Part shown: positions 1-64,000 of the stretch, piece after piece
Layout: each line of letters opens with the position of its first letter
Position numbering within the stretch: the stretch's first letter is position 1
Notes under the pieces: generated by a model
What the model was told of the DNA's origin: nothing
Seen by the model: the letters and a program-made list of their open reading frames with translations, nothing else
The model's database searches: none
Assembly: GCA_009786535.1 (NCBI GenBank)
Contig: WQRX01000006.1
Span: 1 to 64,000 of the forward strand
Length of the DNA: 64,000 nucleotides
Direction: 5' to 3'
Origin: Defluviitaleaceae bacterium
GTDB lineage: Bacteria > Bacillota > Clostridia > Lachnospirales > WQUN01
Translations under genes and position numbers: made by a program

Positions 1-22
1 TTTTTTAAAAGCTCGTGGGGGC

Positions 23-41
23 GTGGGGGCAAAGCCCCCAC
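23..41 (-). terminator. hairpin downstream of the binding-protein gene
   Basis: A perfect 8-bp stem (GTGGGGGC / GCCCCCAC) with a 3-nt loop lies 45 bp beyond the stop codon of the minus-strand lipoprotein gene. On the minus strand a short T-run follows about 15 nt later, so it is a plausible but not classical intrinsic terminator. Confidence 0.5.
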
Positions 42-85
42 ATTCTTTTCTTTGTGAGCCGGCGCCCCCAAGGTCTTGGCATTAT

Positions 86-1540
86 TTACGACCGAATATC
101 CAATTCATCCAATACCTGTTGGCGGAACTCGTTCAGCATTTCCTCGCGGGTTAGCTCGCCGCGGAAGTACGCCATGGACCAGTCATCAAAGAAACCATTG
201 ATTTCACGGTCAAAAGGACCCCAACCGTGGGTGGTAAACGCACGGCCTGCTTCTACAAATACAGGCGCCATGTCTTGCCCGCCAAGGAAAGGAAGGGTAG
301 AATCTAAACGGCGCTGTACTACTTGGGAAGAAACCATGTCCTTCGCAAGGTAATATTCAATGGCGCTGCCATCGTACAATGTGCCGCTACCGAACAGGTA
401 CAGGAAGCCCGTGTCGGAGGTGTCTAATTTGAGCCAGTAGATAAGCTCGGCAAGCCCTGCGTGTACTTCGGGGCTGGAGTTACGGTTTACAACGGTCCAT
501 GTGCCGCCCCATGCAAAAGCTTCGGGTGCGCCTACAAGACCCCATACGCCGTCAATGATGTTGCCTTGTGCGTCACGGGTTACGGTGTCCCCTGCGTTTC
601 CTGCCATAACATAGTTAATCAACCATGCAGGGCCCAAGAAGCCCATAACAGGACGCAAGCCCGTGCCCGCCATGTCGGCGAACCAGCTATCGTTCCATAC
701 GCCGCCTACGTTGGTAAAGCCGCCTTGGTACAGGGCTTTACCGATATCTAAGTAGGACATACGTTGGTCGCAAATTACCAAACGGTCGTTTTGAATCCAC
801 GCATACGGTGAGTTACGGATGGCTTGCCACGCGTCTGCCATGTCGGAAAGCATGGAAATACCCGCTGCGTTTGCGTCTGCCGCCGCCGCAAGGAAGGCAT
901 TCCAATTGCCCGAGTTAGAGCCGATACGTTGCGCCATTGCCGCAGGGCTGCCATCGCCCCAAATTTGCTCCGCAAGGTCGCGGCGGTAGATGAAGCCCGC
1001 ACCCGTATGCTGGAAGCCAAGTCCTACTACGTTGCCGTCACGGTTTGTGCCCGCGTCCACAATAAATTGGGAAATTTCAGCCTGTTGGATTAAAGGACGT
1101 ACGTTTACGCCAAGCAATTCCGAATAAGACATGGCGTGGTGCGCGAAGTAATACTGGGTGTAGTTTACTACGAAAGCGGATTCTACAAAGAATACGTCGG
1201 GTGCGTCTGCACCGCCTGCAAGTAACGCAGCGTTAAGCCCCGTTTCGTAAGAGCCGTCCCAGTCGGTAAAGTGGGTAACGGGACGGAAGGTGAAGCGGAA
1301 GTCGGGGTTCATTTCCCTGTAACGCTCCATTGCGGTGGAAAGCTCATCGTTCCAACCATAGATAACAATTTCTACACCTTCACCGCGTACCCCTGTGGGG
1401 CGCACAAAGGGTGTGCTGGGGAAGTCTGCGTCTGCGCGTTGCTCGCCTACGCCACCTGCGCCGCCTCTGTCACCGCAGGCGCTAAGTACAAACATAGCCG
1501 CCAACAACAGGGTTACTGCATAAAACCACGTTCTTTTCAT
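86..1540 (-). CDS. ABC transporter substrate-binding lipoprotein, sugar type
   Basis: The 484-residue protein begins with a lipoprotein signal peptide: a basic start, a hydrophobic stretch and a lipobox ending LSAC at about residue 21. It should be anchored outside the membrane and deliver a ligand to an ABC importer. The rest resembles extracellular solute-binding proteins of family 1 (sugar/oligosaccharide binders), with the usual early segment where the mature fold starts (IVIYGWNDE) and Trp- and Gly-rich binding regions. No permease or ATPase lies beside it in the window; partners could be beyond the left edge, or it may work with a shared importer. A strong promoter and two inverted repeats lie upstream, suggesting tight control. 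Ligand identity is not deducible. Confidence 0.85.
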   Translation of the reverse strand: MKRTWFYAVTLLLAAMFVLSACGDRGGAGGVGEQRADADFPSTPFVRPTGVRGEGVEIVIYGWNDELSTAMERYREMNPDFRFTFRPVTHFTDWDGSYETGLNAALLAGGADAPDVFFVESAFVVNYTQYYFAHHAMSYSELLGVNVRPLIQQAEISQFIVDAGTNRDGNVVGLGFQHTGAGFIYRRDLAEQIWGDGSPAAMAQRIGSNSGNWNAFLAAAADANAAGISMLSDMADAWQAIRNSPYAWIQNDRLVICDQRMSYLDIGKALYQGGFTNVGGVWNDSWFADMAGTGLRPVMGFLGPAWLINYVMAGNAGDTVTRDAQGNIIDGVWGLVGAPEAFAWGGTWTVVNRNSSPEVHAGLAELIYWLKLDTSDTGFLYLFGSGTLYDGSAIEYYLAKDMVSSQVVQRRLDSTLPFLGGQDMAPVFVEAGRAFTTHGWGPFDREINGFFDDWSMAYFRGELTREEMLNEFRQQVLDELDIRS

Positions 1541-1586
1541 TTTGTTGCCCCCTTAAATAATTGCGACGGGCATCTTCCGTCATTAT

Positions 1587-1614
1587 TAACGAATCGTTAT
1601 GCCACGATTCGTTA
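1587..1614. promoter_or_regulatory. perfect 10-bp inverted repeat, candidate operator
   Basis: TAACGAATCG and CGATTCGTTA are separated by 8 bp. The site lies in the 5' leader of the minus-strand binding-protein gene, just downstream of its predicted -10 box, where a bound repressor would block transcription. It could also act as an mRNA hairpin. Confidence 0.5.
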
Positions 1615-1627
1615 CCTCATTGGGCAA

Positions 1628-1656
1628 ATCATACAATTATTACAATTGTATGTCAA
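1628..1656 (-). promoter_or_regulatory. sigma-A type promoter overlapped by an inverted repeat
   Basis: Reading the minus strand there is a consensus TTGACA (1656-1651), a 17-bp spacer and TATGAT (1633-1628). A perfect 9-bp inverted repeat (CATACAATT, 5-bp spacer, AATTGTATG; 1630-1652) fills the region from -35 to -10, so a regulator binding there would compete directly with RNA polymerase. It serves the binding-protein gene. Confidence 0.7.
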
Positions 1657-1690
1657 GTATATTTAATAAAAATATGAACAATACGCTTAT

Positions 1691-1719
1691 TTGACAAATT
1701 ATATTCACTTACCTTATTT
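1691..1719 (+). promoter_or_regulatory. candidate promoter for the Ppx/GppA gene
   Basis: A consensus TTGACA at 1691-1696 is followed 17 to 18 bp later by a T-rich weak -10 (TTATTT or TATTTT). It points at the ORF starting at 1763 and is back to back with the minus-strand promoter. Confidence 0.45.
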
Positions 1720-1762
1720 TTTTATATCCATCCTGCCTACACATAGAGAGGAGCAACACAAC

Positions 1763-2698
1763 ATGGCAACTCCCCGCGCAGCCGTCATTGACGTAGGGTC
1801 AAATTCCGTTAAATATTTTTTGGGCGAACTTGACGGCGACAATACACTTACCACAATTTCCGACCAAAATGACATAGCCCGCTTGGGGGAAGGTCTGCGC
1901 GAAACAGGCGCACTTTCCCCCGAGGCTATGGAGCGCAATGCTTCCGCCATTACCCGCTTTGCCAAGGACGCAAAAGCGAACGGTGCAAGCATTGTTAAAT
2001 GCGTAGGCACAATGGCGCTGCGTAATGCGAGCAATTCCGCCGAATTTGTACAGCGCGTAAAAGAAGAAGCCGCCATTGACCTAACCGTAATACCCGGTGA
2101 GGAAGAGGCACGGCTTTCTTCCCTCGCGGTGCTTTCGGGGTTGAGCGATATTGCCCGGGGCAATGTAATTGTTTTTGATACAGGCGGCGGAAGCACCGAA
2201 TTTGTGTACGGCACAAACGGCGAAATTACCCGCCGTTTTTCCATAGACCTTGGCGCAATTGCCATTACCGAAAGGTTTTTTAAAATTGACCCGCCGCCGC
2301 GTTCCTCGCCCATCATGTCGCTGATGGAGATTAATGAAATACTTTCCAAAGGCGAAGTAACATACATGCCCGCAAAAATTGTGGGTATTGGCGGCACGGT
2401 CACCACCATGGGCGCAGTCAAGCACCAAATGACGCAGTACAACCCGAATATTATCCAAGGCTCTACGCTGGACATGGCGGATATCGACAACCAAATCGTG
2501 GACTACAGCCTTAAAACGCTGGAAGAACGCAAGCAGATTACGGGTTTACAACCCCGCCGTGCCGATGTTATTCTGGCGGGCGCATGTATTGTTAAGGGCA
2601 TTTTAACGTGCCTTAACGCGAGCGAATTTACCATAAGCGACCGTGGCTTGCGCCACGGCTTGGCATATGAATTGTTAACGGGAGGCAACTTAAAATGA
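1763..2698 (+). CDS. Ppx/GppA family phosphatase
   Basis: The 311-residue protein belongs to the exopolyphosphatase / pppGpp phosphatase family of the ASKHA fold. The phosphate-1 motif (AVIDVGSNSVKYFLGE) is at the N-terminus, a phosphate-2 region VFDTGGGSTEF is near residue 135, and VGIGGTVTTMG follows near 205. It is the short two-domain form, lacking the C-terminal HD-like domain of E. coli Ppx. It would remove phosphate from polyphosphate or pppGpp in the cytoplasm. The ATG at 1763 is chosen because GAGAGGAG precedes it by about 8 nt; an upstream in-frame start would add a non-conserved tail. It overlaps the next gene by 4 bp (ATGA). A Na/Pi-type transporter two genes on fits a phosphate theme. 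PolyP versus pppGpp specificity is undecided. Confidence 0.85.
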   Translation: MATPRAAVIDVGSNSVKYFLGELDGDNTLTTISDQNDIARLGEGLRETGALSPEAMERNASAITRFAKDAKANGASIVKCVGTMALRNASNSAEFVQRVKEEAAIDLTVIPGEEEARLSSLAVLSGLSDIARGNVIVFDTGGGSTEFVYGTNGEITRRFSIDLGAIAITERFFKIDPPPRSSPIMSLMEINEILSKGEVTYMPAKIVGIGGTVTTMGAVKHQMTQYNPNIIQGSTLDMADIDNQIVDYSLKTLEERKQITGLQPRRADVILAGACIVKGILTCLNASEFTISDRGLRHGLAYELLTGGNLK

Positions 2699-3783
2699 AA
2701 AAAATTATCATTTTATGTTTAGCCCTTACAATATTTATTTTAACGCTTACCGCGTGCGGCAGGCGCAACAACGAAGACGAACCCATGCCCACCACAGCGC
2801 TTCCCGCGCCCGCAAATGTTACGCCAACGCCAACGCCCGACCCCGTAATGCCCCCCGTTTATATGACCCCGCAAGACTTCTTGGCCGGCTTATGGCAGCC
2901 CTCGCGCACCATTAGCATTGTCACCCACGTGGCAAGCGGCGGGGGAATGGACGTAGCAACCCGCCGCTTCATAGAAATAGCGCGGGAATTTACCGACGCC
3001 ACCATTATTGTGGAAAATATAACGGGCGGTGCAACGCGCCTTGCTTCGGCAGAGGTGCTTTCGCGCCCTGCGGACGGGTATACGATTTTCGGCGCGGCAA
3101 TGAGTAACGTAAATAACGCAATTACCCACGGGTGGGACATTGCCACCTACATCGACGGCTATTACTGGATTGCGAAAATCCAACGCGACCCCGCCGCCGT
3201 TATTATCACTACGGAAGCCCGCGACGCGGGGATGGACTTCGCAGGCATTCTTGACCAAGCCCGCGCAATGGGCGGAAGTCAAATTTGGGCAGTACCCATG
3301 CTGGGCGGCAACAAGCACTTTGAAGCACTGCTTACGTGGCAAGCCACGGGGGCAGACGGCACCGCCGTTCCCTTCGAATCGGGTTCCCTTGGGGCTGCCG
3401 CCGTGCTGGGCGGGGCTGCCCACGTGCAAATGGGCAACCCCTTTGATACGGTAGGGCGCGACCTTTGGGTAGCCGCCATCGCCGGCCCCGAGCGCGTGGC
3501 AGGCTTTGAGGATTCCCCCACTTTTGCGGAATTAGGCTTCCCCCAACTCAACGATATGCACATGTGGCGGGGCTACGCGGTACGCCGCGGCACACCCCCC
3601 GCAATGATTGAATGGTTTCAACAACTCGTATACCTTGTAAGCACCCACCCCGACTGGATTGAATACAACGCAAGCAACGCCATTATACCCACTGCGGTAT
3701 TTACCCGGGAGTTCCGCGCGATTATTCAGGATACAATGGATACAACGGAATATTGGTTGCGGCATCTTGGAATGCTACACTAA
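2695..3783 (+). CDS. TctC-type (tripartite tricarboxylate transporter) binding lipoprotein
   Basis: The 362-residue protein starts with a lipoprotein signal peptide ending LTAC (Cys at about 20) and a Pro/Thr-rich linker. The body matches the TctC/Bug solute-binding fold: an early VTHVASGGGMDVATR segment near residue 78, a VENITGGA element, an ADGYTIFGA loop and a late FAELGFPQL-type region. Family members bind carboxylates such as citrate for TctAB permeases, but no TctA or TctB gene is present here. Translation is probably coupled to the phosphatase gene through the ATGA overlap. An orphan TctC in this position may act as a sensor or binding accessory rather than a transporter part; that is inference. 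Confidence 0.8.
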   Translation: MKKIIILCLALTIFILTLTACGRRNNEDEPMPTTALPAPANVTPTPTPDPVMPPVYMTPQDFLAGLWQPSRTISIVTHVASGGGMDVATRRFIEIAREFTDATIIVENITGGATRLASAEVLSRPADGYTIFGAAMSNVNNAITHGWDIATYIDGYYWIAKIQRDPAAVIITTEARDAGMDFAGILDQARAMGGSQIWAVPMLGGNKHFEALLTWQATGADGTAVPFESGSLGAAAVLGGAAHVQMGNPFDTVGRDLWVAAIAGPERVAGFEDSPTFAELGFPQLNDMHMWRGYAVRRGTPPAMIEWFQQLVYLVSTHPDWIEYNASNAIIPTAVFTREFRAIIQDTMDTTEYWLRHLGMLH

Positions 3784-3803
3784 AAGCTAAAGGAGAAAAC
3801 GCC

Positions 3804-5420
3804 ATGATAACGCAAATTTTCCTTATCTTCGGCGGGCTTGGGTTATTCCTGTACGGCATGAAGATGATGATGGACGGATTGGAGGAGCTTGCGGGCAACC
3901 GTATGAAAATCGCCATCGAGCGCGCCACTTCAAACCGTTTTCTTGGTGTTGGCGTTGGCGCGTTGGTAACGGTGATTATCCAAAGCTCTACGGCTACGTC
4001 GGTAATGGCGGTGGGCTTTATTAACTCGGGGCTTATGACCTTATCACAAGCCATTTCGTTAATCATGGGCGCACACATTGGCACAACGCTTACGGCGCAT
4101 TTATTCAGCTTTCCGGGCATTACTACCGTTGCGCCCATGCTCATTTTTATTGGAATTATTATTTATTTATTTATGCGTAAAAAAACGCCGAAAGATGTCG
4201 GATTTATTTTGCTGGGCATTGGCATTCTCTTTTTTGGGCTATCTGTAATGGGCGGTCCACTGCGTTTATTTGCCGCAACCGAGGGCTTCCAATCCATGCT
4301 GTACACCTTCGAGAATCCCATTCTCGCCATTATTGCAGGCTTTATCTTTACAGCGGTCATTCAAAGCTCTACGGCGGCGACGGGCATTTTAGTAACGCTG
4401 TACGTACAAGGGGTGGACATTAGCTTCACCACCGCCGCATACTTGGTGCTGGGAATTAGCGCGGGTACTACCGTTACGGCGTTAATCGCATCCTTTGCGG
4501 GCAAGCGCGAGAGTAAACGCGCCGCCATTGCCAATTTTATTTACATATCCATTGGTGTGGCGATTTTTGGCACATTAATTACTATTTTCCCGAATATTTT
4601 AAACATTTTTACAACAACGTGGCACGAAGGCGGGCGGCAGCTTGCATGGTTTTATACTTTCTTTAAACTTGCATTAACCCTTGCATTTCTGCCCTTCATA
4701 GAACATCTTGCCACCCTTATGTACAAATTTATGCCCAAGCGCACCCACAGTGTAGACGCGATGCACCTCGTTTATATTGACAGTGACAATAAAACCCATT
4801 CCGCCGCAATGGACCAAGCCTTCAAAGAACTGCAACGCATGGGCACAATGGCGCTCATTAATTTGGAAATGGCAATCGAAGCCTTCCTTACCGACAATCT
4901 CGACAAAACAACAGGCGTATTGGAAGGCAAGGCGTCCATCAAATACCTCAACAACCAAATCACTTCTTTGCTCATGGAAATGGAGAATATTGAATCCGCC
5001 GCCGAAATGAAGCGCCTTTCTACCCTCCTTTACATCGCCTCCGACTTTGAACGCATTGGCGCACATGCCGAAAATATTGCAACCTACGATGTTTTTACTA
5101 AAAAGAAGCGCAAGCCCCGCCTGCCCCAAACCGCAATGGAGGAGCTCGCCGCCATGGGCAACGAAGTCGTTTCCATGGTATCCCTGGTCATTAATTCTTT
5201 CGAAAACCGTACCCCCGAGGTCTTTCAACAAATATTTGACTACGAAGACTCAATAAACGCACTGGATATTCTTTACACCAAAAATCACATCAAACGCTTA
5301 AAGAACGAAAAAAGCGACCCCCGTGGGGGTGTCGCCTTTGTGGGCATGGTTGCCGACCTTGAGCGCTGCGCCGACCATGCAAAAAATGTTGCGGGCTATT
5401 TTGCAGACGGCGCAGTGTAG
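3804..5420 (+). CDS. Na/Pi cotransporter family protein with PhoU-like C-terminus
   Basis: The 538-residue membrane protein has the Na/Pi cotransporter II architecture: two inverted halves each carrying the QSSTA motif (VIIQSSTATSV about residue 55; VIQSSTAATG about residue 188), 8 to 9 membrane segments within the first 320 residues, then a cytoplasmic helical region (about 340-535) like PhoU. It would carry phosphate (or another anion) with sodium, the PhoU-like part probably regulating. The ATG at 3804 is preceded by AAAGGAG. Its 3' end overlaps the convergent epimerase gene by 25 bp. A paralogue of similar length lies at 18071-19690. Confidence 0.88.
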   Translation: MITQIFLIFGGLGLFLYGMKMMMDGLEELAGNRMKIAIERATSNRFLGVGVGALVTVIIQSSTATSVMAVGFINSGLMTLSQAISLIMGAHIGTTLTAHLFSFPGITTVAPMLIFIGIIIYLFMRKKTPKDVGFILLGIGILFFGLSVMGGPLRLFAATEGFQSMLYTFENPILAIIAGFIFTAVIQSSTAATGILVTLYVQGVDISFTTAAYLVLGISAGTTVTALIASFAGKRESKRAAIANFIYISIGVAIFGTLITIFPNILNIFTTTWHEGGRQLAWFYTFFKLALTLAFLPFIEHLATLMYKFMPKRTHSVDAMHLVYIDSDNKTHSAAMDQAFKELQRMGTMALINLEMAIEAFLTDNLDKTTGVLEGKASIKYLNNQITSLLMEMENIESAAEMKRLSTLLYIASDFERIGAHAENIATYDVFTKKKRKPRLPQTAMEELAAMGNEVVSMVSLVINSFENRTPEVFQQIFDYEDSINALDILYTKNHIKRLKNEKSDPRGGVAFVGMVADLERCADHAKNVAGYFADGAV

Positions 5421-6364
5421 GAAACGGTCAAAACCAAATCCTTTAACCCCTCTTTTAACCCTATCTTCGGTACCCAGCCCAGTAGCTCCCTCGCGCGTGC
5501 GTTGTCCACTACAGAGCGGCGAATATCACCCGCGCGCGGTCCCTCGCGGTGCAAGGGCAGGTCTTTTCCCATCGCAAGCATAAGCTCGGCATAAATCTTG
5601 GCAATGGGCAGTTCAATGGCGGAGCTGATGTGAATTACGGTGTTTGCGGGCTTTTCGGCAGAGAGAATATTGGCAGCGGCAACATCGCTTACGTGAACAT
5701 AATCGCGAGTGCAGCCCTCGGGCATATCGGGGTAAGCAAAAAGTACGCTGGGCTTGTTTTGCATTGCATTTTCTACAAAAATAGGTATTACACCGCACTC
5801 GCCCTCAGGTATTTGGCGCGGACCGTATACGTTTGCATAACGCAGCGCGGTGTAGGAGAAGTTGAAAAGTGCTGCGTACAGGGCAATGTAATTTTCCCCC
5901 GCAAACTTAGTGACAGCGTAAGGGGAAAGCAATTGCGGTTTATCGTCCTCGGTGGGTATTTTATTGCCCTGCGGAATGGGCGCAAGGGCACCACCCGAAG
6001 ACGCAAAAATAAATTGCTCAAAGGCATGTGTTTTATGTGCCATTAGCAAATTGAGCAAGGCTAACACATTTTCCTCCGCGTCGTGATGGGGGTTGTCTAC
6101 CGAAGCGGGGACAGATTTTTGCGCCGCTTGGTGGTTAATAATGTGGGGCTTGTGCTGTGCGTACAGCGCGTTCACAAAATCGCGGTCGCGGATATCCCCC
6201 TCGCAGAAGGTAAAGTTTTCGTTATTTTCCACATCACACAGGTTCTCCCTTTTCCCTGAAGAAAAATTATCCACCCCAACAACGGCATAGCCCTTTTCTA
6301 AATACGCCTCGGCGGTGTGCGAGCCGATAAAACCCGCCGCGCCCGTAAGTAACACTTTTTTCAT
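5396..6364 (-). CDS. NAD-dependent epimerase/dehydratase (UDP-glucose 4-epimerase-like)
   Basis: This 322-residue cytoplasmic protein is an extended short-chain dehydrogenase. It shows the NAD-binding GAAGFIGSH motif at residues 8-16, the D-N-S/F nucleotide-binding segment (VGVDNFSSGKRENL), the active-site FASSGG, and the catalytic Tyr and Lys of YAVTK near residue 153. The body resembles GalE-type 4-epimerases acting on UDP-sugars for cell-surface polysaccharide. It stands alone, facing the phosphate transporter and divergent from the methyltransferase. Dehydratase or reductase activity on another nucleotide sugar cannot be excluded. Confidence 0.85.
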   Translation of the reverse strand: MKKVLLTGAAGFIGSHTAEAYLEKGYAVVGVDNFSSGKRENLCDVENNENFTFCEGDIRDRDFVNALYAQHKPHIINHQAAQKSVPASVDNPHHDAEENVLALLNLLMAHKTHAFEQFIFASSGGALAPIPQGNKIPTEDDKPQLLSPYAVTKFAGENYIALYAALFNFSYTALRYANVYGPRQIPEGECGVIPIFVENAMQNKPSVLFAYPDMPEGCTRDYVHVSDVAAANILSAEKPANTVIHISSAIELPIAKIYAELMLAMGKDLPLHREGPRAGDIRRSVVDNARARELLGWVPKIGLKEGLKDLVLTVSYTAPSAK

Positions 6365-6436
6365 AGGACACTCCCTTTATTCACATTTGATGATATAGTA
6401 TCACGGGATTTTGTAAAAAGAAAGGGCGGTTCTATA

Positions 6437-7612
6437 ATGAAAACTCCATTATTTTCTACCGATACACATAAAATTACAGTAAGCGGCGCGGTAAAGGGCG
6501 CAAAATATACCAGAGGGGAAATTTTGCGCACCCCAACGGGCTACCAAGCTGCGCTTTACACCGCAAAACAAGTTTTCCACGAAAATATATCCCCCTCGGC
6601 ATTACATGGCTATGTCGAAAACCTGCTATCGTCTACATTCACCCACTGCAATGCATGGGACGGCACGTTCCGCTACGCCGTGCGCGTTACAAAAAAGGGA
6701 AAAATCCTCACATCCCGTACCGCCGATACCACCCCGCCAAAAGAGGATAAAGAAAAAAATCACCTTATCCGCGAAGGAATGAATATCCCCATTCTCACCG
6801 ACATTGGCGTATTTACGCAGGAAAATAAAATAGTTAACGCAAAACGCGATAAATTTATACAAATTAACCGCTTTCTTGAACTTATCGCCGACGAAACACG
6901 TAGCCTTGCGCCGTCTGCATTGTTAAACATCATCGACATCGGCTGCGGAAAATCCTATTTAACCTTCCTTGTTTATCACTATTTCACACAAATCCGCGGA
7001 ATGTCCGTAAATATGCTGGGTATAGACACCAACGAGGAACTCATAAATAAATGCACGCTTTCCGCAAAAAAATATAACTATACAACGCTCACATTCATGA
7101 CGGGGGACGTGAAGGACCAAAAAAATCCCCCGCTGGAAAGCTGGGGGAAGGAAAATGCCTGCAACATTATAATCAGCCTGCACGCCTGTGACACAGCAAC
7201 CGACCATGCGCTGTACAATGCCGTGCAATGGAATGCCGACCTCATTTACGCCGTACCCTGTTGCCAGCACGAGCTGCGCAGCCAAATGCAAGGGGGCGAT
7301 TTACCTCTTTTTTCGCGCTACGGCATTATTCAAGAGCGCACCGCCGCCCTGGCTACCGACGCTATCCGCGCCGCCTTGCTGGAAAGCGTCGGCTACAAGG
7401 TGCAAATCATCGAACTTACCGACCGCGAAAATACCGCAAAAAACCTTATGCTGCGCGCCAATAAAGTACAGCGCACAAATAATATTGCCCACGAAAAAGC
7501 CGTACACAGGGAAGTTGAACAAATGTGTACGGCGTTTGGCTTTAAACCTGCGTTGCTGGGGTTGCTTCAGCCAAGTCCTTTAAATACACAATCTCATCAA
7601 ACAAGCCTGTAA
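6437..7612 (+). CDS. class I SAM-dependent methyltransferase (METTL25/RRNAD1-like)
   Basis: The 391-residue protein has a central Rossmann methyltransferase domain. The SAM-binding motif I is IIDIGCGKSYLTF at about residue 165, an acidic LGIDTNEE follows, and a SLHACDTATDHAL segment and a VPCCQHEL element lie near 245 and 270. HACD plus CCQ is typical of the methyltransferase family shared with METTL25/RRNAD1-like proteins. The N-terminal 130 residues are a separate, less recognisable domain. Substrate is unknown; RNA or protein are reasonable guesses. The last 71 bp overlap the coding end of the convergent ABC exporter, so both C-termini share DNA. Confidence 0.75.
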   Translation: MKTPLFSTDTHKITVSGAVKGAKYTRGEILRTPTGYQAALYTAKQVFHENISPSALHGYVENLLSSTFTHCNAWDGTFRYAVRVTKKGKILTSRTADTTPPKEDKEKNHLIREGMNIPILTDIGVFTQENKIVNAKRDKFIQINRFLELIADETRSLAPSALLNIIDIGCGKSYLTFLVYHYFTQIRGMSVNMLGIDTNEELINKCTLSAKKYNYTTLTFMTGDVKDQKNPPLESWGKENACNIIISLHACDTATDHALYNAVQWNADLIYAVPCCQHELRSQMQGGDLPLFSRYGIIQERTAALATDAIRAALLESVGYKVQIIELTDRENTAKNLMLRANKVQRTNNIAHEKAVHREVEQMCTAFGFKPALLGLLQPSPLNTQSHQTSL

Positions 7613-9158
7613 AGCGTTCGTCACTTTCGTGGGTAATAGCGATGCAGGTGAGTTCCTTATCTTCAAATACATCAGCAAGAATACTGCACGCGGTTTCCAG
7701 GTCAACGCCCGATGTTATTTCGTCCAGCATAAGAATTTGCGGCTTGTGCAAGAGGGCACGCGCCAGCACAATGCGCTGCTTTTGCCCGCCGGAAAGCCCC
7801 GAAGTGTTGGAGATAACGCGCGACAGGGCATCTTCATCGGGCAAAAACTCGTTCACGCGGGTAGCAGCAAGCACGCGATTTACCTCGTCGCGGCCGGGCA
7901 GTGCATCAAAGAAGGCGATATTGTTTAGCGCCGTGTCGTTAAATAGGTAGGGGTCCTGCCGCACGTAGCGTAAAATTTTGTGATAATCGTGAGTATCAAG
8001 GCTGCGAATGTCCTGCCCGTCTATTGTAATTGCGCCTTCAAAGTCGGCAAATTCCAGCGCCAGGGCACGGGCTACGCTGGTCTTGCCATACCCGCTGGGC
8101 GCGAAAACGGCGTATTTCCCGCCTTTTTTTATGCGCAGGCTTAGCCCTTTTACTACGTAGCTTTCGTCCTCATATTTTAAACCCAAATCGGTGATTTGCA
8201 GCTCATTTTTAAAGCTTGTAATTGGCATGAGGGACGGCTGCGGCGGGTTGCTTTCATTCGCTTTTTCGCGTATTTCTTTTGCCGAACGCATGGCATTCAC
8301 CGCTTCAATGATGGCTTGGATTGGGTTAAACACACTATTCATCAGTTGTACAATGGCTATCATAAAGCCGAAGGTCATGCGCCCCGTAATTACAAAGTAG
8401 CAGCTAACGCCCATAACCACCACCTGCACCATACCGCCCATAAAACCGGGGACAATGCCTGCAAGGGCTTCAAAAAAATCCTTACGAAGGCGCGTATTTT
8501 CTATGTGCGTATTTTGCCGTGCGTGGCGCTGCATAAAAATTTGCTGCTTGTCGTAGGCGACAATTTCGCGTTTGCCGTCTATGCATTCTTTTACCGTGTC
8601 TACATAGTTTTCGGCGGCTTCGGAATATGCCTTCGTTCGACCGGAAAGCCCGCCCGAGAAAAATCCGCTCGCCAGCATAGGCAACATGGAAACGCCAAGC
8701 GCCACCAGCGTTACAATCCAGTCAATCCACAGCATTGCACCCAGCGCAAACACAAAGGTCGCAACATGAATGGGCAATCGCGTAAGCGCCGTATAGTATG
8801 AACGGTCAAGTATATCAATATCTGCCGTAAAAAAACTCAAATCCTTGCCCGTGTCCTCGTTGGGTACGCGCGAACGGCGGAAGAAGAGAAAATCCAGCCG
8901 CGTGCGCTTTACTTCCATTAGCATATCGCGTACATAACCGCGCCTAAGCCGTACCGCAATAAGGCTTACCAGCATGTCGGAAAGTAATATTCCCGCACCA
9001 ATGGCAAGCACCGTAAATAATTGGCGCGTATCGCCAAGCCCTGCCGCATCTACCGCGCGCTGCAAAATAAATGCAATCGAAATCGTAAGCGCGGCGCTGC
9101 CCACCGCAAATACCCCTGCAAAAAATAATGTAGCCCGTGTTTTGTTTGTCACTTTCAT
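7542..9158 (-). CDS. ABC exporter, fused membrane and ATPase domains
   Basis: The 538-residue half-transporter has an exporter-type membrane domain (about 1-310, six predicted helices) and a C-terminal ATPase. The ATPase has a Walker A APSGYGKTS (the first Gly is Ala), a signature LSGGQKQRI, Walker B LMLDEI and the switch His in ITHES. It would work as a dimer exporting a lipid, peptide or drug. The ATG at 9158 is chosen over an upstream in-frame start because MKVTNK begins the membrane domain and AAAGGA lies about 10 nt upstream. It overlaps the methyltransferase gene tail to tail. Substrate cannot be told. Confidence 0.85.
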   Translation of the reverse strand: MKVTNKTRATLFFAGVFAVGSAALTISIAFILQRAVDAAGLGDTRQLFTVLAIGAGILLSDMLVSLIAVRLRRGYVRDMLMEVKRTRLDFLFFRRSRVPNEDTGKDLSFFTADIDILDRSYYTALTRLPIHVATFVFALGAMLWIDWIVTLVALGVSMLPMLASGFFSGGLSGRTKAYSEAAENYVDTVKECIDGKREIVAYDKQQIFMQRHARQNTHIENTRLRKDFFEALAGIVPGFMGGMVQVVVMGVSCYFVITGRMTFGFMIAIVQLMNSVFNPIQAIIEAVNAMRSAKEIREKANESNPPQPSLMPITSFKNELQITDLGLKYEDESYVVKGLSLRIKKGGKYAVFAPSGYGKTSVARALALEFADFEGAITIDGQDIRSLDTHDYHKILRYVRQDPYLFNDTALNNIAFFDALPGRDEVNRVLAATRVNEFLPDEDALSRVISNTSGLSGGQKQRIVLARALLHKPQILMLDEITSGVDLETACSILADVFEDKELTCIAITHESDERFTGLFDEIVYLKDLAEATPATQV

Positions 9159-9406
9159 GCCTCTACCATTCCTTTCAAAATATCTTGCAATGCAACATAC
9201 GTGCAACGCAAGTTACTTGTCTGAAAGGCAGCGCAGGGAGTAATATTTCCCACTTTCGCCCGCCGCACAATTTCAAAAACGTTAATTCGCGGAATTCTAA
9301 TATGCATTTGCATTTCACCGCGTCATTTGTTAGAATCCACCATATGACCATATGTTTATTTCCCACAAGACAACCTATGTTACCTGCATATTGAAAGGGG
9401 TTACAT

Positions 9407-10441
9407 ATGAAAACGATTTTTGTCGTAGACGACAACAGCACAAATTTGCTAACGGCAGAAAAAGTACTTTCAGGGTATTACGAGGTTATTACTGCGGTAA
9501 ACGCCGACTTAATGTTCGAGCTGCTGGAGGACATAACCCCCGACCTTATTCTGTTAGACATTCTAATGCCGGACATGGACGGTTTCGAGGTGCTGAAGCA
9601 CCTGCGGCAAAACCCCGCCTATGTGGATATCCCCGTTATGTTTTTAACGGCGCAAAGTGATGCCGCAATAGAAGCACGCGGCTTTGAATCGGGCGTGGTG
9701 GATTTTATCACCAAGCCTTTTTTTGACTCTGTTTTGCTGGGTCGCATTCGCAAGCACTTGGAAATTGAGGATTTAATCCGCGACCGTACCCGCCAATTAG
9801 ACGATTTAAAAAACAGCATCACCTACGTACTTGCCGACGCGGTGGAAAACCGCGACCCTCTAACGGGCAGGCATATAGACCGCACCGCTTCCTATGTAGA
9901 GGTATTACTTTCCGCGCTATTAGAAAAAGGCGTGTATACCGACGAGCTAACCCAATGGGACCCCGAAGTAATTGTCGCCGCCGCCCGTATGCATGATTTG
10001 GGCAAGCTCACCATATCGGACTCGATTTTAAACAAGCCGGGCAAATTAAGCGAAGCGGAATTTGAAAAGATTAAAACCCACACACTGGAGGGTGAAAAAA
10101 TTATAGAAGAAATTGCCGAAAAAGCAGGGGACGGCGAATTCCTGCGCTATGCCAAGCTATGTGCAGGCAGCCACCACGAACGGTGGGACGGCACAGGCTA
10201 CCCCCGCGGCCTAAAAGCGAACGAAATTCCTTTGCTTGGGCGCATTATGGCAATCATAGATGTATACGATGCGCTGGTAAGCGAACGCCCCTACAAAAAA
10301 GCCTACACCCACGAACACGCAATGCAAATTATTAAAGAAAACCGCGGAACGCACTTCGACCCCCTAATCACCGATGTATTTGATGAAATACATCTGCAGT
10401 TTGAGAACGTGCTTTTCGAAGAAAAAAAAGCCGAGGGGTAA
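9407..10441 (+). CDS. response regulator with HD-GYP domain (c-di-GMP phosphodiesterase type)
   Basis: The 344-residue protein has a receiver domain (1-120) with the acidic pair DD at 8-9, phospho-acceptor Asp about 51 in LLDILMPDMDG and the conserved Lys in TKPFF. An HD-GYP domain follows (about 140-335). That domain shows the metal-binding HD pair in ARMHDLGK, the HHE in SHHERWDG and the GYP triad in GTGYPRGL. HD-GYP enzymes hydrolyse cyclic di-GMP. AAAGGGG sits upstream of the ATG. The hybrid kinase gene starts 4 bp after its stop, so the two are surely co-transcribed and the kinase is the obvious phospho-donor. The output is probably motility or attachment; flagellar genes lie nearby. Confidence 0.9.
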   Translation: MKTIFVVDDNSTNLLTAEKVLSGYYEVITAVNADLMFELLEDITPDLILLDILMPDMDGFEVLKHLRQNPAYVDIPVMFLTAQSDAAIEARGFESGVVDFITKPFFDSVLLGRIRKHLEIEDLIRDRTRQLDDLKNSITYVLADAVENRDPLTGRHIDRTASYVEVLLSALLEKGVYTDELTQWDPEVIVAAARMHDLGKLTISDSILNKPGKLSEAEFEKIKTHTLEGEKIIEEIAEKAGDGEFLRYAKLCAGSHHERWDGTGYPRGLKANEIPLLGRIMAIIDVYDALVSERPYKKAYTHEHAMQIIKENRGTHFDPLITDVFDEIHLQFENVLFEEKKAEG

Positions 10442-10445
10442 AAAC

Positions 10446-13400
10446 ATGGTTGAATTAATTCAAACCAATTTGGAATCGTGTACAGGCTGTAATCGCTGTG
10501 TCCGCGAATGCCCGTTAGAAACCGCCAACATCACCTATCTGGATAACTTTGGCGAGCGCAAATCCGTTATAAATTATTCCAAATGCATAATGTGCGGGCG
10601 GTGTGTTTCTGCCTGCAAACACCAGGCGCGCGTATTCTTAGACGATACACGCCGTTTTTTTAATGACCTTTCGCCCGGCAACCCCATATCATTAATTGCG
10701 GCACCCTCGCTGGTTACCAATGTGCCTGAATACAAGCGCCTGTTTACCTACCTTAAGCAACAAGGGGTAGACCGTATTTACGATGTTTCCCTTGGTGCGG
10801 ACATTTGCATTTGGGCGCATTTGCGGCATATTAAAGAAACGGACGGCGCGCCGTTAATCGCCCAGCCCTGCCCGCCCATTGTTTCGTACATAGAGGTATT
10901 TCAACGCGATTTGCTGCCGTTTCTTTCGCCCATACACAGCCCTATGGCGTGTACCGCCATTTTTATGCGCGAATACGACGGCGCAAAAAACCCCATCGCC
11001 GCACTTTCGCCCTGCATTGCAAAGGGGGCGGAGTTTTCTGCGACGGGGCTGATTGACTACAATGTCACCTTTGCAAACATGCTGGAATGGCTGGAAAAAA
11101 ATAAAATCGAATTACCCAAAGAAGAAACGGACTTTGACCATAATCAAGCGGGCGCGGGCTTTTTATTCGCCGTACCCGGCGGAATGCGCGAAAACCTTGA
11201 ACTATTTATAGGAACGGATTTAAACATTGCCGAATTAAGCGGCATACGCGCGTATGAAACGTTGGACGCCTACCTAACACTACCTGCCGCAAACCGCCCC
11301 GACTTTTTTGATGTAATTAACTGTGCCAAGGGCTGTAGCCGCGGCAGTGCCTCTACAACCGAGCCATGTACCTTTTCCGTTAGCAAAGCCATGGCATCGT
11401 TTAAGCGCAGAACCCACCACGACAACGAAAAAACAAAAAAGCGATACAAGAATATTCATTCAATATACGATACGCAGTTCGACCTTAATAAATTTAAACG
11501 CACCTATAAATCCGGCATAACCCCCCACGCCCAAATCAGTCAAAATGATATACATGAGGCGTTCCTTGCCATGGGCAAGGACAATTATAAAAAACGCAAT
11601 ATAGACTGCAGCGCCTGCGGGAGCGATACCTGCCACGGCATGGCACGCAAAATTGCTTTAAAGGTAAATATCCCCGGCAACTGCGTAATAAACGCATTGG
11701 AAGTCGCACAAAAGGAACGTGCAGAAGCCCTGCGCGCCCATGATATGGAGCTGCAGCTTGCCAAAATGGACCATGTACTAAAAGCGGCAAGCATTGGTTT
11801 ATACGACATGAACATAAACCCCAAAGACCCCACCCATAACGATAATCCCATGATTTTCGGCGACGAATTCCGCATACTGCTTGGGTACGAAAATGAACAA
11901 GACTTCCCTAACTTTATCCGCTCATGGGTAGATAATATTCACGAGGACCACAGACCGCAATTTCTTATTGTGGCAAATGCCCACCTTAAAGACAAAACGG
12001 GCAAAACCCCTTTCGATATAGAATTTAAAATACGCAAAAAAAACGGCGAATACACATGGTTCCGCGCTTCGGGCACAGTACTGCGTGACGCAGAGGGTAA
12101 TCCAATACGTGCCATCGGTGCGGTGCATGATGTTTCCGACAAAAAAAATCTGGTAGCCAAAGCCGACGCCCGCCGCGAAGAGGCCGAATCCGCAAGCCGC
12201 ACCAAGAGCGTATTCCTCTCCCATATTTCGCACGAGATACGCACCCCGCTAAACGCAATACTCGGCACCGTTGACATCGAAATGCAAAAAAACAACGCCC
12301 CCGAGCTTGAAGAAGCATTTAACCGCATTTACGGCTCGTCGCGCTTATTATTAGACATTATTAACGATTTGCTGGACTTCTCTAAAATAGAGGCAGGCAA
12401 GTTGGAAATTAACCCGGACGAATACAATATCCCCAGCTTAATCAACGACGTAATACAGGTAAATACCGTACTGTACGCCAGCAAGGGCATTCAATTTATT
12501 TTAAATATAAACGAAACCGTTCCCCTTAATCTCATTGGGGACGAACTTCGCATTAAACAAATATTAAATAATCTGCTTTCTAACGCCTTTAAATACACCG
12601 ACGAAGGCGAGGTAGAATTTTCGGTAGAATCGGTGCAGGAAGACGACCGTTGCGTACTCATCTTCCGCATACGCGACACAGGGCAAGGCATGAGCGAAGA
12701 CCAAGTAAGCCGCTTATTTGATGAATATACCCGCTTTAACATGATAACCAACCGTTCCATTGTGGGGACGGGACTGGGCATGACCATTTCAAAGCGCATT
12801 GTTGAGCTTATGTACGGCTCGTTAGACGTAAAGAGCAAGCAAGGCGAAGGCACAGTCTTTACCGTATGCCTTCCCCAGCGCATGAACGATAAAACCATGT
12901 GCGGAAAAGACATTGTAAAACGAATGCACAGCAACTGGTATACCGACTTTACCCGCGGCAAGGCCGTGCGTATCGAATACGAGTACATGCCTTACGGCAA
13001 AGTGCTGGTGGTAGACGACGTAGAAAGTAACCTGTACGTAGCAAAGGGACTTATTTTGCCTTACGGCATTTCGGTAGAAACAGCCGCATCCGGGCACGAA
13101 GCGATTGAACGCATTACCCGCGGTGAGGAATATGACATCGTTTTTATGGACCATATGATGCCGCACATGGACGGGATAGAAGCCACCCAGCGCTTACGCA
13201 AAATGGGATATAACCGCCCCATTGTAGCGCTTACCGCCAATGCCATCGCAGGGGAAGCGGATAAGTTCATTTCCCGCGGGTTCGACACATTCATCTCCAA
13301 GCCCATCGACATACGCGAACTGGACATGGTGCTTATCCGACTCATACGTGAAAACTATCCCGCGGATGTTGTTGACGCCGCGCGTTTATACGTAAATCCA

Positions 13401-13967
13401 AACAAAGCACAGCAGGATACGGGAACACCTTTCCAACAGGCGCTACAGCAAGCCGCAATGAGCGATATAAAAACCGCAATAGGAATGCTGGAAAGCATTC
13501 CTCTCACCAACGCAACCGAAGACGAGAACATCCTCTTCCAAACCATGGTGCATGGTGTAAAATCGTCCTTGCTAAACATAAAAGAAACGGCGCTTTCCAT
13601 ACGCGCACAAGAACTTGAAGACGCATCGCGCCAGCAAAACCACGCATTTATCGCCGAACACGCACCCAAATTTATCATATCGCTGCGCACACTAATCGAA
13701 AAATTACCCCGCGCCGCCGACACAACCAAAACACAAAAAAACCTTTCGCCCGAGGACATAACCTACCTAAAAGAAAAATTATCCATCATTCAAGAAGCCT
13801 GCCGCCGCATACGCAAAAGTGCCGCCCGCGCCGCACTGGACGAAGTAAAAACCCGCCCCTGGTCCGAAGAAATTAACCGCGTATTGGACGAAATTTCCGT
13901 AAACCTATTACACGGCACATTTAAACGCATCGTTACGGCAATAGACAACGCACTGGAGAAGTTGTAG
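10446..13967 (+). CDS. hybrid histidine kinase with [FeFe]-hydrogenase-like iron-sulfur sensor
   Basis: This 1173-residue protein has, in order: two 4Fe-4S ferredoxin motifs (CTGCNRCVREC at 12, CIMCGRCVSAC at 47); an [FeFe]-hydrogenase large-subunit-like domain (about 60-320) keeping the four H-cluster cysteines as QPCPP, SPCIAK and NCAKGC; a further 4Fe-4S cluster motif (CSACGSDTC, about 388); a PAS domain (about 450-560); HisKA with phospho-His in SHEIRTPLN (about 594); an HATPase (700-805, NNLLSNAFKY and DTGQGM); a receiver (852-965, Asp in VFMDHMMP); and an Hpt-like helix with HGVKSS (about 1035). It probably senses H2 or redox state and feeds the HD-GYP regulator upstream. The ATG at 10446 follows GAGGGG. 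Catalytic hydrogen turnover is doubtful because motif residues around the cysteines differ from active enzymes. Confidence 0.88.
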   Translation: MVELIQTNLESCTGCNRCVRECPLETANITYLDNFGERKSVINYSKCIMCGRCVSACKHQARVFLDDTRRFFNDLSPGNPISLIAAPSLVTNVPEYKRLFTYLKQQGVDRIYDVSLGADICIWAHLRHIKETDGAPLIAQPCPPIVSYIEVFQRDLLPFLSPIHSPMACTAIFMREYDGAKNPIAALSPCIAKGAEFSATGLIDYNVTFANMLEWLEKNKIELPKEETDFDHNQAGAGFLFAVPGGMRENLELFIGTDLNIAELSGIRAYETLDAYLTLPAANRPDFFDVINCAKGCSRGSASTTEPCTFSVSKAMASFKRRTHHDNEKTKKRYKNIHSIYDTQFDLNKFKRTYKSGITPHAQISQNDIHEAFLAMGKDNYKKRNIDCSACGSDTCHGMARKIALKVNIPGNCVINALEVAQKERAEALRAHDMELQLAKMDHVLKAASIGLYDMNINPKDPTHNDNPMIFGDEFRILLGYENEQDFPNFIRSWVDNIHEDHRPQFLIVANAHLKDKTGKTPFDIEFKIRKKNGEYTWFRASGTVLRDAEGNPIRAIGAVHDVSDKKNLVAKADARREEAESASRTKSVFLSHISHEIRTPLNAILGTVDIEMQKNNAPELEEAFNRIYGSSRLLLDIINDLLDFSKIEAGKLEINPDEYNIPSLINDVIQVNTVLYASKGIQFILNINETVPLNLIGDELRIKQILNNLLSNAFKYTDEGEVEFSVESVQEDDRCVLIFRIRDTGQGMSEDQVSRLFDEYTRFNMITNRSIVGTGLGMTISKRIVELMYGSLDVKSKQGEGTVFTVCLPQRMNDKTMCGKDIVKRMHSNWYTDFTRGKAVRIEYEYMPYGKVLVVDDVESNLYVAKGLILPYGISVETAASGHEAIERITRGEEYDIVFMDHMMPHMDGIEATQRLRKMGYNRPIVALTANAIAGEADKFISRGFDTFISKPIDIRELDMVLIRLIRENYPADVVDAARLYVNPNKAQQDTGTPFQQALQQAAMSDIKTAIGMLESIPLTNATEDENILFQTMVHGVKSSLLNIKETALSIRAQELEDASRQQNHAFIAEHAPKFIISLRTLIEKLPRAADTTKTQKNLSPEDITYLKEKLSIIQEACRRIRKSAARAALDEVKTRPWSEEINRVLDEISVNLLHGTFKRIVTAIDNALEKL

Positions 13968-14078
13968 GCGCATACAATATTCACGCATTGTCTACCTCAT
14001 ATTTACCCTACGGGCGGGGGAGTGGATGAAGGGTTCTCGTGATGAACCTGTTTTTCGCATATATAATGCCCACATAAA

Positions 14079-14387
14079 TTATATTTCACCTCTCCCATTT
14101 TCGATAGGGACAATAGCAAGTGTTTTCCCCAGCGGGCGCAGGATTTTTAATATCGTGGTGAGCCGAGGGTCGGTGTTATTTCTTTCTAATCGCGCAATGA
14201 CGGGCTGACGGACACCGCTTAATTCCTCTAAATCCTGTTGGGTTACGGACTGACTTTCTCTTGCTTTAATTATTTCACCCACGATTTTCACTTTTAAACT
14301 AATTTCGTCCCACTCATCTTGGGTGAAGTCAATCGTTGTTTTGTATTCGTTCCAATCGGTTAGTGTGTCAATGGATTTTTTATTCAT
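14079..14387 (-). CDS. XRE-family antitoxin (HigA-like)
   Basis: A 102-residue helix-turn-helix protein. The HTH spans about 45-95 with the recognisable VTQQDLEELSGVRQPVIARLE core. It starts 8 bp inside the end of the toxin gene, in the toxin-first order typical of higBA. It should neutralise the neighbouring toxin and repress the operon. AGAGAGGGG precedes the ATG. Confidence 0.8.
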   Translation of the reverse strand: MNKKSIDTLTDWNEYKTTIDFTQDEWDEISLKVKIVGEIIKARESQSVTQQDLEELSGVRQPVIARLERNNTDPRLTTILKILRPLGKTLAIVPIENGRGEI

Positions 14388-14760
14388 TTAAATAACCCCT
14401 CTCTTCATAATTTTCTAAAAATTCTTTTTTATTTCGTTTTGCTTGTGCTATTTCACTTGGCGGGGTTTTTCTTGTCTTTTTAACAAAATGATGAAGCAGT
14501 ATAAACGTCCTGTGTTGCCAGCGGAAAAAGAAAACCCTGTCATTTATTGGACGCAGTTCCCATATATCATCTACGATGTGTTTCACATACGGCATGCCTG
14601 CACTTACGCCATGTTCTTCTAAAATAGATAGATATTCAACAATTTTTTTAAGACGTATTCGCTCGGTCTTACTTGTAGCGGCTTTTTTCATTAATGCGTC
14701 AAGGAACATTTTAATGGGTTCATTTCCTTGATTATCTTTGAAAAATTTAATCGTAAACAT
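14380..14760 (-). CDS. HigB/RelE-superfamily toxin (phage Gp49-like)
   Basis: The 126-residue basic protein resembles the Gp49-like/HigB branch of the RelE superfamily, ribosome-dependent mRNA endonucleases. Visible family features are the IWELRP segment (about 67-72) followed by a beta-hairpin FFFRWQHRTFILLHHFVKKTRKTP, the usual core preceding the C-terminal helix. It is paired with the overlapping HTH antitoxin gene. GGAGGGG precedes the start. The pair sits between the signalling unit and the flagellar genes, on the flagellar strand but separated from them by a terminator. Confidence 0.8.
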   Translation of the reverse strand: MFTIKFFKDNQGNEPIKMFLDALMKKAATSKTERIRLKKIVEYLSILEEHGVSAGMPYVKHIVDDIWELRPINDRVFFFRWQHRTFILLHHFVKKTRKTPPSEIAQAKRNKKEFLENYEERGYLNE

Positions 14761-14826
14761 TTTATGCTCCCCTCCTAATCAAATTATAACCCATTAGTTA
14801 TAAAAAACGCAATATTTTAACAATAA

Positions 14827-14849
14827 AAAACCGCCTCATCGGCGGTTTT
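14827..14849 (-). terminator. intrinsic terminator of the flagellar operon
   Basis: A CCGCC/GGCGG stem extended by A:T pairs, with a TCATC loop, is followed on the minus strand by TTTTTTATT. It lies directly after the FlgJ-like gene. Confidence 0.8.
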
Positions 14850-14857
14850 ACCATCGC

Positions 14858-15256
14858 TTAATTCAAATGCCGTGTCATTTGGCTGTAAATCATATCCGCA
14901 AGTCCTATACCTCCGTTGGCGGCGGCGTCCTTAGCTGTCCGCTCGTCCAACATTTCGGTAAAGATGCGCTCCGCTTGGCTGCGGGGGATGAAGCTATCCT
15001 CGTTCAGCGTTTCCGATGAGCGGCGCATTTCGCGGAACATCATTTGAATAAAATAGGATTCAAACATTTCCGCCGCTTCGCGGATTGCGGCGCGGTCGGT
15101 TACGCCGCCTTCCTCACCCGGGCGCAAGCCGTTGGCTTGCTGCTCTTCCACCGCACGGTTAAGCACTTCTTGAAAGCGCCCTATATCCGCGTCGTGGCGA
15201 CCTTGCGTCATATGAAAATCGCGGAATTGCGTGCCGGTACTGCTTAAAATTTCCAT
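14858..15256 (-). CDS. flgJ: rod-binding protein (FlgJ N-terminal domain only)
   Basis: A 132-residue protein matching the rod-binding domain of FlgJ: FESYFIQMMFREMRRS (about 66-81) and the C-terminal GGIGLADMIYSQMTRHL. The muramidase domain found in proteobacterial FlgJ is absent, as is common in Bacillota. It would assist flagellar rod assembly through the cell wall. It is last in the run mbl-flhO-flhP-flgJ and has GGAGGG before its ATG. Confidence 0.82.
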   Translation of the reverse strand: MEILSSTGTQFRDFHMTQGRHDADIGRFQEVLNRAVEEQQANGLRPGEEGGVTDRAAIREAAEMFESYFIQMMFREMRRSSETLNEDSFIPRSQAERIFTEMLDERTAKDAAANGGIGLADMIYSQMTRHLN

Positions 15257-15290
15257 AAACTAGTCCCTCCTCATTTCACTCGGCGACGCC

Positions 15291-16112
15291 CTAACGGCGC
15301 AGATTAATCGCCGTTTGCAGCATTTCGTCAGACGTGGTAATGGCGCGCGAGTTAAGGTCAAAGGCGCGTTGCGACACAATCAGGTCAACCATTTCCTGCG
15401 CGATTTGCACGTTAGACATTTCAAGATAGCCTTGAATAATACGGCTGAGGCGGTTGGTTTCGCCTTCCGCTTCGCTCAGCGCAGGGCCGGACGCAATAGT
15501 TTCTAAAAAGTTATTGCCCCCCACCGCCTCCAGCCCCTGCGGGTTAGAGAACTGATAAATGCCAAGCTGGAAGCCCAGTTCCACAAAATCGCCCATAGGC
15601 GTGGTGTAGAAGAAATTGCCGAAGTCATCGACAACAATATCCCGTGCGGGAATTTCCGCAGGAATGGCAATTTCATCGTCGTCCACCGTCATAACGGGAA
15701 AACCCGCCGAAGTGCTGAGAATAAGCGTGCCGTCTTCCATAGGCATCAGCTTAAACGAGCCGTCGCGGGTAAAGAAATATTCACCAAAATTACTGCGCAC
15801 ACGAAACCAGCCGTCGCCTTCAATGGCAATGTCGGTGTGGTTATCGGTACGTTGCAGCGGTCCTTGCTGGAAAATGCGCGAAATTGCCGCAGGGCGCACG
15901 CCGTGACCTACCTGCAAATTAACGGGGCGCCCCGTCATATTTACAGGGTCAAGGTCTGCTCTGCGCATTGTTTCGTAAATGAGCGACTTAAATTCAATCC
16001 GCTCACGTTTAAAGCCCGTGGTATTTACGTTTGCCAAGTTGTTGGCGATATTGTCGATTTGCAGCATTTGGCTGGTCATGCCCGAAGCACCCGTCCATAA
16101 TGAACGCATCAT
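15291..16112 (-). CDS. flhP: flagellar basal-body rod/hook protein FlhP (FlgG type)
   Basis: The 273-residue protein shows the flagellar rod signature at the N-terminus (DNIANNLANVNTTGFKRER at about 21-39) and the C-terminal helix (EMVDLIVSQRAFDLNSRAI) that packs into the axial coiled coil. Length and the DVAI..GDGWFRV segment fit FlgG/FlhP. In Bacillus subtilis flhO and flhP follow mbl in the same order, so the Bacillus name is used. AAAGGGG precedes the ATG. It is exported by the flagellar type III system. Confidence 0.87.
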   Translation of the reverse strand: MMRSLWTGASGMTSQMLQIDNIANNLANVNTTGFKRERIEFKSLIYETMRRADLDPVNMTGRPVNLQVGHGVRPAAISRIFQQGPLQRTDNHTDIAIEGDGWFRVRSNFGEYFFTRDGSFKLMPMEDGTLILSTSAGFPVMTVDDDEIAIPAEIPARDIVVDDFGNFFYTTPMGDFVELGFQLGIYQFSNPQGLEAVGGNNFLETIASGPALSEAEGETNRLSRIIQGYLEMSNVQIAQEMVDLIVSQRAFDLNSRAITTSDEMLQTAINLRR

Positions 16113-16172
16113 GTTTTAAAACCCCTTTCAGTACACAATTTAACATTACCAAAATTGTCGTTGTTTGCTTGC

Positions 16173-16937
16173 TTACGTCCTCGCGATATCGTTAACCGCT
16201 CTGCCCAGCGTTTCGTCCTGTACGGACAAAATGCGTGCGTTTGTTTCAAACGCGCGGGAAAGCGTAATCATTTGCACCATTTCACGTACAATATTTGAGT
16301 TCGAATTTTCCAAATAGCCTTGGTGTACACGCCCCTCAAACGCCGCGCGTACCGAATCCTCCGTGGTGCGGAAGAAGTTATCTTCCATTTTGCGCAGGCT
16401 GTGCAAATCGGTAAACGTAGTAAGGTGAAGCGTTTCCACATACTCGTTATTCACGTAAATGCGCCCGCTTTCACCAATGGTTACGTTGCCGTCGGGCAAA
16501 ATAATATCACCGTTTAAGCCCTGCACGCGCCCGCCTTCCGAAGTAAGCAGCATCCCATTCATTGAAGTAAAGCGCCCGTCGCGGGTAAATAATTCCTCGC
16601 CGTTTAAATGCACGATGAAAAAGCCCTGCCCTTGCAGCGCTACGTCAAACGGCGCGTTGGTAATACGAAGGCTGCCCTGCGTCCAGTCCGTAAAAACGTC
16701 GTCAACAAAAACACCCGGGGCAACAGGACCAATGGGCGTGGCTTTAAACCAGCGCGCACCGGGCATGTTCCACGGGTCATTTAAACGATTCATCATTAAT
16801 TCCGAAAACTGGTGCGACACCACATGGTCGCGTTTAAACGACGTGGTGTCCGCATTTGCCATATTGTTGGTAATTACATCCATGCGCTGCATATTGGTCA
16901 TCATACCTAAGCCGGATGTATAAAGTCCTCTAATCAT
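16173..16937 (-). CDS. flhO: flagellar basal-body rod protein FlhO (FlgF/FlgG type)
   Basis: A 254-residue axial protein with MIRGLYTSGLGMMTNMQR at the start, the rod signature TNNMANADTTSFKRD (about 24-38), GQGFFIV in the middle and a C-terminal REMVQMITLSRAFETN helix. The start at 16937 is chosen because GGGGGG lies about 10 nt upstream and homologues begin MIRGLY; the longer frame adds 34 unrelated residues. It lies between mbl and flhP. Confidence 0.87.
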   Translation of the reverse strand: MIRGLYTSGLGMMTNMQRMDVITNNMANADTTSFKRDHVVSHQFSELMMNRLNDPWNMPGARWFKATPIGPVAPGVFVDDVFTDWTQGSLRITNAPFDVALQGQGFFIVHLNGEELFTRDGRFTSMNGMLLTSEGGRVQGLNGDIILPDGNVTIGESGRIYVNNEYVETLHLTTFTDLHSLRKMEDNFFRTTEDSVRAAFEGRVHQGYLENSNSNIVREMVQMITLSRAFETNARILSVQDETLGRAVNDIART

Positions 16938-17042
16938 GGTATGTATCCCCCCTAAATCAGTGAAATAAAATTCGCAGGCTTCTCTCGCGAATTTTGCGTA
17001 ACGGTTTTCGTCCAACGGGCGAAAAGAACTCCATTTCAATAG

Positions 17043-18056
17043 TTATCGGCTATATGTGTCCGTAATATTAATTTTTCCTGCGGAAATATATTCAATATAC
17101 TTCCCCGTGCCTATTGCCACGCAGTTAATACAGTCCTCGGCGATAACGGTCACAATCCCCGTTTTCTCGGCAATTAGCTTGTCCAGCCCGTACAACAAGC
17201 TTCCGCCGCCTGTCATTACAATACCGCGGTCGGCAATATCGCTTGCAAGCTCGGGCGGGGTGCGCTCAAGCACTTGATGCACTGCGTCCACAACGCTGGA
17301 AACGGAATCGTTGAGCGCCTCCTGCATTTCTTCCGAAGAAATGGAAATCGTTTTCGGCAAGCCCGTCACCAAATTGCGCCCGCGTATGTCCATGCTTACC
17401 GAAGCCACACGGTCATACGCCGTGCCTACGTTAATTTTCAAATCCTCTGCCGTGCGCTCGCCAATAAGCAGATTATGTCTGCGCCGCATGTAGCGCATAA
17501 TCGCTTCGTCAAAATGGTCGCCCGCGACTTTAATCGAAGTCTTCTCTACCGTGCCGCCAAGGGAAATTACGGCAACATCGGTGGTTCCGCCGCCGATATC
17601 AACAATCATACTACCACACGCACGGGCTATGTCAATGCCCGCGCCAATTGCGGCGGCGATGGGTTCTTCAATTACATATACTTTTTTTGCGCCCGCTTGC
17701 CGTGCCGCATCTTCCACCGCGCGGCGTTCCACTTCCGTCACATTGGACGGCACACAAATCGCGATGCGCGGCTTGCGCATTAACGGCCTGCCCACCGCTT
17801 TATTTATAAAGTATTTTAACATTTTTTCCGTCACATGGTAATTGGAAATTACTCCCTCACGCAGCGGACGTATCGCCACAATATTGCCGGGGGTGCGCCC
17901 AAGCATACTGCGTGCCTCCTCGCCCACCGCCAAAATAGAGTCCGTATTTTTATCAATTGCCACCACGGAAGGCTCTTTTAAAACCGCACCCTGCCCGCGG
18001 ATATATACAATAACCGTTGCCGTACCTAAATCAATGCCAATATCTGTCCCAAACAT
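17043..18056 (-). CDS. mbl: MreB-family actin homologue, probably Mbl
   Basis: A 337-residue actin-fold protein with phosphate-1 IGIDLGTATVIVY, an EEPIAAAIGAG segment (about 137-147), phosphate-2 IVDIGGGTTDVAVI (about 160) and the adenosine motif MTGGGSLLYGLD (about 289). MreB proteins form membrane filaments that guide lateral wall synthesis, implying a rod-shaped or elongated cell. Its place before flhO-flhP matches Mbl of Bacillus rather than the mreBCD locus. AAGGAG precedes the ATG; the Na/Pi gene ends 14 bp upstream, so the two may be co-transcribed. Confidence 0.9.
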   Translation of the reverse strand: MFGTDIGIDLGTATVIVYIRGQGAVLKEPSVVAIDKNTDSILAVGEEARSMLGRTPGNIVAIRPLREGVISNYHVTEKMLKYFINKAVGRPLMRKPRIAICVPSNVTEVERRAVEDAARQAGAKKVYVIEEPIAAAIGAGIDIARACGSMIVDIGGGTTDVAVISLGGTVEKTSIKVAGDHFDEAIMRYMRRRHNLLIGERTAEDLKINVGTAYDRVASVSMDIRGRNLVTGLPKTISISSEEMQEALNDSVSSVVDAVHQVLERTPPELASDIADRGIVMTGGGSLLYGLDKLIAEKTGIVTVIAEDCINCVAIGTGKYIEYISAGKINITDTYSR

Positions 18057-18070
18057 GTGGTCGCTCCTTT

Positions 18071-19690
18071 TTAATCCTTCAACGAAAACGCCGCATCTTT
18101 TGCACGCTCGGCGCTCCGTTCAAAGTTCTTTAATAAACTGGCGAAAATGGTATTTTTTTCTTTGCTGTAGTTTTCTTCATCCAGGCGTTCGCTTCGGCTT
18201 TCCTCGCACGCGCGTTTTAGGGATTTTACAATTTTCATATGGGATTTTATCATGGATAGCTTTGTGCTGTCTTCATTTTCGTATGCCAGAAGCGATTCGG
18301 TCAACACTTCATCTACAATACCGCTTAAACGCCGCAACTCGCTTATAGTCGTAGCCGAAAAGTCCATTTTTACATCTTCCATATCCTTTACACGGCTGAG
18401 AATGCGCTTGGCTTGGTCGTCTATTTTTGCAAAATCGTTGACCGTTGCCACCATCACCTGTATGCGCTTCGCGTCCTGCGGGGAGATGCGCAGGCTATTC
18501 GTATTAATCAACGCTTGCTTAATGGCTTTGCGCAGGAAATTGATGGTCTTGCGGTATTCGCGAATACTCTCATTTTTGCTTATGTCATTTTCGAAGAAAG
18601 CCTCTACCGAAAGGCGGTGATTTTCGGCGGCAATTTTCCCCAGACGCACAATTTCCGACCTTGCATTTGCAAGGATAACAGTAGGCGACGTGTTAAGGGA
18701 AGATTCCAAATAATGCAGTTTTTTCTCATATAATGCATGGGTGGGGGCTTCTGTAAACGGTACAATTTTTTCCATCATACGGGCAATGTAGGTAATAAAG
18801 GGTAGGAGCAGGAACATAGTGGCAAAATTGTACAGCGTGTGGAACATGGCAACCTGCCGTGCGGGTTCGTACCATGTGGTGGTAAACCACGCAAGAATGG
18901 CGGGGAAAATGAAGATAAGCGTACCAAAAACCAACGAGCCGATAATGTCATACATAATATGGAACAACGCCGCCCGCTTCGATTCGCGGTTAGCGGGAAT
19001 GGAGGCAATAACCGTGGTTATACTTGTGCCTATATTTGTCCCCAGAATTATAAAAGCCGATGTTTCAAACGAAAGAGGCACCCCGCTGAGGTGCAGCGTA
19101 ACCAAAATACCCATCGTCGCCGACGAGCTTTGTATCACCGCCGTAAAAACAAACCCCGCAATTAACGCTAAAAACGGGTTGGTAAACGCCGTTAAAAAGT
19201 CGTTAAACGCGGGGTTTCCTGCAAGGGCGCGCAAAGGCTGTCCCATGGTGGTAATACCAAAGAATAAAATACCAAAACCAAGTACTATGTAGCCGATATT
19301 TTTTACGCTTGTATTCTTAAAAAAGCTGTACATAATTACGCCGATAAAAATAAAAAACGGCGCAAATGTATCAATTCTAAAGGCAATTAATTGTGCGCTA
19401 AAGGTAGTGCCTACGTTTGCACCCATAATTACGCCAATGGCACGGGCAAGATTTAACATGCCCGTGTTTACAAAGCTTACGGTCATTATCGTAACAGCGG
19501 TGGAACTATTAATCGTAATGGTGGCGATAATGCCCACAATTACGGCAAGAAAACGATTTGCCGTCGCACGCTTTAAAATGCCGTGCATACGGTCGCCTGC
19601 GACCAACTCCAACCCGTTTGACATCATCTTCATGCCAAACAGGAACAAGCCCAACCCGCCGGAAACTAAAAATATCTCGCGCATTCCCAT
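18071..19690 (-). CDS. Na/Pi cotransporter family protein with PhoU-like C-terminus (second copy)
   Basis: The 539-residue protein parallels the one at 3804-5420: an N-terminal FLVSGGLGLFLFGMKMM, the two repeat motifs (TINSSTAVTI about residue 60, VIQSSSATMG about 190) and a PhoU-like helical C-terminus. In the first half the usual QSSTA reads NSSTA, so the substrate-binding Gln is replaced by Asn. That may alter specificity or coupling. It precedes mbl by 14 bp. It could be a regulator or a transporter of another anion; transport is inferred from family only. Confidence 0.85.
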   Translation of the reverse strand: MGMREIFLVSGGLGLFLFGMKMMSNGLELVAGDRMHGILKRATANRFLAVIVGIIATITINSSTAVTIMTVSFVNTGMLNLARAIGVIMGANVGTTFSAQLIAFRIDTFAPFFIFIGVIMYSFFKNTSVKNIGYIVLGFGILFFGITTMGQPLRALAGNPAFNDFLTAFTNPFLALIAGFVFTAVIQSSSATMGILVTLHLSGVPLSFETSAFIILGTNIGTSITTVIASIPANRESKRAALFHIMYDIIGSLVFGTLIFIFPAILAWFTTTWYEPARQVAMFHTLYNFATMFLLLPFITYIARMMEKIVPFTEAPTHALYEKKLHYLESSLNTSPTVILANARSEIVRLGKIAAENHRLSVEAFFENDISKNESIREYRKTINFLRKAIKQALINTNSLRISPQDAKRIQVMVATVNDFAKIDDQAKRILSRVKDMEDVKMDFSATTISELRRLSGIVDEVLTESLLAYENEDSTKLSMIKSHMKIVKSLKRACEESRSERLDEENYSKEKNTIFASLLKNFERSAERAKDAAFSLKD

Positions 19691-19788
19691 GAAAGACGCA
19701 CCCCATCAAGTGTGTACAAAAAACCTTTATTGCACGCTAGGATAACAGATTCGACATTAATTGTCATTAGTACGTAATTGCGAAGCAA

Positions 19789-21036
19789 TTATCGCGCTCG
19801 CCCATACCGTACCTTTTCATATTGCGCAGTAAGGTCATTTATATTCTCTTTGGGGTTAATTTTTGCCGCAATAATGTCAGGGGTGTCGCTGGGAAGAATA
19901 AACGCACCTTTTTTTATATGGCGGTTTACCTTTTTAGCATATGCACGGCGTATTGCGTGGCGGTTATCGGGGCGCAAGCGGGGAAGTAACGAAGCAAGGT
20001 CGCCAAACAACAACCCCAGCTTGCCCAGCGCATCGTCGGGCAGCAGGGATTCGTCTTCGTCGGTATTTTTTTTGTTAAAGAAGTTACGTAATAGCTTGCG
20101 TATGCCCGCACGGGCAAAGATGAAAAGCATAATTACAAAAGGCGTAATAACAATTACCGCCATTCCCAAAAAAAGACGCCACACGGCGGTTTCATCAATA
20201 TGTATATCTGCATATGCTGCGTCAGCGTGAAATAAAAAATCGCCCATTTCGTGTACAACAATCATATCATCGGTAAAATCATGCACCTCTACCTCAACAT
20301 CTTGCACAAAAAATTGCGTAATTATTGAGGGAATGCCAAACAACACCATAATTCCATACCCAACCACATGTACGGCAAGTGTAATTAACCGCCACATATT
20401 ATTAGACAAAAGCGCAAGCGCACCAAAGCCCATAAGCATAACGAGAAAACCGCTAATTAAACGGTTATTTGCCGATAATATGCCACTCGTTGGAGCAGAT
20501 TTTTTTAAATATGCGGGCAAAAAGTTTATGCGCTCGTCGATATTTTGCATATGGGCAACCAGCATAATGGCCGCCACGGTAACAAGCGTTGCGCCAAAAA
20601 AGAATTGTTGTAAATTTTCCACTGCTACATTAATCATAATGTCCATAAAAAAATACAGCACTGCAAACGCAAGCACCGTGTGTATTGCATGGCGGTTTTC
20701 GGGGCGCCATTCGCCATTGGTACGCGCACGCAGGGAATAAATTACGCCGGCAAACGCAAACACCTGTAGCGGAAAGTATAGCGATAATAACCCCACCGTA
20801 AGTAACGGCAACGCCAAAACCCCGCCATGCACAATAAAAAATATGCGCACGTTAAACACGGTTTTGCGCACCCATAACAATGCAACAAACGGGAAAATAA
20901 GCAACCAATGCGCCCATGGCATTTCCTGTGTGAGTACCATACGCAGTGCCATTAAAGGTGTAATGAACAGGAAAAATACGACTACGTTTGCCACAATGTC
21001 TTTTACTTGCTCGCGGTTAAATGTGAGTAGCTTCAT
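19789..21036 (-). CDS. polytopic membrane protein with DUF4129-like C-terminus
   Basis: A 415-residue protein with about nine to ten hydrophobic segments over residues 12-330 and a cytoplasmic C-terminal tail. The tail (about 340-415: RRAYAKKVNRHIKKG, SDTPDIIAAKI, LTAQYEKVRYGR) matches the shape of DUF4129, the domain ending many MoxR-linked transglutaminase proteins. No transglutaminase Cys-His-Asp core is visible. It follows DUF58 with an ATGA overlap, so it is the third member of a MoxR-DUF58-membrane-protein module. The start at 21036 is chosen for GAGGTG upstream. Function is unknown; a membrane partner assembled by the MoxR ATPase is likely. Confidence 0.7.
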   Translation of the reverse strand: MKLLTFNREQVKDIVANVVVFFLFITPLMALRMVLTQEMPWAHWLLIFPFVALLWVRKTVFNVRIFFIVHGGVLALPLLTVGLLSLYFPLQVFAFAGVIYSLRARTNGEWRPENRHAIHTVLAFAVLYFFMDIMINVAVENLQQFFFGATLVTVAAIMLVAHMQNIDERINFLPAYLKKSAPTSGILSANNRLISGFLVMLMGFGALALLSNNMWRLITLAVHVVGYGIMVLFGIPSIITQFFVQDVEVEVHDFTDDMIVVHEMGDFLFHADAAYADIHIDETAVWRLFLGMAVIVITPFVIMLFIFARAGIRKLLRNFFNKKNTDEDESLLPDDALGKLGLLFGDLASLLPRLRPDNRHAIRRAYAKKVNRHIKKGAFILPSDTPDIIAAKINPKENINDLTAQYEKVRYGRAR

Positions 21037-22067
21037 AGTTCCAGCACCTCCAGCCCGCGTTGGCGCATTTCGGTTACGGCATGGGTTAGGTCGTCCCCTT
21101 GATAGGCGGAAATAAGTACATATACGCAAGTTTTGTCTTGCAGGGTTTCCAAATAATCAGCGATGGGTGGCGGCTCAAAGTATAGCCCCAGCCTTCCCAG
21201 CGCATGGTAAATTGCATGTAATTGCACAGGGGTAGCCGCGCCCTGCAAACGGGTATTTTCCCCTGTTTGCACATCGCGCCCATTGGTGTATAAGCCTACT
21301 TGCACGTCCTGCTCAATATAATGGAACGCAAGGGTTGCCGCCAGACGAATGGTTTGCTCAAACGGCTCATAGCTTAGCATGGGCAGCATATGCTGCAGGT
21401 TTAAAATAATTTCCAATCGTTTGCAGGACGTCGGCGCGTGGATATTCACCATCAACTGCCCCGCAACGGCGGTTGCCTTAAAATTTACATTGCGCAACGG
21501 GTCGGTGGGCAAATATTCGCGCAGACCTTTAAATGTGAACGGGTCGGGGTTAACAAGAGAATGTGCAAGCAGCATTGCATCTAAGTTATGTAATGCCACG
21601 GCAAATTCTTCTAAATCGTCCAACAAGCGGGGGAAAACGGTTAACGCATTTGAAACCGTAAATACTTTTGTAAAAGTTTCGGTATGCAGTAGATTACTGC
21701 CCGTTAATTTACCGTTGCGCAAACGGTAAAAACCGCGCTTGGCACATACAAAAGGCAGTTTGCGCCGTACACGCTTGTACCCCATTACAGAAAAAACGCT
21801 CTGCTTCTCTTTTTCGCCCACACCATATTCGCCCTCGTCATGGAAGGTTAAGCCCGTCGCCATTTGAAATTTAATCAATAACCATGGCAAAGGCAAGATT
21901 TTCTTGTTCGTAATTTCCGCTTTAAGCACCGCATTTTCACCTTCGAATGCTTCGGGCACGTTAAAGTTGAAACGCACATCCAGCGCGGCGTCCCAATATT
22001 TACGGTAGGCGTAGGTTTGCAGTAAAACGAGGGCAACGATAATCGCACCCATCACTAAAATAAACAC
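21033..22067 (-). CDS. DUF58 domain protein
   Basis: The 344-residue protein has two N-terminal hydrophobic residues stretches (about 1-18) and a DUF58 core recognised by KGLREYLPTDPLRNVNFKATA (about 178-198), the variant of the family's Gly-x-Arg-x-Tyr...Asp...Arg motif. The C-terminal half has a von Willebrand-A-like layout ending VYVLISAYQGDD. DUF58 proteins are partners of MoxR ATPases. It starts with GTG 2 bp after the MoxR stop, and its own stop overlaps the next start. Its job is inferred as an adaptor between MoxR and the membrane protein. Confidence 0.85.
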   Translation of the reverse strand: MFILVMGAIIVALVLLQTYAYRKYWDAALDVRFNFNVPEAFEGENAVLKAEITNKKILPLPWLLIKFQMATGLTFHDEGEYGVGEKEKQSVFSVMGYKRVRRKLPFVCAKRGFYRLRNGKLTGSNLLHTETFTKVFTVSNALTVFPRLLDDLEEFAVALHNLDAMLLAHSLVNPDPFTFKGLREYLPTDPLRNVNFKATAVAGQLMVNIHAPTSCKRLEIILNLQHMLPMLSYEPFEQTIRLAATLAFHYIEQDVQVGLYTNGRDVQTGENTRLQGAATPVQLHAIYHALGRLGLYFEPPPIADYLETLQDKTCVYVLISAYQGDDLTHAVTEMRQRGLEVLEL

Positions 22068-22069
22068 CG

Positions 22070-23041
22070 TTACACCGTAGGCGAATTTGCCTTGTAATTC
22101 GCACCCGAGGCTTTAAACGTTTCCACAGGAGCGGGAACGGAGGAAGTTATATCTTCCAAGATATTTAATGCCGTAGCCGCGCGGCGCCCTACCCCGCCTT
22201 TTAGTATCATACGATGGGCAAAAACGCAGGGTACAAGATGCTTTATATCCTGCGGGGTAACAAACTCTGCACCACTAATGGCGGCATACGCTTGCGCAAG
22301 CCGCGCCAACGCCAGCATACCTCGTGTAGATACCCCAAGCAAAACCGCATCATGTGCGCGGGTCGCCTCTGCCAGCGCCACGATGTAGGTGAAAATTACC
22401 TCGTGAATGTGTGTATTTTTTACTTCGGCTTGCATTTTTTGCAAATCGTCTATGGCACAAACGGGTTGCAGCTCGAGCAGTTGAAGGGGTGTGATTTGCT
22501 GCGCCAATATTTTTGCACTTTCTTCTGCGGTGGGGTAGCCTAAGTTTAGTTGAAGCATAAAACGGTCTAGTTGCGCTTCGGGCAAAGGGAATGTCCCCTG
22601 CGTTTCCACAGGGTTTTGTGTAGCGATAACAAAATACGGCGCGGGAAGCACATGGGTTGTGCCGTCTACCGATACTTGGCGTTCATCCATGCTTTCCAAT
22701 AAGCCGGACTGGGTACGCGGCGTTGCGCGGTTAATCTCGTCCCCCAGCACGATATTAGCAAATAAACCGCCCTTGCGGAAGGTAAACTCCCCCGTTTTGG
22801 GGCTATAGAAATTAATGCCCGTTAATTCGCTTGGCAGTAAATCGGGCGTAAACTGAATACGCGAGAAGGAACAATCGAAGGATTTTGCAAGTGCCTTCGC
22901 CAGCACGGTTTTGCCCGTGCCCGGTACGTCTTCCAACAATACATGCCCGCCCGCAAGCATTGCGGCGAGGATAAGTTTAATTTCATCCGTTTTGCCAACG
23001 ATGGCTTTTTCGATATTTTGGATTACGGGTGTGATATTCAT
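22070..23041 (-). CDS. MoxR-family AAA+ ATPase
   Basis: The 323-residue AAA+ chaperone has Walker A VPGTGKT (about 40), Walker B LGDEINRA (about 97), the sensor-1 region VIATQNPVETQGTFPLPEAQLDRF (about 137-160) and an arginine-bearing lid. MoxR proteins use ATP to mature or insert metal centres or assemble complexes, with DUF58 proteins as partners. It overlaps the ABC ATPase gene by 4 bp, which ties this module to the upstream transporter genes. Confidence 0.92.
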   Translation of the reverse strand: MNITPVIQNIEKAIVGKTDEIKLILAAMLAGGHVLLEDVPGTGKTVLAKALAKSFDCSFSRIQFTPDLLPSELTGINFYSPKTGEFTFRKGGLFANIVLGDEINRATPRTQSGLLESMDERQVSVDGTTHVLPAPYFVIATQNPVETQGTFPLPEAQLDRFMLQLNLGYPTAEESAKILAQQITPLQLLELQPVCAIDDLQKMQAEVKNTHIHEVIFTYIVALAEATRAHDAVLLGVSTRGMLALARLAQAYAAISGAEFVTPQDIKHLVPCVFAHRMILKGGVGRRAATALNILEDITSSVPAPVETFKASGANYKANSPTV

Positions 23042-23709
23042 GCGCTTGTTTGTCCTTTCATGGTAAGTATGCCGTCCTTCATTTTAAATACTTGGTCGGC
23101 TGCTTCGGCAATTTCGGGGTTGTGAGTGACAATAATTACGCAATAACCGCGCTCGTGGGCTAGGCGCTGAAGGATTTCGATAACGGCGTTTCCGTTTGCC
23201 GTGTCAAGATTGCCCGTAGGTTCGTCGGCCAAAATTACCTTCGCGCCGCTGGAGAGTGCGCGGGCAATTGCCACACGCTGCTGCTCCCCGCCCGAAAGGT
23301 TAGACGGGAAACGCTTGCTTTTTGCCTCGTCTATGCCCACGGCGGCGAGTAAATCATCTGCACGGGCAATGGCTTGCGCCGGGTTTGTACCCATCATTTC
23401 CATAGGGTAGCATACGTTTTCGATTGCCGTTAACAACGGGAAAAGTTGAAAGGCTTGGAAAACCATAGACACACGCTCGCGTCTATACCGGTCTAAATCC
23501 ATGCGGGTTAGGTTTTCATCACCGATAAAAACCGCGCCTTCTGTGGGTTTATCCATACCCGCCATAATGGAAAGCAGCGTGGTTTTACCGCTGCCCGACG
23601 GACCGACAATGGCGCTTAACTTCCCCGCGTCCATTTGTGCCGTTACATTTTTTAATACATTGTTTGTGCTTCGTTTATAACGATAGCAAACATTGTCTAA
23701 TTTAAGCAC
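23038..23709 (-). CDS. ABC transporter ATPase, MacB/LolD/FtsE class
   Basis: The 223-residue ATPase has Walker [10 protein letters not shown] (about 37), Q-loop FQAFQL, signature [15 protein letters not shown] (about 138) and Walker [13 protein letters not shown] with the class-typical TGNLD ending. This class drives FtsX/MacB-type permeases, and the permease gene lies 11 bp upstream. The start is GTG with AGGAGGC ahead. Confidence 0.92.
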
Positions 23710-23720
23710 GACAGCGCCTC

Positions 23721-26700
23721 CTATTCGCGCACCTGTAAGAGTTCCAGCGGGGCTTTTGCGCTAATTACATACGCCCCTGCAATTGTTCCTATGATTGCCC
23801 CCAGCAAATACACACCCGCCAGCCCAAGGGGAATAATGCCCGGCACAACACCGCCGGCGGGCAGCGCTGATAAACCAATAACTACGCCCAGCGTACATAC
23901 CAGCAATTGCTCAATACATAACACAAAACGCGTTGCCGACTTTGCTTTGCCGAGTATGCGCATAATAGCGGCATTTTTGGCATTTTGTAATAACGTGAGC
24001 AGTGATAAACCCAGCCCCAGCAAAAATGCCGCCGCAACAGCAATGGGGAATAACACGCGCAATAACGTCAAATTCTGTTCCAAGGGGATAATTACCGTGT
24101 CAATAACCGCATCCTCTAAAATAAGCACAAGCGGAACATTACCGATACGCCCTGCGGCATTTGCCTGCAACATGAGGCGCGTTTCTTCGCGCAGTTGTGC
24201 CAAATCACGATTGCGGGCAGGGTCTATGGTAAACCGGGCAGAAAGCAATAGCGGGTAGTACGTAAACGTACTGCCAAAACCCGCAAAAGGAAATTCCCCC
24301 GATGCCATGTACACCAAATCCTCATACGGGATAACCACCACAGCGTTGTCCTCGCCAAATTGGTTTACCCCGCGGCGCAGCCCCCCATAAAAAATACCAA
24401 TGAGCTGCGAGCCTGCGCCCATAATTGCCAGAGGTTCGTCCGTTGGGTCGGGGATAAGTGCTTCGTCCAGCATACCTGCGCGCAGAAGTACGGGCATAGC
24501 TCCACCCGCTGCGTCAAAATCTGCCATGGTAAAATCATGCAGGAAGCGGATATAAATATCGTCACAAAATACGCCTAATTGCTCATCAATCGGGGTTTTT
24601 GTATTTCTGGTGATAAATCCCCCGATATTGCTTACACCAAAGAAGGTAGTAGCGCCGTCTGTGGTCAAATTTTCTAAATAGGCGTCTTTAATAAAGCCCG
24701 TTGCTTCCATTGTATCCCATACTTGCGGGGTAATTACGGCATTCCAACCCGTTTGGGCGACGACATCCATTTCGGGGTCTTCAATAATTTGCCCGTGGAT
24801 AATGGTTGTGTTCCATAAATATTCTACCTCGGCTTCGGTTGAAAGAATCGTGTCGTAGCGCCAGCCCAGCGCAAAAACAAACAACGCTGCAAGCAATAGC
24901 GAAGGTATTGTTTTTTGCGGCGTACGCAGGATGTGGCGCAAATTGTATTTAAATACCGCACGGCGGGCGGCGCGGGAAGTGGTTTCCCTTATCGCCTCGG
25001 GCATTTGGAAGTTACCCAGCACAAAATTGTTGGGCACTATGCCCGAATCCACATACGCGGCGCGCGTTTGTACCGTACCTTGTAATTGCTCCAGCACCGG
25101 ACGGCGCACTTGCTGCAACGCACCCAACCCAACACCTGCAAGCAATACCAGCATTATTGCAATACATAGCACAGCAAGCCAATACCCCGCAGGCAAGTGT
25201 TCCCCCGCGTCCAAGCCATAGCCCCCCGCGGCAGCGAGGGTTGCTTGCGCTTGCTCCAGCGTAAAAAGCCATGCGATAGTGCTGCCCATCACGGCAAACG
25301 GCATCCAAATATAAAACACAGGGCGTAATAAGTCCTTTATTGAGTTAACCGCAGGCAAGCCCAACGCCCGCGATATTGCAAGGGATTTTCGCCATTGCCG
25401 TAAGTACAAAACAATCGCCAGCGCTACCGCAAGCACCGCAACAAAACTAAAAACCAGCAGATTTACCGTTACCGAGGTACGTATCGGGTCAATTGCAGCG
25501 GCAAACTCGGTAAAACCGCTGGGTAAAATACGCGCGGTAAAGCCAAGGTCGGCAAGTGCGGCGCGCGTTTCCCGTAAAAATGCTTCCTCTTGACGGGGCG
25601 AAGTGAGCGTAAAGCTGTACATGCCTGTAAGCAGCGGCGCATTGTCCCAGCCAAACCCATCGGGGATAAGACTTGCGGGGATAAAAATTTCCGCTCCTGT
25701 AAAATTGTTGCTTGCAGCGGGGGCAAACCAATAAATACCCACCACTTCTACTTCTATTTCATGGGTAGGGAAGTCACGCCAATTTGTATGCGCGCCGTCC
25801 ATCAAACCCCACCAGCCGTTGGCGCGGCTGTCCCACCAGTTTTCTACCCCGCGTGACCATGGGCTGTAGGTTGGGGTGTCTATCCAATTTGGGCGGGGGT
25901 TATCGCGTAGTGTAATTGTAAGCGTATCGCCTACGTAAATATCTCGCCGTATGGCAAGAGGAGCCGGAATTACGGCTACGGCGCGGTTTTCTTCATAGTC
26001 TTCATACGTAAGCCAGCGCCCCACCGGGAAGCGCGGGCTATCTAATAAACGCGCGGTTTGCGGGTCATTCATACGGGGAAGCGCAGTCATATCCCGCGTT
26101 CCCGTTACCAGCACAGAAGATGTATTCTGCGCGAGCAATGCTAAAGGCTCGTATAAATTGGCAAGCATTGCGGTGTATGCATCAGTTTCGCTATAGCGCG
26201 CAAAATACACCAGTTCCGCCACTGGGCTGCGCCGTGCTTCGTTTATAGCTAAACCAAAGCGCCTAACATCCCCAAGCATATGCCAGTCAAAACTAACGCC
26301 GCAGTCACCTATAAGGGGCTGTATTTGCCATATCGCACCTGAAAAATAAGCGTTATGTATCACATTGGGGGTTGCACGGAATAATGCTCGCTCCCCCGCG
26401 CGCAGGTCACCAAAGGGACTCCATTCCCCGCGGTTAAATTTTGCTGATTCGGCTTCCGTAATGGGTATATGCATTAAATGATTTGCAAGCACAGTAGATG
26501 TTTGCCCAAGGTGGTTAGTAAATACTTGGTCTTCATACCGTAAGGATTGACGGTCGCCTATATGTAATTCGTCTACACGCATTGTTATGACAAGCGTTGG
26601 CGTAGGGGCAGAAGCCGCAGGCAGCATACGCGGTAAAAAAAGCATATACCCCATAAAATAATGCTCCATTATGGGAACACTAACATTATGCAAAACAGGG

Positions 26701-27041
26701 TTAAAATGGTTTTGGTGAAACGGCCTAACCGTATTGGTAACGCCGTGCATTACCCCCTGCGTAAACACCCGCGGGTCAGAAATTTCAACCCTTCGGTTAC
26801 GGGCAATTAATTCGGCAGCTTCGGTAACATCGTGGTTATAGGTGATATTGTCAAAACGCGTTGGGGTAAGTATACCAATGGCACGGTAAAAGCCTTCGGC
26901 ACTGTCTATAGCTCCGCGCACTACAGTAAATTCCACCGCGCGGGCGGTGAAGCTAAACGCCGCCGCGCCAATAATTAACGCTAATATAAATGCACGTACA
27001 GGTTGGCGTAATACCGAGCGCAGAAACACGTTACCGGTCAT
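23721..27041 (-). CDS. giant FtsX-like ABC permease
   Basis: The 1106-residue membrane protein has an N-terminal helix (about 16-34), a very large extracytoplasmic domain (about 40-525), three helices (about 530-650), a cytoplasmic link, another helix (about 705-730), a second extracytoplasmic domain (about 735-980) and three C-terminal helices (to about 1100). This is the duplicated FtsX layout used by MacB-like mechanotransmission transporters and by bacitracin-type sensors/exporters. With its ATPase it could extract or shuttle envelope substrates rather than move them through a channel. It overlaps the RCC1 lipoprotein gene by 11 bp, so that lipoprotein is a likely partner. The first ectodomain is longer than usual. 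Confidence 0.85.
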   Translation of the reverse strand: MTGNVFLRSVLRQPVRAFILALIIGAAAFSFTARAVEFTVVRGAIDSAEGFYRAIGILTPTRFDNITYNHDVTEAAELIARNRRVEISDPRVFTQGVMHGVTNTVRPFHQNHFNPVLHNVSVPIMEHYFMGYMLFLPRMLPAASAPTPTLVITMRVDELHIGDRQSLRYEDQVFTNHLGQTSTVLANHLMHIPITEAESAKFNRGEWSPFGDLRAGERALFRATPNVIHNAYFSGAIWQIQPLIGDCGVSFDWHMLGDVRRFGLAINEARRSPVAELVYFARYSETDAYTAMLANLYEPLALLAQNTSSVLVTGTRDMTALPRMNDPQTARLLDSPRFPVGRWLTYEDYEENRAVAVIPAPLAIRRDIYVGDTLTITLRDNPRPNWIDTPTYSPWSRGVENWWDSRANGWWGLMDGAHTNWRDFPTHEIEVEVVGIYWFAPAASNNFTGAEIFIPASLIPDGFGWDNAPLLTGMYSFTLTSPRQEEAFLRETRAALADLGFTARILPSGFTEFAAAIDPIRTSVTVNLLVFSFVAVLAVALAIVLYLRQWRKSLAISRALGLPAVNSIKDLLRPVFYIWMPFAVMGSTIAWLFTLEQAQATLAAAGGYGLDAGEHLPAGYWLAVLCIAIMLVLLAGVGLGALQQVRRPVLEQLQGTVQTRAAYVDSGIVPNNFVLGNFQMPEAIRETTSRAARRAVFKYNLRHILRTPQKTIPSLLLAALFVFALGWRYDTILSTEAEVEYLWNTTIIHGQIIEDPEMDVVAQTGWNAVITPQVWDTMEATGFIKDAYLENLTTDGATTFFGVSNIGGFITRNTKTPIDEQLGVFCDDIYIRFLHDFTMADFDAAGGAMPVLLRAGMLDEALIPDPTDEPLAIMGAGSQLIGIFYGGLRRGVNQFGEDNAVVVIPYEDLVYMASGEFPFAGFGSTFTYYPLLLSARFTIDPARNRDLAQLREETRLMLQANAAGRIGNVPLVLILEDAVIDTVIIPLEQNLTLLRVLFPIAVAAAFLLGLGLSLLTLLQNAKNAAIMRILGKAKSATRFVLCIEQLLVCTLGVVIGLSALPAGGVVPGIIPLGLAGVYLLGAIIGTIAGAYVISAKAPLELLQVRE

Positions 27042-28440
27042 TACGCATCACTCCCGTTTTTATTTGCACAGGCTCGCTGTGTACAATTAAATAGCTATTG
27101 CCCAGTTGTCCGTAAAAATTTTGTCCCCAACCCCATAACACAGCACAATTTGTCACCGCTAAGGTATGAAATGCACTTGCGGCAACGGCGTTTACATCTT
27201 CCATTACGATTATAGGGTAGGTATGGCGCGTAAGGCTATTTTCACCAATTTGAGATTGGCTGTTACAACCCCAGCCCCACAGCGTACCGTTTGCATCTAA
27301 TGCCATGGAATGTACGTCCCCTGCAGCAATGGCTACGATATTTTCCACTACAAGCGCAGGTGTTTCGCGGCGGGCATACATACCCGTACCCAACTGCCCG
27401 TTACCGTTAAAACCCCATGAGTACAAACGTCCGTCATGTGTAAGCGCTAGGGTATGCTCCCTGCCAACGGCAATTTGCACGACCCCGTCCATAATCCGTA
27501 TGCCCCCTATGTCCATGCCATCCCGTAGGGGCGGACCGTCCCAATCTACAGGCAAACCACGGGCGGCACTGTTGCCGTGCCCCCACACTTCGTTGTTGTA
27601 AGTTAGGGTAATAGTATGCCAATGTTGCCCAAATTGTCCTGTGCCGCGAGCCAGAAAAGAAGCAACGCCGATAAAATTTTCTTCAAACGTTAATAATTCT
27701 GCATCATTGGCTGAAAGCGAAATTGCATAGTCTTGCATATCTTCGGTTCGCCACACAGCATAGGCAAAAAATTCTTCTGTTGACCAGTTCGTCCGCTCAC
27801 GTAATTCCACATACATTGCATTATCGCCTACCCGTTGGGGCGTTAAACGATTTGCATAAGCTCCAATAGGTAAATTTGGCGGTTCGCTGCCGTCGGCATT
27901 GGTCACAGTTAGCAGGTCGAAACGGTAACGGCGGCTATTTACATCAAAAAAGAATATCGTTCCACCCGAGCCTGAAATTTCCTCACGTGGAATAAAGGGC
28001 TCGCCTTCACGGTCAAATAATAAAAGATGTTCATCCAACACACCATTTAAAATAATACGCGCCAGCGATATCCCCTCTAACCTAGGAAATGCCCCCCACA
28101 CCCATACTGTGCCATCTTCGGTTATTGCAGCGGATGTTTGACGCCCTGTATGAATGGCACGGCGAAGTACAGGTAAATTTAAAGGCTCGGCAGGCCATGG
28201 CATTTCGGTTGCGTCGGGATCGTCACCATCACATGCACAATTTTCACAGGGCGCACTTACCGCTGCTGCTTCCTGGGGGGATAAAAGTACAGGAGCGTTG
28301 GGGCGTATACGCTCTGTTGCAGGCATTTCTTCTGCATAAACTTCATTATTATCGCTGCCTTCGTTATAGGCATTATCATACCCGCATGAGGAAAATCCAA
28401 TAATAAATAACACCGCAAAAAAAGGTAAAAATTTTTTCAT
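27031..28440 (-). CDS. RCC1-repeat lipoprotein
   Basis: The 469-residue protein has a signal peptide with lipobox FSSC (Cys about 19) and an acidic linker. The remainder carries RCC1-type blades: TSAAITEDGTVWVWG near residue 96, and three clean C-terminal units with the ALxxDGxLYxWGxNxxGQLG pattern (about 330-450); the middle is more diverged (VWGHGNSAARG). At least five blades are recognisable. It should sit outside the membrane and bind protein or ligand through the propeller. It lies between the S41-like gene (3 bp) and the FtsX permease (overlap) and is the second RCC1 protein in this run, the other being fused within OppC. Confidence 0.82.
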   Translation of the reverse strand: MKKFLPFFAVLFIIGFSSCGYDNAYNEGSDNNEVYAEEMPATERIRPNAPVLLSPQEAAAVSAPCENCACDGDDPDATEMPWPAEPLNLPVLRRAIHTGRQTSAAITEDGTVWVWGAFPRLEGISLARIILNGVLDEHLLLFDREGEPFIPREEISGSGGTIFFFDVNSRRYRFDLLTVTNADGSEPPNLPIGAYANRLTPQRVGDNAMYVELRERTNWSTEEFFAYAVWRTEDMQDYAISLSANDAELLTFEENFIGVASFLARGTGQFGQHWHTITLTYNNEVWGHGNSAARGLPVDWDGPPLRDGMDIGGIRIMDGVVQIAVGREHTLALTHDGRLYSWGFNGNGQLGTGMYARRETPALVVENIVAIAAGDVHSMALDANGTLWGWGCNSQSQIGENSLTRHTYPIIVMEDVNAVAASAFHTLAVTNCAVLWGWGQNFYGQLGNSYLIVHSEPVQIKTGVMRNDR

Positions 28441-28443
28441 GTT

Positions 28444-29766
28444 TTACACTCCTTCTAAAAACCGCCACACATCCATTCTGTCTTCTATGCCGATTGGCAA
28501 ACGATAATCATATACCCGACCCGTTTCTTCTAATGACCGACCGTACGCATCGGTAAAATATAGCGGGTTAAACCGCAATACAATCGTCGCCGCCGCAAGG
28601 CGCACAAAAGTAGTATCCCATCCTTCGCTTTGCGTATCTTCTTGGTATACGATAGTAAAGCCCGCTTCACGCGCCATTTGCAAATACATAAAATTAGGAC
28701 CGGAGAAGCTTCCGCTGTCAACAACCAGCCATACACGCCCGTCAAATGAAATATCTCCTGCGGGCTGTATGCGCACAGGCACAGGAAAGCCCGAAACAAT
28801 GCCCTCGGGCAACGCATAGGTAAAATTGCCTGTTAGTGTATCTGCATCTACCCGCTCACCCAGATTATGCCACTCGCGGTAGGCATAACTAACACGCCGC
28901 GCCATATAGCCCCCCATATGGAAGGCATAAAAATCTTTCTCCATCGGCACATGTAAAAACGGAGATAAAATATACGGAACAAAATAACCTGCAAAATTAT
29001 TCGCATTACCGCGTACATCTATAATAAGATGCTCATAATTATCTAACGATTCAAAATAACCCAGCAATAACTGCCCCTGCGTTGCAGGGTCAAACTGCCA
29101 AAAAGGAAGGCGGGTTACATCCTCATATCCCTTGGCAAAAAAGTTGTGAATGCGCATATACGCAACGCCCTGCGTAAGGGTTGCAAATTCTACATTATCC
29201 TCGCGCACAGGTATTACATGCCGTTCGTCTGTAAACCGCCAATCATAGTGATTAAAAAAATAAGGGTGGTGAATCCAATCAATCAAGCCCGCTTGCATTG
29301 CCACACGTACATTGCCAAGTCCAAAAAGGTATGACAAATAATAATCGTTAATAAAATCACGGATAAAGACTTGCGCAGGGTCATCGTGTACAATTTCCAT
29401 TAGCTCGCCGAATACATCTAAGGCAAACTCCATATAATTTAAGCCGCTTCTGCGAGTTGCTGCTTCAAAAAATGGGTAATTTTCATATAACTCATGCACC
29501 ATTACCGCAAATGCAGACATACGCGTTTGCTCACGCCGCGCCCGTAACATTTCTACCTCCCACCGCCGCCGCGCTGCAATCACATTAGGGTGAAAGGGGT
29601 CTAGCACCACCACATTGGGGCTACGGTATCCCAGCCAAAGGGGAAAGGCAAATAAAAAAACGACAAGCAAAACCGCACCCGTCCAATATGCGTATTTTAA
29701 CTGTCGTCCTTTATTTGAAAGAAAATGTGTTACATTACTTCGCAAGCGCTCCCATTGCATTCGCAT
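28444..29766 (-). CDS. membrane-anchored S41-protease-like protein, probably inactive
   Basis: The 440-residue protein has one N-terminal anchor (about 24-46) and an extracytoplasmic region. The second half resembles the S41 (tail-specific) protease core: LIIDVRGNANNF (about 243) corresponds to the family's DLRxNxGG strand, and VWLVVDSGSFSGPNF (about 346-360) to the strand and nucleophile loop with a Ser. The following TQSEGWDTTF aligns where Ctp proteases have FGKGTVQ, so the catalytic Lys is missing. No PDZ domain is seen. It may bind peptides instead of cutting them, fitting the neighbouring peptide importer. A different catalytic dyad or triad cannot be excluded. Confidence 0.65.
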   Translation of the reverse strand: MRMQWERLRSNVTHFLSNKGRQLKYAYWTGAVLLVVFLFAFPLWLGYRSPNVVVLDPFHPNVIAARRRWEVEMLRARREQTRMSAFAVMVHELYENYPFFEAATRRSGLNYMEFALDVFGELMEIVHDDPAQVFIRDFINDYYLSYLFGLGNVRVAMQAGLIDWIHHPYFFNHYDWRFTDERHVIPVREDNVEFATLTQGVAYMRIHNFFAKGYEDVTRLPFWQFDPATQGQLLLGYFESLDNYEHLIIDVRGNANNFAGYFVPYILSPFLHVPMEKDFYAFHMGGYMARRVSYAYREWHNLGERVDADTLTGNFTYALPEGIVSGFPVPVRIQPAGDISFDGRVWLVVDSGSFSGPNFMYLQMAREAGFTIVYQEDTQSEGWDTTFVRLAAATIVLRFNPLYFTDAYGRSLEETGRVYDYRLPIGIEDRMDVWRFLEGV

Positions 29767-29802
29767 ATATAAACATTCCTTTCATATCATCGTCCGTCGG
29801 CG

Positions 29803-30021
29803 TTAGCGCGCCCACACGTTAAAAATAAACCAATATACAAACCACAACGAGCCTCCAAAAATTAATACAACCGGCGCAAATACAATAATTGCCGCCATTA
29901 TCATAGCTTTAATGTCGCCTTTTTCCAAATCTAAAGGCGGCTCGCCCTTAGATTTTTCTATAATTTCATTCGCTTGCTCGCGGGTCATGCCCCGCTTCAT
30001 ATGCCTGGGCAAAAACAACAT
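29803..30021 (-). CDS. small single-helix or hairpin membrane protein
   Basis: A 72-residue protein with a short basic/acidic cytoplasmic N-terminal half and a strongly hydrophobic C-terminal half (about 40-70, AAIIVFAPVVLIFGGSLWFVYWF). No family recognised. AAGGGGG precedes the ATG, and it starts 2 bp after the oppF stop, so it is translated with the transporter and may be an accessory subunit. Confidence 0.65.
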   Translation of the reverse strand: MLFLPRHMKRGMTREQANEIIEKSKGEPPLDLEKGDIKAMIMAAIIVFAPVVLIFGGSLWFVYWFIFNVWAR

Positions 30022-30023
30022 GA

Positions 30024-31595
30024 CTATGCCCCCTTAGTGTCGTATTTATGACACGCCACAAAGTGCCCCGGCACTTGCTCGCGCCATTCGGGTACAACAG
30101 AAAGGCAAATTTCCATACAGTCGGGGCAGCGGGTATTAAACTTGCACCCGGGCGGTGGGTTAATGGGGCTGGGGATATCCCCCTCCAGTATTTGCATTTC
30201 CTTTTCGCGGTCAAGGTCTGTGGTAGGTATGGCGGAAAGTAATGCCGTAGTATACGGGTGCAAGGGGTTGGCAAACAATTCTTCCGACGTACACAACTCA
30301 ACAATTACGCCAAGATACATAACGGCAATGCGGTCGCTAATATATTTCACCACCGAAAGGTCGTGGGAAATAAACATATACGTTAGATTATCCTTGTCCT
30401 TTAAATCCTTAAGCAAATTAATAATCTGTGATTGTATACTTACGTCCAGTGCCGAAACGGCCTCGTCACACACCACAAATTTAGGCGCGGTACTAAGCGC
30501 ACGCGCTATACCGATACGCTGGCGTTGCCCGCCCGAAAATTGGTGCGGATAGCGGTGTATCATATACGGGGCAAGACCACAGTCTTCCATAATACGCATG
30601 GTATAGTCCTGCATCCGCTCATTATTTTTTACAAATTTTTTATGCGTTATCGGCCCTTCGGAAATTATTTGCCCCACCGTTAAACGCGGATTTAAGGACG
30701 AGTACGGGTCTTGGAAAATGAGCTGCAAATCCTTGCGCAGGAAACGCATCTCGTTATACGTTAAACGGGCAAGGTCTATGCCGCTGTCGCGCATACCCTC
30801 ATACTTTTGAAAATCTTCGTTATCTTTATATCTTGCGCGAATGGTGTCTATTTCTGCTTGGGTTTTTTCTTTTTCGGCTTGTAATCTTTTCATTTCCTCG
30901 CCACGCATTTGCTTTACTTTATCAAGCAACGCATTATATTTGCTTTCGCTTGCGCCAAACAGGTTATTATCAATTTTGTATTTTACTTCGTCGGCTTTTA
31001 CTTCGGTACGCATAATTTTTTGGTTTAACATAAACAATGCGCGCGCCGCGTAGAAGTGATGCTGCAGTGCCACAGCAATGGCGGGGTAATCCTTTTTATC
31101 CGCCACGTAAAAGCCGCCGATAAGGCGCACAACGGCAAGGTATTCGCTGTTTGCTTTTTTCAACGCCTCGTCGCGTTCGTTACGTTTGGCAAAATAGCGG
31201 GCTTGTATTTTTTCTTTATCATCGGCTGCATCGTATTCGGCATGCACGGCTTGGTATTCCTTTTCCTGCCGTTCGGCTTCAACCATCAATGATTTGGTTT
31301 CCTCACATCTGCGTTCCAAACGGTTATAAATATCCAACACGTAGCGGGGCACCATATCATCAATATTTTGCCCGTAGTAAATGGTTTCGCCGTCTGTTTG
31401 ATTGTATAATTGAATAAGCACGCGCCCAAGGGTAGACTTACCGCAGCCCGATTCGCCTACAATACCCAGCGTTTCCCCTTCATATATATCCAGCGTAACC
31501 CCATCGTTGGCGCGCACAAACATATTGCGCCTTCCGCGCACGGGGAAGTATTGCTTTAAGTTACGTATGCTAATCAGCGGTTTTTTATCGCTCAT
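30024..31595 (-). CDS. oppF: oligopeptide ABC transporter ATPase OppF with a large helical insertion
   Basis: The 523-residue protein is far longer than a usual OppF (about 320-330). Walker A GESGCGKST is at 47-55 but the Q-loop LIFQDPYSSLNPR begins near 292. The extra residues, about 80-276, are charged and Glu/Lys/Ala-rich with heptad-like stretches, so helical hairpin or coiled coil is likely. After it the protein is normal: signature FSGGQRQRIGIARAL (about 355), Walker B FVVCDEAVSALD, and the C-terminal Cys-bearing oligopeptide motif PGCKFNTRCPDCMEIC. The insertion sits at the helical-domain side facing the permease. It overlaps oppD by 4 bp. Confidence 0.88.
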   Translation of the reverse strand: MSDKKPLISIRNLKQYFPVRGRRNMFVRANDGVTLDIYEGETLGIVGESGCGKSTLGRVLIQLYNQTDGETIYYGQNIDDMVPRYVLDIYNRLERRCEETKSLMVEAERQEKEYQAVHAEYDAADDKEKIQARYFAKRNERDEALKKANSEYLAVVRLIGGFYVADKKDYPAIAVALQHHFYAARALFMLNQKIMRTEVKADEVKYKIDNNLFGASESKYNALLDKVKQMRGEEMKRLQAEKEKTQAEIDTIRARYKDNEDFQKYEGMRDSGIDLARLTYNEMRFLRKDLQLIFQDPYSSLNPRLTVGQIISEGPITHKKFVKNNERMQDYTMRIMEDCGLAPYMIHRYPHQFSGGQRQRIGIARALSTAPKFVVCDEAVSALDVSIQSQIINLLKDLKDKDNLTYMFISHDLSVVKYISDRIAVMYLGVIVELCTSEELFANPLHPYTTALLSAIPTTDLDREKEMQILEGDIPSPINPPPGCKFNTRCPDCMEICLSVVPEWREQVPGHFVACHKYDTKGA

Positions 31596-32635
31596 TTCTG
31601 CCGTACCCCCTTTTCAGGATAAAAACAGCGTACAAGTTGCTCCTCAGCCACTTTTACAAGCTCAGGCTCTTTTGTTTTGCATTGGTCGGTGGCGTATTTA
31701 CAGCGGGGTGCAAATTTACAGCCCACGGGTAAATCCAACGGATGCGGTACAGCACCTTGGATAACATCCAGCTTTGCGCCTACGGGCGTATCCAAACGGG
31801 GAATGCTCGTAAGCAACCCCTCCGTATACGGGTGCGAATAGGTAGATTCACCAAAAATCATACGCACGGGTGCCTGCTCTACCACCTGCCCGCAGTACAT
31901 AACGGCTACAAAGTCTGCCATTTCGTTAATTACGCCTAAGTCGTGGGTAATAAACATAATGGCCGTACCTTTTTCGCGCTTTAGCTCGTTCATTAATTTT
32001 AAAATTTGCGCTTGAATGGTTACGTCCAATGCCGTGGTTGGCTCGTCGGCGATAAGCAAGTCGGGCTTACACGCCAGCGCCATGGCTATCATTACACGTT
32101 GACGCATACCGCCGGAGAGCATAAACGGGTAACGCCTGCTCACCTGCTCGGGGTCGGGGATTTTTACATCGGCAAGCATTTTAACGGATTCCGCATAGGC
32201 TTGCTTCTTGCTCATACCTTGGTGTACTTGAAACGATTCACCAATTTGCCGCCGCACGGTAAAAATGGGGTTCAAACTCGTCATAGGCTCTTGAAAGATA
32301 ACGGATATTTCATTCCCGCGTATTCTTGCCAGTTCCTTTGTGCTTAGCTTGGTCATTTCTCGGTCTTTAAAAAGAATACTGCCGTCGGCTACCTTGCCGT
32401 TGCCGTCTAACAAGCCAAGTATGCTCATGGCAGAAACGGACTTACCGCTTCCGCTTTCGCCTACGATTCCCAGTGTCTTCCCTTGCTCTACGGTGTAGGA
32501 AACGCCGTTTACCGCCTTTACTACGCCGCGGCGGGTCGTAAAATAGGTATGCAGGTTATTTAATTCCAGCATGGGTTTGTCGTTTGTTTTTTCACGCGGG
32601 GTTTCGACAGGCGTTACTGTAATTTTTGCATCCAT
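31592..32635 (-). CDS. oppD: oligopeptide ABC transporter ATPase OppD
   Basis: A 347-residue ATPase of normal length with Walker A GESGSGKSV (about 57-65), Q-loop IFQEPMTSLNP, signature LSGGMRQRVMIAMAL, Walker B LLIADEPTTALD and the C-terminal Cys motif PVGCKFAPRCKYATDQC that is typical of peptide-family ATPases and binds an iron-sulfur cluster in some members. It pairs with OppF under the OppB/OppC permease. Unlike OppF it has no insertion. Confidence 0.93.
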   Translation of the reverse strand: MDAKITVTPVETPREKTNDKPMLELNNLHTYFTTRRGVVKAVNGVSYTVEQGKTLGIVGESGSGKSVSAMSILGLLDGNGKVADGSILFKDREMTKLSTKELARIRGNEISVIFQEPMTSLNPIFTVRRQIGESFQVHQGMSKKQAYAESVKMLADVKIPDPEQVSRRYPFMLSGGMRQRVMIAMALACKPDLLIADEPTTALDVTIQAQILKLMNELKREKGTAIMFITHDLGVINEMADFVAVMYCGQVVEQAPVRMIFGESTYSHPYTEGLLTSIPRLDTPVGAKLDVIQGAVPHPLDLPVGCKFAPRCKYATDQCKTKEPELVKVAEEQLVRCFYPEKGVRQK

Positions 32636-32641
32636 TTGCCG

Positions 32642-34477
32642 TTACCTCCCCTGTGCGCGCGGGTCGGTTGCTTCGCGCAGACCGTCCCCTACTAGGTTTA
32701 TACTAATTGCCACCGTTACCAATGCCACGGCGGGGAATATCCAGCGCCACCACATGTCACGCAATACTACAGAGCTTTGTGCGCCAGAAAGCATATTGCC
32801 CCACGTAGGTACCGGCTCGCGTACGCCAAACCCTATGAAGGAAAGCGTCGTTTCCGTAAGCATGGAACCTGCCAGCGCCAGTGTAAGCAATACAATAGCG
32901 GCAGAAATAACATTCGGTAAAATATGCCTAAAGATGAGTTTAAACTGCCGTACCCCAAGCGCGCGGGCGGCAAGTACGTATTCCGACTCCCGTGCCTGCA
33001 GGATTTGCGCGCGCACAAGACGCATAAGCGGTGGCCAACTCAACGCACCCAGCACAAACATGAGGAACATCATACCCTGTACTTCGTCAAATAAATGCCT
33101 AAAACGGAACTGTATAATTAACGCAATGGGCAGGAAGGGTAACGAGCCCACCACTTCTGCCAAGCGCATAAGAAACATATCTAACTTACCGCCGTAAAAG
33201 CCCGACATCCCACCAAAAAACAAGCCGATTGAGCCCTGTACAAAGACCGCAACCATACCAATCAACAGCGAATAACGCCCTGCGTGCCACATACGGGTAA
33301 ATATACAACGACCCCAATGGTCTGTACCAAATATGAAGCCGCTTAACCCCCATGTGGTAATTGTACCGTCGGCGCGCAGTACATAGTTATGGTCGCCTGC
33401 AACAAATATCCCTACGCCGTCGGTGATGGCGGGGGCATTTGTGCGTCCGTTTCTATCGCTTCCCCATGAAACGACAGAACCATCCGTAAGCAATGCGGTA
33501 AAATGCTCACGCCCTGCACCCACACCGATTATACGTCCTTGAATACCCGCAGGGATATCAAACAATTCCCTTGCCAGAGAGTCGCCCCATATAGCTACGG
33601 TTCCGTCATTTAATAACGCAATACCGTTATGGTCGGTCATTGCAAAATCTACTACGCGACCTTGTACTTCGTCGGGTATATCGCGTATACCGCGCGGTGT
33701 GCGCATTAATACATATAAATTTCCTTCTTCCGTTAAAACGCCGAAAGTAAATATATTCGATTCGATTTGGATAGGATTTTCTGTACGGGGTACGCGACCT
33801 ACGGCGGCGGTGTCGCGCCTGTCCAGTTCTACCCCGCCCCATGAATGCAGGTTACCGTCTTTATCAATGGCTACCGATGTCCGCATTCCCGCGCTAACAT
33901 GTCGTATATTGCCTTGAATGGCAGGGGGAACGTCTAACATAACAAATGCAGGGTTTGGGTTACCCCACGCATACACATACCCGCACTCGGTTACCGCTAA
34001 CGCATGATAATACCCCGCAGAAACCTGTACAATATTTCTGTTTGTTTGGGGCGGGCGCATCAACGGCTCGGCAATTCCGCTTACAACGCCCCACGCATGT
34101 ATATCCCCTTGATACGTAACGGCAATACCATACCCCGCCCCTGCGTCCATGGTACGTATGTTACCCCGTATATCACGGGGGATGCGCATCATTGCCCGCC
34201 CCGGGCGCACATTGGCCTGCCCTGCATCCGTATCTGTTAATTCCATTGGAAAAAAGAAGGGAATAACAATGCTGGCAAGCAATACACTAAAGAACCCCGT
34301 TAAACCAATAATGGTTAACTTGCGCCGAAAGAATTCTCTAACAATGGTTCTAAACGGGCTTTGTACCTGCTCCTCTTCGGCCAGCGACATTTTGCCGCCT
34401 AACCGTTCGCCAAACATCATGCTCATAAAATTGCCAAACCACGAGCGGGTTTGTGTACTTTTTTTATTATCCATCAT
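32642..34477 (-). CDS. oppC: oligopeptide ABC permease OppC with an inserted RCC1 beta-propeller
   Basis: The 611-residue protein is about twice normal OppC. Residues 1-50 are cytoplasmic, TM1 is 54-77, then residues about 103-378 form seven RCC1-type units (typical core: AVTxxGxxxAWG, e.g. around 118-130, 159-172, 201-213, 249-258, 286-298, 328-339, 365-377). The last blade leads straight into the conserved OppC element GTDHWGRCIFTRM (384-396; usual form GTDxxGRDxxSR) and TM2. The transport domain after it is intact, with the EAA loop AARALGVRQFKLIFRHILPN. By topology the propeller lies outside the membrane at the mouth of the importer. It could contact OppA, the RCC1 lipoprotein or cell-wall peptides. 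There is no frameshift; the fusion is in frame and continuous. Confidence 0.92.
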   Translation of the reverse strand: MMDNKKSTQTRSWFGNFMSMMFGERLGGKMSLAEEEQVQSPFRTIVREFFRRKLTIIGLTGFFSVLLASIVIPFFFPMELTDTDAGQANVRPGRAMMRIPRDIRGNIRTMDAGAGYGIAVTYQGDIHAWGVVSGIAEPLMRPPQTNRNIVQVSAGYYHALAVTECGYVYAWGNPNPAFVMLDVPPAIQGNIRHVSAGMRTSVAIDKDGNLHSWGGVELDRRDTAAVGRVPRTENPIQIESNIFTFGVLTEEGNLYVLMRTPRGIRDIPDEVQGRVVDFAMTDHNGIALLNDGTVAIWGDSLARELFDIPAGIQGRIIGVGAGREHFTALLTDGSVVSWGSDRNGRTNAPAITDGVGIFVAGDHNYVLRADGTITTWGLSGFIFGTDHWGRCIFTRMWHAGRYSLLIGMVAVFVQGSIGLFFGGMSGFYGGKLDMFLMRLAEVVGSLPFLPIALIIQFRFRHLFDEVQGMMFLMFVLGALSWPPLMRLVRAQILQARESEYVLAARALGVRQFKLIFRHILPNVISAAIVLLTLALAGSMLTETTLSFIGFGVREPVPTWGNMLSGAQSSVVLRDMWWRWIFPAVALVTVAISINLVGDGLREATDPRAQGR

Positions 34478-34492
34478 GTTTTCTCCCCTTTG

Positions 34493-35482
34493 TTAGGTAT
34501 ACCGAATGCGCGGGTCTATAAACACATATAAAATATCCAACACCAAAATGCCCACATACGCGATAAGTGCGTAAAACACGTTCATGGTCATCAGCACCGG
34601 TATATCGCGCAGGTTTAAAGCATTTATCATAATTTGTCCCATGCCCTGCCATTGGAAGGTAAGCTCAATGGCTAATGAACCGCTAAAGATGCCAATAAAC
34701 CAGCCTGCCATTACTGTAACTATGGGAATAAGCGCATTACGGAAGGCGTGGGAATAAATTACGGTTTTTTCCGCAAGCCCTTTGGCGCGTGCGGTGCGTA
34801 CACAGTCCATATTTAACGCCTCTATCATAGACGAGCGAATGTAACGTATCATGCCCGCCATCGACATTAAAGCCAACGAGAATAACGGCAACGCCATATA
34901 ACGCAGCCTATCTAAATACCACGCAAGCGTACCCGTGGGGGGGGGCATCATAGACGCCATGCCAAACATGGGAAATATGTCCAGCCAGATAGAAAAAACG
35001 ACAATCATAATCAAACCAAACAAGAAGCCGGGGACACTCATACCAATCATTGAAGTCACCAGTGCGGTATTATCAAATAATTTACCCCGCTTTATGGCAC
35101 TAACCACCCCCACAGGTATAGTAATAGCAAACACGATGGTCATGTTCATAATACTCATTACAATCGTATTTGCCATAGGGGCGCGCACGTGGTCAATTAC
35201 AGGGGAGCGCGTTTCCATAGATGTACCAAAATTACCTTGGAAAACGGCACGCAGCCAGAAAAAATATTGAATTACATGGGGCTGGTCCAATCCCATGGTT
35301 TCTATTATTTCTGCCCTGGCGGCAGCCAGCTGCTCGGGCTGCATGGTAATTTGCAGCTCCAAAGGCAAAAACATTTCAATTGGGTCACCGGGCATTGTGC
35401 GGAATAACATAAAGATGATAAACGAAATCATAAACAAAACCAGAACAATGTACAAAATACGTCTAAAAATAAAATTAGCCAC
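34493..35482 (-). CDS. oppB: oligopeptide ABC transporter permease OppB
   Basis: A 329-residue permease with the canonical N-terminus FIFRRILYIVLVLFMISF, six predicted helices, and the EAA loop RTARAKGLAEKTVIYSHAFRNALIP (about 222-246) that contacts the ATPases. It is standard in length, in contrast to OppC and OppF. It lies 15 bp upstream of oppC. Confidence 0.93.
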   Translation of the reverse strand: MANFIFRRILYIVLVLFMISFIIFMLFRTMPGDPIEMFLPLELQITMQPEQLAAARAEIIETMGLDQPHVIQYFFWLRAVFQGNFGTSMETRSPVIDHVRAPMANTIVMSIMNMTIVFAITIPVGVVSAIKRGKLFDNTALVTSMIGMSVPGFLFGLIMIVVFSIWLDIFPMFGMASMMPPPTGTLAWYLDRLRYMALPLFSLALMSMAGMIRYIRSSMIEALNMDCVRTARAKGLAEKTVIYSHAFRNALIPIVTVMAGWFIGIFSGSLAIELTFQWQGMGQIMINALNLRDIPVLMTMNVFYALIAYVGILVLDILYVFIDPRIRYT

Positions 35483-35512
35483 AGCCGTACCTCCCTATAA
35501 GTTTATGTAAAG

Positions 35513-35541
35513 TCCCTGCGGCAACTAATACCGCAGGGACG
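35513..35541 (-). promoter_or_regulatory. intercistronic hairpin between oppA and oppB
   Basis: A perfect 10-bp stem (GTCCCTGCGG / CCGCAGGGAC) with a 9-nt loop lies in the 90-bp gap. There is only a weak T-run after it, so it is more likely a partial terminator or mRNA-stabilising structure that lets oppA be made in excess over the permease. Confidence 0.6.
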
Positions 35542-35572
35542 AAACGTGTTTTGCCTGTACATCAAAAGTGTT

Positions 35573-37774
35573 TTACTGAGCGTGGCGCATATCGTAGGTT
35601 CTAATTACTGCAAAGTCAAACGCCCACAATGGTCCGCCGTAATAGTTGCCTAACCACACGGGGAAGAAGTCATGCACCAATGCCATACGTACGGGCAAGG
35701 TAAATACCTCGTAGGTTAAGTGTTCCATATAGTCGATAAATGCTTCGATAAATGCATCGTGACCTTCGGGAGTGCCAATATCAATTACGCGGAAGCGTTC
35801 TGCCAATTCACGGGTTGTGGGGCAGTCCACTTGACCCCAGTTTTGGTGGGGGATTGTATCAAGGCCCATGTTCCACCAAGGCATCCATGGGTTACCCATG
35901 CCAATACCCAAATAGAACATTTCATAACGGGGGGTTTCGCGGTAGCCGCCGGACAAACGGGGTGACCAGCGGTCGTCGCGGTCGTCTACAAAGCGCCCGC
36001 CCGCATAAGCAAGGTTGGGGGCCATTTGCATAACCAGCGCATCACGACCCGGGATAGTTACATTAGCCGTTACCATGTTAATGATAAGGGGCATAAGCAC
36101 ACGTTCACCGGTATATACCCAGTTGCGGTGGCTTAGTTCGCCTGCTTCATCTTGCACCATGCTTACAATGTTACCATGTTCATCTGTGCCTAAATGTCTT
36201 TCATCTACCCATTTATGGCGGATATTGTTGGGGTTATCTACAGCGTTGCCTACATAGGGTGTACCGTCTGCGTTATAGTTCCAGCCGCCTGCTTCCAACA
36301 GCTGGATAGCGCGTGCAAGGTTAAGGTCATAGATGTGAACACGGTCGTACAGGTCGCGGTCGGCAGCTTCTTGGTACCACCACCATGCGGGCGCCCATGG
36401 ACCATGTGCAACGGTGGAGTAACCGCGCCCAATGGTTGTATTAATTTCGTGACGGTCAATCATAAATGCAATGGCTTGACGCACTTCACGGAATTGGGTT
36501 GGACCTGTATCGGTGTGGAACTGAATCATGCGCTGACCAAACTGCTCGAAGTTTACGAAGCTGTGCGAACCCGCATTAACCAGCATTTCGAAAGCTTGGT
36601 CTAAACGACCGCCATCGCTTTCGGCAGTTAAGATATGCACTTCGCCCGCTGCCAATGCGTCAATCATCAGCTCGGTGGGTACATGCCGCCAGATAATACG
36701 CTCGATACGGGGGCGATAGCCGTCCCATGTACCGGGGAAGTGGGGGTTAGCCACTACGGAAATTGTGCCGTTACCTACGTCCACGCTATCAAACATATAT
36801 GCGCCTGCGGTAACGGTGGGGCGGAAGCGTACACCGTCACGTACGGTTTCACCAACGGGTTCACCATCGGCATTGTACATGGGTAAGCCGGTTGTGGGGT
36901 CATTGAATTGAACAAAGGTTTCCGCACCGCCTTGTATCGTAGCTTCAAATGCTTCGATAGTAAGGGGGATGCCACCGGGACCGGTAAAGAATACGCCGTC
37001 GCCGTTGTCATGTATCTCTACACCATACATATGAGTGGGGACAGCGCCAAAGCCCATGTGTACGGCAGCTTCCCATACTTGTGGCATGTCTTCCGCCCTT
37101 GCGGTTACAGAGAACTGAGAATCGTTGTACAAACGAACGCCTGCCAAGGTTGGCACTTCGCCGTTTATGAACGGAGCGCGACCATACAGCCACATATGGG
37201 TTGCTGCGCTGGGCACTACGTTTGCCCAGTAGGGGCTAACCCACAGGGCTGCATCCGCTGCAAAGTGCGATGCGTTAATGGGTGAACCGTCCGAGAAACG
37301 AAGGTCGGTGTACACGGTAAAGGTATAGGTACGGCTGCCGTCCGCGTTGTCACGGATTTCCGGCCATGCACCGTCTACCATTACGATAGGGTTGGGGAAA
37401 AACAAGTTTTCCGAGTTACGCGCTATTGTGCCGAGGTGACCTAATGTGCCGCGCATTTGTGCATTTGTGATGGGGTTCGTCCAACCGCCCAAGATGTTCG
37501 CGTCGGGGCGCGCACCTGCTATTTGCACAATGTACGTGCCGGGCACGGCAGACATGGCACCTGCACGAGCCAGAATCGCCTCGCGCGAGTCTTCGGGAAT
37601 GTCCGCAGGGGGCGGCAGGGGTTCGGGGGTTGGTACGGGCGTTACACCCGTTGCAGGTGTGGGCGCAGGCGTACCGTGGGGGGTTACGTTATCGCCCCCG
37701 TTGCCGCCTCCACAAGCTGCAAGGGTGAGCATAGCTGCAATTAGTACAGCTGCTACAAACAAAATCTTTTTCAT
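35573..37774 (-). CDS. oppA: oligopeptide-binding lipoprotein OppA
   Basis: The 733-residue extracytoplasmic protein has a lipobox LAAC (Cys about 21) and a Gly/Pro/Thr linker, followed by the family 5 solute-binding fold. Visible family elements are the YTFTVYTDLRFSDGSPINASHFA segment (about 168-190), FREVRQAIAFMIDRHEI (about 425-441) and a late binding region. It is longer than most OppA proteins (about 540). It captures peptides for OppBCDF. GGAGAGGAG precedes the ATG, and a promoter and terminator are upstream, so it heads the operon. Confidence 0.9.
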   Translation of the reverse strand: MKKILFVAAVLIAAMLTLAACGGGNGGDNVTPHGTPAPTPATGVTPVPTPEPLPPPADIPEDSREAILARAGAMSAVPGTYIVQIAGARPDANILGGWTNPITNAQMRGTLGHLGTIARNSENLFFPNPIVMVDGAWPEIRDNADGSRTYTFTVYTDLRFSDGSPINASHFAADAALWVSPYWANVVPSAATHMWLYGRAPFINGEVPTLAGVRLYNDSQFSVTARAEDMPQVWEAAVHMGFGAVPTHMYGVEIHDNGDGVFFTGPGGIPLTIEAFEATIQGGAETFVQFNDPTTGLPMYNADGEPVGETVRDGVRFRPTVTAGAYMFDSVDVGNGTISVVANPHFPGTWDGYRPRIERIIWRHVPTELMIDALAAGEVHILTAESDGGRLDQAFEMLVNAGSHSFVNFEQFGQRMIQFHTDTGPTQFREVRQAIAFMIDRHEINTTIGRGYSTVAHGPWAPAWWWYQEAADRDLYDRVHIYDLNLARAIQLLEAGGWNYNADGTPYVGNAVDNPNNIRHKWVDERHLGTDEHGNIVSMVQDEAGELSHRNWVYTGERVLMPLIINMVTANVTIPGRDALVMQMAPNLAYAGGRFVDDRDDRWSPRLSGGYRETPRYEMFYLGIGMGNPWMPWWNMGLDTIPHQNWGQVDCPTTRELAERFRVIDIGTPEGHDAFIEAFIDYMEHLTYEVFTLPVRMALVHDFFPVWLGNYYGGPLWAFDFAVIRTYDMRHAQ

Positions 37775-37839
37775 ACTTTTCTCCTCTCCAAACTTGTCGC
37801 AGGCATTTGGTAAAACCTACGACCCTCTTAGTTCCGCGC

Positions 37840-37869
37840 ACTATATCATACAACAATATTTTTTGTCTA
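37840..37869 (-). promoter_or_regulatory. candidate promoter of the opp operon
   Basis: On the minus strand TAGACA (37869-37864) and TATAGT (37845-37840) are separated by 18 bp, about 65 bp upstream of oppA. Confidence 0.55.
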
Positions 37870-37910
37870 GTTGCGCGAAAATTGCTTGCCTTCTTTTTTA
37901 TTATGCTTTT

Positions 37911-37949
37911 TGCACAAAAAAAATGCCTTTTTCAAGGCATTTTTGTGCA
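37911..37949 (-). terminator. intrinsic terminator upstream of oppA
   Basis: AAGGCA/TGCCTT forms the stem core, continued by A:T pairs and TGCAC/GTGCA around a small bulge. On the minus strand the core is followed by TTTTTTTT. It should end the tpl-DUF4258-YgiT transcript and insulate oppA. No gene is seen in the rest of 37775-38056. Confidence 0.75.
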
Positions 37950-38056
37950 TGTATCACTTTTTGTACAAGCCTAGCCCGTACACGCTTTTATTACATTGCT
38001 GTAATATTTCCGTCATGTCCCTGTCAAGCCCCTACCCCTTGGAATATTTCACAAAA

Positions 38057-38287
38057 TCACGCGGCGGGGTTAGAGTAACGTACAATCGCCACTTCTTGCA
38101 TAGATTCTTTTAAGCCGTCAACGATTTGTTCAATGCGTTCGCCGACTTGAAGGTTTATAACAATTTCACCGCATTGTGTGCATTTTCGGCAGGGCACACC
38201 GCGCACAACAATTATGCAGTCGTCGTAATCTGTTACATCGGTTGTAACGCTTTCCCTTAATTCACCTTTGCAAAAAAAACAAGTCAT
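38057..38287 (-). CDS. YgiT-type zinc-finger protein (MqsA-like antitoxin N-domain)
   Basis: A 76-residue protein with two CxxC pairs (CFFC at 3-6 and CRKC/CTQC near 33-39) and VPCRKCTQCGEIV, the pattern of YgiT/MqsA zinc-finger domains, followed by a short helical tail. The DNA-binding HTH of MqsA is absent. It starts 11 bp after the DUF4258 gene, an arrangement found as a candidate toxin-antitoxin pair in many genomes. Confidence 0.72.
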   Translation of the reverse strand: MTCFFCKGELRESVTTDVTDYDDCIIVVRGVPCRKCTQCGEIVINLQVGERIEQIVDGLKESMQEVAIVRYSNPAA

Positions 38288-38298
38288 AACGCATCACC

Positions 38299-38607
38299 TC
38301 ATTTTTTAATTTTATAGTTATCAAGCCATCGACTGCTATCCGGAAAGTAGGCAGTAATTAACACCAATACATTATCGCCCATTCCTATAGCAATATGAAG
38401 TGGTTTATTATTACGCGTATAGCCAAGAATTAAAACACTCGGGTTTGGCATGTCTTGCAAATTTTGCTCAATGATACTTCCGTTTTGCATTGCATTTCGC
38501 AAATCTGCAAATTTTATTCCCCGTTCGTTTATTCGCACTCGAAAATGGGGCGTATAATCAACCGCGTGCCTCGAATACAACGCCCGTATACTTTCCATGT
38601 CAAACAA
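38299..38607 (-). CDS. DUF4258 domain protein, candidate toxin
   Basis: The 102-residue protein shows the DUF4258 pattern: HFRVRINERGIKFADLRNAMQNGSIIE (about 21-47), PSVLILGYTRNNKPLHIAIG (about 56-75) and ITAYFPDSSRWLDNYK at the end. This fold is RelE-like. The start is probably TTG at 38607, because GAGGTG is 6 nt upstream; ATG at 38598 is the alternative. The gene begins exactly after the tpl stop codon, so it shares the tpl transcript. Toxicity is inferred from the pairing with YgiT. Confidence 0.72.
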   Translation of the reverse strand: MFDMESIRALYSRHAVDYTPHFRVRINERGIKFADLRNAMQNGSIIEQNLQDMPNPSVLILGYTRNNKPLHIAIGMGDNVLVLITAYFPDSSRWLDNYKIKK

Positions 38608-40110
<1,503 letters not shown>

Positions 40111-40119
40111 TTAAAAAAC

Positions 40120-40193
40120 GGGCCCTTAGCTCAGTCGGTCAGAGCCCCCGGCTCATAACCGGGTAGTCCTGGGTTCAAGTCCCCGAGGGCCCA
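40120..40193 (+). tRNA. tRNA with CAU anticodon, probably tRNA-Ile2
   Basis: A 74-nt cloverleaf: acceptor stem GGGCCCU/AGGGCCC fully paired, D-stem GCTC/GAGC, anticodon stem CCCGG/CCGGG with loop CTCATAA, TAGTC variable region, T-loop TTCAAGT. The T-stem has one T-C mismatch at its second pair. The 3' CCA is not encoded. The body resembles the Ile2 (lysidine-modified, reads AUA) group more than initiator or elongator Met; isotype is a judgement from similarity. Confidence 0.88.
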
Positions 40194-40949
40194 TGCAAGC
40201 GCTAAATCTTTCACGGTTTGTGAAGGGTTTGGCGTTTTTATTTTATCTAAGCGCTTCTGCGCAATGGCGAAGTATTCGGGGTTAATTTCCATTCCGATGA
40301 AATTGCGCTTATTGCGCAAGGCAGCAACGCCTGTGCTTCCGCTGCCCATAAAGGTATCTAATATTGTTTCGCCTTCGTTGGAAAGGGTGCGGATAAAAAA
40401 TTCCATTAAGCGTTCGGGCTTTTGGGTGGGGTGCTTGCCGTTTCGGCGTTCTGACGGAGGGGCTACGGGGCATTTGATATAGTCGTGCAGGGCTTTGCCG
40501 TTGTTGTTAAATGTGCCTGTGCGTTTGCGGTTTACAAAGTATACCCATGCTTCTGTTGCGTTGACAAAATGCAGGTGCATATTACGCGGCATGGGGTTAG
40601 ACTTGTGCCAAATACCCGTGGTTTTGTAGTAGAGCTTGTGTTTATCAGCTAAACTAATCAGAGTTTCTACCTTTATAATAGCCATGAAAACAACAATTGC
40701 CCCACCGACTTTTACCACACGTGCCGCCTCGCGGAAAAAGGCGTCCATGGAATTTTCCCATGCTTCGTCGTCAAATTCGTCCCATTTTGCTTGGGTGAAA
40801 ACGTTTTCGCGCATTGCCGCAAGATTGGTGTCGCGTTTTTTCATAAAATTTGCAAGGTTATACGGCGGGTCGGTTAAAAGCAAATCTACCGAGCGCGGGG
40901 GCAGGGATTGCATACAGGGGATACAGTTGTCGTTGTATAGCTGCGGCAT
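40131..40949 (-). CDS. solitary DNA methyltransferase (N6-adenine or N4-cytosine, beta class)
   Basis: The 272-residue enzyme has catalytic motif IV DPPYNLANF (about 27) before the SAM motif DTFMGSGSTG (about 215), the order of beta-class methyltransferases, and a KHPTQKPERLMEFFIR motif X-like segment. No restriction enzyme lies nearby, so it may be an orphan regulatory methylase or belong to a system elsewhere. ATG 40949 has GAAGGAGG before it. The last 21 codons run antisense through the tRNA gene (stop at 40131), so the extreme C-terminus is dictated by tRNA sequence and is unlikely to be conserved. Confidence 0.87.
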   Translation of the reverse strand: MPQLYNDNCIPCMQSLPPRSVDLLLTDPPYNLANFMKKRDTNLAAMRENVFTQAKWDEFDDEAWENSMDAFFREAARVVKVGGAIVVFMAIIKVETLISLADKHKLYYKTTGIWHKSNPMPRNMHLHFVNATEAWVYFVNRKRTGTFNNNGKALHDYIKCPVAPPSERRNGKHPTQKPERLMEFFIRTLSNEGETILDTFMGSGSTGVAALRNKRNFIGMEINPEYFAIAQKRLDKIKTPNPSQTVKDLALAWALGDLNPGLPGYEPGALTD

Positions 40950-41131
40950 ATGTGCCTCCTTCTTTAGCAAGTATACTGCACTTGTTGTGAAAAATCACCT
41001 GCGGTGGCAGACGGATTTCCGCATAGCAGACACCCCTAACTTTTCCATGCGGTTTGCAAGCGACAGAACGCTTTTTTTCATGTACCCCGAAGCGCCACAG
41101 AAGTGACATTTCGGCGCACGACAATTCGCGC

Positions 41132-41162
41132 TTGACCTTTCCGCTACGGAATGGTTTATCCT
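41132..41162 (+). promoter_or_regulatory. MerR-type promoter with 19-bp spacer and dyad
   Basis: TTGACC (41132-41137) and TATCCT (41157-41162) are 19 bp apart, too far for normal sigma-A contact. A dyad TTCCG-CTA-CGGAA (41139-41151) lies in the spacer, which is where MerR regulators bind and twist DNA. It controls the MerR gene itself. Confidence 0.75.
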
Positions 41163-41185
41163 GCCTTCAGCGAGGAGGGGACAGC

Positions 41186-42076
41186 ATGTTGCGCATTGGC
41201 GAAGTAGCGAAGATGTACGGCATTTCCAACCGCACGTTACGGCATTGGGAGGACGTAGGCGTATTAAAAAGTACCCGCGCGGAAAACGGCTACCGCTTTT
41301 ATGATGAGGAAAATGCCGCCAAAATTCGCCAGATTGTCTTGCTGCGTAAATTAAAAATGCCCATCACGGACATTGAGCGCATTTTTATCGCGGATAGCCA
41401 TCATATCGCCGTTTCGGTGCTTACGGATTATTTGGAAAGCCTAAAGTACAGCGCCGCAACGTACACTGCACTGGCTGCGTTGGTTGCTTCGATTTTGGGC
41501 AATATTCAAAAAATTCACAATTTACAAGAAATGTTTGCCCTGCTGGAAGCGCAGCACACGCCCCAAATCTCCCTCGCAAGAAGGATAACGAAAATGAAAA
41601 ATGTACGCATTATGACGTTGCCGCCCATGCGGGTGGCAGCGCACCACGCGCTAAGCGAAACCCCCGAGAAGGACTGCGCCCTCGTGTTTGACAAGTTTGT
41701 GCTGGATAACAACCTGCACAAACGAAGCGGACACCGCTCCTTCGGCTTTAACAACCCCGACCCCAGCGAAGGCAACTCCATTTATGGCTACGAATTGTGG
41801 GTGACTGTACCCGATGACTTTACCCCACCCGCGCCCATGGTGATAAAGACCTTTGACGGCGGGCTGTATGCCTCTATTTCCACCCAAATGAACGAGATTG
41901 GCGAACGCTGGGACGCGCTGTATAACTGGTCAACAGAAAATGAAAAGTACGAAGGTGACTTTGCCCGCCAGTGGCTGGAGGAACAAGTGATGGATTATGC
42001 AACGTTTATGTCCGACGATGTGCCTGACAGCGAAAAGCAGTTGGATTTATTGCTGCCGATTAAAGTGAAGGGGTAG
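41186..42076 (+). CDS. MerR-family regulator with GyrI-like effector domain
   Basis: The 296-residue protein has an N-terminal MerR winged helix (RIGEVAKMYGISNRTLRHWEDVGVLKS begins at residue 3), a dimerisation helix (about 70-125) and a C-terminal GyrI-like/effector-binding domain (about 135-290, with IYGYELWVTVPDDF and FDGGLYASIS). This is the BmrR/TipAL layout: small ligands bind the C-domain and activate the promoter. Start ATG 41186 is preceded by GAGGAGGGG. It overlaps the convergent hydratase beta gene by 17 bp. Targets beyond its own promoter are unknown; the neighbouring methyltransferase or catabolic genes are possible. Confidence 0.85.
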   Translation: MLRIGEVAKMYGISNRTLRHWEDVGVLKSTRAENGYRFYDEENAAKIRQIVLLRKLKMPITDIERIFIADSHHIAVSVLTDYLESLKYSAATYTALAALVASILGNIQKIHNLQEMFALLEAQHTPQISLARRITKMKNVRIMTLPPMRVAAHHALSETPEKDCALVFDKFVLDNNLHKRSGHRSFGFNNPDPSEGNSIYGYELWVTVPDDFTPPAPMVIKTFDGGLYASISTQMNEIGERWDALYNWSTENEKYEGDFARQWLEEQVMDYATFMSDDVPDSEKQLDLLLPIKVKG

Positions 42077-42602
42077 CCCTGTCGTACAAATCTTCTCCTG
42101 TTGCATCTACCAGCACGATGGCGGGGAAGTCCTTCACTTGCAGGCGATGCACTGCTTCTGTGCCTAAGTCGTGATAGGCGATAACTTCGTAGGCGGTAAC
42201 GCAGCTTGCCAGCAATGCACCCGCGCCGCCGATGGCACCAAGGTATACCGCGCCGTTTTCCTTCATCGCTTGTATGACGGAAGGGGCGCGTTTTCCTTTG
42301 CCTATCATGGCGCGCACGCCTTGGTGTAACAGGGTTGGGGCGTAGGCGTCCATACGGGTGCCGGTGGTTGGACCGCACGCGCCGATAATTTGATTGGGCT
42401 TTGCGGGGGTTGGACCAACATAGAAAATAGTCGCGTCTTGCAGGGAAATAGGAAGCGGCTCGTTGTTTTTTATCGCTTCGGTGAAGCGCTTGTGCGCCGC
42501 ATCGCGGGCGGTGAAAATTTCGCCCGTTAGGTAAACGGCATCGCCTGTTTTGAGGGAAATGGCTTTTTCGCGGGTGAGGGGAAGCGTAATGTGGTGGGTC
42601 AT
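42060..42602 (-). CDS. class I fumarase/mesaconase-type hydratase, beta subunit
   Basis: The 180-residue protein matches the C-terminal (beta) half of class I iron-sulfur hydratases: GDAVYLTGEIFTARDAAHKR (about 21-40), YVGPTPAKPNQIIGACGPTTGTRMD (about 58-82) and a GKGKRAPSVIQAMKENGAVYLGAIGGAGAL lid. It follows the alpha gene with no gap. Next to glutamate mutase and methylaspartate ammonia-lyase, hydration of mesaconate to citramalate is the more likely physiological reaction, though many such enzymes also act on fumarate. Confidence 0.87.
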   Translation of the reverse strand: MTHHITLPLTREKAISLKTGDAVYLTGEIFTARDAAHKRFTEAIKNNEPLPISLQDATIFYVGPTPAKPNQIIGACGPTTGTRMDAYAPTLLHQGVRAMIGKGKRAPSVIQAMKENGAVYLGAIGGAGALLASCVTAYEVIAYHDLGTEAVHRLQVKDFPAIVLVDATGEDLYDRATPSL

Positions 42603-43703
42603 TTACAGCACCTCCGAAACATGGCGGGCGGCGTGGCAGTTGAGATTTACCGCTACGGGCAGACCCGCGATGTGGGTTGGGTTGTACTCAATGGCTACGG
42701 CGAGTGCCGTTGTTTTTCCGCCGTAGCCCTGCGGACCAATGCCCAGGGCGTTGATTTTTTCTAATAATTCGGCTTCGTAGCCGGCGTATTTTTCGTGGGG
42801 GTGGCGTTGGTGCAAGGGGCGCAGCAGTGCTTTTTTGGCGAGCAGGGCTGCTTTGTCCATTGTGCCGCCTACGCCTACGCCTACTACAATGGGCGGGCAA
42901 GGGTTAGGCCCTGCATTCTTTACGGTGTCTAGTACAAATTGGGTTACGCCCCCCATGCCGTCGGATGGCTGGAGCATCCTTACGGCACTCATATTTTCGC
43001 TGCCGAAGCCCTTGGGCACCATGGTTATGCGAATCCTGTCGCCGCTTACATAGTCGGTATAAATAAATGCGGGGGTATTGTCGCCCGTATTCTTGCGGGA
43101 AAAGAGCGGCTCGTCAATGACGGATTTTCGCAGATAGCCTTCGGCGTAGCCGCGGCGCACACCTTCGTTTACGGCGTTGGCGATATTGCCGCGGATATGC
43201 ACCTGTTCGCCAATTTCCAAGAAAACGCAGGTTACGCCCGTATCTTGGCAGATGGGCATTTCCTTTTCCTCTGCAAGGGTGTAGTTTTCCACCAGCTTAT
43301 TTAGCGTGTCGGCAGCAAGGGGGGACGTTTCGCAGGCTTGGCATTTTTTAATTGCGTCCTTCACGTCGCCGGGTAAATAAATGTTTGCCTGTACGCACAG
43401 CCGCGCTACAATATCCGTAAGCTGCGTCGCGTCCACAAAACGCGGAAAGGTGAGCGCCTCGGGGGTTAATTTGTCCATAATATATTGATAATTTTCGGGT
43501 TTGTGGGGCAATGTGCAGTTGTCGCACAGCTTCATTTTTATGTCCTCATGCTTAGCCCACGTAAAATTGCCGCCGCAGTCCTCGCCCAGCGCATACAGCG
43601 GACAGTAGCAGAAAAGACAGTTAAATGTGCTTTCTTCGGCGGTTTGGTGGCATGGAAAGTACATGCATTGCGCGTTGGTAAATTGTCGTTGATTAGGTAT
43701 CAT
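42603..43703 (-). CDS. class I fumarase/mesaconase-type hydratase, alpha subunit with N-terminal Cys-rich domain
   Basis: The 366-residue protein has two parts. Residues 1-70 form a cysteine-rich small domain ([18 protein letters not shown], a [12 protein letters not shown]; about nine Cys), of the kind found near or fused to cobalamin-related enzymes. Residues about 75-366 are the alpha subunit of a class I hydratase with the three 4Fe-4S ligands in ICQDTG (about 167), NPCPPI (about 272) and NLNCHAARH (about 358). The usual alpha subunit is about 280-300 residues without the extra domain. It is divergent from the glutamate mutase operon across 127 bp. Confidence 0.88.
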
Positions 43704-43724
43704 AATAACCCCCTAAAATTATGC

Positions 43725-43754
43725 TTGACATCCTGCGCTACATTGATGATTATA
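43725..43754. promoter_or_regulatory. overlapping divergent promoters of the methylaspartate genes
   Basis: Forward: TTGACA (43725-43730) with GATTAT 17 bp on. Reverse: TATAAT (43754-43749) with TTGCTT 18 bp upstream on the minus strand. The two -10 boxes share bases, so the two transcripts may compete. The forward leader also holds an AAAGACC/GGTCTTT stem (43776-43808). No cobalamin riboswitch was recognised. Confidence 0.55.
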
Positions 43755-43830
43755 GGGGTATAGCAGATTAAAAGCAAAGACCTTGCGAGACAGCGTTCTG
43801 CGGTCTTTACCTTTAAAGGGGTTGCGATAA

Positions 43831-44244
43831 ATGAACGGCAAAACCTTAGTAATGGGCGTTATCGGTGCAGACGTACACGCCATCGGCATTAAAATTCTTT
43901 CCCACGCTTTTACAGAAGCGGGATATAACGTGGTAAATTTAGGCGTTATGGTTTCGCAGGAGGAATACATTGAAGCCGCGATTGAAACAAACGCAAATGC
44001 CATTGTGGTATCGTCCTTGTACGGGCATGGCGAGATGGACTGCCGCGGCCTGCGGGAAAAATGTGACGAAGCGGGGCTAAAGGATATTCCGTTGTATGTT
44101 GGCGGCAATCTGGTTGTGGGCAAACGGGACTTCGCAGAAGTGGAGAAGACTTTTTTAGATATGGGCTTTAACCGCGCGTATCCGCCGGGCACACCGCCCG
44201 AAGTAGGCATTGCGGACATTAATAAGGACTTGGGTCTTGCATAA
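43831..44244 (+). CDS. glmS: glutamate mutase sigma (S) subunit
   Basis: The 137-residue B12-binding protein has the base-off cobalamin motif: Asp-x-His-x-x-Gly in GADVHAIGI (about 13-18), then [12 protein letters not shown] (about 60) and GGNLVVG (about 91). It binds adenosylcobalamin and, with GlmE, interconverts L-glutamate and threo-3-methylaspartate. Length is standard. It heads the forward operon and has AAAGGGG upstream. Confidence 0.95.
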
Positions 44245-45592
44245 CGCCATTTTGGCCGTCGATTTTGGTAGCACATATACCAAGGTGACGGCCATTTCTA
44301 ATGAAAAAGCGGAAATTTTAGGCACAAGCAAGGCATTTACTACGTTTGAAACGGACATCCGCGACGGCTTAAACGCCGCCGTACAGGAGCTGGAAAAGCA
44401 AACGGGGAAGCTTAATTTTTCGCATAAACTTGCGGCAAGCAGCGCAGGCGGCGGGTTAAAAATGGTTGCCGTCGGGCTTGTGCCCGCCCTTACCGCAAAA
44501 GCGGCGCAAACTGCCGCGTGCAGCGCAGGCGCAAAGGTGGTAAAAACCTTTTCCTACGAATTAACGAAGGCAGACTGCGCGAAAATACGCCAAATTAACC
44601 CCGACCTTGTACTGCTGAGCGGCGGTACAGACGGCGGAAATAAAGACGTGATTTTACACAACGCAAAAATGTTGGCGGAAATAGACGCACCGTTTTCGGT
44701 CATCATTGCGGGTAATAAGGCTGCGGCAGAAGATGCGCAAACAACATTGCAAGCGGGAGACAAGCACGCCGTCATTTGCGGCAATGTAATGCCCGCCTTT
44801 AACACACTGGACGCAGAACCCGCAAAATCCGCAATAAATACCCTGTTCTTGGAGAAAATAATTGAAGCAAAGGGGCTAACCCAAGCAGCGCGGGAATTTT
44901 CTGCCCCCATTATTCCCACGCCGTTGGCCGTATTCGAATGCACACAGCTGCTTTCGCAGAGCCTGGGCGATTTACTTGCGGTAGATGTAGGCGGCGCAAC
45001 AACGGACGTATATTCCATGTGCGCGGGTACGCCTACACTGCCCGGTGTGGCGCTAAAAGGGCTGCCCGAACCCTTTGCAAAGCGCACGGTGGAAGGGGAT
45101 TTGGGGCTGCGCCACAGCCAGGAAACACTGGTCGAAAAATTAATAAGCGATGGGGCCACCGGTAACAATCTGTTACCGGTTGGACTTGAAGAATATCGCA
45201 AAACCTGCAAAGAAAACTACGCCTACGTGCCCGAAAAAAACCACCCCCATGCAGCAATAGACGCTCTCTTATGCGGTATTGCCGTAGACATGGCGGTTAC
45301 GCGCCACGCGGGCTTCCTTGAGAGCAGCTACACCCCCTTTGGCGAAGCTTTTAGCCAAACAGGGAAGGATTTAACGGGCGTGCGCTATGTTATAGGCATT
45401 GGCGGGTCGGTGATTTACAGCGAAAATCCGCCAGAAATCCTCAAAAACGCCACACAAAAGCAGCGGGGCAAAATACTAAAGCCCGCTTCACCCAAGTTAT
45501 TATTAGACAAAAAATACATCTTCGCCGCCATGGGGCTGCTTGCCCGCATGGACAAAAAAAGGGCGTTAAGCATCCTAGAAAGCGAGCTGTGA
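44237..45592 (+). CDS. mutL: MutL/GlmL, ASKHA ATPase of the glutamate mutase operon
   Basis: This 451-residue protein belongs to the GlmL/MutL family encoded between the two mutase subunits, thought to protect or reactivate the B12 enzyme. It shows the phosphate-1 motif [14 protein letters not shown] near the start and [16 protein letters not shown] (about 248). It is not the mismatch-repair MutL. The best start is TTG at 44237, with AAGGAC 7 nt upstream and an 8-bp overlap with glmS; another TTG at 44210 is possible. Confidence 0.88.
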
Positions 45593-45595
45593 CCT

Positions 45596-47044
45596 ATGGA
45601 AATTACAAACAAAAGGCTTTCCGAGCAAAATTTTGCCGAAATTCAAAAGGAAGTATTAGCCCAATGGCCCACAGGGGCGGAGGTAAATTTTGAAAATGCC
45701 GTCGCCTTCCACAAGCAATACCCCGCGAGCAAAAGCTTTGCGCAAAAACTGGCGAAAGCGGATAAAGAGGGCATTACCCTAATCCAGCCCCGAGCAGGCG
45801 TAGCCTTGCCCGATTTGCTGGTAGAGCTGCTCAGCTATCTCGAAACCGAGGGCGAAGCCGATTTACTGCCCACCACCATAGACAGCTACACCCGCCACAA
45901 CCGTTACAACGAAGCGGACACGGGCATAGAAGAAAGCAAACGCGAAAACCGCTCCATGCTTAACGGCTTCCCCGCCGTCAATTACGGCGTGGAAATTTGT
46001 CGTAAGATTAACACTTCACTAAAGGCGCCTTTGCAAGTGCGGCACGGGACACCCGACGCGCGTCTGCTTACGGAAATTACCATGGCGGGGGGATTTACTT
46101 CCTATGAAGGCGGCGGCATTTCCTACAATATCCCCTACTCCAAAAATTATTCGCTGGAAAAAAGTCTGGCGGATTGGCAATACGCCGACCGCTTGCTGGG
46201 TTTGTACGCCGAAGCGGGGGTTATTATCAACAAAGAGCCCTTTGGTCCGCTTACAGGTACCCTTGTACCGCCCTGCGTTTCCCACGCCGTAGCTGTAATT
46301 GAAACGCTGCTTGCGGCAGAGCAGGGCGTACAGGACATTACCGTAGGCTACGGGCAGTGCGGAAACTTGGTGCAGGATGTTGCGGCAATCAAGAGCCTTC
46401 GCGCCATTACGGAAGAGTATTTACAAAAATACGGCTATAACAATGTAAAAATCACGACGGTGCTGCACCAATGGATGGGCGGCTTCCCGCAGGACGAGTC
46501 GAAGGCGTTTGGCGTAATTTCATGGGGTGCGGCGGCGGCAGCCCTTGCCAAGGCGACAAAAGTAATTGTAAAAACGCCGCATGAGGCGATGGGCATTCCC
46601 ACCAAGGAAGCCAACGCCAGCGGATTAAAGGCGACAAAGCAAGTTGTTTCCATGCTCAAAGACCAATCCATGCTTGCCGACCCGCTGGTTATCGCGGAAT
46701 ACGAAATTATCATGGAAGAAACCCGCGCACTGTTAGAGAAAACCTACGAGCTTGGCGGGGGCGACTTTGCCGTGGGTACGGTGCGTGCCTTCCAAGCGGG
46801 GGTACTGGATATTCCCTTCGCGCCGAGCCGTAACAATATGGGCAAACTGCTGCCCGCGCGGGACAATACAGGCGCGGTACGCTTGCTGGACTGCGGCAAT
46901 TTGCCCTTTACGGAAGAAATGAAAAATTTCCATCGGCAACGGCTGGAAGAACGCGGTGCATTTGAAAAACGCGCCGTTTCCTTCCAAATGGTGGTGGACG
47001 ATATTTATGCCATCGGCAAAGGACATCTTGTAGGCAGAAAGTAG
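45596..47044 (+). CDS. glmE: glutamate mutase epsilon (E) subunit
   Basis: The 482-residue TIM-barrel subunit holds the glutamate site. Recognisable family elements are [13 protein letters not shown] (about 58), a Gly- and Tyr-rich [16 protein letters not shown] (about 170), [14 protein letters not shown] (about 213) and [17 protein letters not shown] (about 293). Length matches known GlmE. It follows mutL by 3 bp. Confidence 0.95.
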
Positions 47045-47054
47045 GGAAATAATA

Positions 47055-48293
47055 ATGAAAATCGTAGACATTGTATGCAGTGCAGGGCGCACAGGCTTTT
47101 TCTTTGACGACCAAGCGGCGATTAAAACAACGGCAATCCCCGACGGCAACGCCTATTTGGGCGACCCCGTAACTGCGGGCTTTACCAAAGTGCGCCAAGC
47201 GGGGGAAAGCGTTTCCGTCATGTTTGTGCTGGAGGACGGACAAATTGCCCATGGGGACTGTGCCGCGGTGCAATATTCCGGCACGGGCGGGCGCGACCCG
47301 TTATTCCTTGCAGAGGATTTTATCCCCCTTATCCGGCTTGAATGCGAAGCGCTGTACAAAGGCAAGGAAATTACCACTTTCAAGGAAATGGCGCACGCCA
47401 TCGACAGCAAACGCCCCTGCCACACCGCAATCCGCTACGGTGTAACCCAAGCCTGCCTTGACGCGGCGGCAAAGTCGCAGAAAAAACTTATGGCGCAGGT
47501 AATTGCGGAAGAATACGGGCTGCAAATGGCAACCGCGCGTATACCGATTTTCTCCCAATCGGGGGACGATAGATACACAAATGTGGACAAAATGATACTC
47601 AAAGGCTCGGAGGTATTACCCCACGGGCTTATTAATAATATGTCAAAGCTGGGCTACAAAGGTGAAAAGCTCTTAGAATACATCGCGTGGTTACGCGACC
47701 GCATTATTAACATTGCCCCCCACGATGCGTACAAACCCGCGTTGCATATAGACGTATACGGCGTACTTGGCATCGCCCTTGACCATAGCTTCCCCGCCAT
47801 CGTTGATTTTATGGGGCGCGCGGGAGAAATTGCCGCCCCCTATTTATTGCGCATCGAAGGACCTGTAGACATGGGCAACCGCGAAGCGCAGGTAGAAGCA
47901 CTGGCATCCCTTACCGCTTCTATAGAAAAAGCAGGCATTCCGGTGGAAATTGTCGCCGACGAATGGTGCAATACCTACGAGGATATAAAAATTTTCACCA
48001 ACAACAAGGCAGGGCATATGGCGCAAATTAAAACCCCCGATTTAGGCGGCATTAACAATTCCATCGAGGCGGTACTCTACTGCAAGCAAAACGGCATGGG
48101 CGCATACCTGGGCGGCACCTGCAACGAGACCGACCGCAGCGGGCAAATTTGCACCCACATCGCCATGGCAACCAGCCCCGTGCAATTGCTCGCAAAACCG
48201 GGCATGGGCGTGGACGAAGGCTACATGAATGTGTATAACGAGATGGGTAGGATATTAGCACTGGCGAAACGAGGTGGCACATGCGCGAATTAA
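47055..48293 (+). CDS. mal: methylaspartate ammonia-lyase
   Basis: The 412-residue enolase-superfamily enzyme removes ammonia from 3-methylaspartate to give mesaconate. Visible are the N-terminal AGRTGFFFDDQAA, the metal-ligand region LHIDVYGVLG and IEGPVDMG..., VADEWCNT, and the catalytic Lys in AQIKTPDLGGINNS (about 331). Length is standard. It is the second step of the pathway and lies 10 bp after glmE. Confidence 0.95.
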   Translation: MKIVDIVCSAGRTGFFFDDQAAIKTTAIPDGNAYLGDPVTAGFTKVRQAGESVSVMFVLEDGQIAHGDCAAVQYSGTGGRDPLFLAEDFIPLIRLECEALYKGKEITTFKEMAHAIDSKRPCHTAIRYGVTQACLDAAAKSQKKLMAQVIAEEYGLQMATARIPIFSQSGDDRYTNVDKMILKGSEVLPHGLINNMSKLGYKGEKLLEYIAWLRDRIINIAPHDAYKPALHIDVYGVLGIALDHSFPAIVDFMGRAGEIAAPYLLRIEGPVDMGNREAQVEALASLTASIEKAGIPVEIVADEWCNTYEDIKIFTNNKAGHMAQIKTPDLGGINNSIEAVLYCKQNGMGAYLGGTCNETDRSGQICTHIAMATSPVQLLAKPGMGVDEGYMNVYNEMGRILALAKRGGTCAN

Positions 48294-49666
48294 AAATCCT
48301 TTCCCCCACGGCAATTCTGGGCTATGGATTCCCTATGGCATCGTGGGAGGAGGGTATACGCCGCAAGCCCGACGTTATCGCCGTGGACGCAGGCTCTACC
48401 GACCCCGGACCGTATTATCTTGGCGCGGGCTTATCCTTCACCGACCGCACCGCCGTTAAACGCGACCTTGCCATAATGATACCCGCCGCCTTGGCGTTGG
48501 GCATTCCCGTAATTATCGGTACGGCGGGGGGCAGCGGCGCGGCACCCCATTTACAATGGAACCGCGAAATCATCGAAGAAATCGCGCGGGAAATGAACTT
48601 GAAATTTACGCTGGCAGTAATACCCAGCGATATTTCTAAAAAAACCATTTCAACCGCGTTAAAGGCGGGAAAAATTTCGCCCCTGCACCCCGCACCCGCG
48701 CTAACGGAAGCGGACATAAATGACGCGGTACACATTGTAGCGCAAATGGGAACAGAGCCTATCACAAAAGCATTGGACGGGGGCGCGCAGGTCATTCTCA
48801 CGGGGCGGACGTATGACCCCGCCGTTTTCGCCGCCATAGCCGTACGCGAAGGCTATGACCGCGGGCTTGCCGTGCATCTTGGCAAAATTCTGGAATGCGC
48901 CGCAATCGCCGCAACCCCGGGCGGCGGGAGCGACTGCATGTTCGGCTATATCGGCAACGATTATTTCCGCGTAGAGCCACTCAACCCTATCCGCAAATGC
49001 ACTACGCTTTCGGTTGCCGCCCACACGCTGTACGAGAAAACAAACCCCTACATTTTGCCGGGCCCGGGCGGCACGTTGGATTTAACCAAGACCGTGTTTA
49101 CGCAGGAAACGGAGCGTACAGTGCATGTAAAGGGCAGCCGCTTTATCCCCTCCGCGGGCTACACGATTAAGCTGGAGGGCGTAAAAAAAGTGGGCTGCCG
49201 AACGGTTTCCTTCGCGACAACGGCAGACCCTGTAATGATAAAGCAAATCGACGAAATTACCCCTGCGGTAAAAGCCCGCGTGCGCGATAATTTTACAGAA
49301 ATGGACGACTATTTCCTAGACTTTAAACTCTACGGTCGCCCCGATAAATTAGGTACGATGGGCATATTTAACGCAGAAGAAGCGCAACCCCAAGCCGCGC
49401 ATTCCCAAGCCGCGGAGCTTGCCATTATCATTGACGCTGTTGCCCCAACGCAGGAAACGGCGAACACCTTATGCTCCTTCGCGCGGTCTACCTTGTTGCA
49501 TTACGGCTATGCGGGGCGCATTTCCACGGCGGGCAACCTTGCCTTCCCGTTTTCGCCATCAGATGTAAAAATGGGGGACGTTTTCGCCTTTAGCCTATAT
49601 CACCTCATGGAAGTGGACGACCCCTGCGAAGCATTTCCCATCGAATACGTAAAGCTGGAGGGCTAA
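48281..49666 (+). CDS. AtuA-like (DUF1446) acyclic-terpene-utilisation family protein
   Basis: The 461-residue protein begins LKILSPTAILGYGFPMASWEEG and has VIAVDAGSTDPGPYYLGAG (about 33-51), the DUF1446/AtuA signature, plus ARSTLLHYGYAGR near the end. The biochemical role of these proteins is not established; in terpene catabolism they may act in a C-C cleavage or CoA-related step. Here it overlaps mal by 13 bp, and its place suggests a role after mesaconate. It pairs with the DUF4387 gene 3 bp downstream, an arrangement seen for this family. Confidence 0.8.
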   Translation: MRELKILSPTAILGYGFPMASWEEGIRRKPDVIAVDAGSTDPGPYYLGAGLSFTDRTAVKRDLAIMIPAALALGIPVIIGTAGGSGAAPHLQWNREIIEEIAREMNLKFTLAVIPSDISKKTISTALKAGKISPLHPAPALTEADINDAVHIVAQMGTEPITKALDGGAQVILTGRTYDPAVFAAIAVREGYDRGLAVHLGKILECAAIAATPGGGSDCMFGYIGNDYFRVEPLNPIRKCTTLSVAAHTLYEKTNPYILPGPGGTLDLTKTVFTQETERTVHVKGSRFIPSAGYTIKLEGVKKVGCRTVSFATTADPVMIKQIDEITPAVKARVRDNFTEMDDYFLDFKLYGRPDKLGTMGIFNAEEAQPQAAHSQAAELAIIIDAVAPTQETANTLCSFARSTLLHYGYAGRISTAGNLAFPFSPSDVKMGDVFAFSLYHLMEVDDPCEAFPIEYVKLEG

Positions 49667-49669
49667 CCT

Positions 49670-50008
49670 ATGAGATATCAGCTACCGCAACTGGCAAGCG
49701 TAATCCGCTCTAAAAATTCGGGGCCTTATGAGCTGACCTTCGATATTATGTTTAAATCGGAAGCCGCCTACCGCGCCGTGGCAGACGCGGGCGTAATTTC
49801 CAAAGAAGCCTTCGCCGCGCTATACGGTATCGCGCCCGCTACCGTAATGGAAATCGTGCATTTTGACCCCGCACACGCGATAAAAATAACCATCGAACGC
49901 CCCGTGCATTCGGGCGACCTGCGGGAAACAGACGTATACGGCGCACAGCAACACGCGCCGCTAATGGCGTTTTCCTTCGACCTGCCTGCGGAGATAAGCC
50001 CATGTTAA
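49670..50008 (+). CDS. DUF4387 protein, AtuA partner
   Basis: A 112-residue protein with LASVIRSKNSGPYELTFDIMF at about 8-28 and ITIERPVHSGDLRETDVYGAQQHAPLM near the end, matching the small domain usually found beside or fused to AtuA-like proteins. It probably forms a complex with the preceding gene product. Function unknown. It overlaps the next gene by 7 bp. Confidence 0.78.
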   Translation: MRYQLPQLASVIRSKNSGPYELTFDIMFKSEAAYRAVADAGVISKEAFAALYGIAPATVMEIVHFDPAHAIKITIERPVHSGDLRETDVYGAQQHAPLMAFSFDLPAEISPC

Positions 50009-50943
50009 AGAAAACTTTCATGCAAGAATTTATGCTTTCCACGGTATATCTCGCCCCGCGCGGCAACGACCGCATGATGATTTTGGGCGAGGAAATTACC
50101 CAGCGTCACCTAAGCATCAACGACCGTTTAATCGGGATTGTAGGCGATGCGGGTTCCGGCAAGTCGTCCCTTATCAAGGGCATGTTCCCGGGGCTTGAGC
50201 TTTCCAACCACGACGACGGCATTAACCCTGCAAAAATTATGCAAATCCGCGACCCCATCGACGCGATGGAAACGGCAGGCACCTTCCACATCGACATGCG
50301 CTTCCAAACCGCTTTCGTACAAATGCATGAAATTGTCACCTTCGTGCGCACTGCCCTCACCCGCCAGCGCCGTATTATCGTGGAGCATTTTGACCTGCTT
50401 TACCCGCATTTGGATATGAATGCGGAAATTCTGGTAGGCATTGGCGAGGAAATCATCATCGCCCGTCCCACGGTTTTTGGTCCGCTTCCGCTGGATATTC
50501 ACAGCATCGTGTACCCCTCCGCGAAGTATCGCAAAATGGCGCACACCGCAGAGGACATCACCATGCTTGTCATTCAAAAAGAATACGGAATGCCCCGCAA
50601 CTGGGACAATGCCGACGTGCGCAAGGGCTTTGTTATGGTCTTCAACAACCCGCCCAACGTAAGCGCGCCCGAGCTAAACGCGCTGGAAGCCCGCGTGCGC
50701 GAAATTATCGAAGCCGACCTACCCGTAAGCTATGTAAACGAAGAATTTATCAAAATCGGCGACGACCATATAAAATGCGCAGGTCCGCGCATCCATTGCC
50801 GTTCCACGGGCGAAATCGAAAACTTCCGCCTAATGAAGGAAATCTACCCCGACCCGCTGCGCGGCGTGTATCTGCTGGTAGGCTTAGTCGGCGAACACAG
50901 CGGGCTGAGTTTAAGCAATTTAAATAAATTAAGCGCATTTTAA
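50002..50943 (+). CDS. P-loop protein with alanyl-tRNA-synthetase second-additional-domain-like C-terminus
   Basis: The 313-residue protein has an N-terminal nucleotide-binding half with a Walker A GDAGSGKSSLIKGMFPG (about 49-65) and an EHFDLLYPHLD Walker B-like segment (about 133). The C-terminal half, including INEEF-like VNEEFIKIGDDHIKCAGPRIHCRSTGEIENFR (about 247-278), resembles the tRNA-SAD type domain, the zinc site used by alanyl-tRNA editing proteins. It is not a synthetase: no aminoacylation domain exists. Homologues occur in glutamate-mutase operons. A role in sensing or maintaining the mutase is speculation. Confidence 0.7.
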   Translation: MLKKTFMQEFMLSTVYLAPRGNDRMMILGEEITQRHLSINDRLIGIVGDAGSGKSSLIKGMFPGLELSNHDDGINPAKIMQIRDPIDAMETAGTFHIDMRFQTAFVQMHEIVTFVRTALTRQRRIIVEHFDLLYPHLDMNAEILVGIGEEIIIARPTVFGPLPLDIHSIVYPSAKYRKMAHTAEDITMLVIQKEYGMPRNWDNADVRKGFVMVFNNPPNVSAPELNALEARVREIIEADLPVSYVNEEFIKIGDDHIKCAGPRIHCRSTGEIENFRLMKEIYPDPLRGVYLLVGLVGEHSGLSLSNLNKLSAF

Positions 50944-51031
50944 GGGGTTGCAGTTTTAATCTTTCCGCCCCTTCACATAAAAAAAACCAGTCCGTGCATA
51001 ATAACGTTATCATTACAAAAGGACGGATATT

Positions 51032-51577
51032 ATGCGAAGAATCATACAAGCCATCGCCGCTGTATTTGCAACATCTACGTATGCGCTGTCGGGCGGGGGT
51101 GCAATAAACATAGCACCCGCAACGCCGCTCTGGACGGCATACGCCGAAACAGCCGCCGAAAACGCCCAACCACTGGCACAGGAGGCAAAACGTGAAGCCC
51201 CGCCAACGCCGCCGCCCGCGCGGCTATTTGTTTCGGCGGAAGGGCGTTACGCCATACAGCAGGGTTGGCTGGCGGGGGCGGATTATCAGGAAAATAAAAT
51301 AGCCACCCACGGGGAAGCGGTGGCGATGATTATGCAAATTGCTTCGCTATACAATGAAGACATCACCTTTTTCGGCGAATTTGATGCAGATACACCCCTA
51401 ACGCGGGAAGCATTTACTCATTATCTGCGCCTCGTCTTTCACAATCTGCCCGAAGAAGGCGTACTGGATTTAGACGCAAACGGCGAATTTAACCCCGAAA
51501 AGGAAGTCACATGGGTAGAAATGGCACGCGCGGCGTATCGCCTGCGGGGGCTAAACCCGCATTATGTAGGGGAATAG
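51032..51577 (+). CDS. secreted protein with SLH-like repeats
   Basis: A 181-residue protein with a signal peptide (about 1-25), a Pro/Ala-rich linker and two weak SLH-type units: AIQQGWLAGADYQENKIATHGEAVAMIMQIA (about 74-104) and EGVLDLDANGEFNPEKEVTWVEMARAAYRL (about 147-176). Such units anchor proteins to wall polymers, but two degenerate copies may be insufficient. AAAAGGACGG precedes the ATG, and a 10-bp palindrome (ATAACGTTAT) is at 51001. It ends one base before the convergent helicase stop. Confidence 0.6.
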   Translation: MRRIIQAIAAVFATSTYALSGGGAINIAPATPLWTAYAETAAENAQPLAQEAKREAPPTPPPARLFVSAEGRYAIQQGWLAGADYQENKIATHGEAVAMIMQIASLYNEDITFFGEFDADTPLTREAFTHYLRLVFHNLPEEGVLDLDANGEFNPEKEVTWVEMARAAYRLRGLNPHYVGE

Positions 51578-54500
51578 CTACGACACAAATAACTTCCGCA
51601 CTTCTTCCGCAGTCAACAAATTAATAAAGCTCCCGCCTTCGGTAATCATGCTGTCGATAAGCCCGCGTTTTTTATCTTGCAGCGCCATGATTTTCTCTTC
51701 TATAGAATCCTTTGCCACGATATTAAACACCTGCACGGCATTTTTTTGCCCGTAGCGATGGGCGCGGTCGCTGGCTTGGTCCATTACCGAGGGGTTCCAC
51801 CATGGGTCGTAGTGGATAACTACGTCTGCGCCTGTAAGGTTTAAGCCTGTACCGCCCGCCTTTAGGGAAATGAGGAAAATGTCCTTCTCCCCCTCATTAA
51901 AGCGGGTGGTCATTTCCATGCGTTCCTTAGCTTTGGTTGCGCCGTCCAGATAGAAATAAGTGACCTTGCCTTCCTCGTCCAGCTTTTTACGCAGCATATC
52001 AAGCATTCCCGTAAATTGAGAGAAGAAAAGCACCCTATGCCCCGAATCAAGGGCAATTTGCAGCGTTTCCAATGCCAATTCAAACTTGCCGCTTCCACCC
52101 TCGTAATCTTCCATGAACAGCGAAGGGTGGCAGCAAATTTGCCGTAGGCGCGTGAGTTGCGCCAGCACGCGCATACGATTGTCGGCAAAGGCATCGCGCT
52201 GCATAATATCGTCCAGTGCGCCCAGCGCTTCCAAGAGATGCGCTTGGTAAATGCGGTGTTGCTCGTCGGTAAGCTCGGCAGGCAATGTAGTTTCCGTTTT
52301 TTCGGGCAGCTCGGTAAGCACATTTTCCTTCACGCGGCGCAGTACAAAGGGGGCAATTTGCGCACGCAATTGCGCCGCTTTTGCAGGGTCGTTATTTTGC
52401 ACAATGGGTATTTCATACAATCGCTGAAACTTGCCCACCGTATACAAATAGCCGGGCATAATAAAATCAAAAATGCTCCACAATTCCGAAAGGTTATTTT
52501 CAATGGGCGTACCCGTAAGCGCAAAACGCGTTTGCCCCGTAAGGGATTTTATGCTCTTAGATGCTTGTGTGGACGGATTTTTAATGTTTTGCGCCTCGTC
52601 AGCGATGATATAGGTAAACTGTAACGGCTCATAGAATTCTACGTCCCGTTTTAACATATCGTAGGTGGTAATAAACACGTCCACATCTTTATTGTCCAGC
52701 AGTTCGCGCCGCTTTTCGGGGAAGCCCGATATTACCTGTGTGCGTATTTCCGGCGCAAAGCGCGCAAGCTCATTTTCCCAGTTAAATAATAGCGATGTAG
52801 GTGCCACTACTAACGACGGGTGCTTACGCCCCTTGCGTTCGCTTTCCAACAGCGCAATGACTTGCAGCGTTTTGCCCAAGCCCATATCGTCGGCTAAAAT
52901 ACCGCCAAAGCCGTAGTGTGTCAGCGTTTTTAGCCAGTAATAACCCGTTTTCTGATAGCCGCGTAAAATACTCGTTAAATTGCGCGGCGTGCGGAAGCCA
53001 AGATTCGCATTATTTTTGAAGTCGCCGACCAGCTTTTCGAAATTGCGGTCGCGGGTGTGTACGGCGGCAAAGGTTTCGTCCTGCATCAATTCATCTACAT
53101 ACAGCGCACGGTACGCGGGCAGAGACAAATTCGCGCCTTTAATGTCCTTGCGGGTTGCGTCCAGCGCGTCTAATAATTGCAAGGGTGCCGCGGTATTTTT
53201 ATCCTCCAGCGAAAGAAAGCGCCCGTCCTTTAAGCGAAAGAATTTCTTCTTGGTACGGTACGCTTCCAACGCTTCCACCAAATCGGAAAGGGTGTACCCC
53301 ATATCGTCCATGGTGATGTTCAGCAAATTGCCCGAAAGGCGAATCCCAAGCTGTGCCATGGGGGGGCGGCGCGTTTTCTTGGTCAAATCTGCGCTAATAT
53401 ACACCTCTGCCAGCTTGCGCAGGCTATCCAAACCACCCGAGCTGCCGTACAGGAAGGCATAAATCATATCGTTTCCGCGTAAGCGGTATGTGCCGTCATT
53501 GTCCTCAAAACCGTAGGCAACCAACGTGCGCTTTACGGTATATTCCGCAATCAAATCGCGGGAAAGGTCGTCTACCTGTTCAGCGGCGGCATCTCCGTAG
53601 AAGAACGCAGGACGCGCCATAATATCCATACTGTCCGATTCAAAGTACAAGCGTGCCGACATAGGCAAATTATTACGCTCGGGCGGCGTGCCCGTGGTTT
53701 TTTGCACCAGCCCCATTTGCGTAAGCTTGGGCAAAATAATGGAAAGGAAGCGTTGTTCCTCGGGTCCTTCAAATAGAATCTCGTGCTTGGGTGTGGCGCT
53801 AAGCGCTTCTAACAGGCGGGTTATTACCGCGCCTTCTGCCGCGGGCAAGCGAAGCAGTTGGTTTTCCACAAATAAATAATACCCAACGCGCCCTGCAATG
53901 GCACGGAAGGACGGGAATTCTGCCTTCATTGTCGTGCCGCTTTCGTCGTGGGTAATTTCAACACGTATGGGGGGCTTGCCTGTGCGAATGCGGATAATTT
54001 CCTGCAAATCACCGCCGCCTTGCAGGGATTTGTTTTCGCACATATTAAAAAACTCATCAATATTTCTTTGATTGATAGGCACTTCACGTGCGCCGGCTAA
54101 TGGGCGGCGCGTAAACTGGAATTGCTTGCTTAAACGCTTGCCCATTTCGGTATACAAAAATTCTTCCGCCATTACAAAATCAAGGAGTTTTTGCCCGTCG
54201 GCGTCAAACTGGTTGCGCCTGTGCGTAAAGGCAAAGCCCTGCCCGTAGGTCACGGTTTCCTCCCGCTTGCAGCTTTCCACAAAAAGCGCGATGTTTTTAA
54301 TTACATACATGCGCCCAAGCCCAATGGTTAGGGTTATATACGCACCCCGCGGCTCCAGGTGAAGCACAGGAAGCAATTTAATTTGCGGACCGGCTTGTGT
54401 TAACGGCAGTGCAAGCTGGGTGTCTATGCTATCAAAGATTAAACTTTCTAACGTAGTGGCGAGGGCTACGCTGTGCTGTTTCATGGTTGCGGCGTTTAAC

Positions 54501-54826
54501 AGCGGGGTGCGCCCCTCTATATGGGCAAAGAGTACCGCAACCACGTGCTTGCATGCGCCGCGCCATATGCTGTGGCTTTCACAGCTGCAGGTGTATTCTA
54601 ACAGTGCTTCCTCGTCGTCTAATTTAAGCGTAACGTCGTAGTTTTTATAGTTGCCTTCCACACCAGAACGCACAACAGACCCACCCGCAGGGTCGGTCTG
54701 TGTTTTAAATGTGAGTAATTTGCCTTCACGAAAATAGCGCTCCCCACGTTCGTACACATCCGGATTAGAACTTAACTCAAGTATCGTACCTTGCGTAATA
54801 AGAATGGGTTCGCCTGTTGGGTTCAT
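51578..54826 (-). CDS. SNF2-family helicase with SWIM zinc finger
   Basis: The 1082-residue protein has an N-terminal SWIM finger (CSCESH...GACKH, about 80-93), a middle region of about 500 residues of the bacterial SNF2-associated type, then a Swi2/Snf2 ATPase: motif I ADDMGLGKT (about 645), motif II IADEAQNIKN (DEAQ, about 744), motif III LTGTPIENN, and C-terminal motifs V-VI (SLKAGGTGLNL, DRAHRYGQ). These enzymes remodel DNA-protein complexes, including displacing stalled RNA polymerase. It is followed on the same strand, upstream, by cheV with 2 bp between. Confidence 0.9.
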   Translation of the reverse strand: MNPTGEPILITQGTILELSSNPDVYERGERYFREGKLLTFKTQTDPAGGSVVRSGVEGNYKNYDVTLKLDDEEALLEYTCSCESHSIWRGACKHVVAVLFAHIEGRTPLLNAATMKQHSVALATTLESLIFDSIDTQLALPLTQAGPQIKLLPVLHLEPRGAYITLTIGLGRMYVIKNIALFVESCKREETVTYGQGFAFTHRRNQFDADGQKLLDFVMAEEFLYTEMGKRLSKQFQFTRRPLAGAREVPINQRNIDEFFNMCENKSLQGGGDLQEIIRIRTGKPPIRVEITHDESGTTMKAEFPSFRAIAGRVGYYLFVENQLLRLPAAEGAVITRLLEALSATPKHEILFEGPEEQRFLSIILPKLTQMGLVQKTTGTPPERNNLPMSARLYFESDSMDIMARPAFFYGDAAAEQVDDLSRDLIAEYTVKRTLVAYGFEDNDGTYRLRGNDMIYAFLYGSSGGLDSLRKLAEVYISADLTKKTRRPPMAQLGIRLSGNLLNITMDDMGYTLSDLVEALEAYRTKKKFFRLKDGRFLSLEDKNTAAPLQLLDALDATRKDIKGANLSLPAYRALYVDELMQDETFAAVHTRDRNFEKLVGDFKNNANLGFRTPRNLTSILRGYQKTGYYWLKTLTHYGFGGILADDMGLGKTLQVIALLESERKGRKHPSLVVAPTSLLFNWENELARFAPEIRTQVISGFPEKRRELLDNKDVDVFITTYDMLKRDVEFYEPLQFTYIIADEAQNIKNPSTQASKSIKSLTGQTRFALTGTPIENNLSELWSIFDFIMPGYLYTVGKFQRLYEIPIVQNNDPAKAAQLRAQIAPFVLRRVKENVLTELPEKTETTLPAELTDEQHRIYQAHLLEALGALDDIMQRDAFADNRMRVLAQLTRLRQICCHPSLFMEDYEGGSGKFELALETLQIALDSGHRVLFFSQFTGMLDMLRKKLDEEGKVTYFYLDGATKAKERMEMTTRFNEGEKDIFLISLKAGGTGLNLTGADVVIHYDPWWNPSVMDQASDRAHRYGQKNAVQVFNIVAKDSIEEKIMALQDKKRGLIDSMITEGGSFINLLTAEEVRKLFVS

Positions 54827-54828
54827 TT

Positions 54829-55749
54829 TTATAAAATGTGTGCGTCTACGATATCAACCAAATCAGCAATATCAGATTTGGCAACCTGCGCAGTGGCCTT
54901 TAACCGCTCGCCGATGGTACGCAGGTCGTCGGTAATAAGAGTAGAGAAAATAACCACGGGCAGGTCCTTCATCTTCTCGTCTTCACGGATAAGCTTTAAC
55001 AGGCGGTGACCGTCCATAATCGGCATTTCGATATCGGTGATAACGATAGCAACGTGGTCGGTAATTTCGCCGCCCATGTTTTTGTAACGCACAAGGGTAT
55101 CCCATGCTTCTTTGCCGTTGGGGGTAGAGGTAATGTTTTGGTAGCCCACCTTATCCAACGATTCAAGCACAAGACGCTCCAAGGTTGGCGAGTCTTCCGC
55201 AAGCAGAATGGGTTTTTGCGATGTGGGGCGCGAGCCAAAGCGTTCTAACGAGCGTGTCATAATTGCGCCTTGGGGGTTAATATCCATTAATATTTTTTCA
55301 AAGTCGATAACGGTGATAAGGCGGTCTTCCACTTGTGCCACACCCGTTGCCATTCCCTCTTCCTCCCCGTAAATGGTGCGGTCGGGTTTTTCGATTTTAG
55401 AAAGGTCAACATTATCAATCGCCATAACGCCGTGTACATGGAACGCCGTTTTTATGTTGTTCATTTTGGTAATGATAAGAATGTCGCGCTCTTCGTCCTC
55501 CGAAGGGGGCAATCCCATGTAAGCCGCAAGGTTGATAACGGTCATCGTTTCCGTACGGGGGCGGAATATGCCTTCCACAAAGGGGTTAGAGTTAGGCATG
55601 GGCGTGATGGGGTACTGGCTGTACTTCATAATTTCATCTACCTTGGCTACGTTAATGCCAAAGTTGCCGCCTGCGACAATAAACTCCATAAGTTGAAGCT
55701 GCTGCCTGTTCTCAGGCCGTTCTTTATCGTTCTTCCGAATGTTGGCCAT
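54829..55749 (-). CDS. cheV: chemotaxis coupling protein CheV
   Basis: The 306-residue protein joins a CheW-like coupling domain (about 15-155) to a receiver domain (about 177-300) with phospho-acceptor Asp in VAIVITDIEMPIMDG (about 235) and the conserved Lys near the end replaced by a divergent stretch. CheV couples chemoreceptors to CheA and helps adaptation. It supports a motile lifestyle together with the flagellar genes at 15-17 kb. Confidence 0.92.
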   Translation of the reverse strand: MANIRKNDKERPENRQQLQLMEFIVAGGNFGINVAKVDEIMKYSQYPITPMPNSNPFVEGIFRPRTETMTVINLAAYMGLPPSEDEERDILIITKMNNIKTAFHVHGVMAIDNVDLSKIEKPDRTIYGEEEGMATGVAQVEDRLITVIDFEKILMDINPQGAIMTRSLERFGSRPTSQKPILLAEDSPTLERLVLESLDKVGYQNITSTPNGKEAWDTLVRYKNMGGEITDHVAIVITDIEMPIMDGHRLLKLIREDEKMKDLPVVIFSTLITDDLRTIGERLKATAQVAKSDIADLVDIVDAHIL

Positions 55750-55790
55750 GTTATGCCTCCCGACTTAATATTGCGATGCGTATATGCCCT

Positions 55791-55818
55791 ATTGTAACAT
55801 GTGTTTGCATAATTACAA
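55791..55818 (-). promoter_or_regulatory. candidate promoter of cheV
   Basis: On the minus strand TTGTAA (55818-55813), a 16-bp spacer and TACAAT (55796-55791), about 40 bp before the ATG. No SigD-type flagellar promoter was seen. Confidence 0.45.
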
Positions 55819-55900
55819 CAGATTTTTGTGATTTTTTATCAGATATGATAAAGTGGGCACGATTCTATAGTATGACAACAAAACGAAAGAGTGCATTTTA

Positions 55901-56335
55901 TTGATTTATACGATATACAGCGCACAGGAGATGGAAGATTTCGCATTTAGTTTTGCCGCCAACGTACAAGCGGGCGACGTGCTGTGCCTTGCGGGCGACT
56001 TGGGTGCGGGCAAAACCGTATTTACACGCGGCTTGGTACGCGGGCTACATTGCGGCGAAAGCGTAACCTCGCCTACCTTTGCGTTAATGCATATCTACGA
56101 AGGCGGGCGTTTGCCCGTGTATCATTACGATTTATACCGCCTTAACGGCGCATACGACCTGGAAAGCGTAGGCTGTGAAGAATACTTCAGCGCCGGCGGC
56201 GTATGCATATTGGAATGGCCGGAACGCGCAAACAACATTGTACCCGCAAACGCAACATGGATAACCATCAAAGCCGACTATGAAAAAGGGGAAAACTATC
56301 GGGAGGTATCTATCCATGAAAATACTGGCAATTGA
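55901..56335 (+). CDS. tsaE: tRNA t6A synthesis ATPase TsaE
   Basis: The 144-residue protein has the Walker A GDLGAGKTVFTRG (about 30-42), SPTFALMHIYEG and YHYDLYRL, all typical. It drives the TsaBDE complex that makes N6-threonylcarbamoyl-adenosine in tRNAs reading ANN codons. The start is probably TTG at 55901, since homologues have about 25 residues before the P-loop; ATG at 55931 would truncate the first strand. The next gene starts inside its end. Confidence 0.9.
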   Translation: MIYTIYSAQEMEDFAFSFAANVQAGDVLCLAGDLGAGKTVFTRGLVRGLHCGESVTSPTFALMHIYEGGRLPVYHYDLYRLNGAYDLESVGCEEYFSAGGVCILEWPERANNIVPANATWITIKADYEKGENYREVSIHENTGN

Positions 56336-56939
56336 CACATCAAGCACGCAAGCGGGGGTTGCCGTGGTGCAAGAGGGCAATGTACTCGGCAAAATTATTA
56401 TCACCGCAACCGCGCCTCGAGGGCATGGTTCGCCAAACCAATGGAAGCATTCCCAAGTGCTTATCCCCGCGGTGGAAAATCTGTTAGAGCAAACAAAAGT
56501 CACCCTTTTGGATATACATTGCATTGCATATACCTGCGGTCCCGGCTCGTTTACCGGGTTGCGCATTGCGGCGGCGGCGGCACTGGGGCTTGCACACGGT
56601 GCAAAAATTCCCGTGGTGCAAGTTCCTACATTAGATGCGATGGCATATGCTTATATAGCGGCAGGGCATAAAAAAGTAGTTCCCATGCTGGACGCACGGC
56701 GCGGGCAAGTATACGCGGCGATATACGAAAACGGCAAACGCATTACCGATTACCTCGCCGCCCCCGCGGAAGAAGTGCTTTTAATGGCAGGGGACGCGCT
56801 GGTGATAAAAGACGCCGTTTGCCCCGCGGCGGTAGGCTTATGGGCGGGGGAAAATTTTGATAAAGCACGCCCAACGGGCGAATTGCTGTACGTTCGTGCG
56901 CCGCAAGCGGTACGGGAAATGGAGAAGAAAAAAGCGTGA
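56316..56939 (+). CDS. tsaB: tRNA t6A synthesis protein TsaB
   Basis: The 207-residue ASKHA-fold protein has MKILAIDTSSTQAGVAV at its start and YTCGPGSFTGLRIAAA (about 67-82), the TsaB hallmark. It scaffolds TsaD, whose gene is not in the window. ATG 56316 is chosen for GGGAGG upstream; it overlaps tsaE by 20 bp. Confidence 0.92.
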   Translation: MKILAIDTSSTQAGVAVVQEGNVLGKIIITATAPRGHGSPNQWKHSQVLIPAVENLLEQTKVTLLDIHCIAYTCGPGSFTGLRIAAAAALGLAHGAKIPVVQVPTLDAMAYAYIAAGHKKVVPMLDARRGQVYAAIYENGKRITDYLAAPAEEVLLMAGDALVIKDAVCPAAVGLWAGENFDKARPTGELLYVRAPQAVREMEKKKA

Positions 56940-57379
56940 CCATTATCCCCGCAACGCCCGTCCATGTTCAAGCCATTTCCGACATCGAAAATGACAGCTA
57001 CTCCACGCCATGGAGCTATGAAAATATTGCGGTAGCGGTATGCGACACAAACATGATAAATTACGCGGCGGTAAACCCCGACGGCACGCTTGCGGGTTAC
57101 GCCTTCATGCGGCACAGCTTTGAAATTGGGCATATTGAAAACATCGCCGTTGCGCATAACCATCGCGGTAAGGGCATTGCATCACTTCTTATGGACACAC
57201 TTTTCACACAGGCACAAAAACGTAGCATGGAAGGCATTACGCTGGAAGTGCGGCAGGGCAACCGCGCCGCAATGGCGCTGTACCATAAGTATGGCTTTAA
57301 GGTTGAGGGGTATCGGCGGGGATATTACAAAGACCCTACCGAAGATGCAGTAATTATGCGAAGCTGGAGGCTGTTATGA
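56936..57379 (+). CDS. rimI: ribosomal-protein-S18-alanine N-acetyltransferase RimI
   Basis: A 147-residue GNAT enzyme with the acetyl-CoA pyrophosphate loop NHRGKGIAS (about 76-84), HIENIAVA before it and LYHKYGFKVEGYRRGYY near the end. RimI acetylates the N-terminus of S18. It is next to tsaB, as in many Bacillota. Start is GTG overlapping the tsaB stop (GTGA). Confidence 0.9.
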   Translation: MTIIPATPVHVQAISDIENDSYSTPWSYENIAVAVCDTNMINYAAVNPDGTLAGYAFMRHSFEIGHIENIAVAHNHRGKGIASLLMDTLFTQAQKRSMEGITLEVRQGNRAAMALYHKYGFKVEGYRRGYYKDPTEDAVIMRSWRLL

Positions 57380-59790
57380 CACCAAGAGAACTCTCGTGGC
57401 AAGAACTCAAATATTTCTGCACGGCGGGCGATGTAAAAAAATTCGCCAAAGCGGCAAGCAATAGTAAGGGAGATATTATCGGGCAAGACCGTGCCGCCAA
57501 GGCGCTTCATTTTGGCTTGCAAATGAAAAAGAGCGGCTATCACATTTATGTATGCGGTCAAACAGGCACGGGTCGCACCACCTTCGCGCGGGAATTTGCG
57601 GCAAAAAAAGCGGCAAAAGAACCCACCCCCCCCGACTTATGCTACGTCTATAACTTCGAAAACCCCAAATGCCCCAAGCTATTACGCCTGCCCGCAGGCA
57701 CGGGGCGCAAATTGCGCGACGAGCTAAACGACCTAATGGGGCGCTTGGCTACAGAACTGCCAAAAACCTTTCAAGGACGCGAACACGAACAACGCAAAAA
57801 CGACATTATCCGCGTACTCGCCAACAAACGGGACGAGATTATCAAGGATATGACCGAAGAAGCGCATAAACAAAACTTCGGCGTAAAAAATACCAACAGC
57901 GGCATATATTTTATGCCCATCGTAGACGGCGAGGTAATTAGCGAAGAGCAGTTTGACTCGCTTACCGACGCACAGCGCGAAGGCATTTCCGCCAATTCCG
58001 AAGCCATTCAAAAACGTGCCGCCGAGGTTATGCGCACGATTAAAGACCACGAAAAAAACACAAAAAAAGACGTAGACGAATTAGAATACGCCATGGGCTT
58101 ATTCACCGTTGGGCGTTACATGAACGATATTATCGAACACTTTGCCCACGAGCCGTCATTGCTGGAATATCTGCACGCGGTAAAAGAAGATATTCTGGAA
58201 AACCTGGAAGAATTTATCAGCGAAGACAGCGAGGAAGAAACCGACGCAATGGCTGCCCTTGTGCCTTGGTATAACAAAAAATCCAGCGAGGATATTCTTA
58301 CAAAATATAAAGTAAATTTGCTCACCGATAATACCGACCAAAAAGGCGCACCCGTAATCGTGGACTATAACCCGGCTTATACGCACCTCGTGGGGGAAGT
58401 GGAATACGACAACGAATTCGGCAATTTTTCCACCGATTTTATGAAGATAAAGCCCGGCTTACTGCACCGCGCAAACGGGGGCTATCTCATTTTACAAGCA
58501 CAGGATATTTTCGGCAGTCCCCATGCGTGGGAGGCGCTTCGCCGCGCCCTTGTCACTAAGCAAATCATCACCGAACCCCTGCGCGAGTACAACACAGGGG
58601 TTGCCGTTTCCGGGATAAAGCCCGAGGCAATTCCGCTGGATATTAAGGTAATTATCATCGGCGGGGATTATTATTACCGTGTACTTTTTGCATATGACGA
58701 TTACTTCGAAAAGCTATTTAAAATCCGTGTAGATTTTGACTACGAGATGCGCATTAACGACGCAAACCGCGCAGAATTGGTGCGCTTTATCCAAAAAGGC
58801 GCAAAAATCCCATTCACAGACGAAGCCATCGCCGTTATTATCGAATTTGCCACCCGTTTGGCAGAGCGACAAGACCGCCTAACCACCAAATTTAGCCGTT
58901 TAAATGACCTGCTGAGCGAAGCCACCGCCCTTGCTCAAGCCGATAAAGCCAAAAAAGTGGCGGCTAAACACGTGCGCGCCGCCATCAAGCAATGGGAATA
59001 CCGCAATAACCTGTACGAAGAAAAGCTGATGGAGCGCATGGAAGAGGATACGATAATGATATCCACCACAGGCGCAAAAGTGGGGCAAATTAACGGACTG
59101 GCCGTACTGGATACGGGGGATTATGCCTTCGCAACGCCGTCACGCATTACCGCCACCGCCTATATGGGTAAGTCGGGCATTGTTAATATTGAAAAAGAAG
59201 CCAACCTTTCGGGCGAGATACATGACAAGGGCGTGCAAGTCCTTATCGGCTACCTTGGGCAAACCTACGCACAAGACTTTGCGCTATCCCTCTCCTGCCG
59301 CATTTGTTTTGAGCAAAATTACGGCGGGGTAGACGGCGACAGCGCTTCTTCCACCGAGCTTTATGTAATCCTTTCCGCCTTATCAAACATTCCTATCCGT
59401 CAAGATATTGCCGTAACGGGCAGCATTAACCAACACGGCGAAATACAGCCCATCGGCGGCGCTACCTATAAAATCGAAGGCTTTTATGACCTATGCAAAG
59501 CCCGCGGCCTAACGGGAACCCAGGGGGTAATTATCCCCGCCCGCAACGTCCGCGACCTGGTACTCAAGGACGAAGTCGTGCAAGCCGTAAAGGACGGCAA
59601 GTTTCACATCTACCCAATTACCCACGTAAACGAAGGCATAGAAATTTTGCTAAACACCCCCGCAGGGGGGGCGGTGCTTTCGCCCGATAACGCGAAAACA
59701 CTGGCAAATTTGTACCCCCACGATACCGTACATGGCAAGGTGTACAGGAAGTTGCGGGCGTATCACCGGAGATTGTCAAAGGGTGAATAA
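57376..59790 (+). CDS. LonB-like ATP-dependent protease
   Basis: The 804-residue protein has an N-terminal helical region and an AAA domain with P-loop CGQTGTGRTTFARE (about 55-68, Arg in place of the usual Lys, a form seen in this AAA_32-type family), a long coiled insertion (about 120-300), and a C-terminal Lon proteolytic domain. The catalytic Ser is in GGVDGDSASSTELY (about 653) and Lys in GGATYKIEGFYDLC (about 697). Bacterial members lack the Lon N-domain. It degrades misfolded or regulatory proteins. It overlaps rimI by 4 bp, an unusual partner for the t6A genes. Confidence 0.88.
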   Translation: MTPRELSWQELKYFCTAGDVKKFAKAASNSKGDIIGQDRAAKALHFGLQMKKSGYHIYVCGQTGTGRTTFAREFAAKKAAKEPTPPDLCYVYNFENPKCPKLLRLPAGTGRKLRDELNDLMGRLATELPKTFQGREHEQRKNDIIRVLANKRDEIIKDMTEEAHKQNFGVKNTNSGIYFMPIVDGEVISEEQFDSLTDAQREGISANSEAIQKRAAEVMRTIKDHEKNTKKDVDELEYAMGLFTVGRYMNDIIEHFAHEPSLLEYLHAVKEDILENLEEFISEDSEEETDAMAALVPWYNKKSSEDILTKYKVNLLTDNTDQKGAPVIVDYNPAYTHLVGEVEYDNEFGNFSTDFMKIKPGLLHRANGGYLILQAQDIFGSPHAWEALRRALVTKQIITEPLREYNTGVAVSGIKPEAIPLDIKVIIIGGDYYYRVLFAYDDYFEKLFKIRVDFDYEMRINDANRAELVRFIQKGAKIPFTDEAIAVIIEFATRLAERQDRLTTKFSRLNDLLSEATALAQADKAKKVAAKHVRAAIKQWEYRNNLYEEKLMERMEEDTIMISTTGAKVGQINGLAVLDTGDYAFATPSRITATAYMGKSGIVNIEKEANLSGEIHDKGVQVLIGYLGQTYAQDFALSLSCRICFEQNYGGVDGDSASSTELYVILSALSNIPIRQDIAVTGSINQHGEIQPIGGATYKIEGFYDLCKARGLTGTQGVIIPARNVRDLVLKDEVVQAVKDGKFHIYPITHVNEGIEILLNTPAGGAVLSPDNAKTLANLYPHDTVHGKVYRKLRAYHRRLSKGE

Positions 59791-59816
59791 TAAACTGATT
59801 CGGTCGTAAATATTGT

Positions 59817-59999
59817 TTAATCTGCGTTGATGGCTACAGCAGCCATCAACTCTTCTTGAAGTTGTAACAAATAGGGGATGCGATAATGCAACTCCGTAGC
59901 GCAAAATATCAAGTCTGCTATCTGTACACGGTATCTTATCGTATCCGGGTTAAATTCAACGGCAACACCATCCCTCATCAGAAATATGTTGTCGCTCAT
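59817..59999 (-). CDS. possible small ORF, doubtful
   Basis: A 60-residue frame beginning MSDNIFLMRDGVAVEF with a clear ATG but no good ribosome site. Its last ten codons coincide with the 10-bp terminator stem of the upstream operon, which argues against a real gene. No family recognised. The surrounding 59791-60199 gap otherwise holds a terminator and repeats listed separately. Confidence 0.3.
   Translation of the reverse strand: MSDNIFLMRDGVAVEFNPDTIRYRVQIADLIFCATELHYRIPYLLQLQEELMAAVAINAD
59826..59850 (+). terminator. terminator of the tsaE-lonB operon
   Basis: GTTGATGGCT and AGCCATCAAC form a perfect 10-bp stem around a 5-nt loop, followed by TCTTCTT on the plus strand, 36 bp after the protease stop. 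Confidence 0.6.
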
Positions 60000-60050
60000 T
60001 ACTATGCTGACAATTTATACTATAGCGAAATAGGACGCTATCTATTAAGG

Positions 60051-60075
60051 GTGTAAAGAACGCTGTGTAAAGAAC
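60051..60075. repeat. direct repeat, two 11-bp copies
   Basis: GTGTAAAGAAC at 60051-60061 recurs exactly at 60065-60075, with 3 bp between (14-bp period). It could be a paired regulator site. Confidence 0.6.
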
Positions 60076-60079
60076 TCCG

Positions 60080-60107
60080 CCACAAAATTGTGGTAAAATA
60101 GTTTTAC
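60080..60107. repeat. two adjacent short palindromes
   Basis: CCACAA-AA-TTGTGG (60080-60093) and GTAAAA-TAG-TTTTAC (60093-60107) share one base. They lie about 95 bp before the hypothetical gene. Confidence 0.55.
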
Positions 60108-60199
60108 TGACTGATGACAAAATCAAAGTGCGCACTTATGTGCCACATGAATGTGGTAGGTGCGAAAAACTTATCTATTATGCGAAGGGAAGATTATTC

Positions 60200-60697
60200 A
60201 TGTCTGAAAAGAAGAAATACGCTACCATCGAGGAAGCAATAAACGATTTGCTCGAAAGTGAAAACAAAGCAAACGCATTGAATCTTGCTGCATATCTAAA
60301 TGAAAACAATATGCCACCCAACATGGCTAATTGGGGGAAAGTGCAGTATAACAACGAATACAACATCGGCAGAATGACTGTTGAAGAAAAGGGCAAATGG
60401 TGTTTCGAGGTGTTTTCGTCGCTTCATTATTACGCCGTAGATGGTTATGTTGATGACGACGCAGATTTCGTTAAAGCCGTGCATGAGCGTGTTAATATTT
60501 GCGAAGCCCCTTGTCATGACCAATGTTGGCGAGCAAAAGATGTGAATGTGTTTGGGAAAGAGTTCAAAAGCGTGTGTTCCCAACACTCAGGTGAGTTTGT
60601 GAATCCTACTGTAACTGAGATAGGCTACATTAAAAAGTTAATCGAATACCGCAAAAAAGAAAAGCCCTACATTCAACAATACCACTCGTACAACTAA
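60200..60697 (+). CDS. hypothetical protein, 165 residues
   Basis: No family recognised. The protein is hydrophilic, without signal or membrane segments, starting MSEKKKYATIEEAINDLLE. It has a cluster of three Cys and a His in the region ICEAPCHDQCWRAKDV (about 104-119) with another Cys later. ATG 60200 is preceded by GAAGGGAAG. The reading frame stays open upstream to 60128 and encodes a CGRC motif there, but no ribosome site supports that longer form. Its lower GC than neighbours and the repeats before it hint at acquired DNA. Confidence 0.6.
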   Translation: MSEKKKYATIEEAINDLLESENKANALNLAAYLNENNMPPNMANWGKVQYNNEYNIGRMTVEEKGKWCFEVFSSLHYYAVDGYVDDDADFVKAVHERVNICEAPCHDQCWRAKDVNVFGKEFKSVCSQHSGEFVNPTVTEIGYIKKLIEYRKKEKPYIQQYHSYN

Positions 60698-60774
60698 ACA
60701 TAGCGAATAAACATCGGTGGCGTTATATCCACCCTTCACAGCTTACATCCTAACTCGCTACAGTATGCCAGTAT

Positions 60775-60802
60775 AAAGCCCGCGCATTTTCGCGCGGGCT
60801 TT
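60775..60802. terminator. bidirectional terminator
   Basis: A perfect 11-bp stem (AAAGCCCGCGC / GCGCGGGCTTT) with a 6-nt loop between two convergent genes. T-rich sequence follows on the plus strand; AAAs before it serve the minus strand. Confidence 0.8.
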
Positions 60803-60833
60803 GGTTTATTGTATTAATCCTTTAACCTTACCT

Positions 60834-61211
60834 TTAATTCTCCCTATTTTCTACATTGCAGCAGCTGCAGGTCCCTGCTTCGCAGCAGTTTTCCTTTTCT
60901 GCTTTGTCCAGCGATTCGTGAATGGTGCAAGCCAGCTCGTCTAAGGCGGCGGCGGCTTTTTCCAGTGCGGATTGGCTGGCTTTTTTAATTTTAGGTTCTA
61001 CATTCTTGTACATTTCTTTTGCTTTTTCGCCTACATCTTTGGCAAAACAGGTAACGTCGTTAGCAAAACGTTGAAATTTTTCCTCCACCTGTTCGCGTTG
61101 CTCACGGTCAAACATGCGACCTCTGCCCAGCGACTCCAGTAGCTGGGCGGCTTCCTGTGCATTAATTTTTCCGTTTTCAAGCATGTCAAGTACGCGCATT
61201 TTTTCACTCAT
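60834..61211 (-). CDS. SHOCT-like small coiled-coil protein with Cys-rich tail
   Basis: A 125-residue protein. The first 30 residues (RVLDMLENGKINAQEAAQLLESL) fit the SHOCT-like helix pair found at the start of DUF4097/LiaX-YvlB-type envelope-stress proteins. The middle (about 40-105) is amphipathic helix, and the tail carries five Cys in CCEAGTCSCC. No membrane segment is seen. The gene lies 67 bp downstream of the pseudokinase gene, so the two are probably co-expressed. Metal binding at the tail is possible. Confidence 0.65.
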   Translation of the reverse strand: MSEKMRVLDMLENGKINAQEAAQLLESLGRGRMFDREQREQVEEKFQRFANDVTCFAKDVGEKAKEMYKNVEPKIKKASQSALEKAAAALDELACTIHESLDKAEKENCCEAGTCSCCNVENREN

Positions 61212-61278
61212 TGTATTGCCTCCTTTTTATTTGTTTGTTACAACAATTACGTGAAACAACATTAAAAGTTTACGCCCG

Positions 61279-63108
61279 CTACACCTGCGGCAATTGAATC
61301 ATACGTATACGGCTGGGGCTTGCGTGGTCAATCCCGTATAATACGCCGTCGTGCGCCCAAATATAAGTAAGCCAGTAAGAGGTATCCAACGTAATTTGGT
61401 CGCCCAAACGCACATGTATTGCACGGGGCTGTAAACGCCCGGGTTCGGTAAACATCAGCCAATCCGCATCAAAGGTAAAGTGGTAGGCGTTAATATTATT
61501 CCAGCTGTACGTGGGCTCGCCCTCTGCGGTAACGCCGCGTACATGCCCCTGCTCGGTATTAAAAAATACCGCTTCAAGATGCCGGTTGTAAAACAAGGTT
61601 TGCCCTGCATTGGTAGCAAGGTGGCGCAAACGGGTTGGCGCTTCGGGGTGGCTGGTAAATACATTAAACAACCCATCAGGATCGCCCGAAAGTAAGAAGA
61701 GCCGTTCGCCGTCTGTAGTTGCACCGTGTATAGGCATGGTAAGAATAAGCCGCTCGTCCATCGTGTTTAAGTTTATACGGTATAGATAATTATTATTGTC
61801 ATAATTTGCGTAAAATAATTCGTCCCCTACAATTACCATATGCATAGCGGTATTGTCGCTGATGCGGGTAAGGTTCCGACTTGTACCGTATACATTTGCG
61901 CGGTAAATCGCATTATTCGAAAGCCCGTCAACAAAGAAAAGGTAGCTGTCCCCGTCCTCCTCGCGCCATGTGCTGATAAAAGAGGGCAGCACGTTGTCTA
62001 TAAAAAGCACTTCCTCATCGGTGGTAACAACGCCCGGCATTTGCAACGCGCGTTCCGCAACGCGGCGCCGCGCAAGCACAGGTCGCCCCCAATCCGAGCG
62101 GTAAAACAAAAAGACATCATAAAAATGGAACGAACCGCCAATCGTATCGCCCGTATTTCGAGGGTGGGTTAGCGCAACCTTTGTAAAATCATTTTCGGGC
62201 GGGGTAATGGAAGCATCAGCAAACCATTGCGGGCTTGCCCAGCGCGAGCCTGCGCGATACGCAAGAATACCGCCGTATACCATGCCCACAAGCGCCACCG
62301 CGACCAAAACAAACAGCACACGCGAAGCAATATTCATCACACGCGTAGACATGGCACTCCCCGAAGAAGAAGTCGCCCCTGCTTCCAAGTCCAGTTCATA
62401 TTTAATTTTTTTGTGGAAGTCGTCTATCGAGCCGTATAAAAGCTCCGCGCCGGAAAGCGCTTCCGTAAGTATCGCCTCTAGCCTTGGCGGGATTGTTACT
62501 TCATAATCCGCTACATTGGGCTTATCCTTTGTATACGTATGTCCCGTAATTAGTTTAAAATACAGCCGCGCAAGTTCAACAATGCTTGGGTTAAAGTTCA
62601 AATCCCATGAGAACGTCGCGTCCAGCATCAGCTCCCGCTGGGGGTTTACGCGCAGGTCTTTTATCGAAAACGTAAAAACAACCCCCTGCGCTTGCGCTTG
62701 CCCAAGGGAAAGCAACAGCGGGCGTATAAATTGAAACGCTTCCACGTATTCCATTTTTTGGTTTTGCATATAATTTTCTACGGTGGTAAAACTGCATTGG
62801 CGACGTACAACATAGGCGGTATTATTATTATCCAACACGCCTTCAATCGGGAGAATTGCGCCCTTTATCTCGTTCATTGCGTTGGCACGTTTGCGGAAGG
62901 AGTTTAACTCGTCCTCAAACTCTTTGGTAAACCGTTCCGATATTTTTAACGTACCATTGGGCTGGCGGTCCGCCATATACGTAGGATAAAATTCCGTAGC
63001 AACAAACTGCGCGCGCCCCGCCCCGCTGGCTTGGTAATGCGTTAAATAACTGTCACGCACCAATACCGATTCCAGCATATACGGTTCAAGTTGAATATCC
63101 AATGCCAT
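61279..63108 (-). CDS. membrane pseudokinase with extracytoplasmic propeller-like domain
   Basis: The 609-residue protein has a cytoplasmic part (about 1-245) resembling a Ser/Thr kinase fold in layout, a single helix (about 262-285) and an extracytoplasmic C-terminal part of repeated beta units (about 290-609, e.g. LFFVDGLSNNAIYRANVYGTS, ELFYANYDNNNYLYRINL), similar to DUF5050. The catalytic His-Arg-Asp and Asp-Phe-Gly motifs are not present: the expected region reads FSIKDLRVN and LDATFSWDL. It is therefore likely a sensor or scaffold, like a degraded PrkC. ATG 63108 has GAGGTGA ahead. It is divergent from a sigma factor. Confidence 0.7.
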   Translation of the reverse strand: MALDIQLEPYMLESVLVRDSYLTHYQASGAGRAQFVATEFYPTYMADRQPNGTLKISERFTKEFEDELNSFRKRANAMNEIKGAILPIEGVLDNNNTAYVVRRQCSFTTVENYMQNQKMEYVEAFQFIRPLLLSLGQAQAQGVVFTFSIKDLRVNPQRELMLDATFSWDLNFNPSIVELARLYFKLITGHTYTKDKPNVADYEVTIPPRLEAILTEALSGAELLYGSIDDFHKKIKYELDLEAGATSSSGSAMSTRVMNIASRVLFVLVAVALVGMVYGGILAYRAGSRWASPQWFADASITPPENDFTKVALTHPRNTGDTIGGSFHFYDVFLFYRSDWGRPVLARRRVAERALQMPGVVTTDEEVLFIDNVLPSFISTWREEDGDSYLFFVDGLSNNAIYRANVYGTSRNLTRISDNTAMHMVIVGDELFYANYDNNNYLYRINLNTMDERLILTMPIHGATTDGERLFLLSGDPDGLFNVFTSHPEAPTRLRHLATNAGQTLFYNRHLEAVFFNTEQGHVRGVTAEGEPTYSWNNINAYHFTFDADWLMFTEPGRLQPRAIHVRLGDQITLDTSYWLTYIWAHDGVLYGIDHASPSRIRMIQLPQV

Positions 63109-63129
63109 TGATTTTCACCTCATGGGGTG

Positions 63130-63138
63130 ATTATAGCA
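63130..63138 (-). promoter_or_regulatory. extended -10 of the pseudokinase gene
   Basis: On the minus strand TGCTATAAT, an extended -10 with no clear -35, about 22 bp before the start codon. Confidence 0.45.
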
Positions 63139-63196
63139 TAAATTTACCCCGCAACGTAACCATAAAAAATCTGTTACTATAAGCAGGAGGCAAAAA

Positions 63197-63760
63197 ATGT
63201 TAGACGACGATAAAATAATTGACCTATATTTTTCGCGTATGGAAATAGCAATTGCCGAAACGCGTAAAAAATACGGCGGGCGTCTATTTACGGTGGCGCG
63301 TAATATTTTATTTAATAAAGAAGACGCCGAGGAATGCGTAAACGACACATTAATGAAGGCATGGCAGCACATTCCGCCCAAACGACCGGAAATGCTGGGC
63401 GCATATTTGTCAAAAATTGTGCGCAATTTGTCGATTAACGCATTACAAGCGAAAAAAGCCGCCAAGCGCGGCGGGGACGAGGTGAACCTATTGCTGGGCG
63501 AACTAACGGAATGCATTGCATCACCGCACACGCCGGAAAATACCCACGAAGCCAACGAGGTAACAAACGCATTAAACATGTTTTTAGCAAAGCAAGAAAA
63601 AACCGCCCGCGTTGCCTTTGTTCTGCGCTATTTCCACGGCGAAAGCATTAACAACATCTGTACGCGCTTTAACATGGGCGAAAGCAAGGTCAAATCCATC
63701 TTATTTCGCACACGCAAAAAACTGCGCACACATCTGGAAAAAGAAGGGATAGCGATATGA
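63197..63760 (+). CDS. sigma-70 family RNA polymerase sigma factor, ECF-like
   Basis: The 187-residue protein has region 2 (about 20-95: FNKEDAEECVNDTLMKAWQHIPPKRPEMLGAYLSKIVRNLSI core) and region 4 (about 125-180: FVLRYFHGESINNICTRFNMGESKVKSILFRTRKKLR, a helix-turn-helix). Regions 1 and 3 are absent, as in ECF factors. AGGAGGC precedes the ATG. The overlapping downstream gene encodes a small membrane protein, in the place usually held by an anti-sigma factor. A GTAAC...GTTAC repeat (63156-63177) upstream could be an autoregulated promoter. Confidence 0.87.
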   Translation: MLDDDKIIDLYFSRMEIAIAETRKKYGGRLFTVARNILFNKEDAEECVNDTLMKAWQHIPPKRPEMLGAYLSKIVRNLSINALQAKKAAKRGGDEVNLLLGELTECIASPHTPENTHEANEVTNALNMFLAKQEKTARVAFVLRYFHGESINNICTRFNMGESKVKSILFRTRKKLRTHLEKEGIAI

Positions 63761-63957
63761 ATCTATTCATAGCCATTGGCGATATCTACGATATTTTCAT
63801 AGAAGAAGCCGAAACCGCCAACATTGCCGAAGAATCGGTACGCCGCCGCAAACGCCGTAACACCACTGCCGCCGCACTTGCAACGGCGAGCGCGCTGGGC
63901 ATTGCCGCCTTTGCGGTGTGGCGTAAAAAAACAAAACAAAAACGCCTGGCAAGCTAA
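63757..63957 (+). CDS. small membrane protein, possible sigma-factor partner
   Basis: A 66-residue protein with an acidic N-terminal half (about 1-26), a basic RRRKRR patch and one hydrophobic helix (about 38-54). It overlaps the sigma gene by 4 bp. In size and position it could be a minimal membrane anti-sigma factor, but no known anti-sigma domain is visible. Confidence 0.65.
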   Translation: MNLFIAIGDIYDIFIEEAETANIAEESVRRRKRRNTTAAALATASALGIAAFAVWRKKTKQKRLAS

Positions 63958-63973
63958 TTGCAAGGCGTTTTTT
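63941..63973 (+). terminator. terminator overlapping the end of the small membrane gene
   Basis: AACGCCT and AGGCGTT pair, with an inner GCAA/TTGC pair, followed by TTTTTT. The 5' arm covers the last codons and stop of the gene. Confidence 0.8.
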
Positions 63974-64000
63974 GCGCAAAATTATTCAATTTCGCGGCAT

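Follow-up and report, generated by a model that had tools for sequence, protein, structure and literature searches.

The window, i.e., the whole analyzed stretch of DNA with a length of 64,000 nucleotides, hosts an importer operon composed of five genes:

35573..37774, minus strand: oppA, long lipoprotein-type solute-binding protein of 733 aa, likely docking partner (SBP_bac_5; AppA-like fold)
34493..35482, minus strand: oppB, second permease subunit, 329 aa (Pfam; conserved operon)
32642..34477, minus strand: oppC, permease subunit with an inserted RCC1/BLIP-II-type propeller, 611 aa (Pfam, NCBIfam, predicted structure)
31592..32635, minus strand: oppD, ATPase, 347 aa (Pfam; operon)
30024..31595, minus strand: oppF, ATPase, 523 aa, with a helical-looking insert of ~185 aa before the Q-loop (Pfam; operon)

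The gene order oppA-oppB-oppC-oppD-oppF was retained in 108 loci, 96 of them with all five genes and the remaining ones mostly interrupted by contig ends. With an OppC permease fold including an OppC_N TM1, the five-gene set, and an OppA of the SBP_bac_5 type, the importer belongs to the Opp/Dpp family by every sequence feature examined, peptides being its presumed substrate. Nickel chelates are among the further ligands bound by proteins of the SBP_bac_5 type. The predicted model of the OppA in the window shows an ordinary solute-binding fold, with B. subtilis AppA as its nearest match (Z 24.9). Despite the length of this protein, no separate extra domain was identified in the predicted model, which contains low-confidence stretches around residues 608-652. 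Across the operons encoding an OppC with the propeller (RCC1-OppC), OppA has a median length of 639 aa, compared with ~507 residues in the DppA chains of E. coli. Downstream of the operon, three further genes are located on the minus strand, encoding an S41-peptidase-like protein (28444-29766, weak match), an RCC1 lipoprotein whose strong RCC1 repeats are concentrated in the C-terminal part (27031-28440), and an FtsX/MacB-like protein of 1106 aa (23721-27041); the first and the last of these are conserved at this position only within the genus.

The oppC gene represents one uninterrupted frame of 611 aa, in which Pfam recognizes OppC_N (residues 40-92), RCC1_2 repeats (E 3.9e-27), and BPD_transp_1 (residues 418-608). 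Opp4C is the top NCBIfam model (residues 381-607, E 4.3e-83), with a score under its curated cut-off. The insert of ~289 residues follows TM1 and precedes the conserved GTDxxGR element of OppC. In OppC proteins with the propeller, the TM1-TM2 loop comprises ~297 aa in comparison to ~20 aa (median 19.5) in plain OppC. The parts of the gene were assigned as follows:

34253..34321, minus strand: TM1 of OppC, residues 53-75 (AlphaFold2 helix 53-75; OppC_N 40-92)
33335..34201, minus strand: inserted seven-blade propeller, residues 93-381 (Pfam, AlphaFold2, Foldseek, VIA-align, loop length)
34160..34201, minus strand: strand-like N-terminal segment, residues 93-106, probable closing outer segment of blade 7 (spacing)
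34034..34159, minus strand: blade 1, residues 107-148 (AlphaFold2 strands 107-112, 116-121, 126-130)
33908..34033, minus strand: blade 2, residues 149-190 (AlphaFold2 strands 149-154, 159-163, 168-171)
33776..33907, minus strand: blade 3, residues 191-234 (AlphaFold2 strands 191-196, 200-205, 210-214)
33656..33775, minus strand: blade 4, residues 235-274, degenerate, without WG (AlphaFold2 strands 235-240, 245-249, 254-256)
33533..33655, minus strand: blade 5, residues 275-315 (AlphaFold2 strands 275-280, 284-289, 294-298)
33419..33532, minus strand: blade 6, residues 316-353, with the family-conserved loop GRxHF (AlphaFold2 strands 316-321, 325-330, 335-339)
33335..33418, minus strand: blade 7, residues 354-381, with a conserved NY loop (AlphaFold2 strands 354-360, 363-368, 373-377)
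33308..33352, minus strand: junction motif WGLxG[YF]xxG[TS]DxxGR linking blade 7 with the permease, residues 376-390 (69 orthologues)
32645..33334, minus strand: permease core TM2-TM6, residues 382-611 (BPD_transp_1; superposes together with TM1 on 8z21_B)

An earlier note on this DNA had described seven RCC1-type units within the oppC frame at 33344-34171. The units were recovered as Pfam repeats as well as seven three-stranded sets in the AlphaFold2 model; the location of the insert held, whereas its limits required a small extension to 33335-34201 (approximately residues 93-381). The start was moved upstream because GRAMMRIPRDIRG, preceding blade 1, matches the spacing of the outer segments that follow WG in the other blades. 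This stretch probably closes blade 7 as its outer segment.

AlphaFold2, run on an alignment of 69 orthologues, provided an OppC model with a mean pLDDT of 85.9 and a pTM of 0.80. Seven sets of three strands were found within residues 107-377, including blade 4, in which the WG signature is gone and the three predicted strands are retained. BLIP-II and E. coli OppC 8z21 were the top Foldseek matches of this model, the insert being aligned with BLIP-II over 274 columns (E 4.9e-17, target TM 0.84). In VIA-align, the propeller (model residues 94-369) superposed on 1jtd_B with Z 30.2 and an rmsd of 2.3 Å over 256 aligned residues, and the permease part (model residues 38-606 around the insert) on the OppC chain 8z21_B with Z 30.5 and 2.2 Å over 277 residues. 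The structure prediction of OppC is in line with the earlier reading: the segment forms blades, the strands together with the BLIP-II superposition describe a closed seven-blade propeller, and OppC_N, BPD_transp_1, and the match to E. coli OppC depict an intact permease on both flanks. The propeller is thus predicted to be complete, with the permease intact on either side. In DppBCDF, the TM1-TM2 regions lie in the periplasm, where DppA forms a cap over DppB and DppC (PMC12136057). Owing to this placement of the TM1-TM2 loop in solved OppC/DppC homologues, the propeller would be extracytoplasmic, beside the entrance of the translocation path, as had been deduced before from topology.

The same junction was found in >100 independent assemblies, including single-contig genomes, and misassembly is therefore ruled out. 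Each of the 69 aligned orthologues is recognized by the permease as well as the RCC1 models. RCC1-OppC is carried by all five sampled species of the genus (59-69% identity, one species twice), by 8 of 38 genomes of the family, by several other families of the order, and by about ten families of the class. On phylum level, it was detected in 9 out of 299 genomes drawn, and full-length orthologues occur in >15 further family bins. The two copies of the one congener lie on different contigs, the second having neither oppD nor oppF beside it within the 15 kb examined. Relatives from named genomes, 294 in total, were found with a six-sequence alignment as query, while a contig scan with the single protein returned none. 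The best 80 of these 294 are near full length and include the isolates Merdimmobilis hominis, Gemmiger formicilis, Coprococcus comes, Falcatimonas sp., Clostridium sp. KNHs205, Acetivibrio ethanolgignens, and Hungatella effluvii, along with Spirochaetales MAGs (Spirochaetota). Hence, the suggested search for permeases with RCC1 between TM1 and TM2 yielded many across the phylum and in Spirochaetota, and the one-off fusion implied by the earlier note gave way to an architecture that is widespread in gut Clostridia and present in some spirochaetes. None of the plasmid-borne relatives reached 80% query coverage; a hit on a Haladaptatus plasmid (78%) was a single alignment extending over a pair of neighboring permease genes, and an annotated RCC1 gene was absent. 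One further genome encodes an OppC of ~894 aa with extra RCC1 units, apparently a duplicated block of blades.

In a phylogenetic tree based on the permease core, proteins carrying RCC1 constitute one clade (support 100/99), and the label count on this tree is three changes. The two extra changes were traced to a contig-edge fragment (L061) and to plain OppCs of the genus studied here (g1) on a very long branch (3.1), so that multiple origins were rejected in favor of the simplest scenario, a single ancient insertion that was then inherited and in part transferred. The insert of OppF (~185 residues) shows a different pattern. It is located between Walker A and the Q-loop, and the length of OppF is bimodal among RCC1 operons (334-364 or about 470-640 aa); therefore, this insert varies independently of the propeller. 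Being present in only part of the RCC1 operons, it was discarded as a propeller-linked trait.

Analysis of the conserved residues revealed G377, L378, G380, G384, D386, G389, and R390 of the junction motif to be invariant in the 69 orthologues. Near-invariant loop residues are H158 (69/69), R175, and Q199 (68/69 each); R323 and H325 of blade 6 are kept in 67 and 66 orthologues, respectively, and Y365 of blade 7 in 67. The window protein has N175 and R199 in place of R175 and Q199, and the OppA of the same genome is divergent as well. Conservation is highest in the loops connecting the first to the second strand, with an entropy of 1.14 bits vs. 1.72 in the DG turns and 2.04 in the outer loops. 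The lowest values were obtained for blades 6, 7, 1, 2, and 3, the loops of which adjoin the attachment point, whereas blades 4 and 5 are variable.

Evolutionary distances of the propeller and of OppA were correlated after removal of OppB, the OppC core, and OppD (partial r 0.28, p 0.002), in comparison to a partial r of 0.29 for OppA-OppB and -0.01 for RCC1-OppD. Separated by face, co-divergence with OppA was 0.31 for the loop face vs. 0.10 for the opposite turns. The loop-face value was reached by 2.7% of random sets of 28 non-apical positions and by 7% of the sets matched for entropy, and the signal dropped to 0.13 with the closer relatives (L104-L183) alone, which characterizes the apparent face-specific co-divergence as weak. 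For the co-occurrence, membership in the OppA family was defined by E<=1e-45 and counted in the same 391 class-level genomes as RCC1-OppC. The OppA family was present in 15 and RCC1-OppC in 17 of these genomes, with both being present and adjacent in 14 (Fisher 6e-22), a value mostly reflecting operon inheritance. The sole genome with OppA and without RCC1-OppC is interrupted by a contig end. Out of the three RCC1-OppC genomes lacking an OppA match, two are affected by contig ends, and the third is the genome investigated here with its divergent OppA.

Based on the anatomy, the co-occurrence, and the weak co-divergence, we propose that the propeller most likely acts as an extracytoplasmic docking platform for OppA, a reading to which we attach about even odds. 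The face formed by the loops of strands 1-2 in blades 6-7-1-2-3 would grip the cognate OppA and thereby hold or orient it over the OppB/OppC gate, while a scoop loop of OppB would perform substrate release. BLIP-II is a protein-binding seven-bladed propeller with three-stranded blades (PMC6121496), the extra periplasmic region P2 of MalF (residues 91-271) contacts MalE (PMC3150292), and DppB has a short scoop, located between its TM1 and TM2, which extends into DppA (PMC12136057). The BLIP-II-type fold, the extracytoplasmic position, the MalF precedent, the adjacency of OppA, and the loop conservation are in favor of docking. In contrast, co-occurrence with OppA is also expected from plain operon inheritance, the elsewhere invariant R175 and Q199 are lost in the window protein, and most OppC proteins exist without such a domain. 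Among the three partners proposed earlier (OppA, wall peptides, and the RCC1 lipoprotein), OppA is nevertheless the one with the best support.

Alternatively, the propeller could be a primary receptor, capturing peptides, or proteins in a folded or partly digested state, on its face and passing peptides to OppA. In favor of this reading, Tyr, Gln, Asn, Arg, and His are abundant on the conserved loop face, RCC1/BLIP-II propellers show very high affinity for their protein partners (PMC6121496), and the presence of OppA makes a relay possible. However, a dedicated solute-binding protein is already part of the operon at every complete locus, and conservation across different lineages speaks for a partner that stays the same and against variable prey, rendering such a receptor unlikely. 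Slightly less probable is an anchor that ties the importer to an envelope component (peptidoglycan, a peptidase, or the RCC1 lipoprotein) near peptide sources. The extracytoplasmic position and the RCC1 lipoprotein and S41-like genes downstream in this genus would fit such a role, but among 88 RCC1-oppC loci an RCC1 lipoprotein is near only two and an S41-like gene near four, all of them of this genus. Docking of the RCC1 lipoprotein, as considered in the earlier note, is accordingly not supported, and this protein was rejected as a general partner. Furthermore, monoderm Clostridia and diderm Spirochaetota share the architecture, making a Gram-positive-wall-specific partner less likely.

We consider it just as improbable that the insert decorates a permissive loop and serves structural purposes only (stability, spacing, or gate shielding). 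Unrelated inserts of 112-288 aa at the OppC TM1-TM2 loop of other lineages indicate that the site tolerates insertion; yet, the seven units are kept over many families, including the loop positions 158, 175, and 199, and no clear loss is seen within the RCC1 clade, given the nature of L061 and of the g1 branch. The least probable variant combines this loop as a modular socket with the propeller as a second receptor relaying to OppA, i.e., a two-receptor importer. Ten OppCs carry inserts of the above-mentioned size in the same loop, and no Pfam match was obtained within the insert among those scanned. The site may be a general socket, a lead rather than a result.

No publication linking RCC1 to OppC, or to an ABC transporter permease for oligopeptides, was found in a literature search whose coverage excluded subscription papers and preprints, and of 36 papers on RCC1 and permeases, the 20 listed appeared irrelevant by title and abstract. 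Domain databases may list the propeller-OppC architecture already; it is common in sequence collections, its function apparently being undescribed. Peptide importers feed gut Clostridia and can admit signalling peptides as well as antibiotics. An extracellular propeller fused to the permease provides a defined model of the way in which the binding protein is held by a peptide importer, and an unrelated fold may thereby have solved the problem addressed by MalF P2. The presence of RCC1-OppC in culturable species such as M. hominis, C. comes, and H. effluvii makes it amenable to study.

In comparison to known systems, the importer shares its subunits, the permease fold, and the solute-binding fold of OppA with the Opp/Dpp importers of E. 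coli (OppBCDF 8z21, DppABCDF 8z1v-8z1z) and M. tuberculosis (OppABCD 8j5q-t). It differs from these by the propeller of ~290 residues, which is missing from their OppC/DppC, and by its longer OppA. The scoop of DppB shares the location of the propeller outside the membrane between TM1 and TM2 and is in contact with the binding protein (PMC12136057), but comprises ~30 residues of the B subunit and is not a folded domain. MalF P2 is another case of a type I importer in which one permease subunit carries an additional extracytoplasmic domain; it has a non-propeller fold within a different subunit family, and binding is shown for MalF, whereas the contact of the propeller with OppA is proposed. 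By analogy, the propeller would work like MalF P2, with no evidence of homology. The closest structural relative is BLIP-II (1jtd, 3qhy, 3qi0), having seven three-stranded blades in the same repeat register (Z 30.2, 22-23% identity). While BLIP-II is a free secreted beta-lactamase inhibitor, the propeller of the window is embedded in a transporter subunit.
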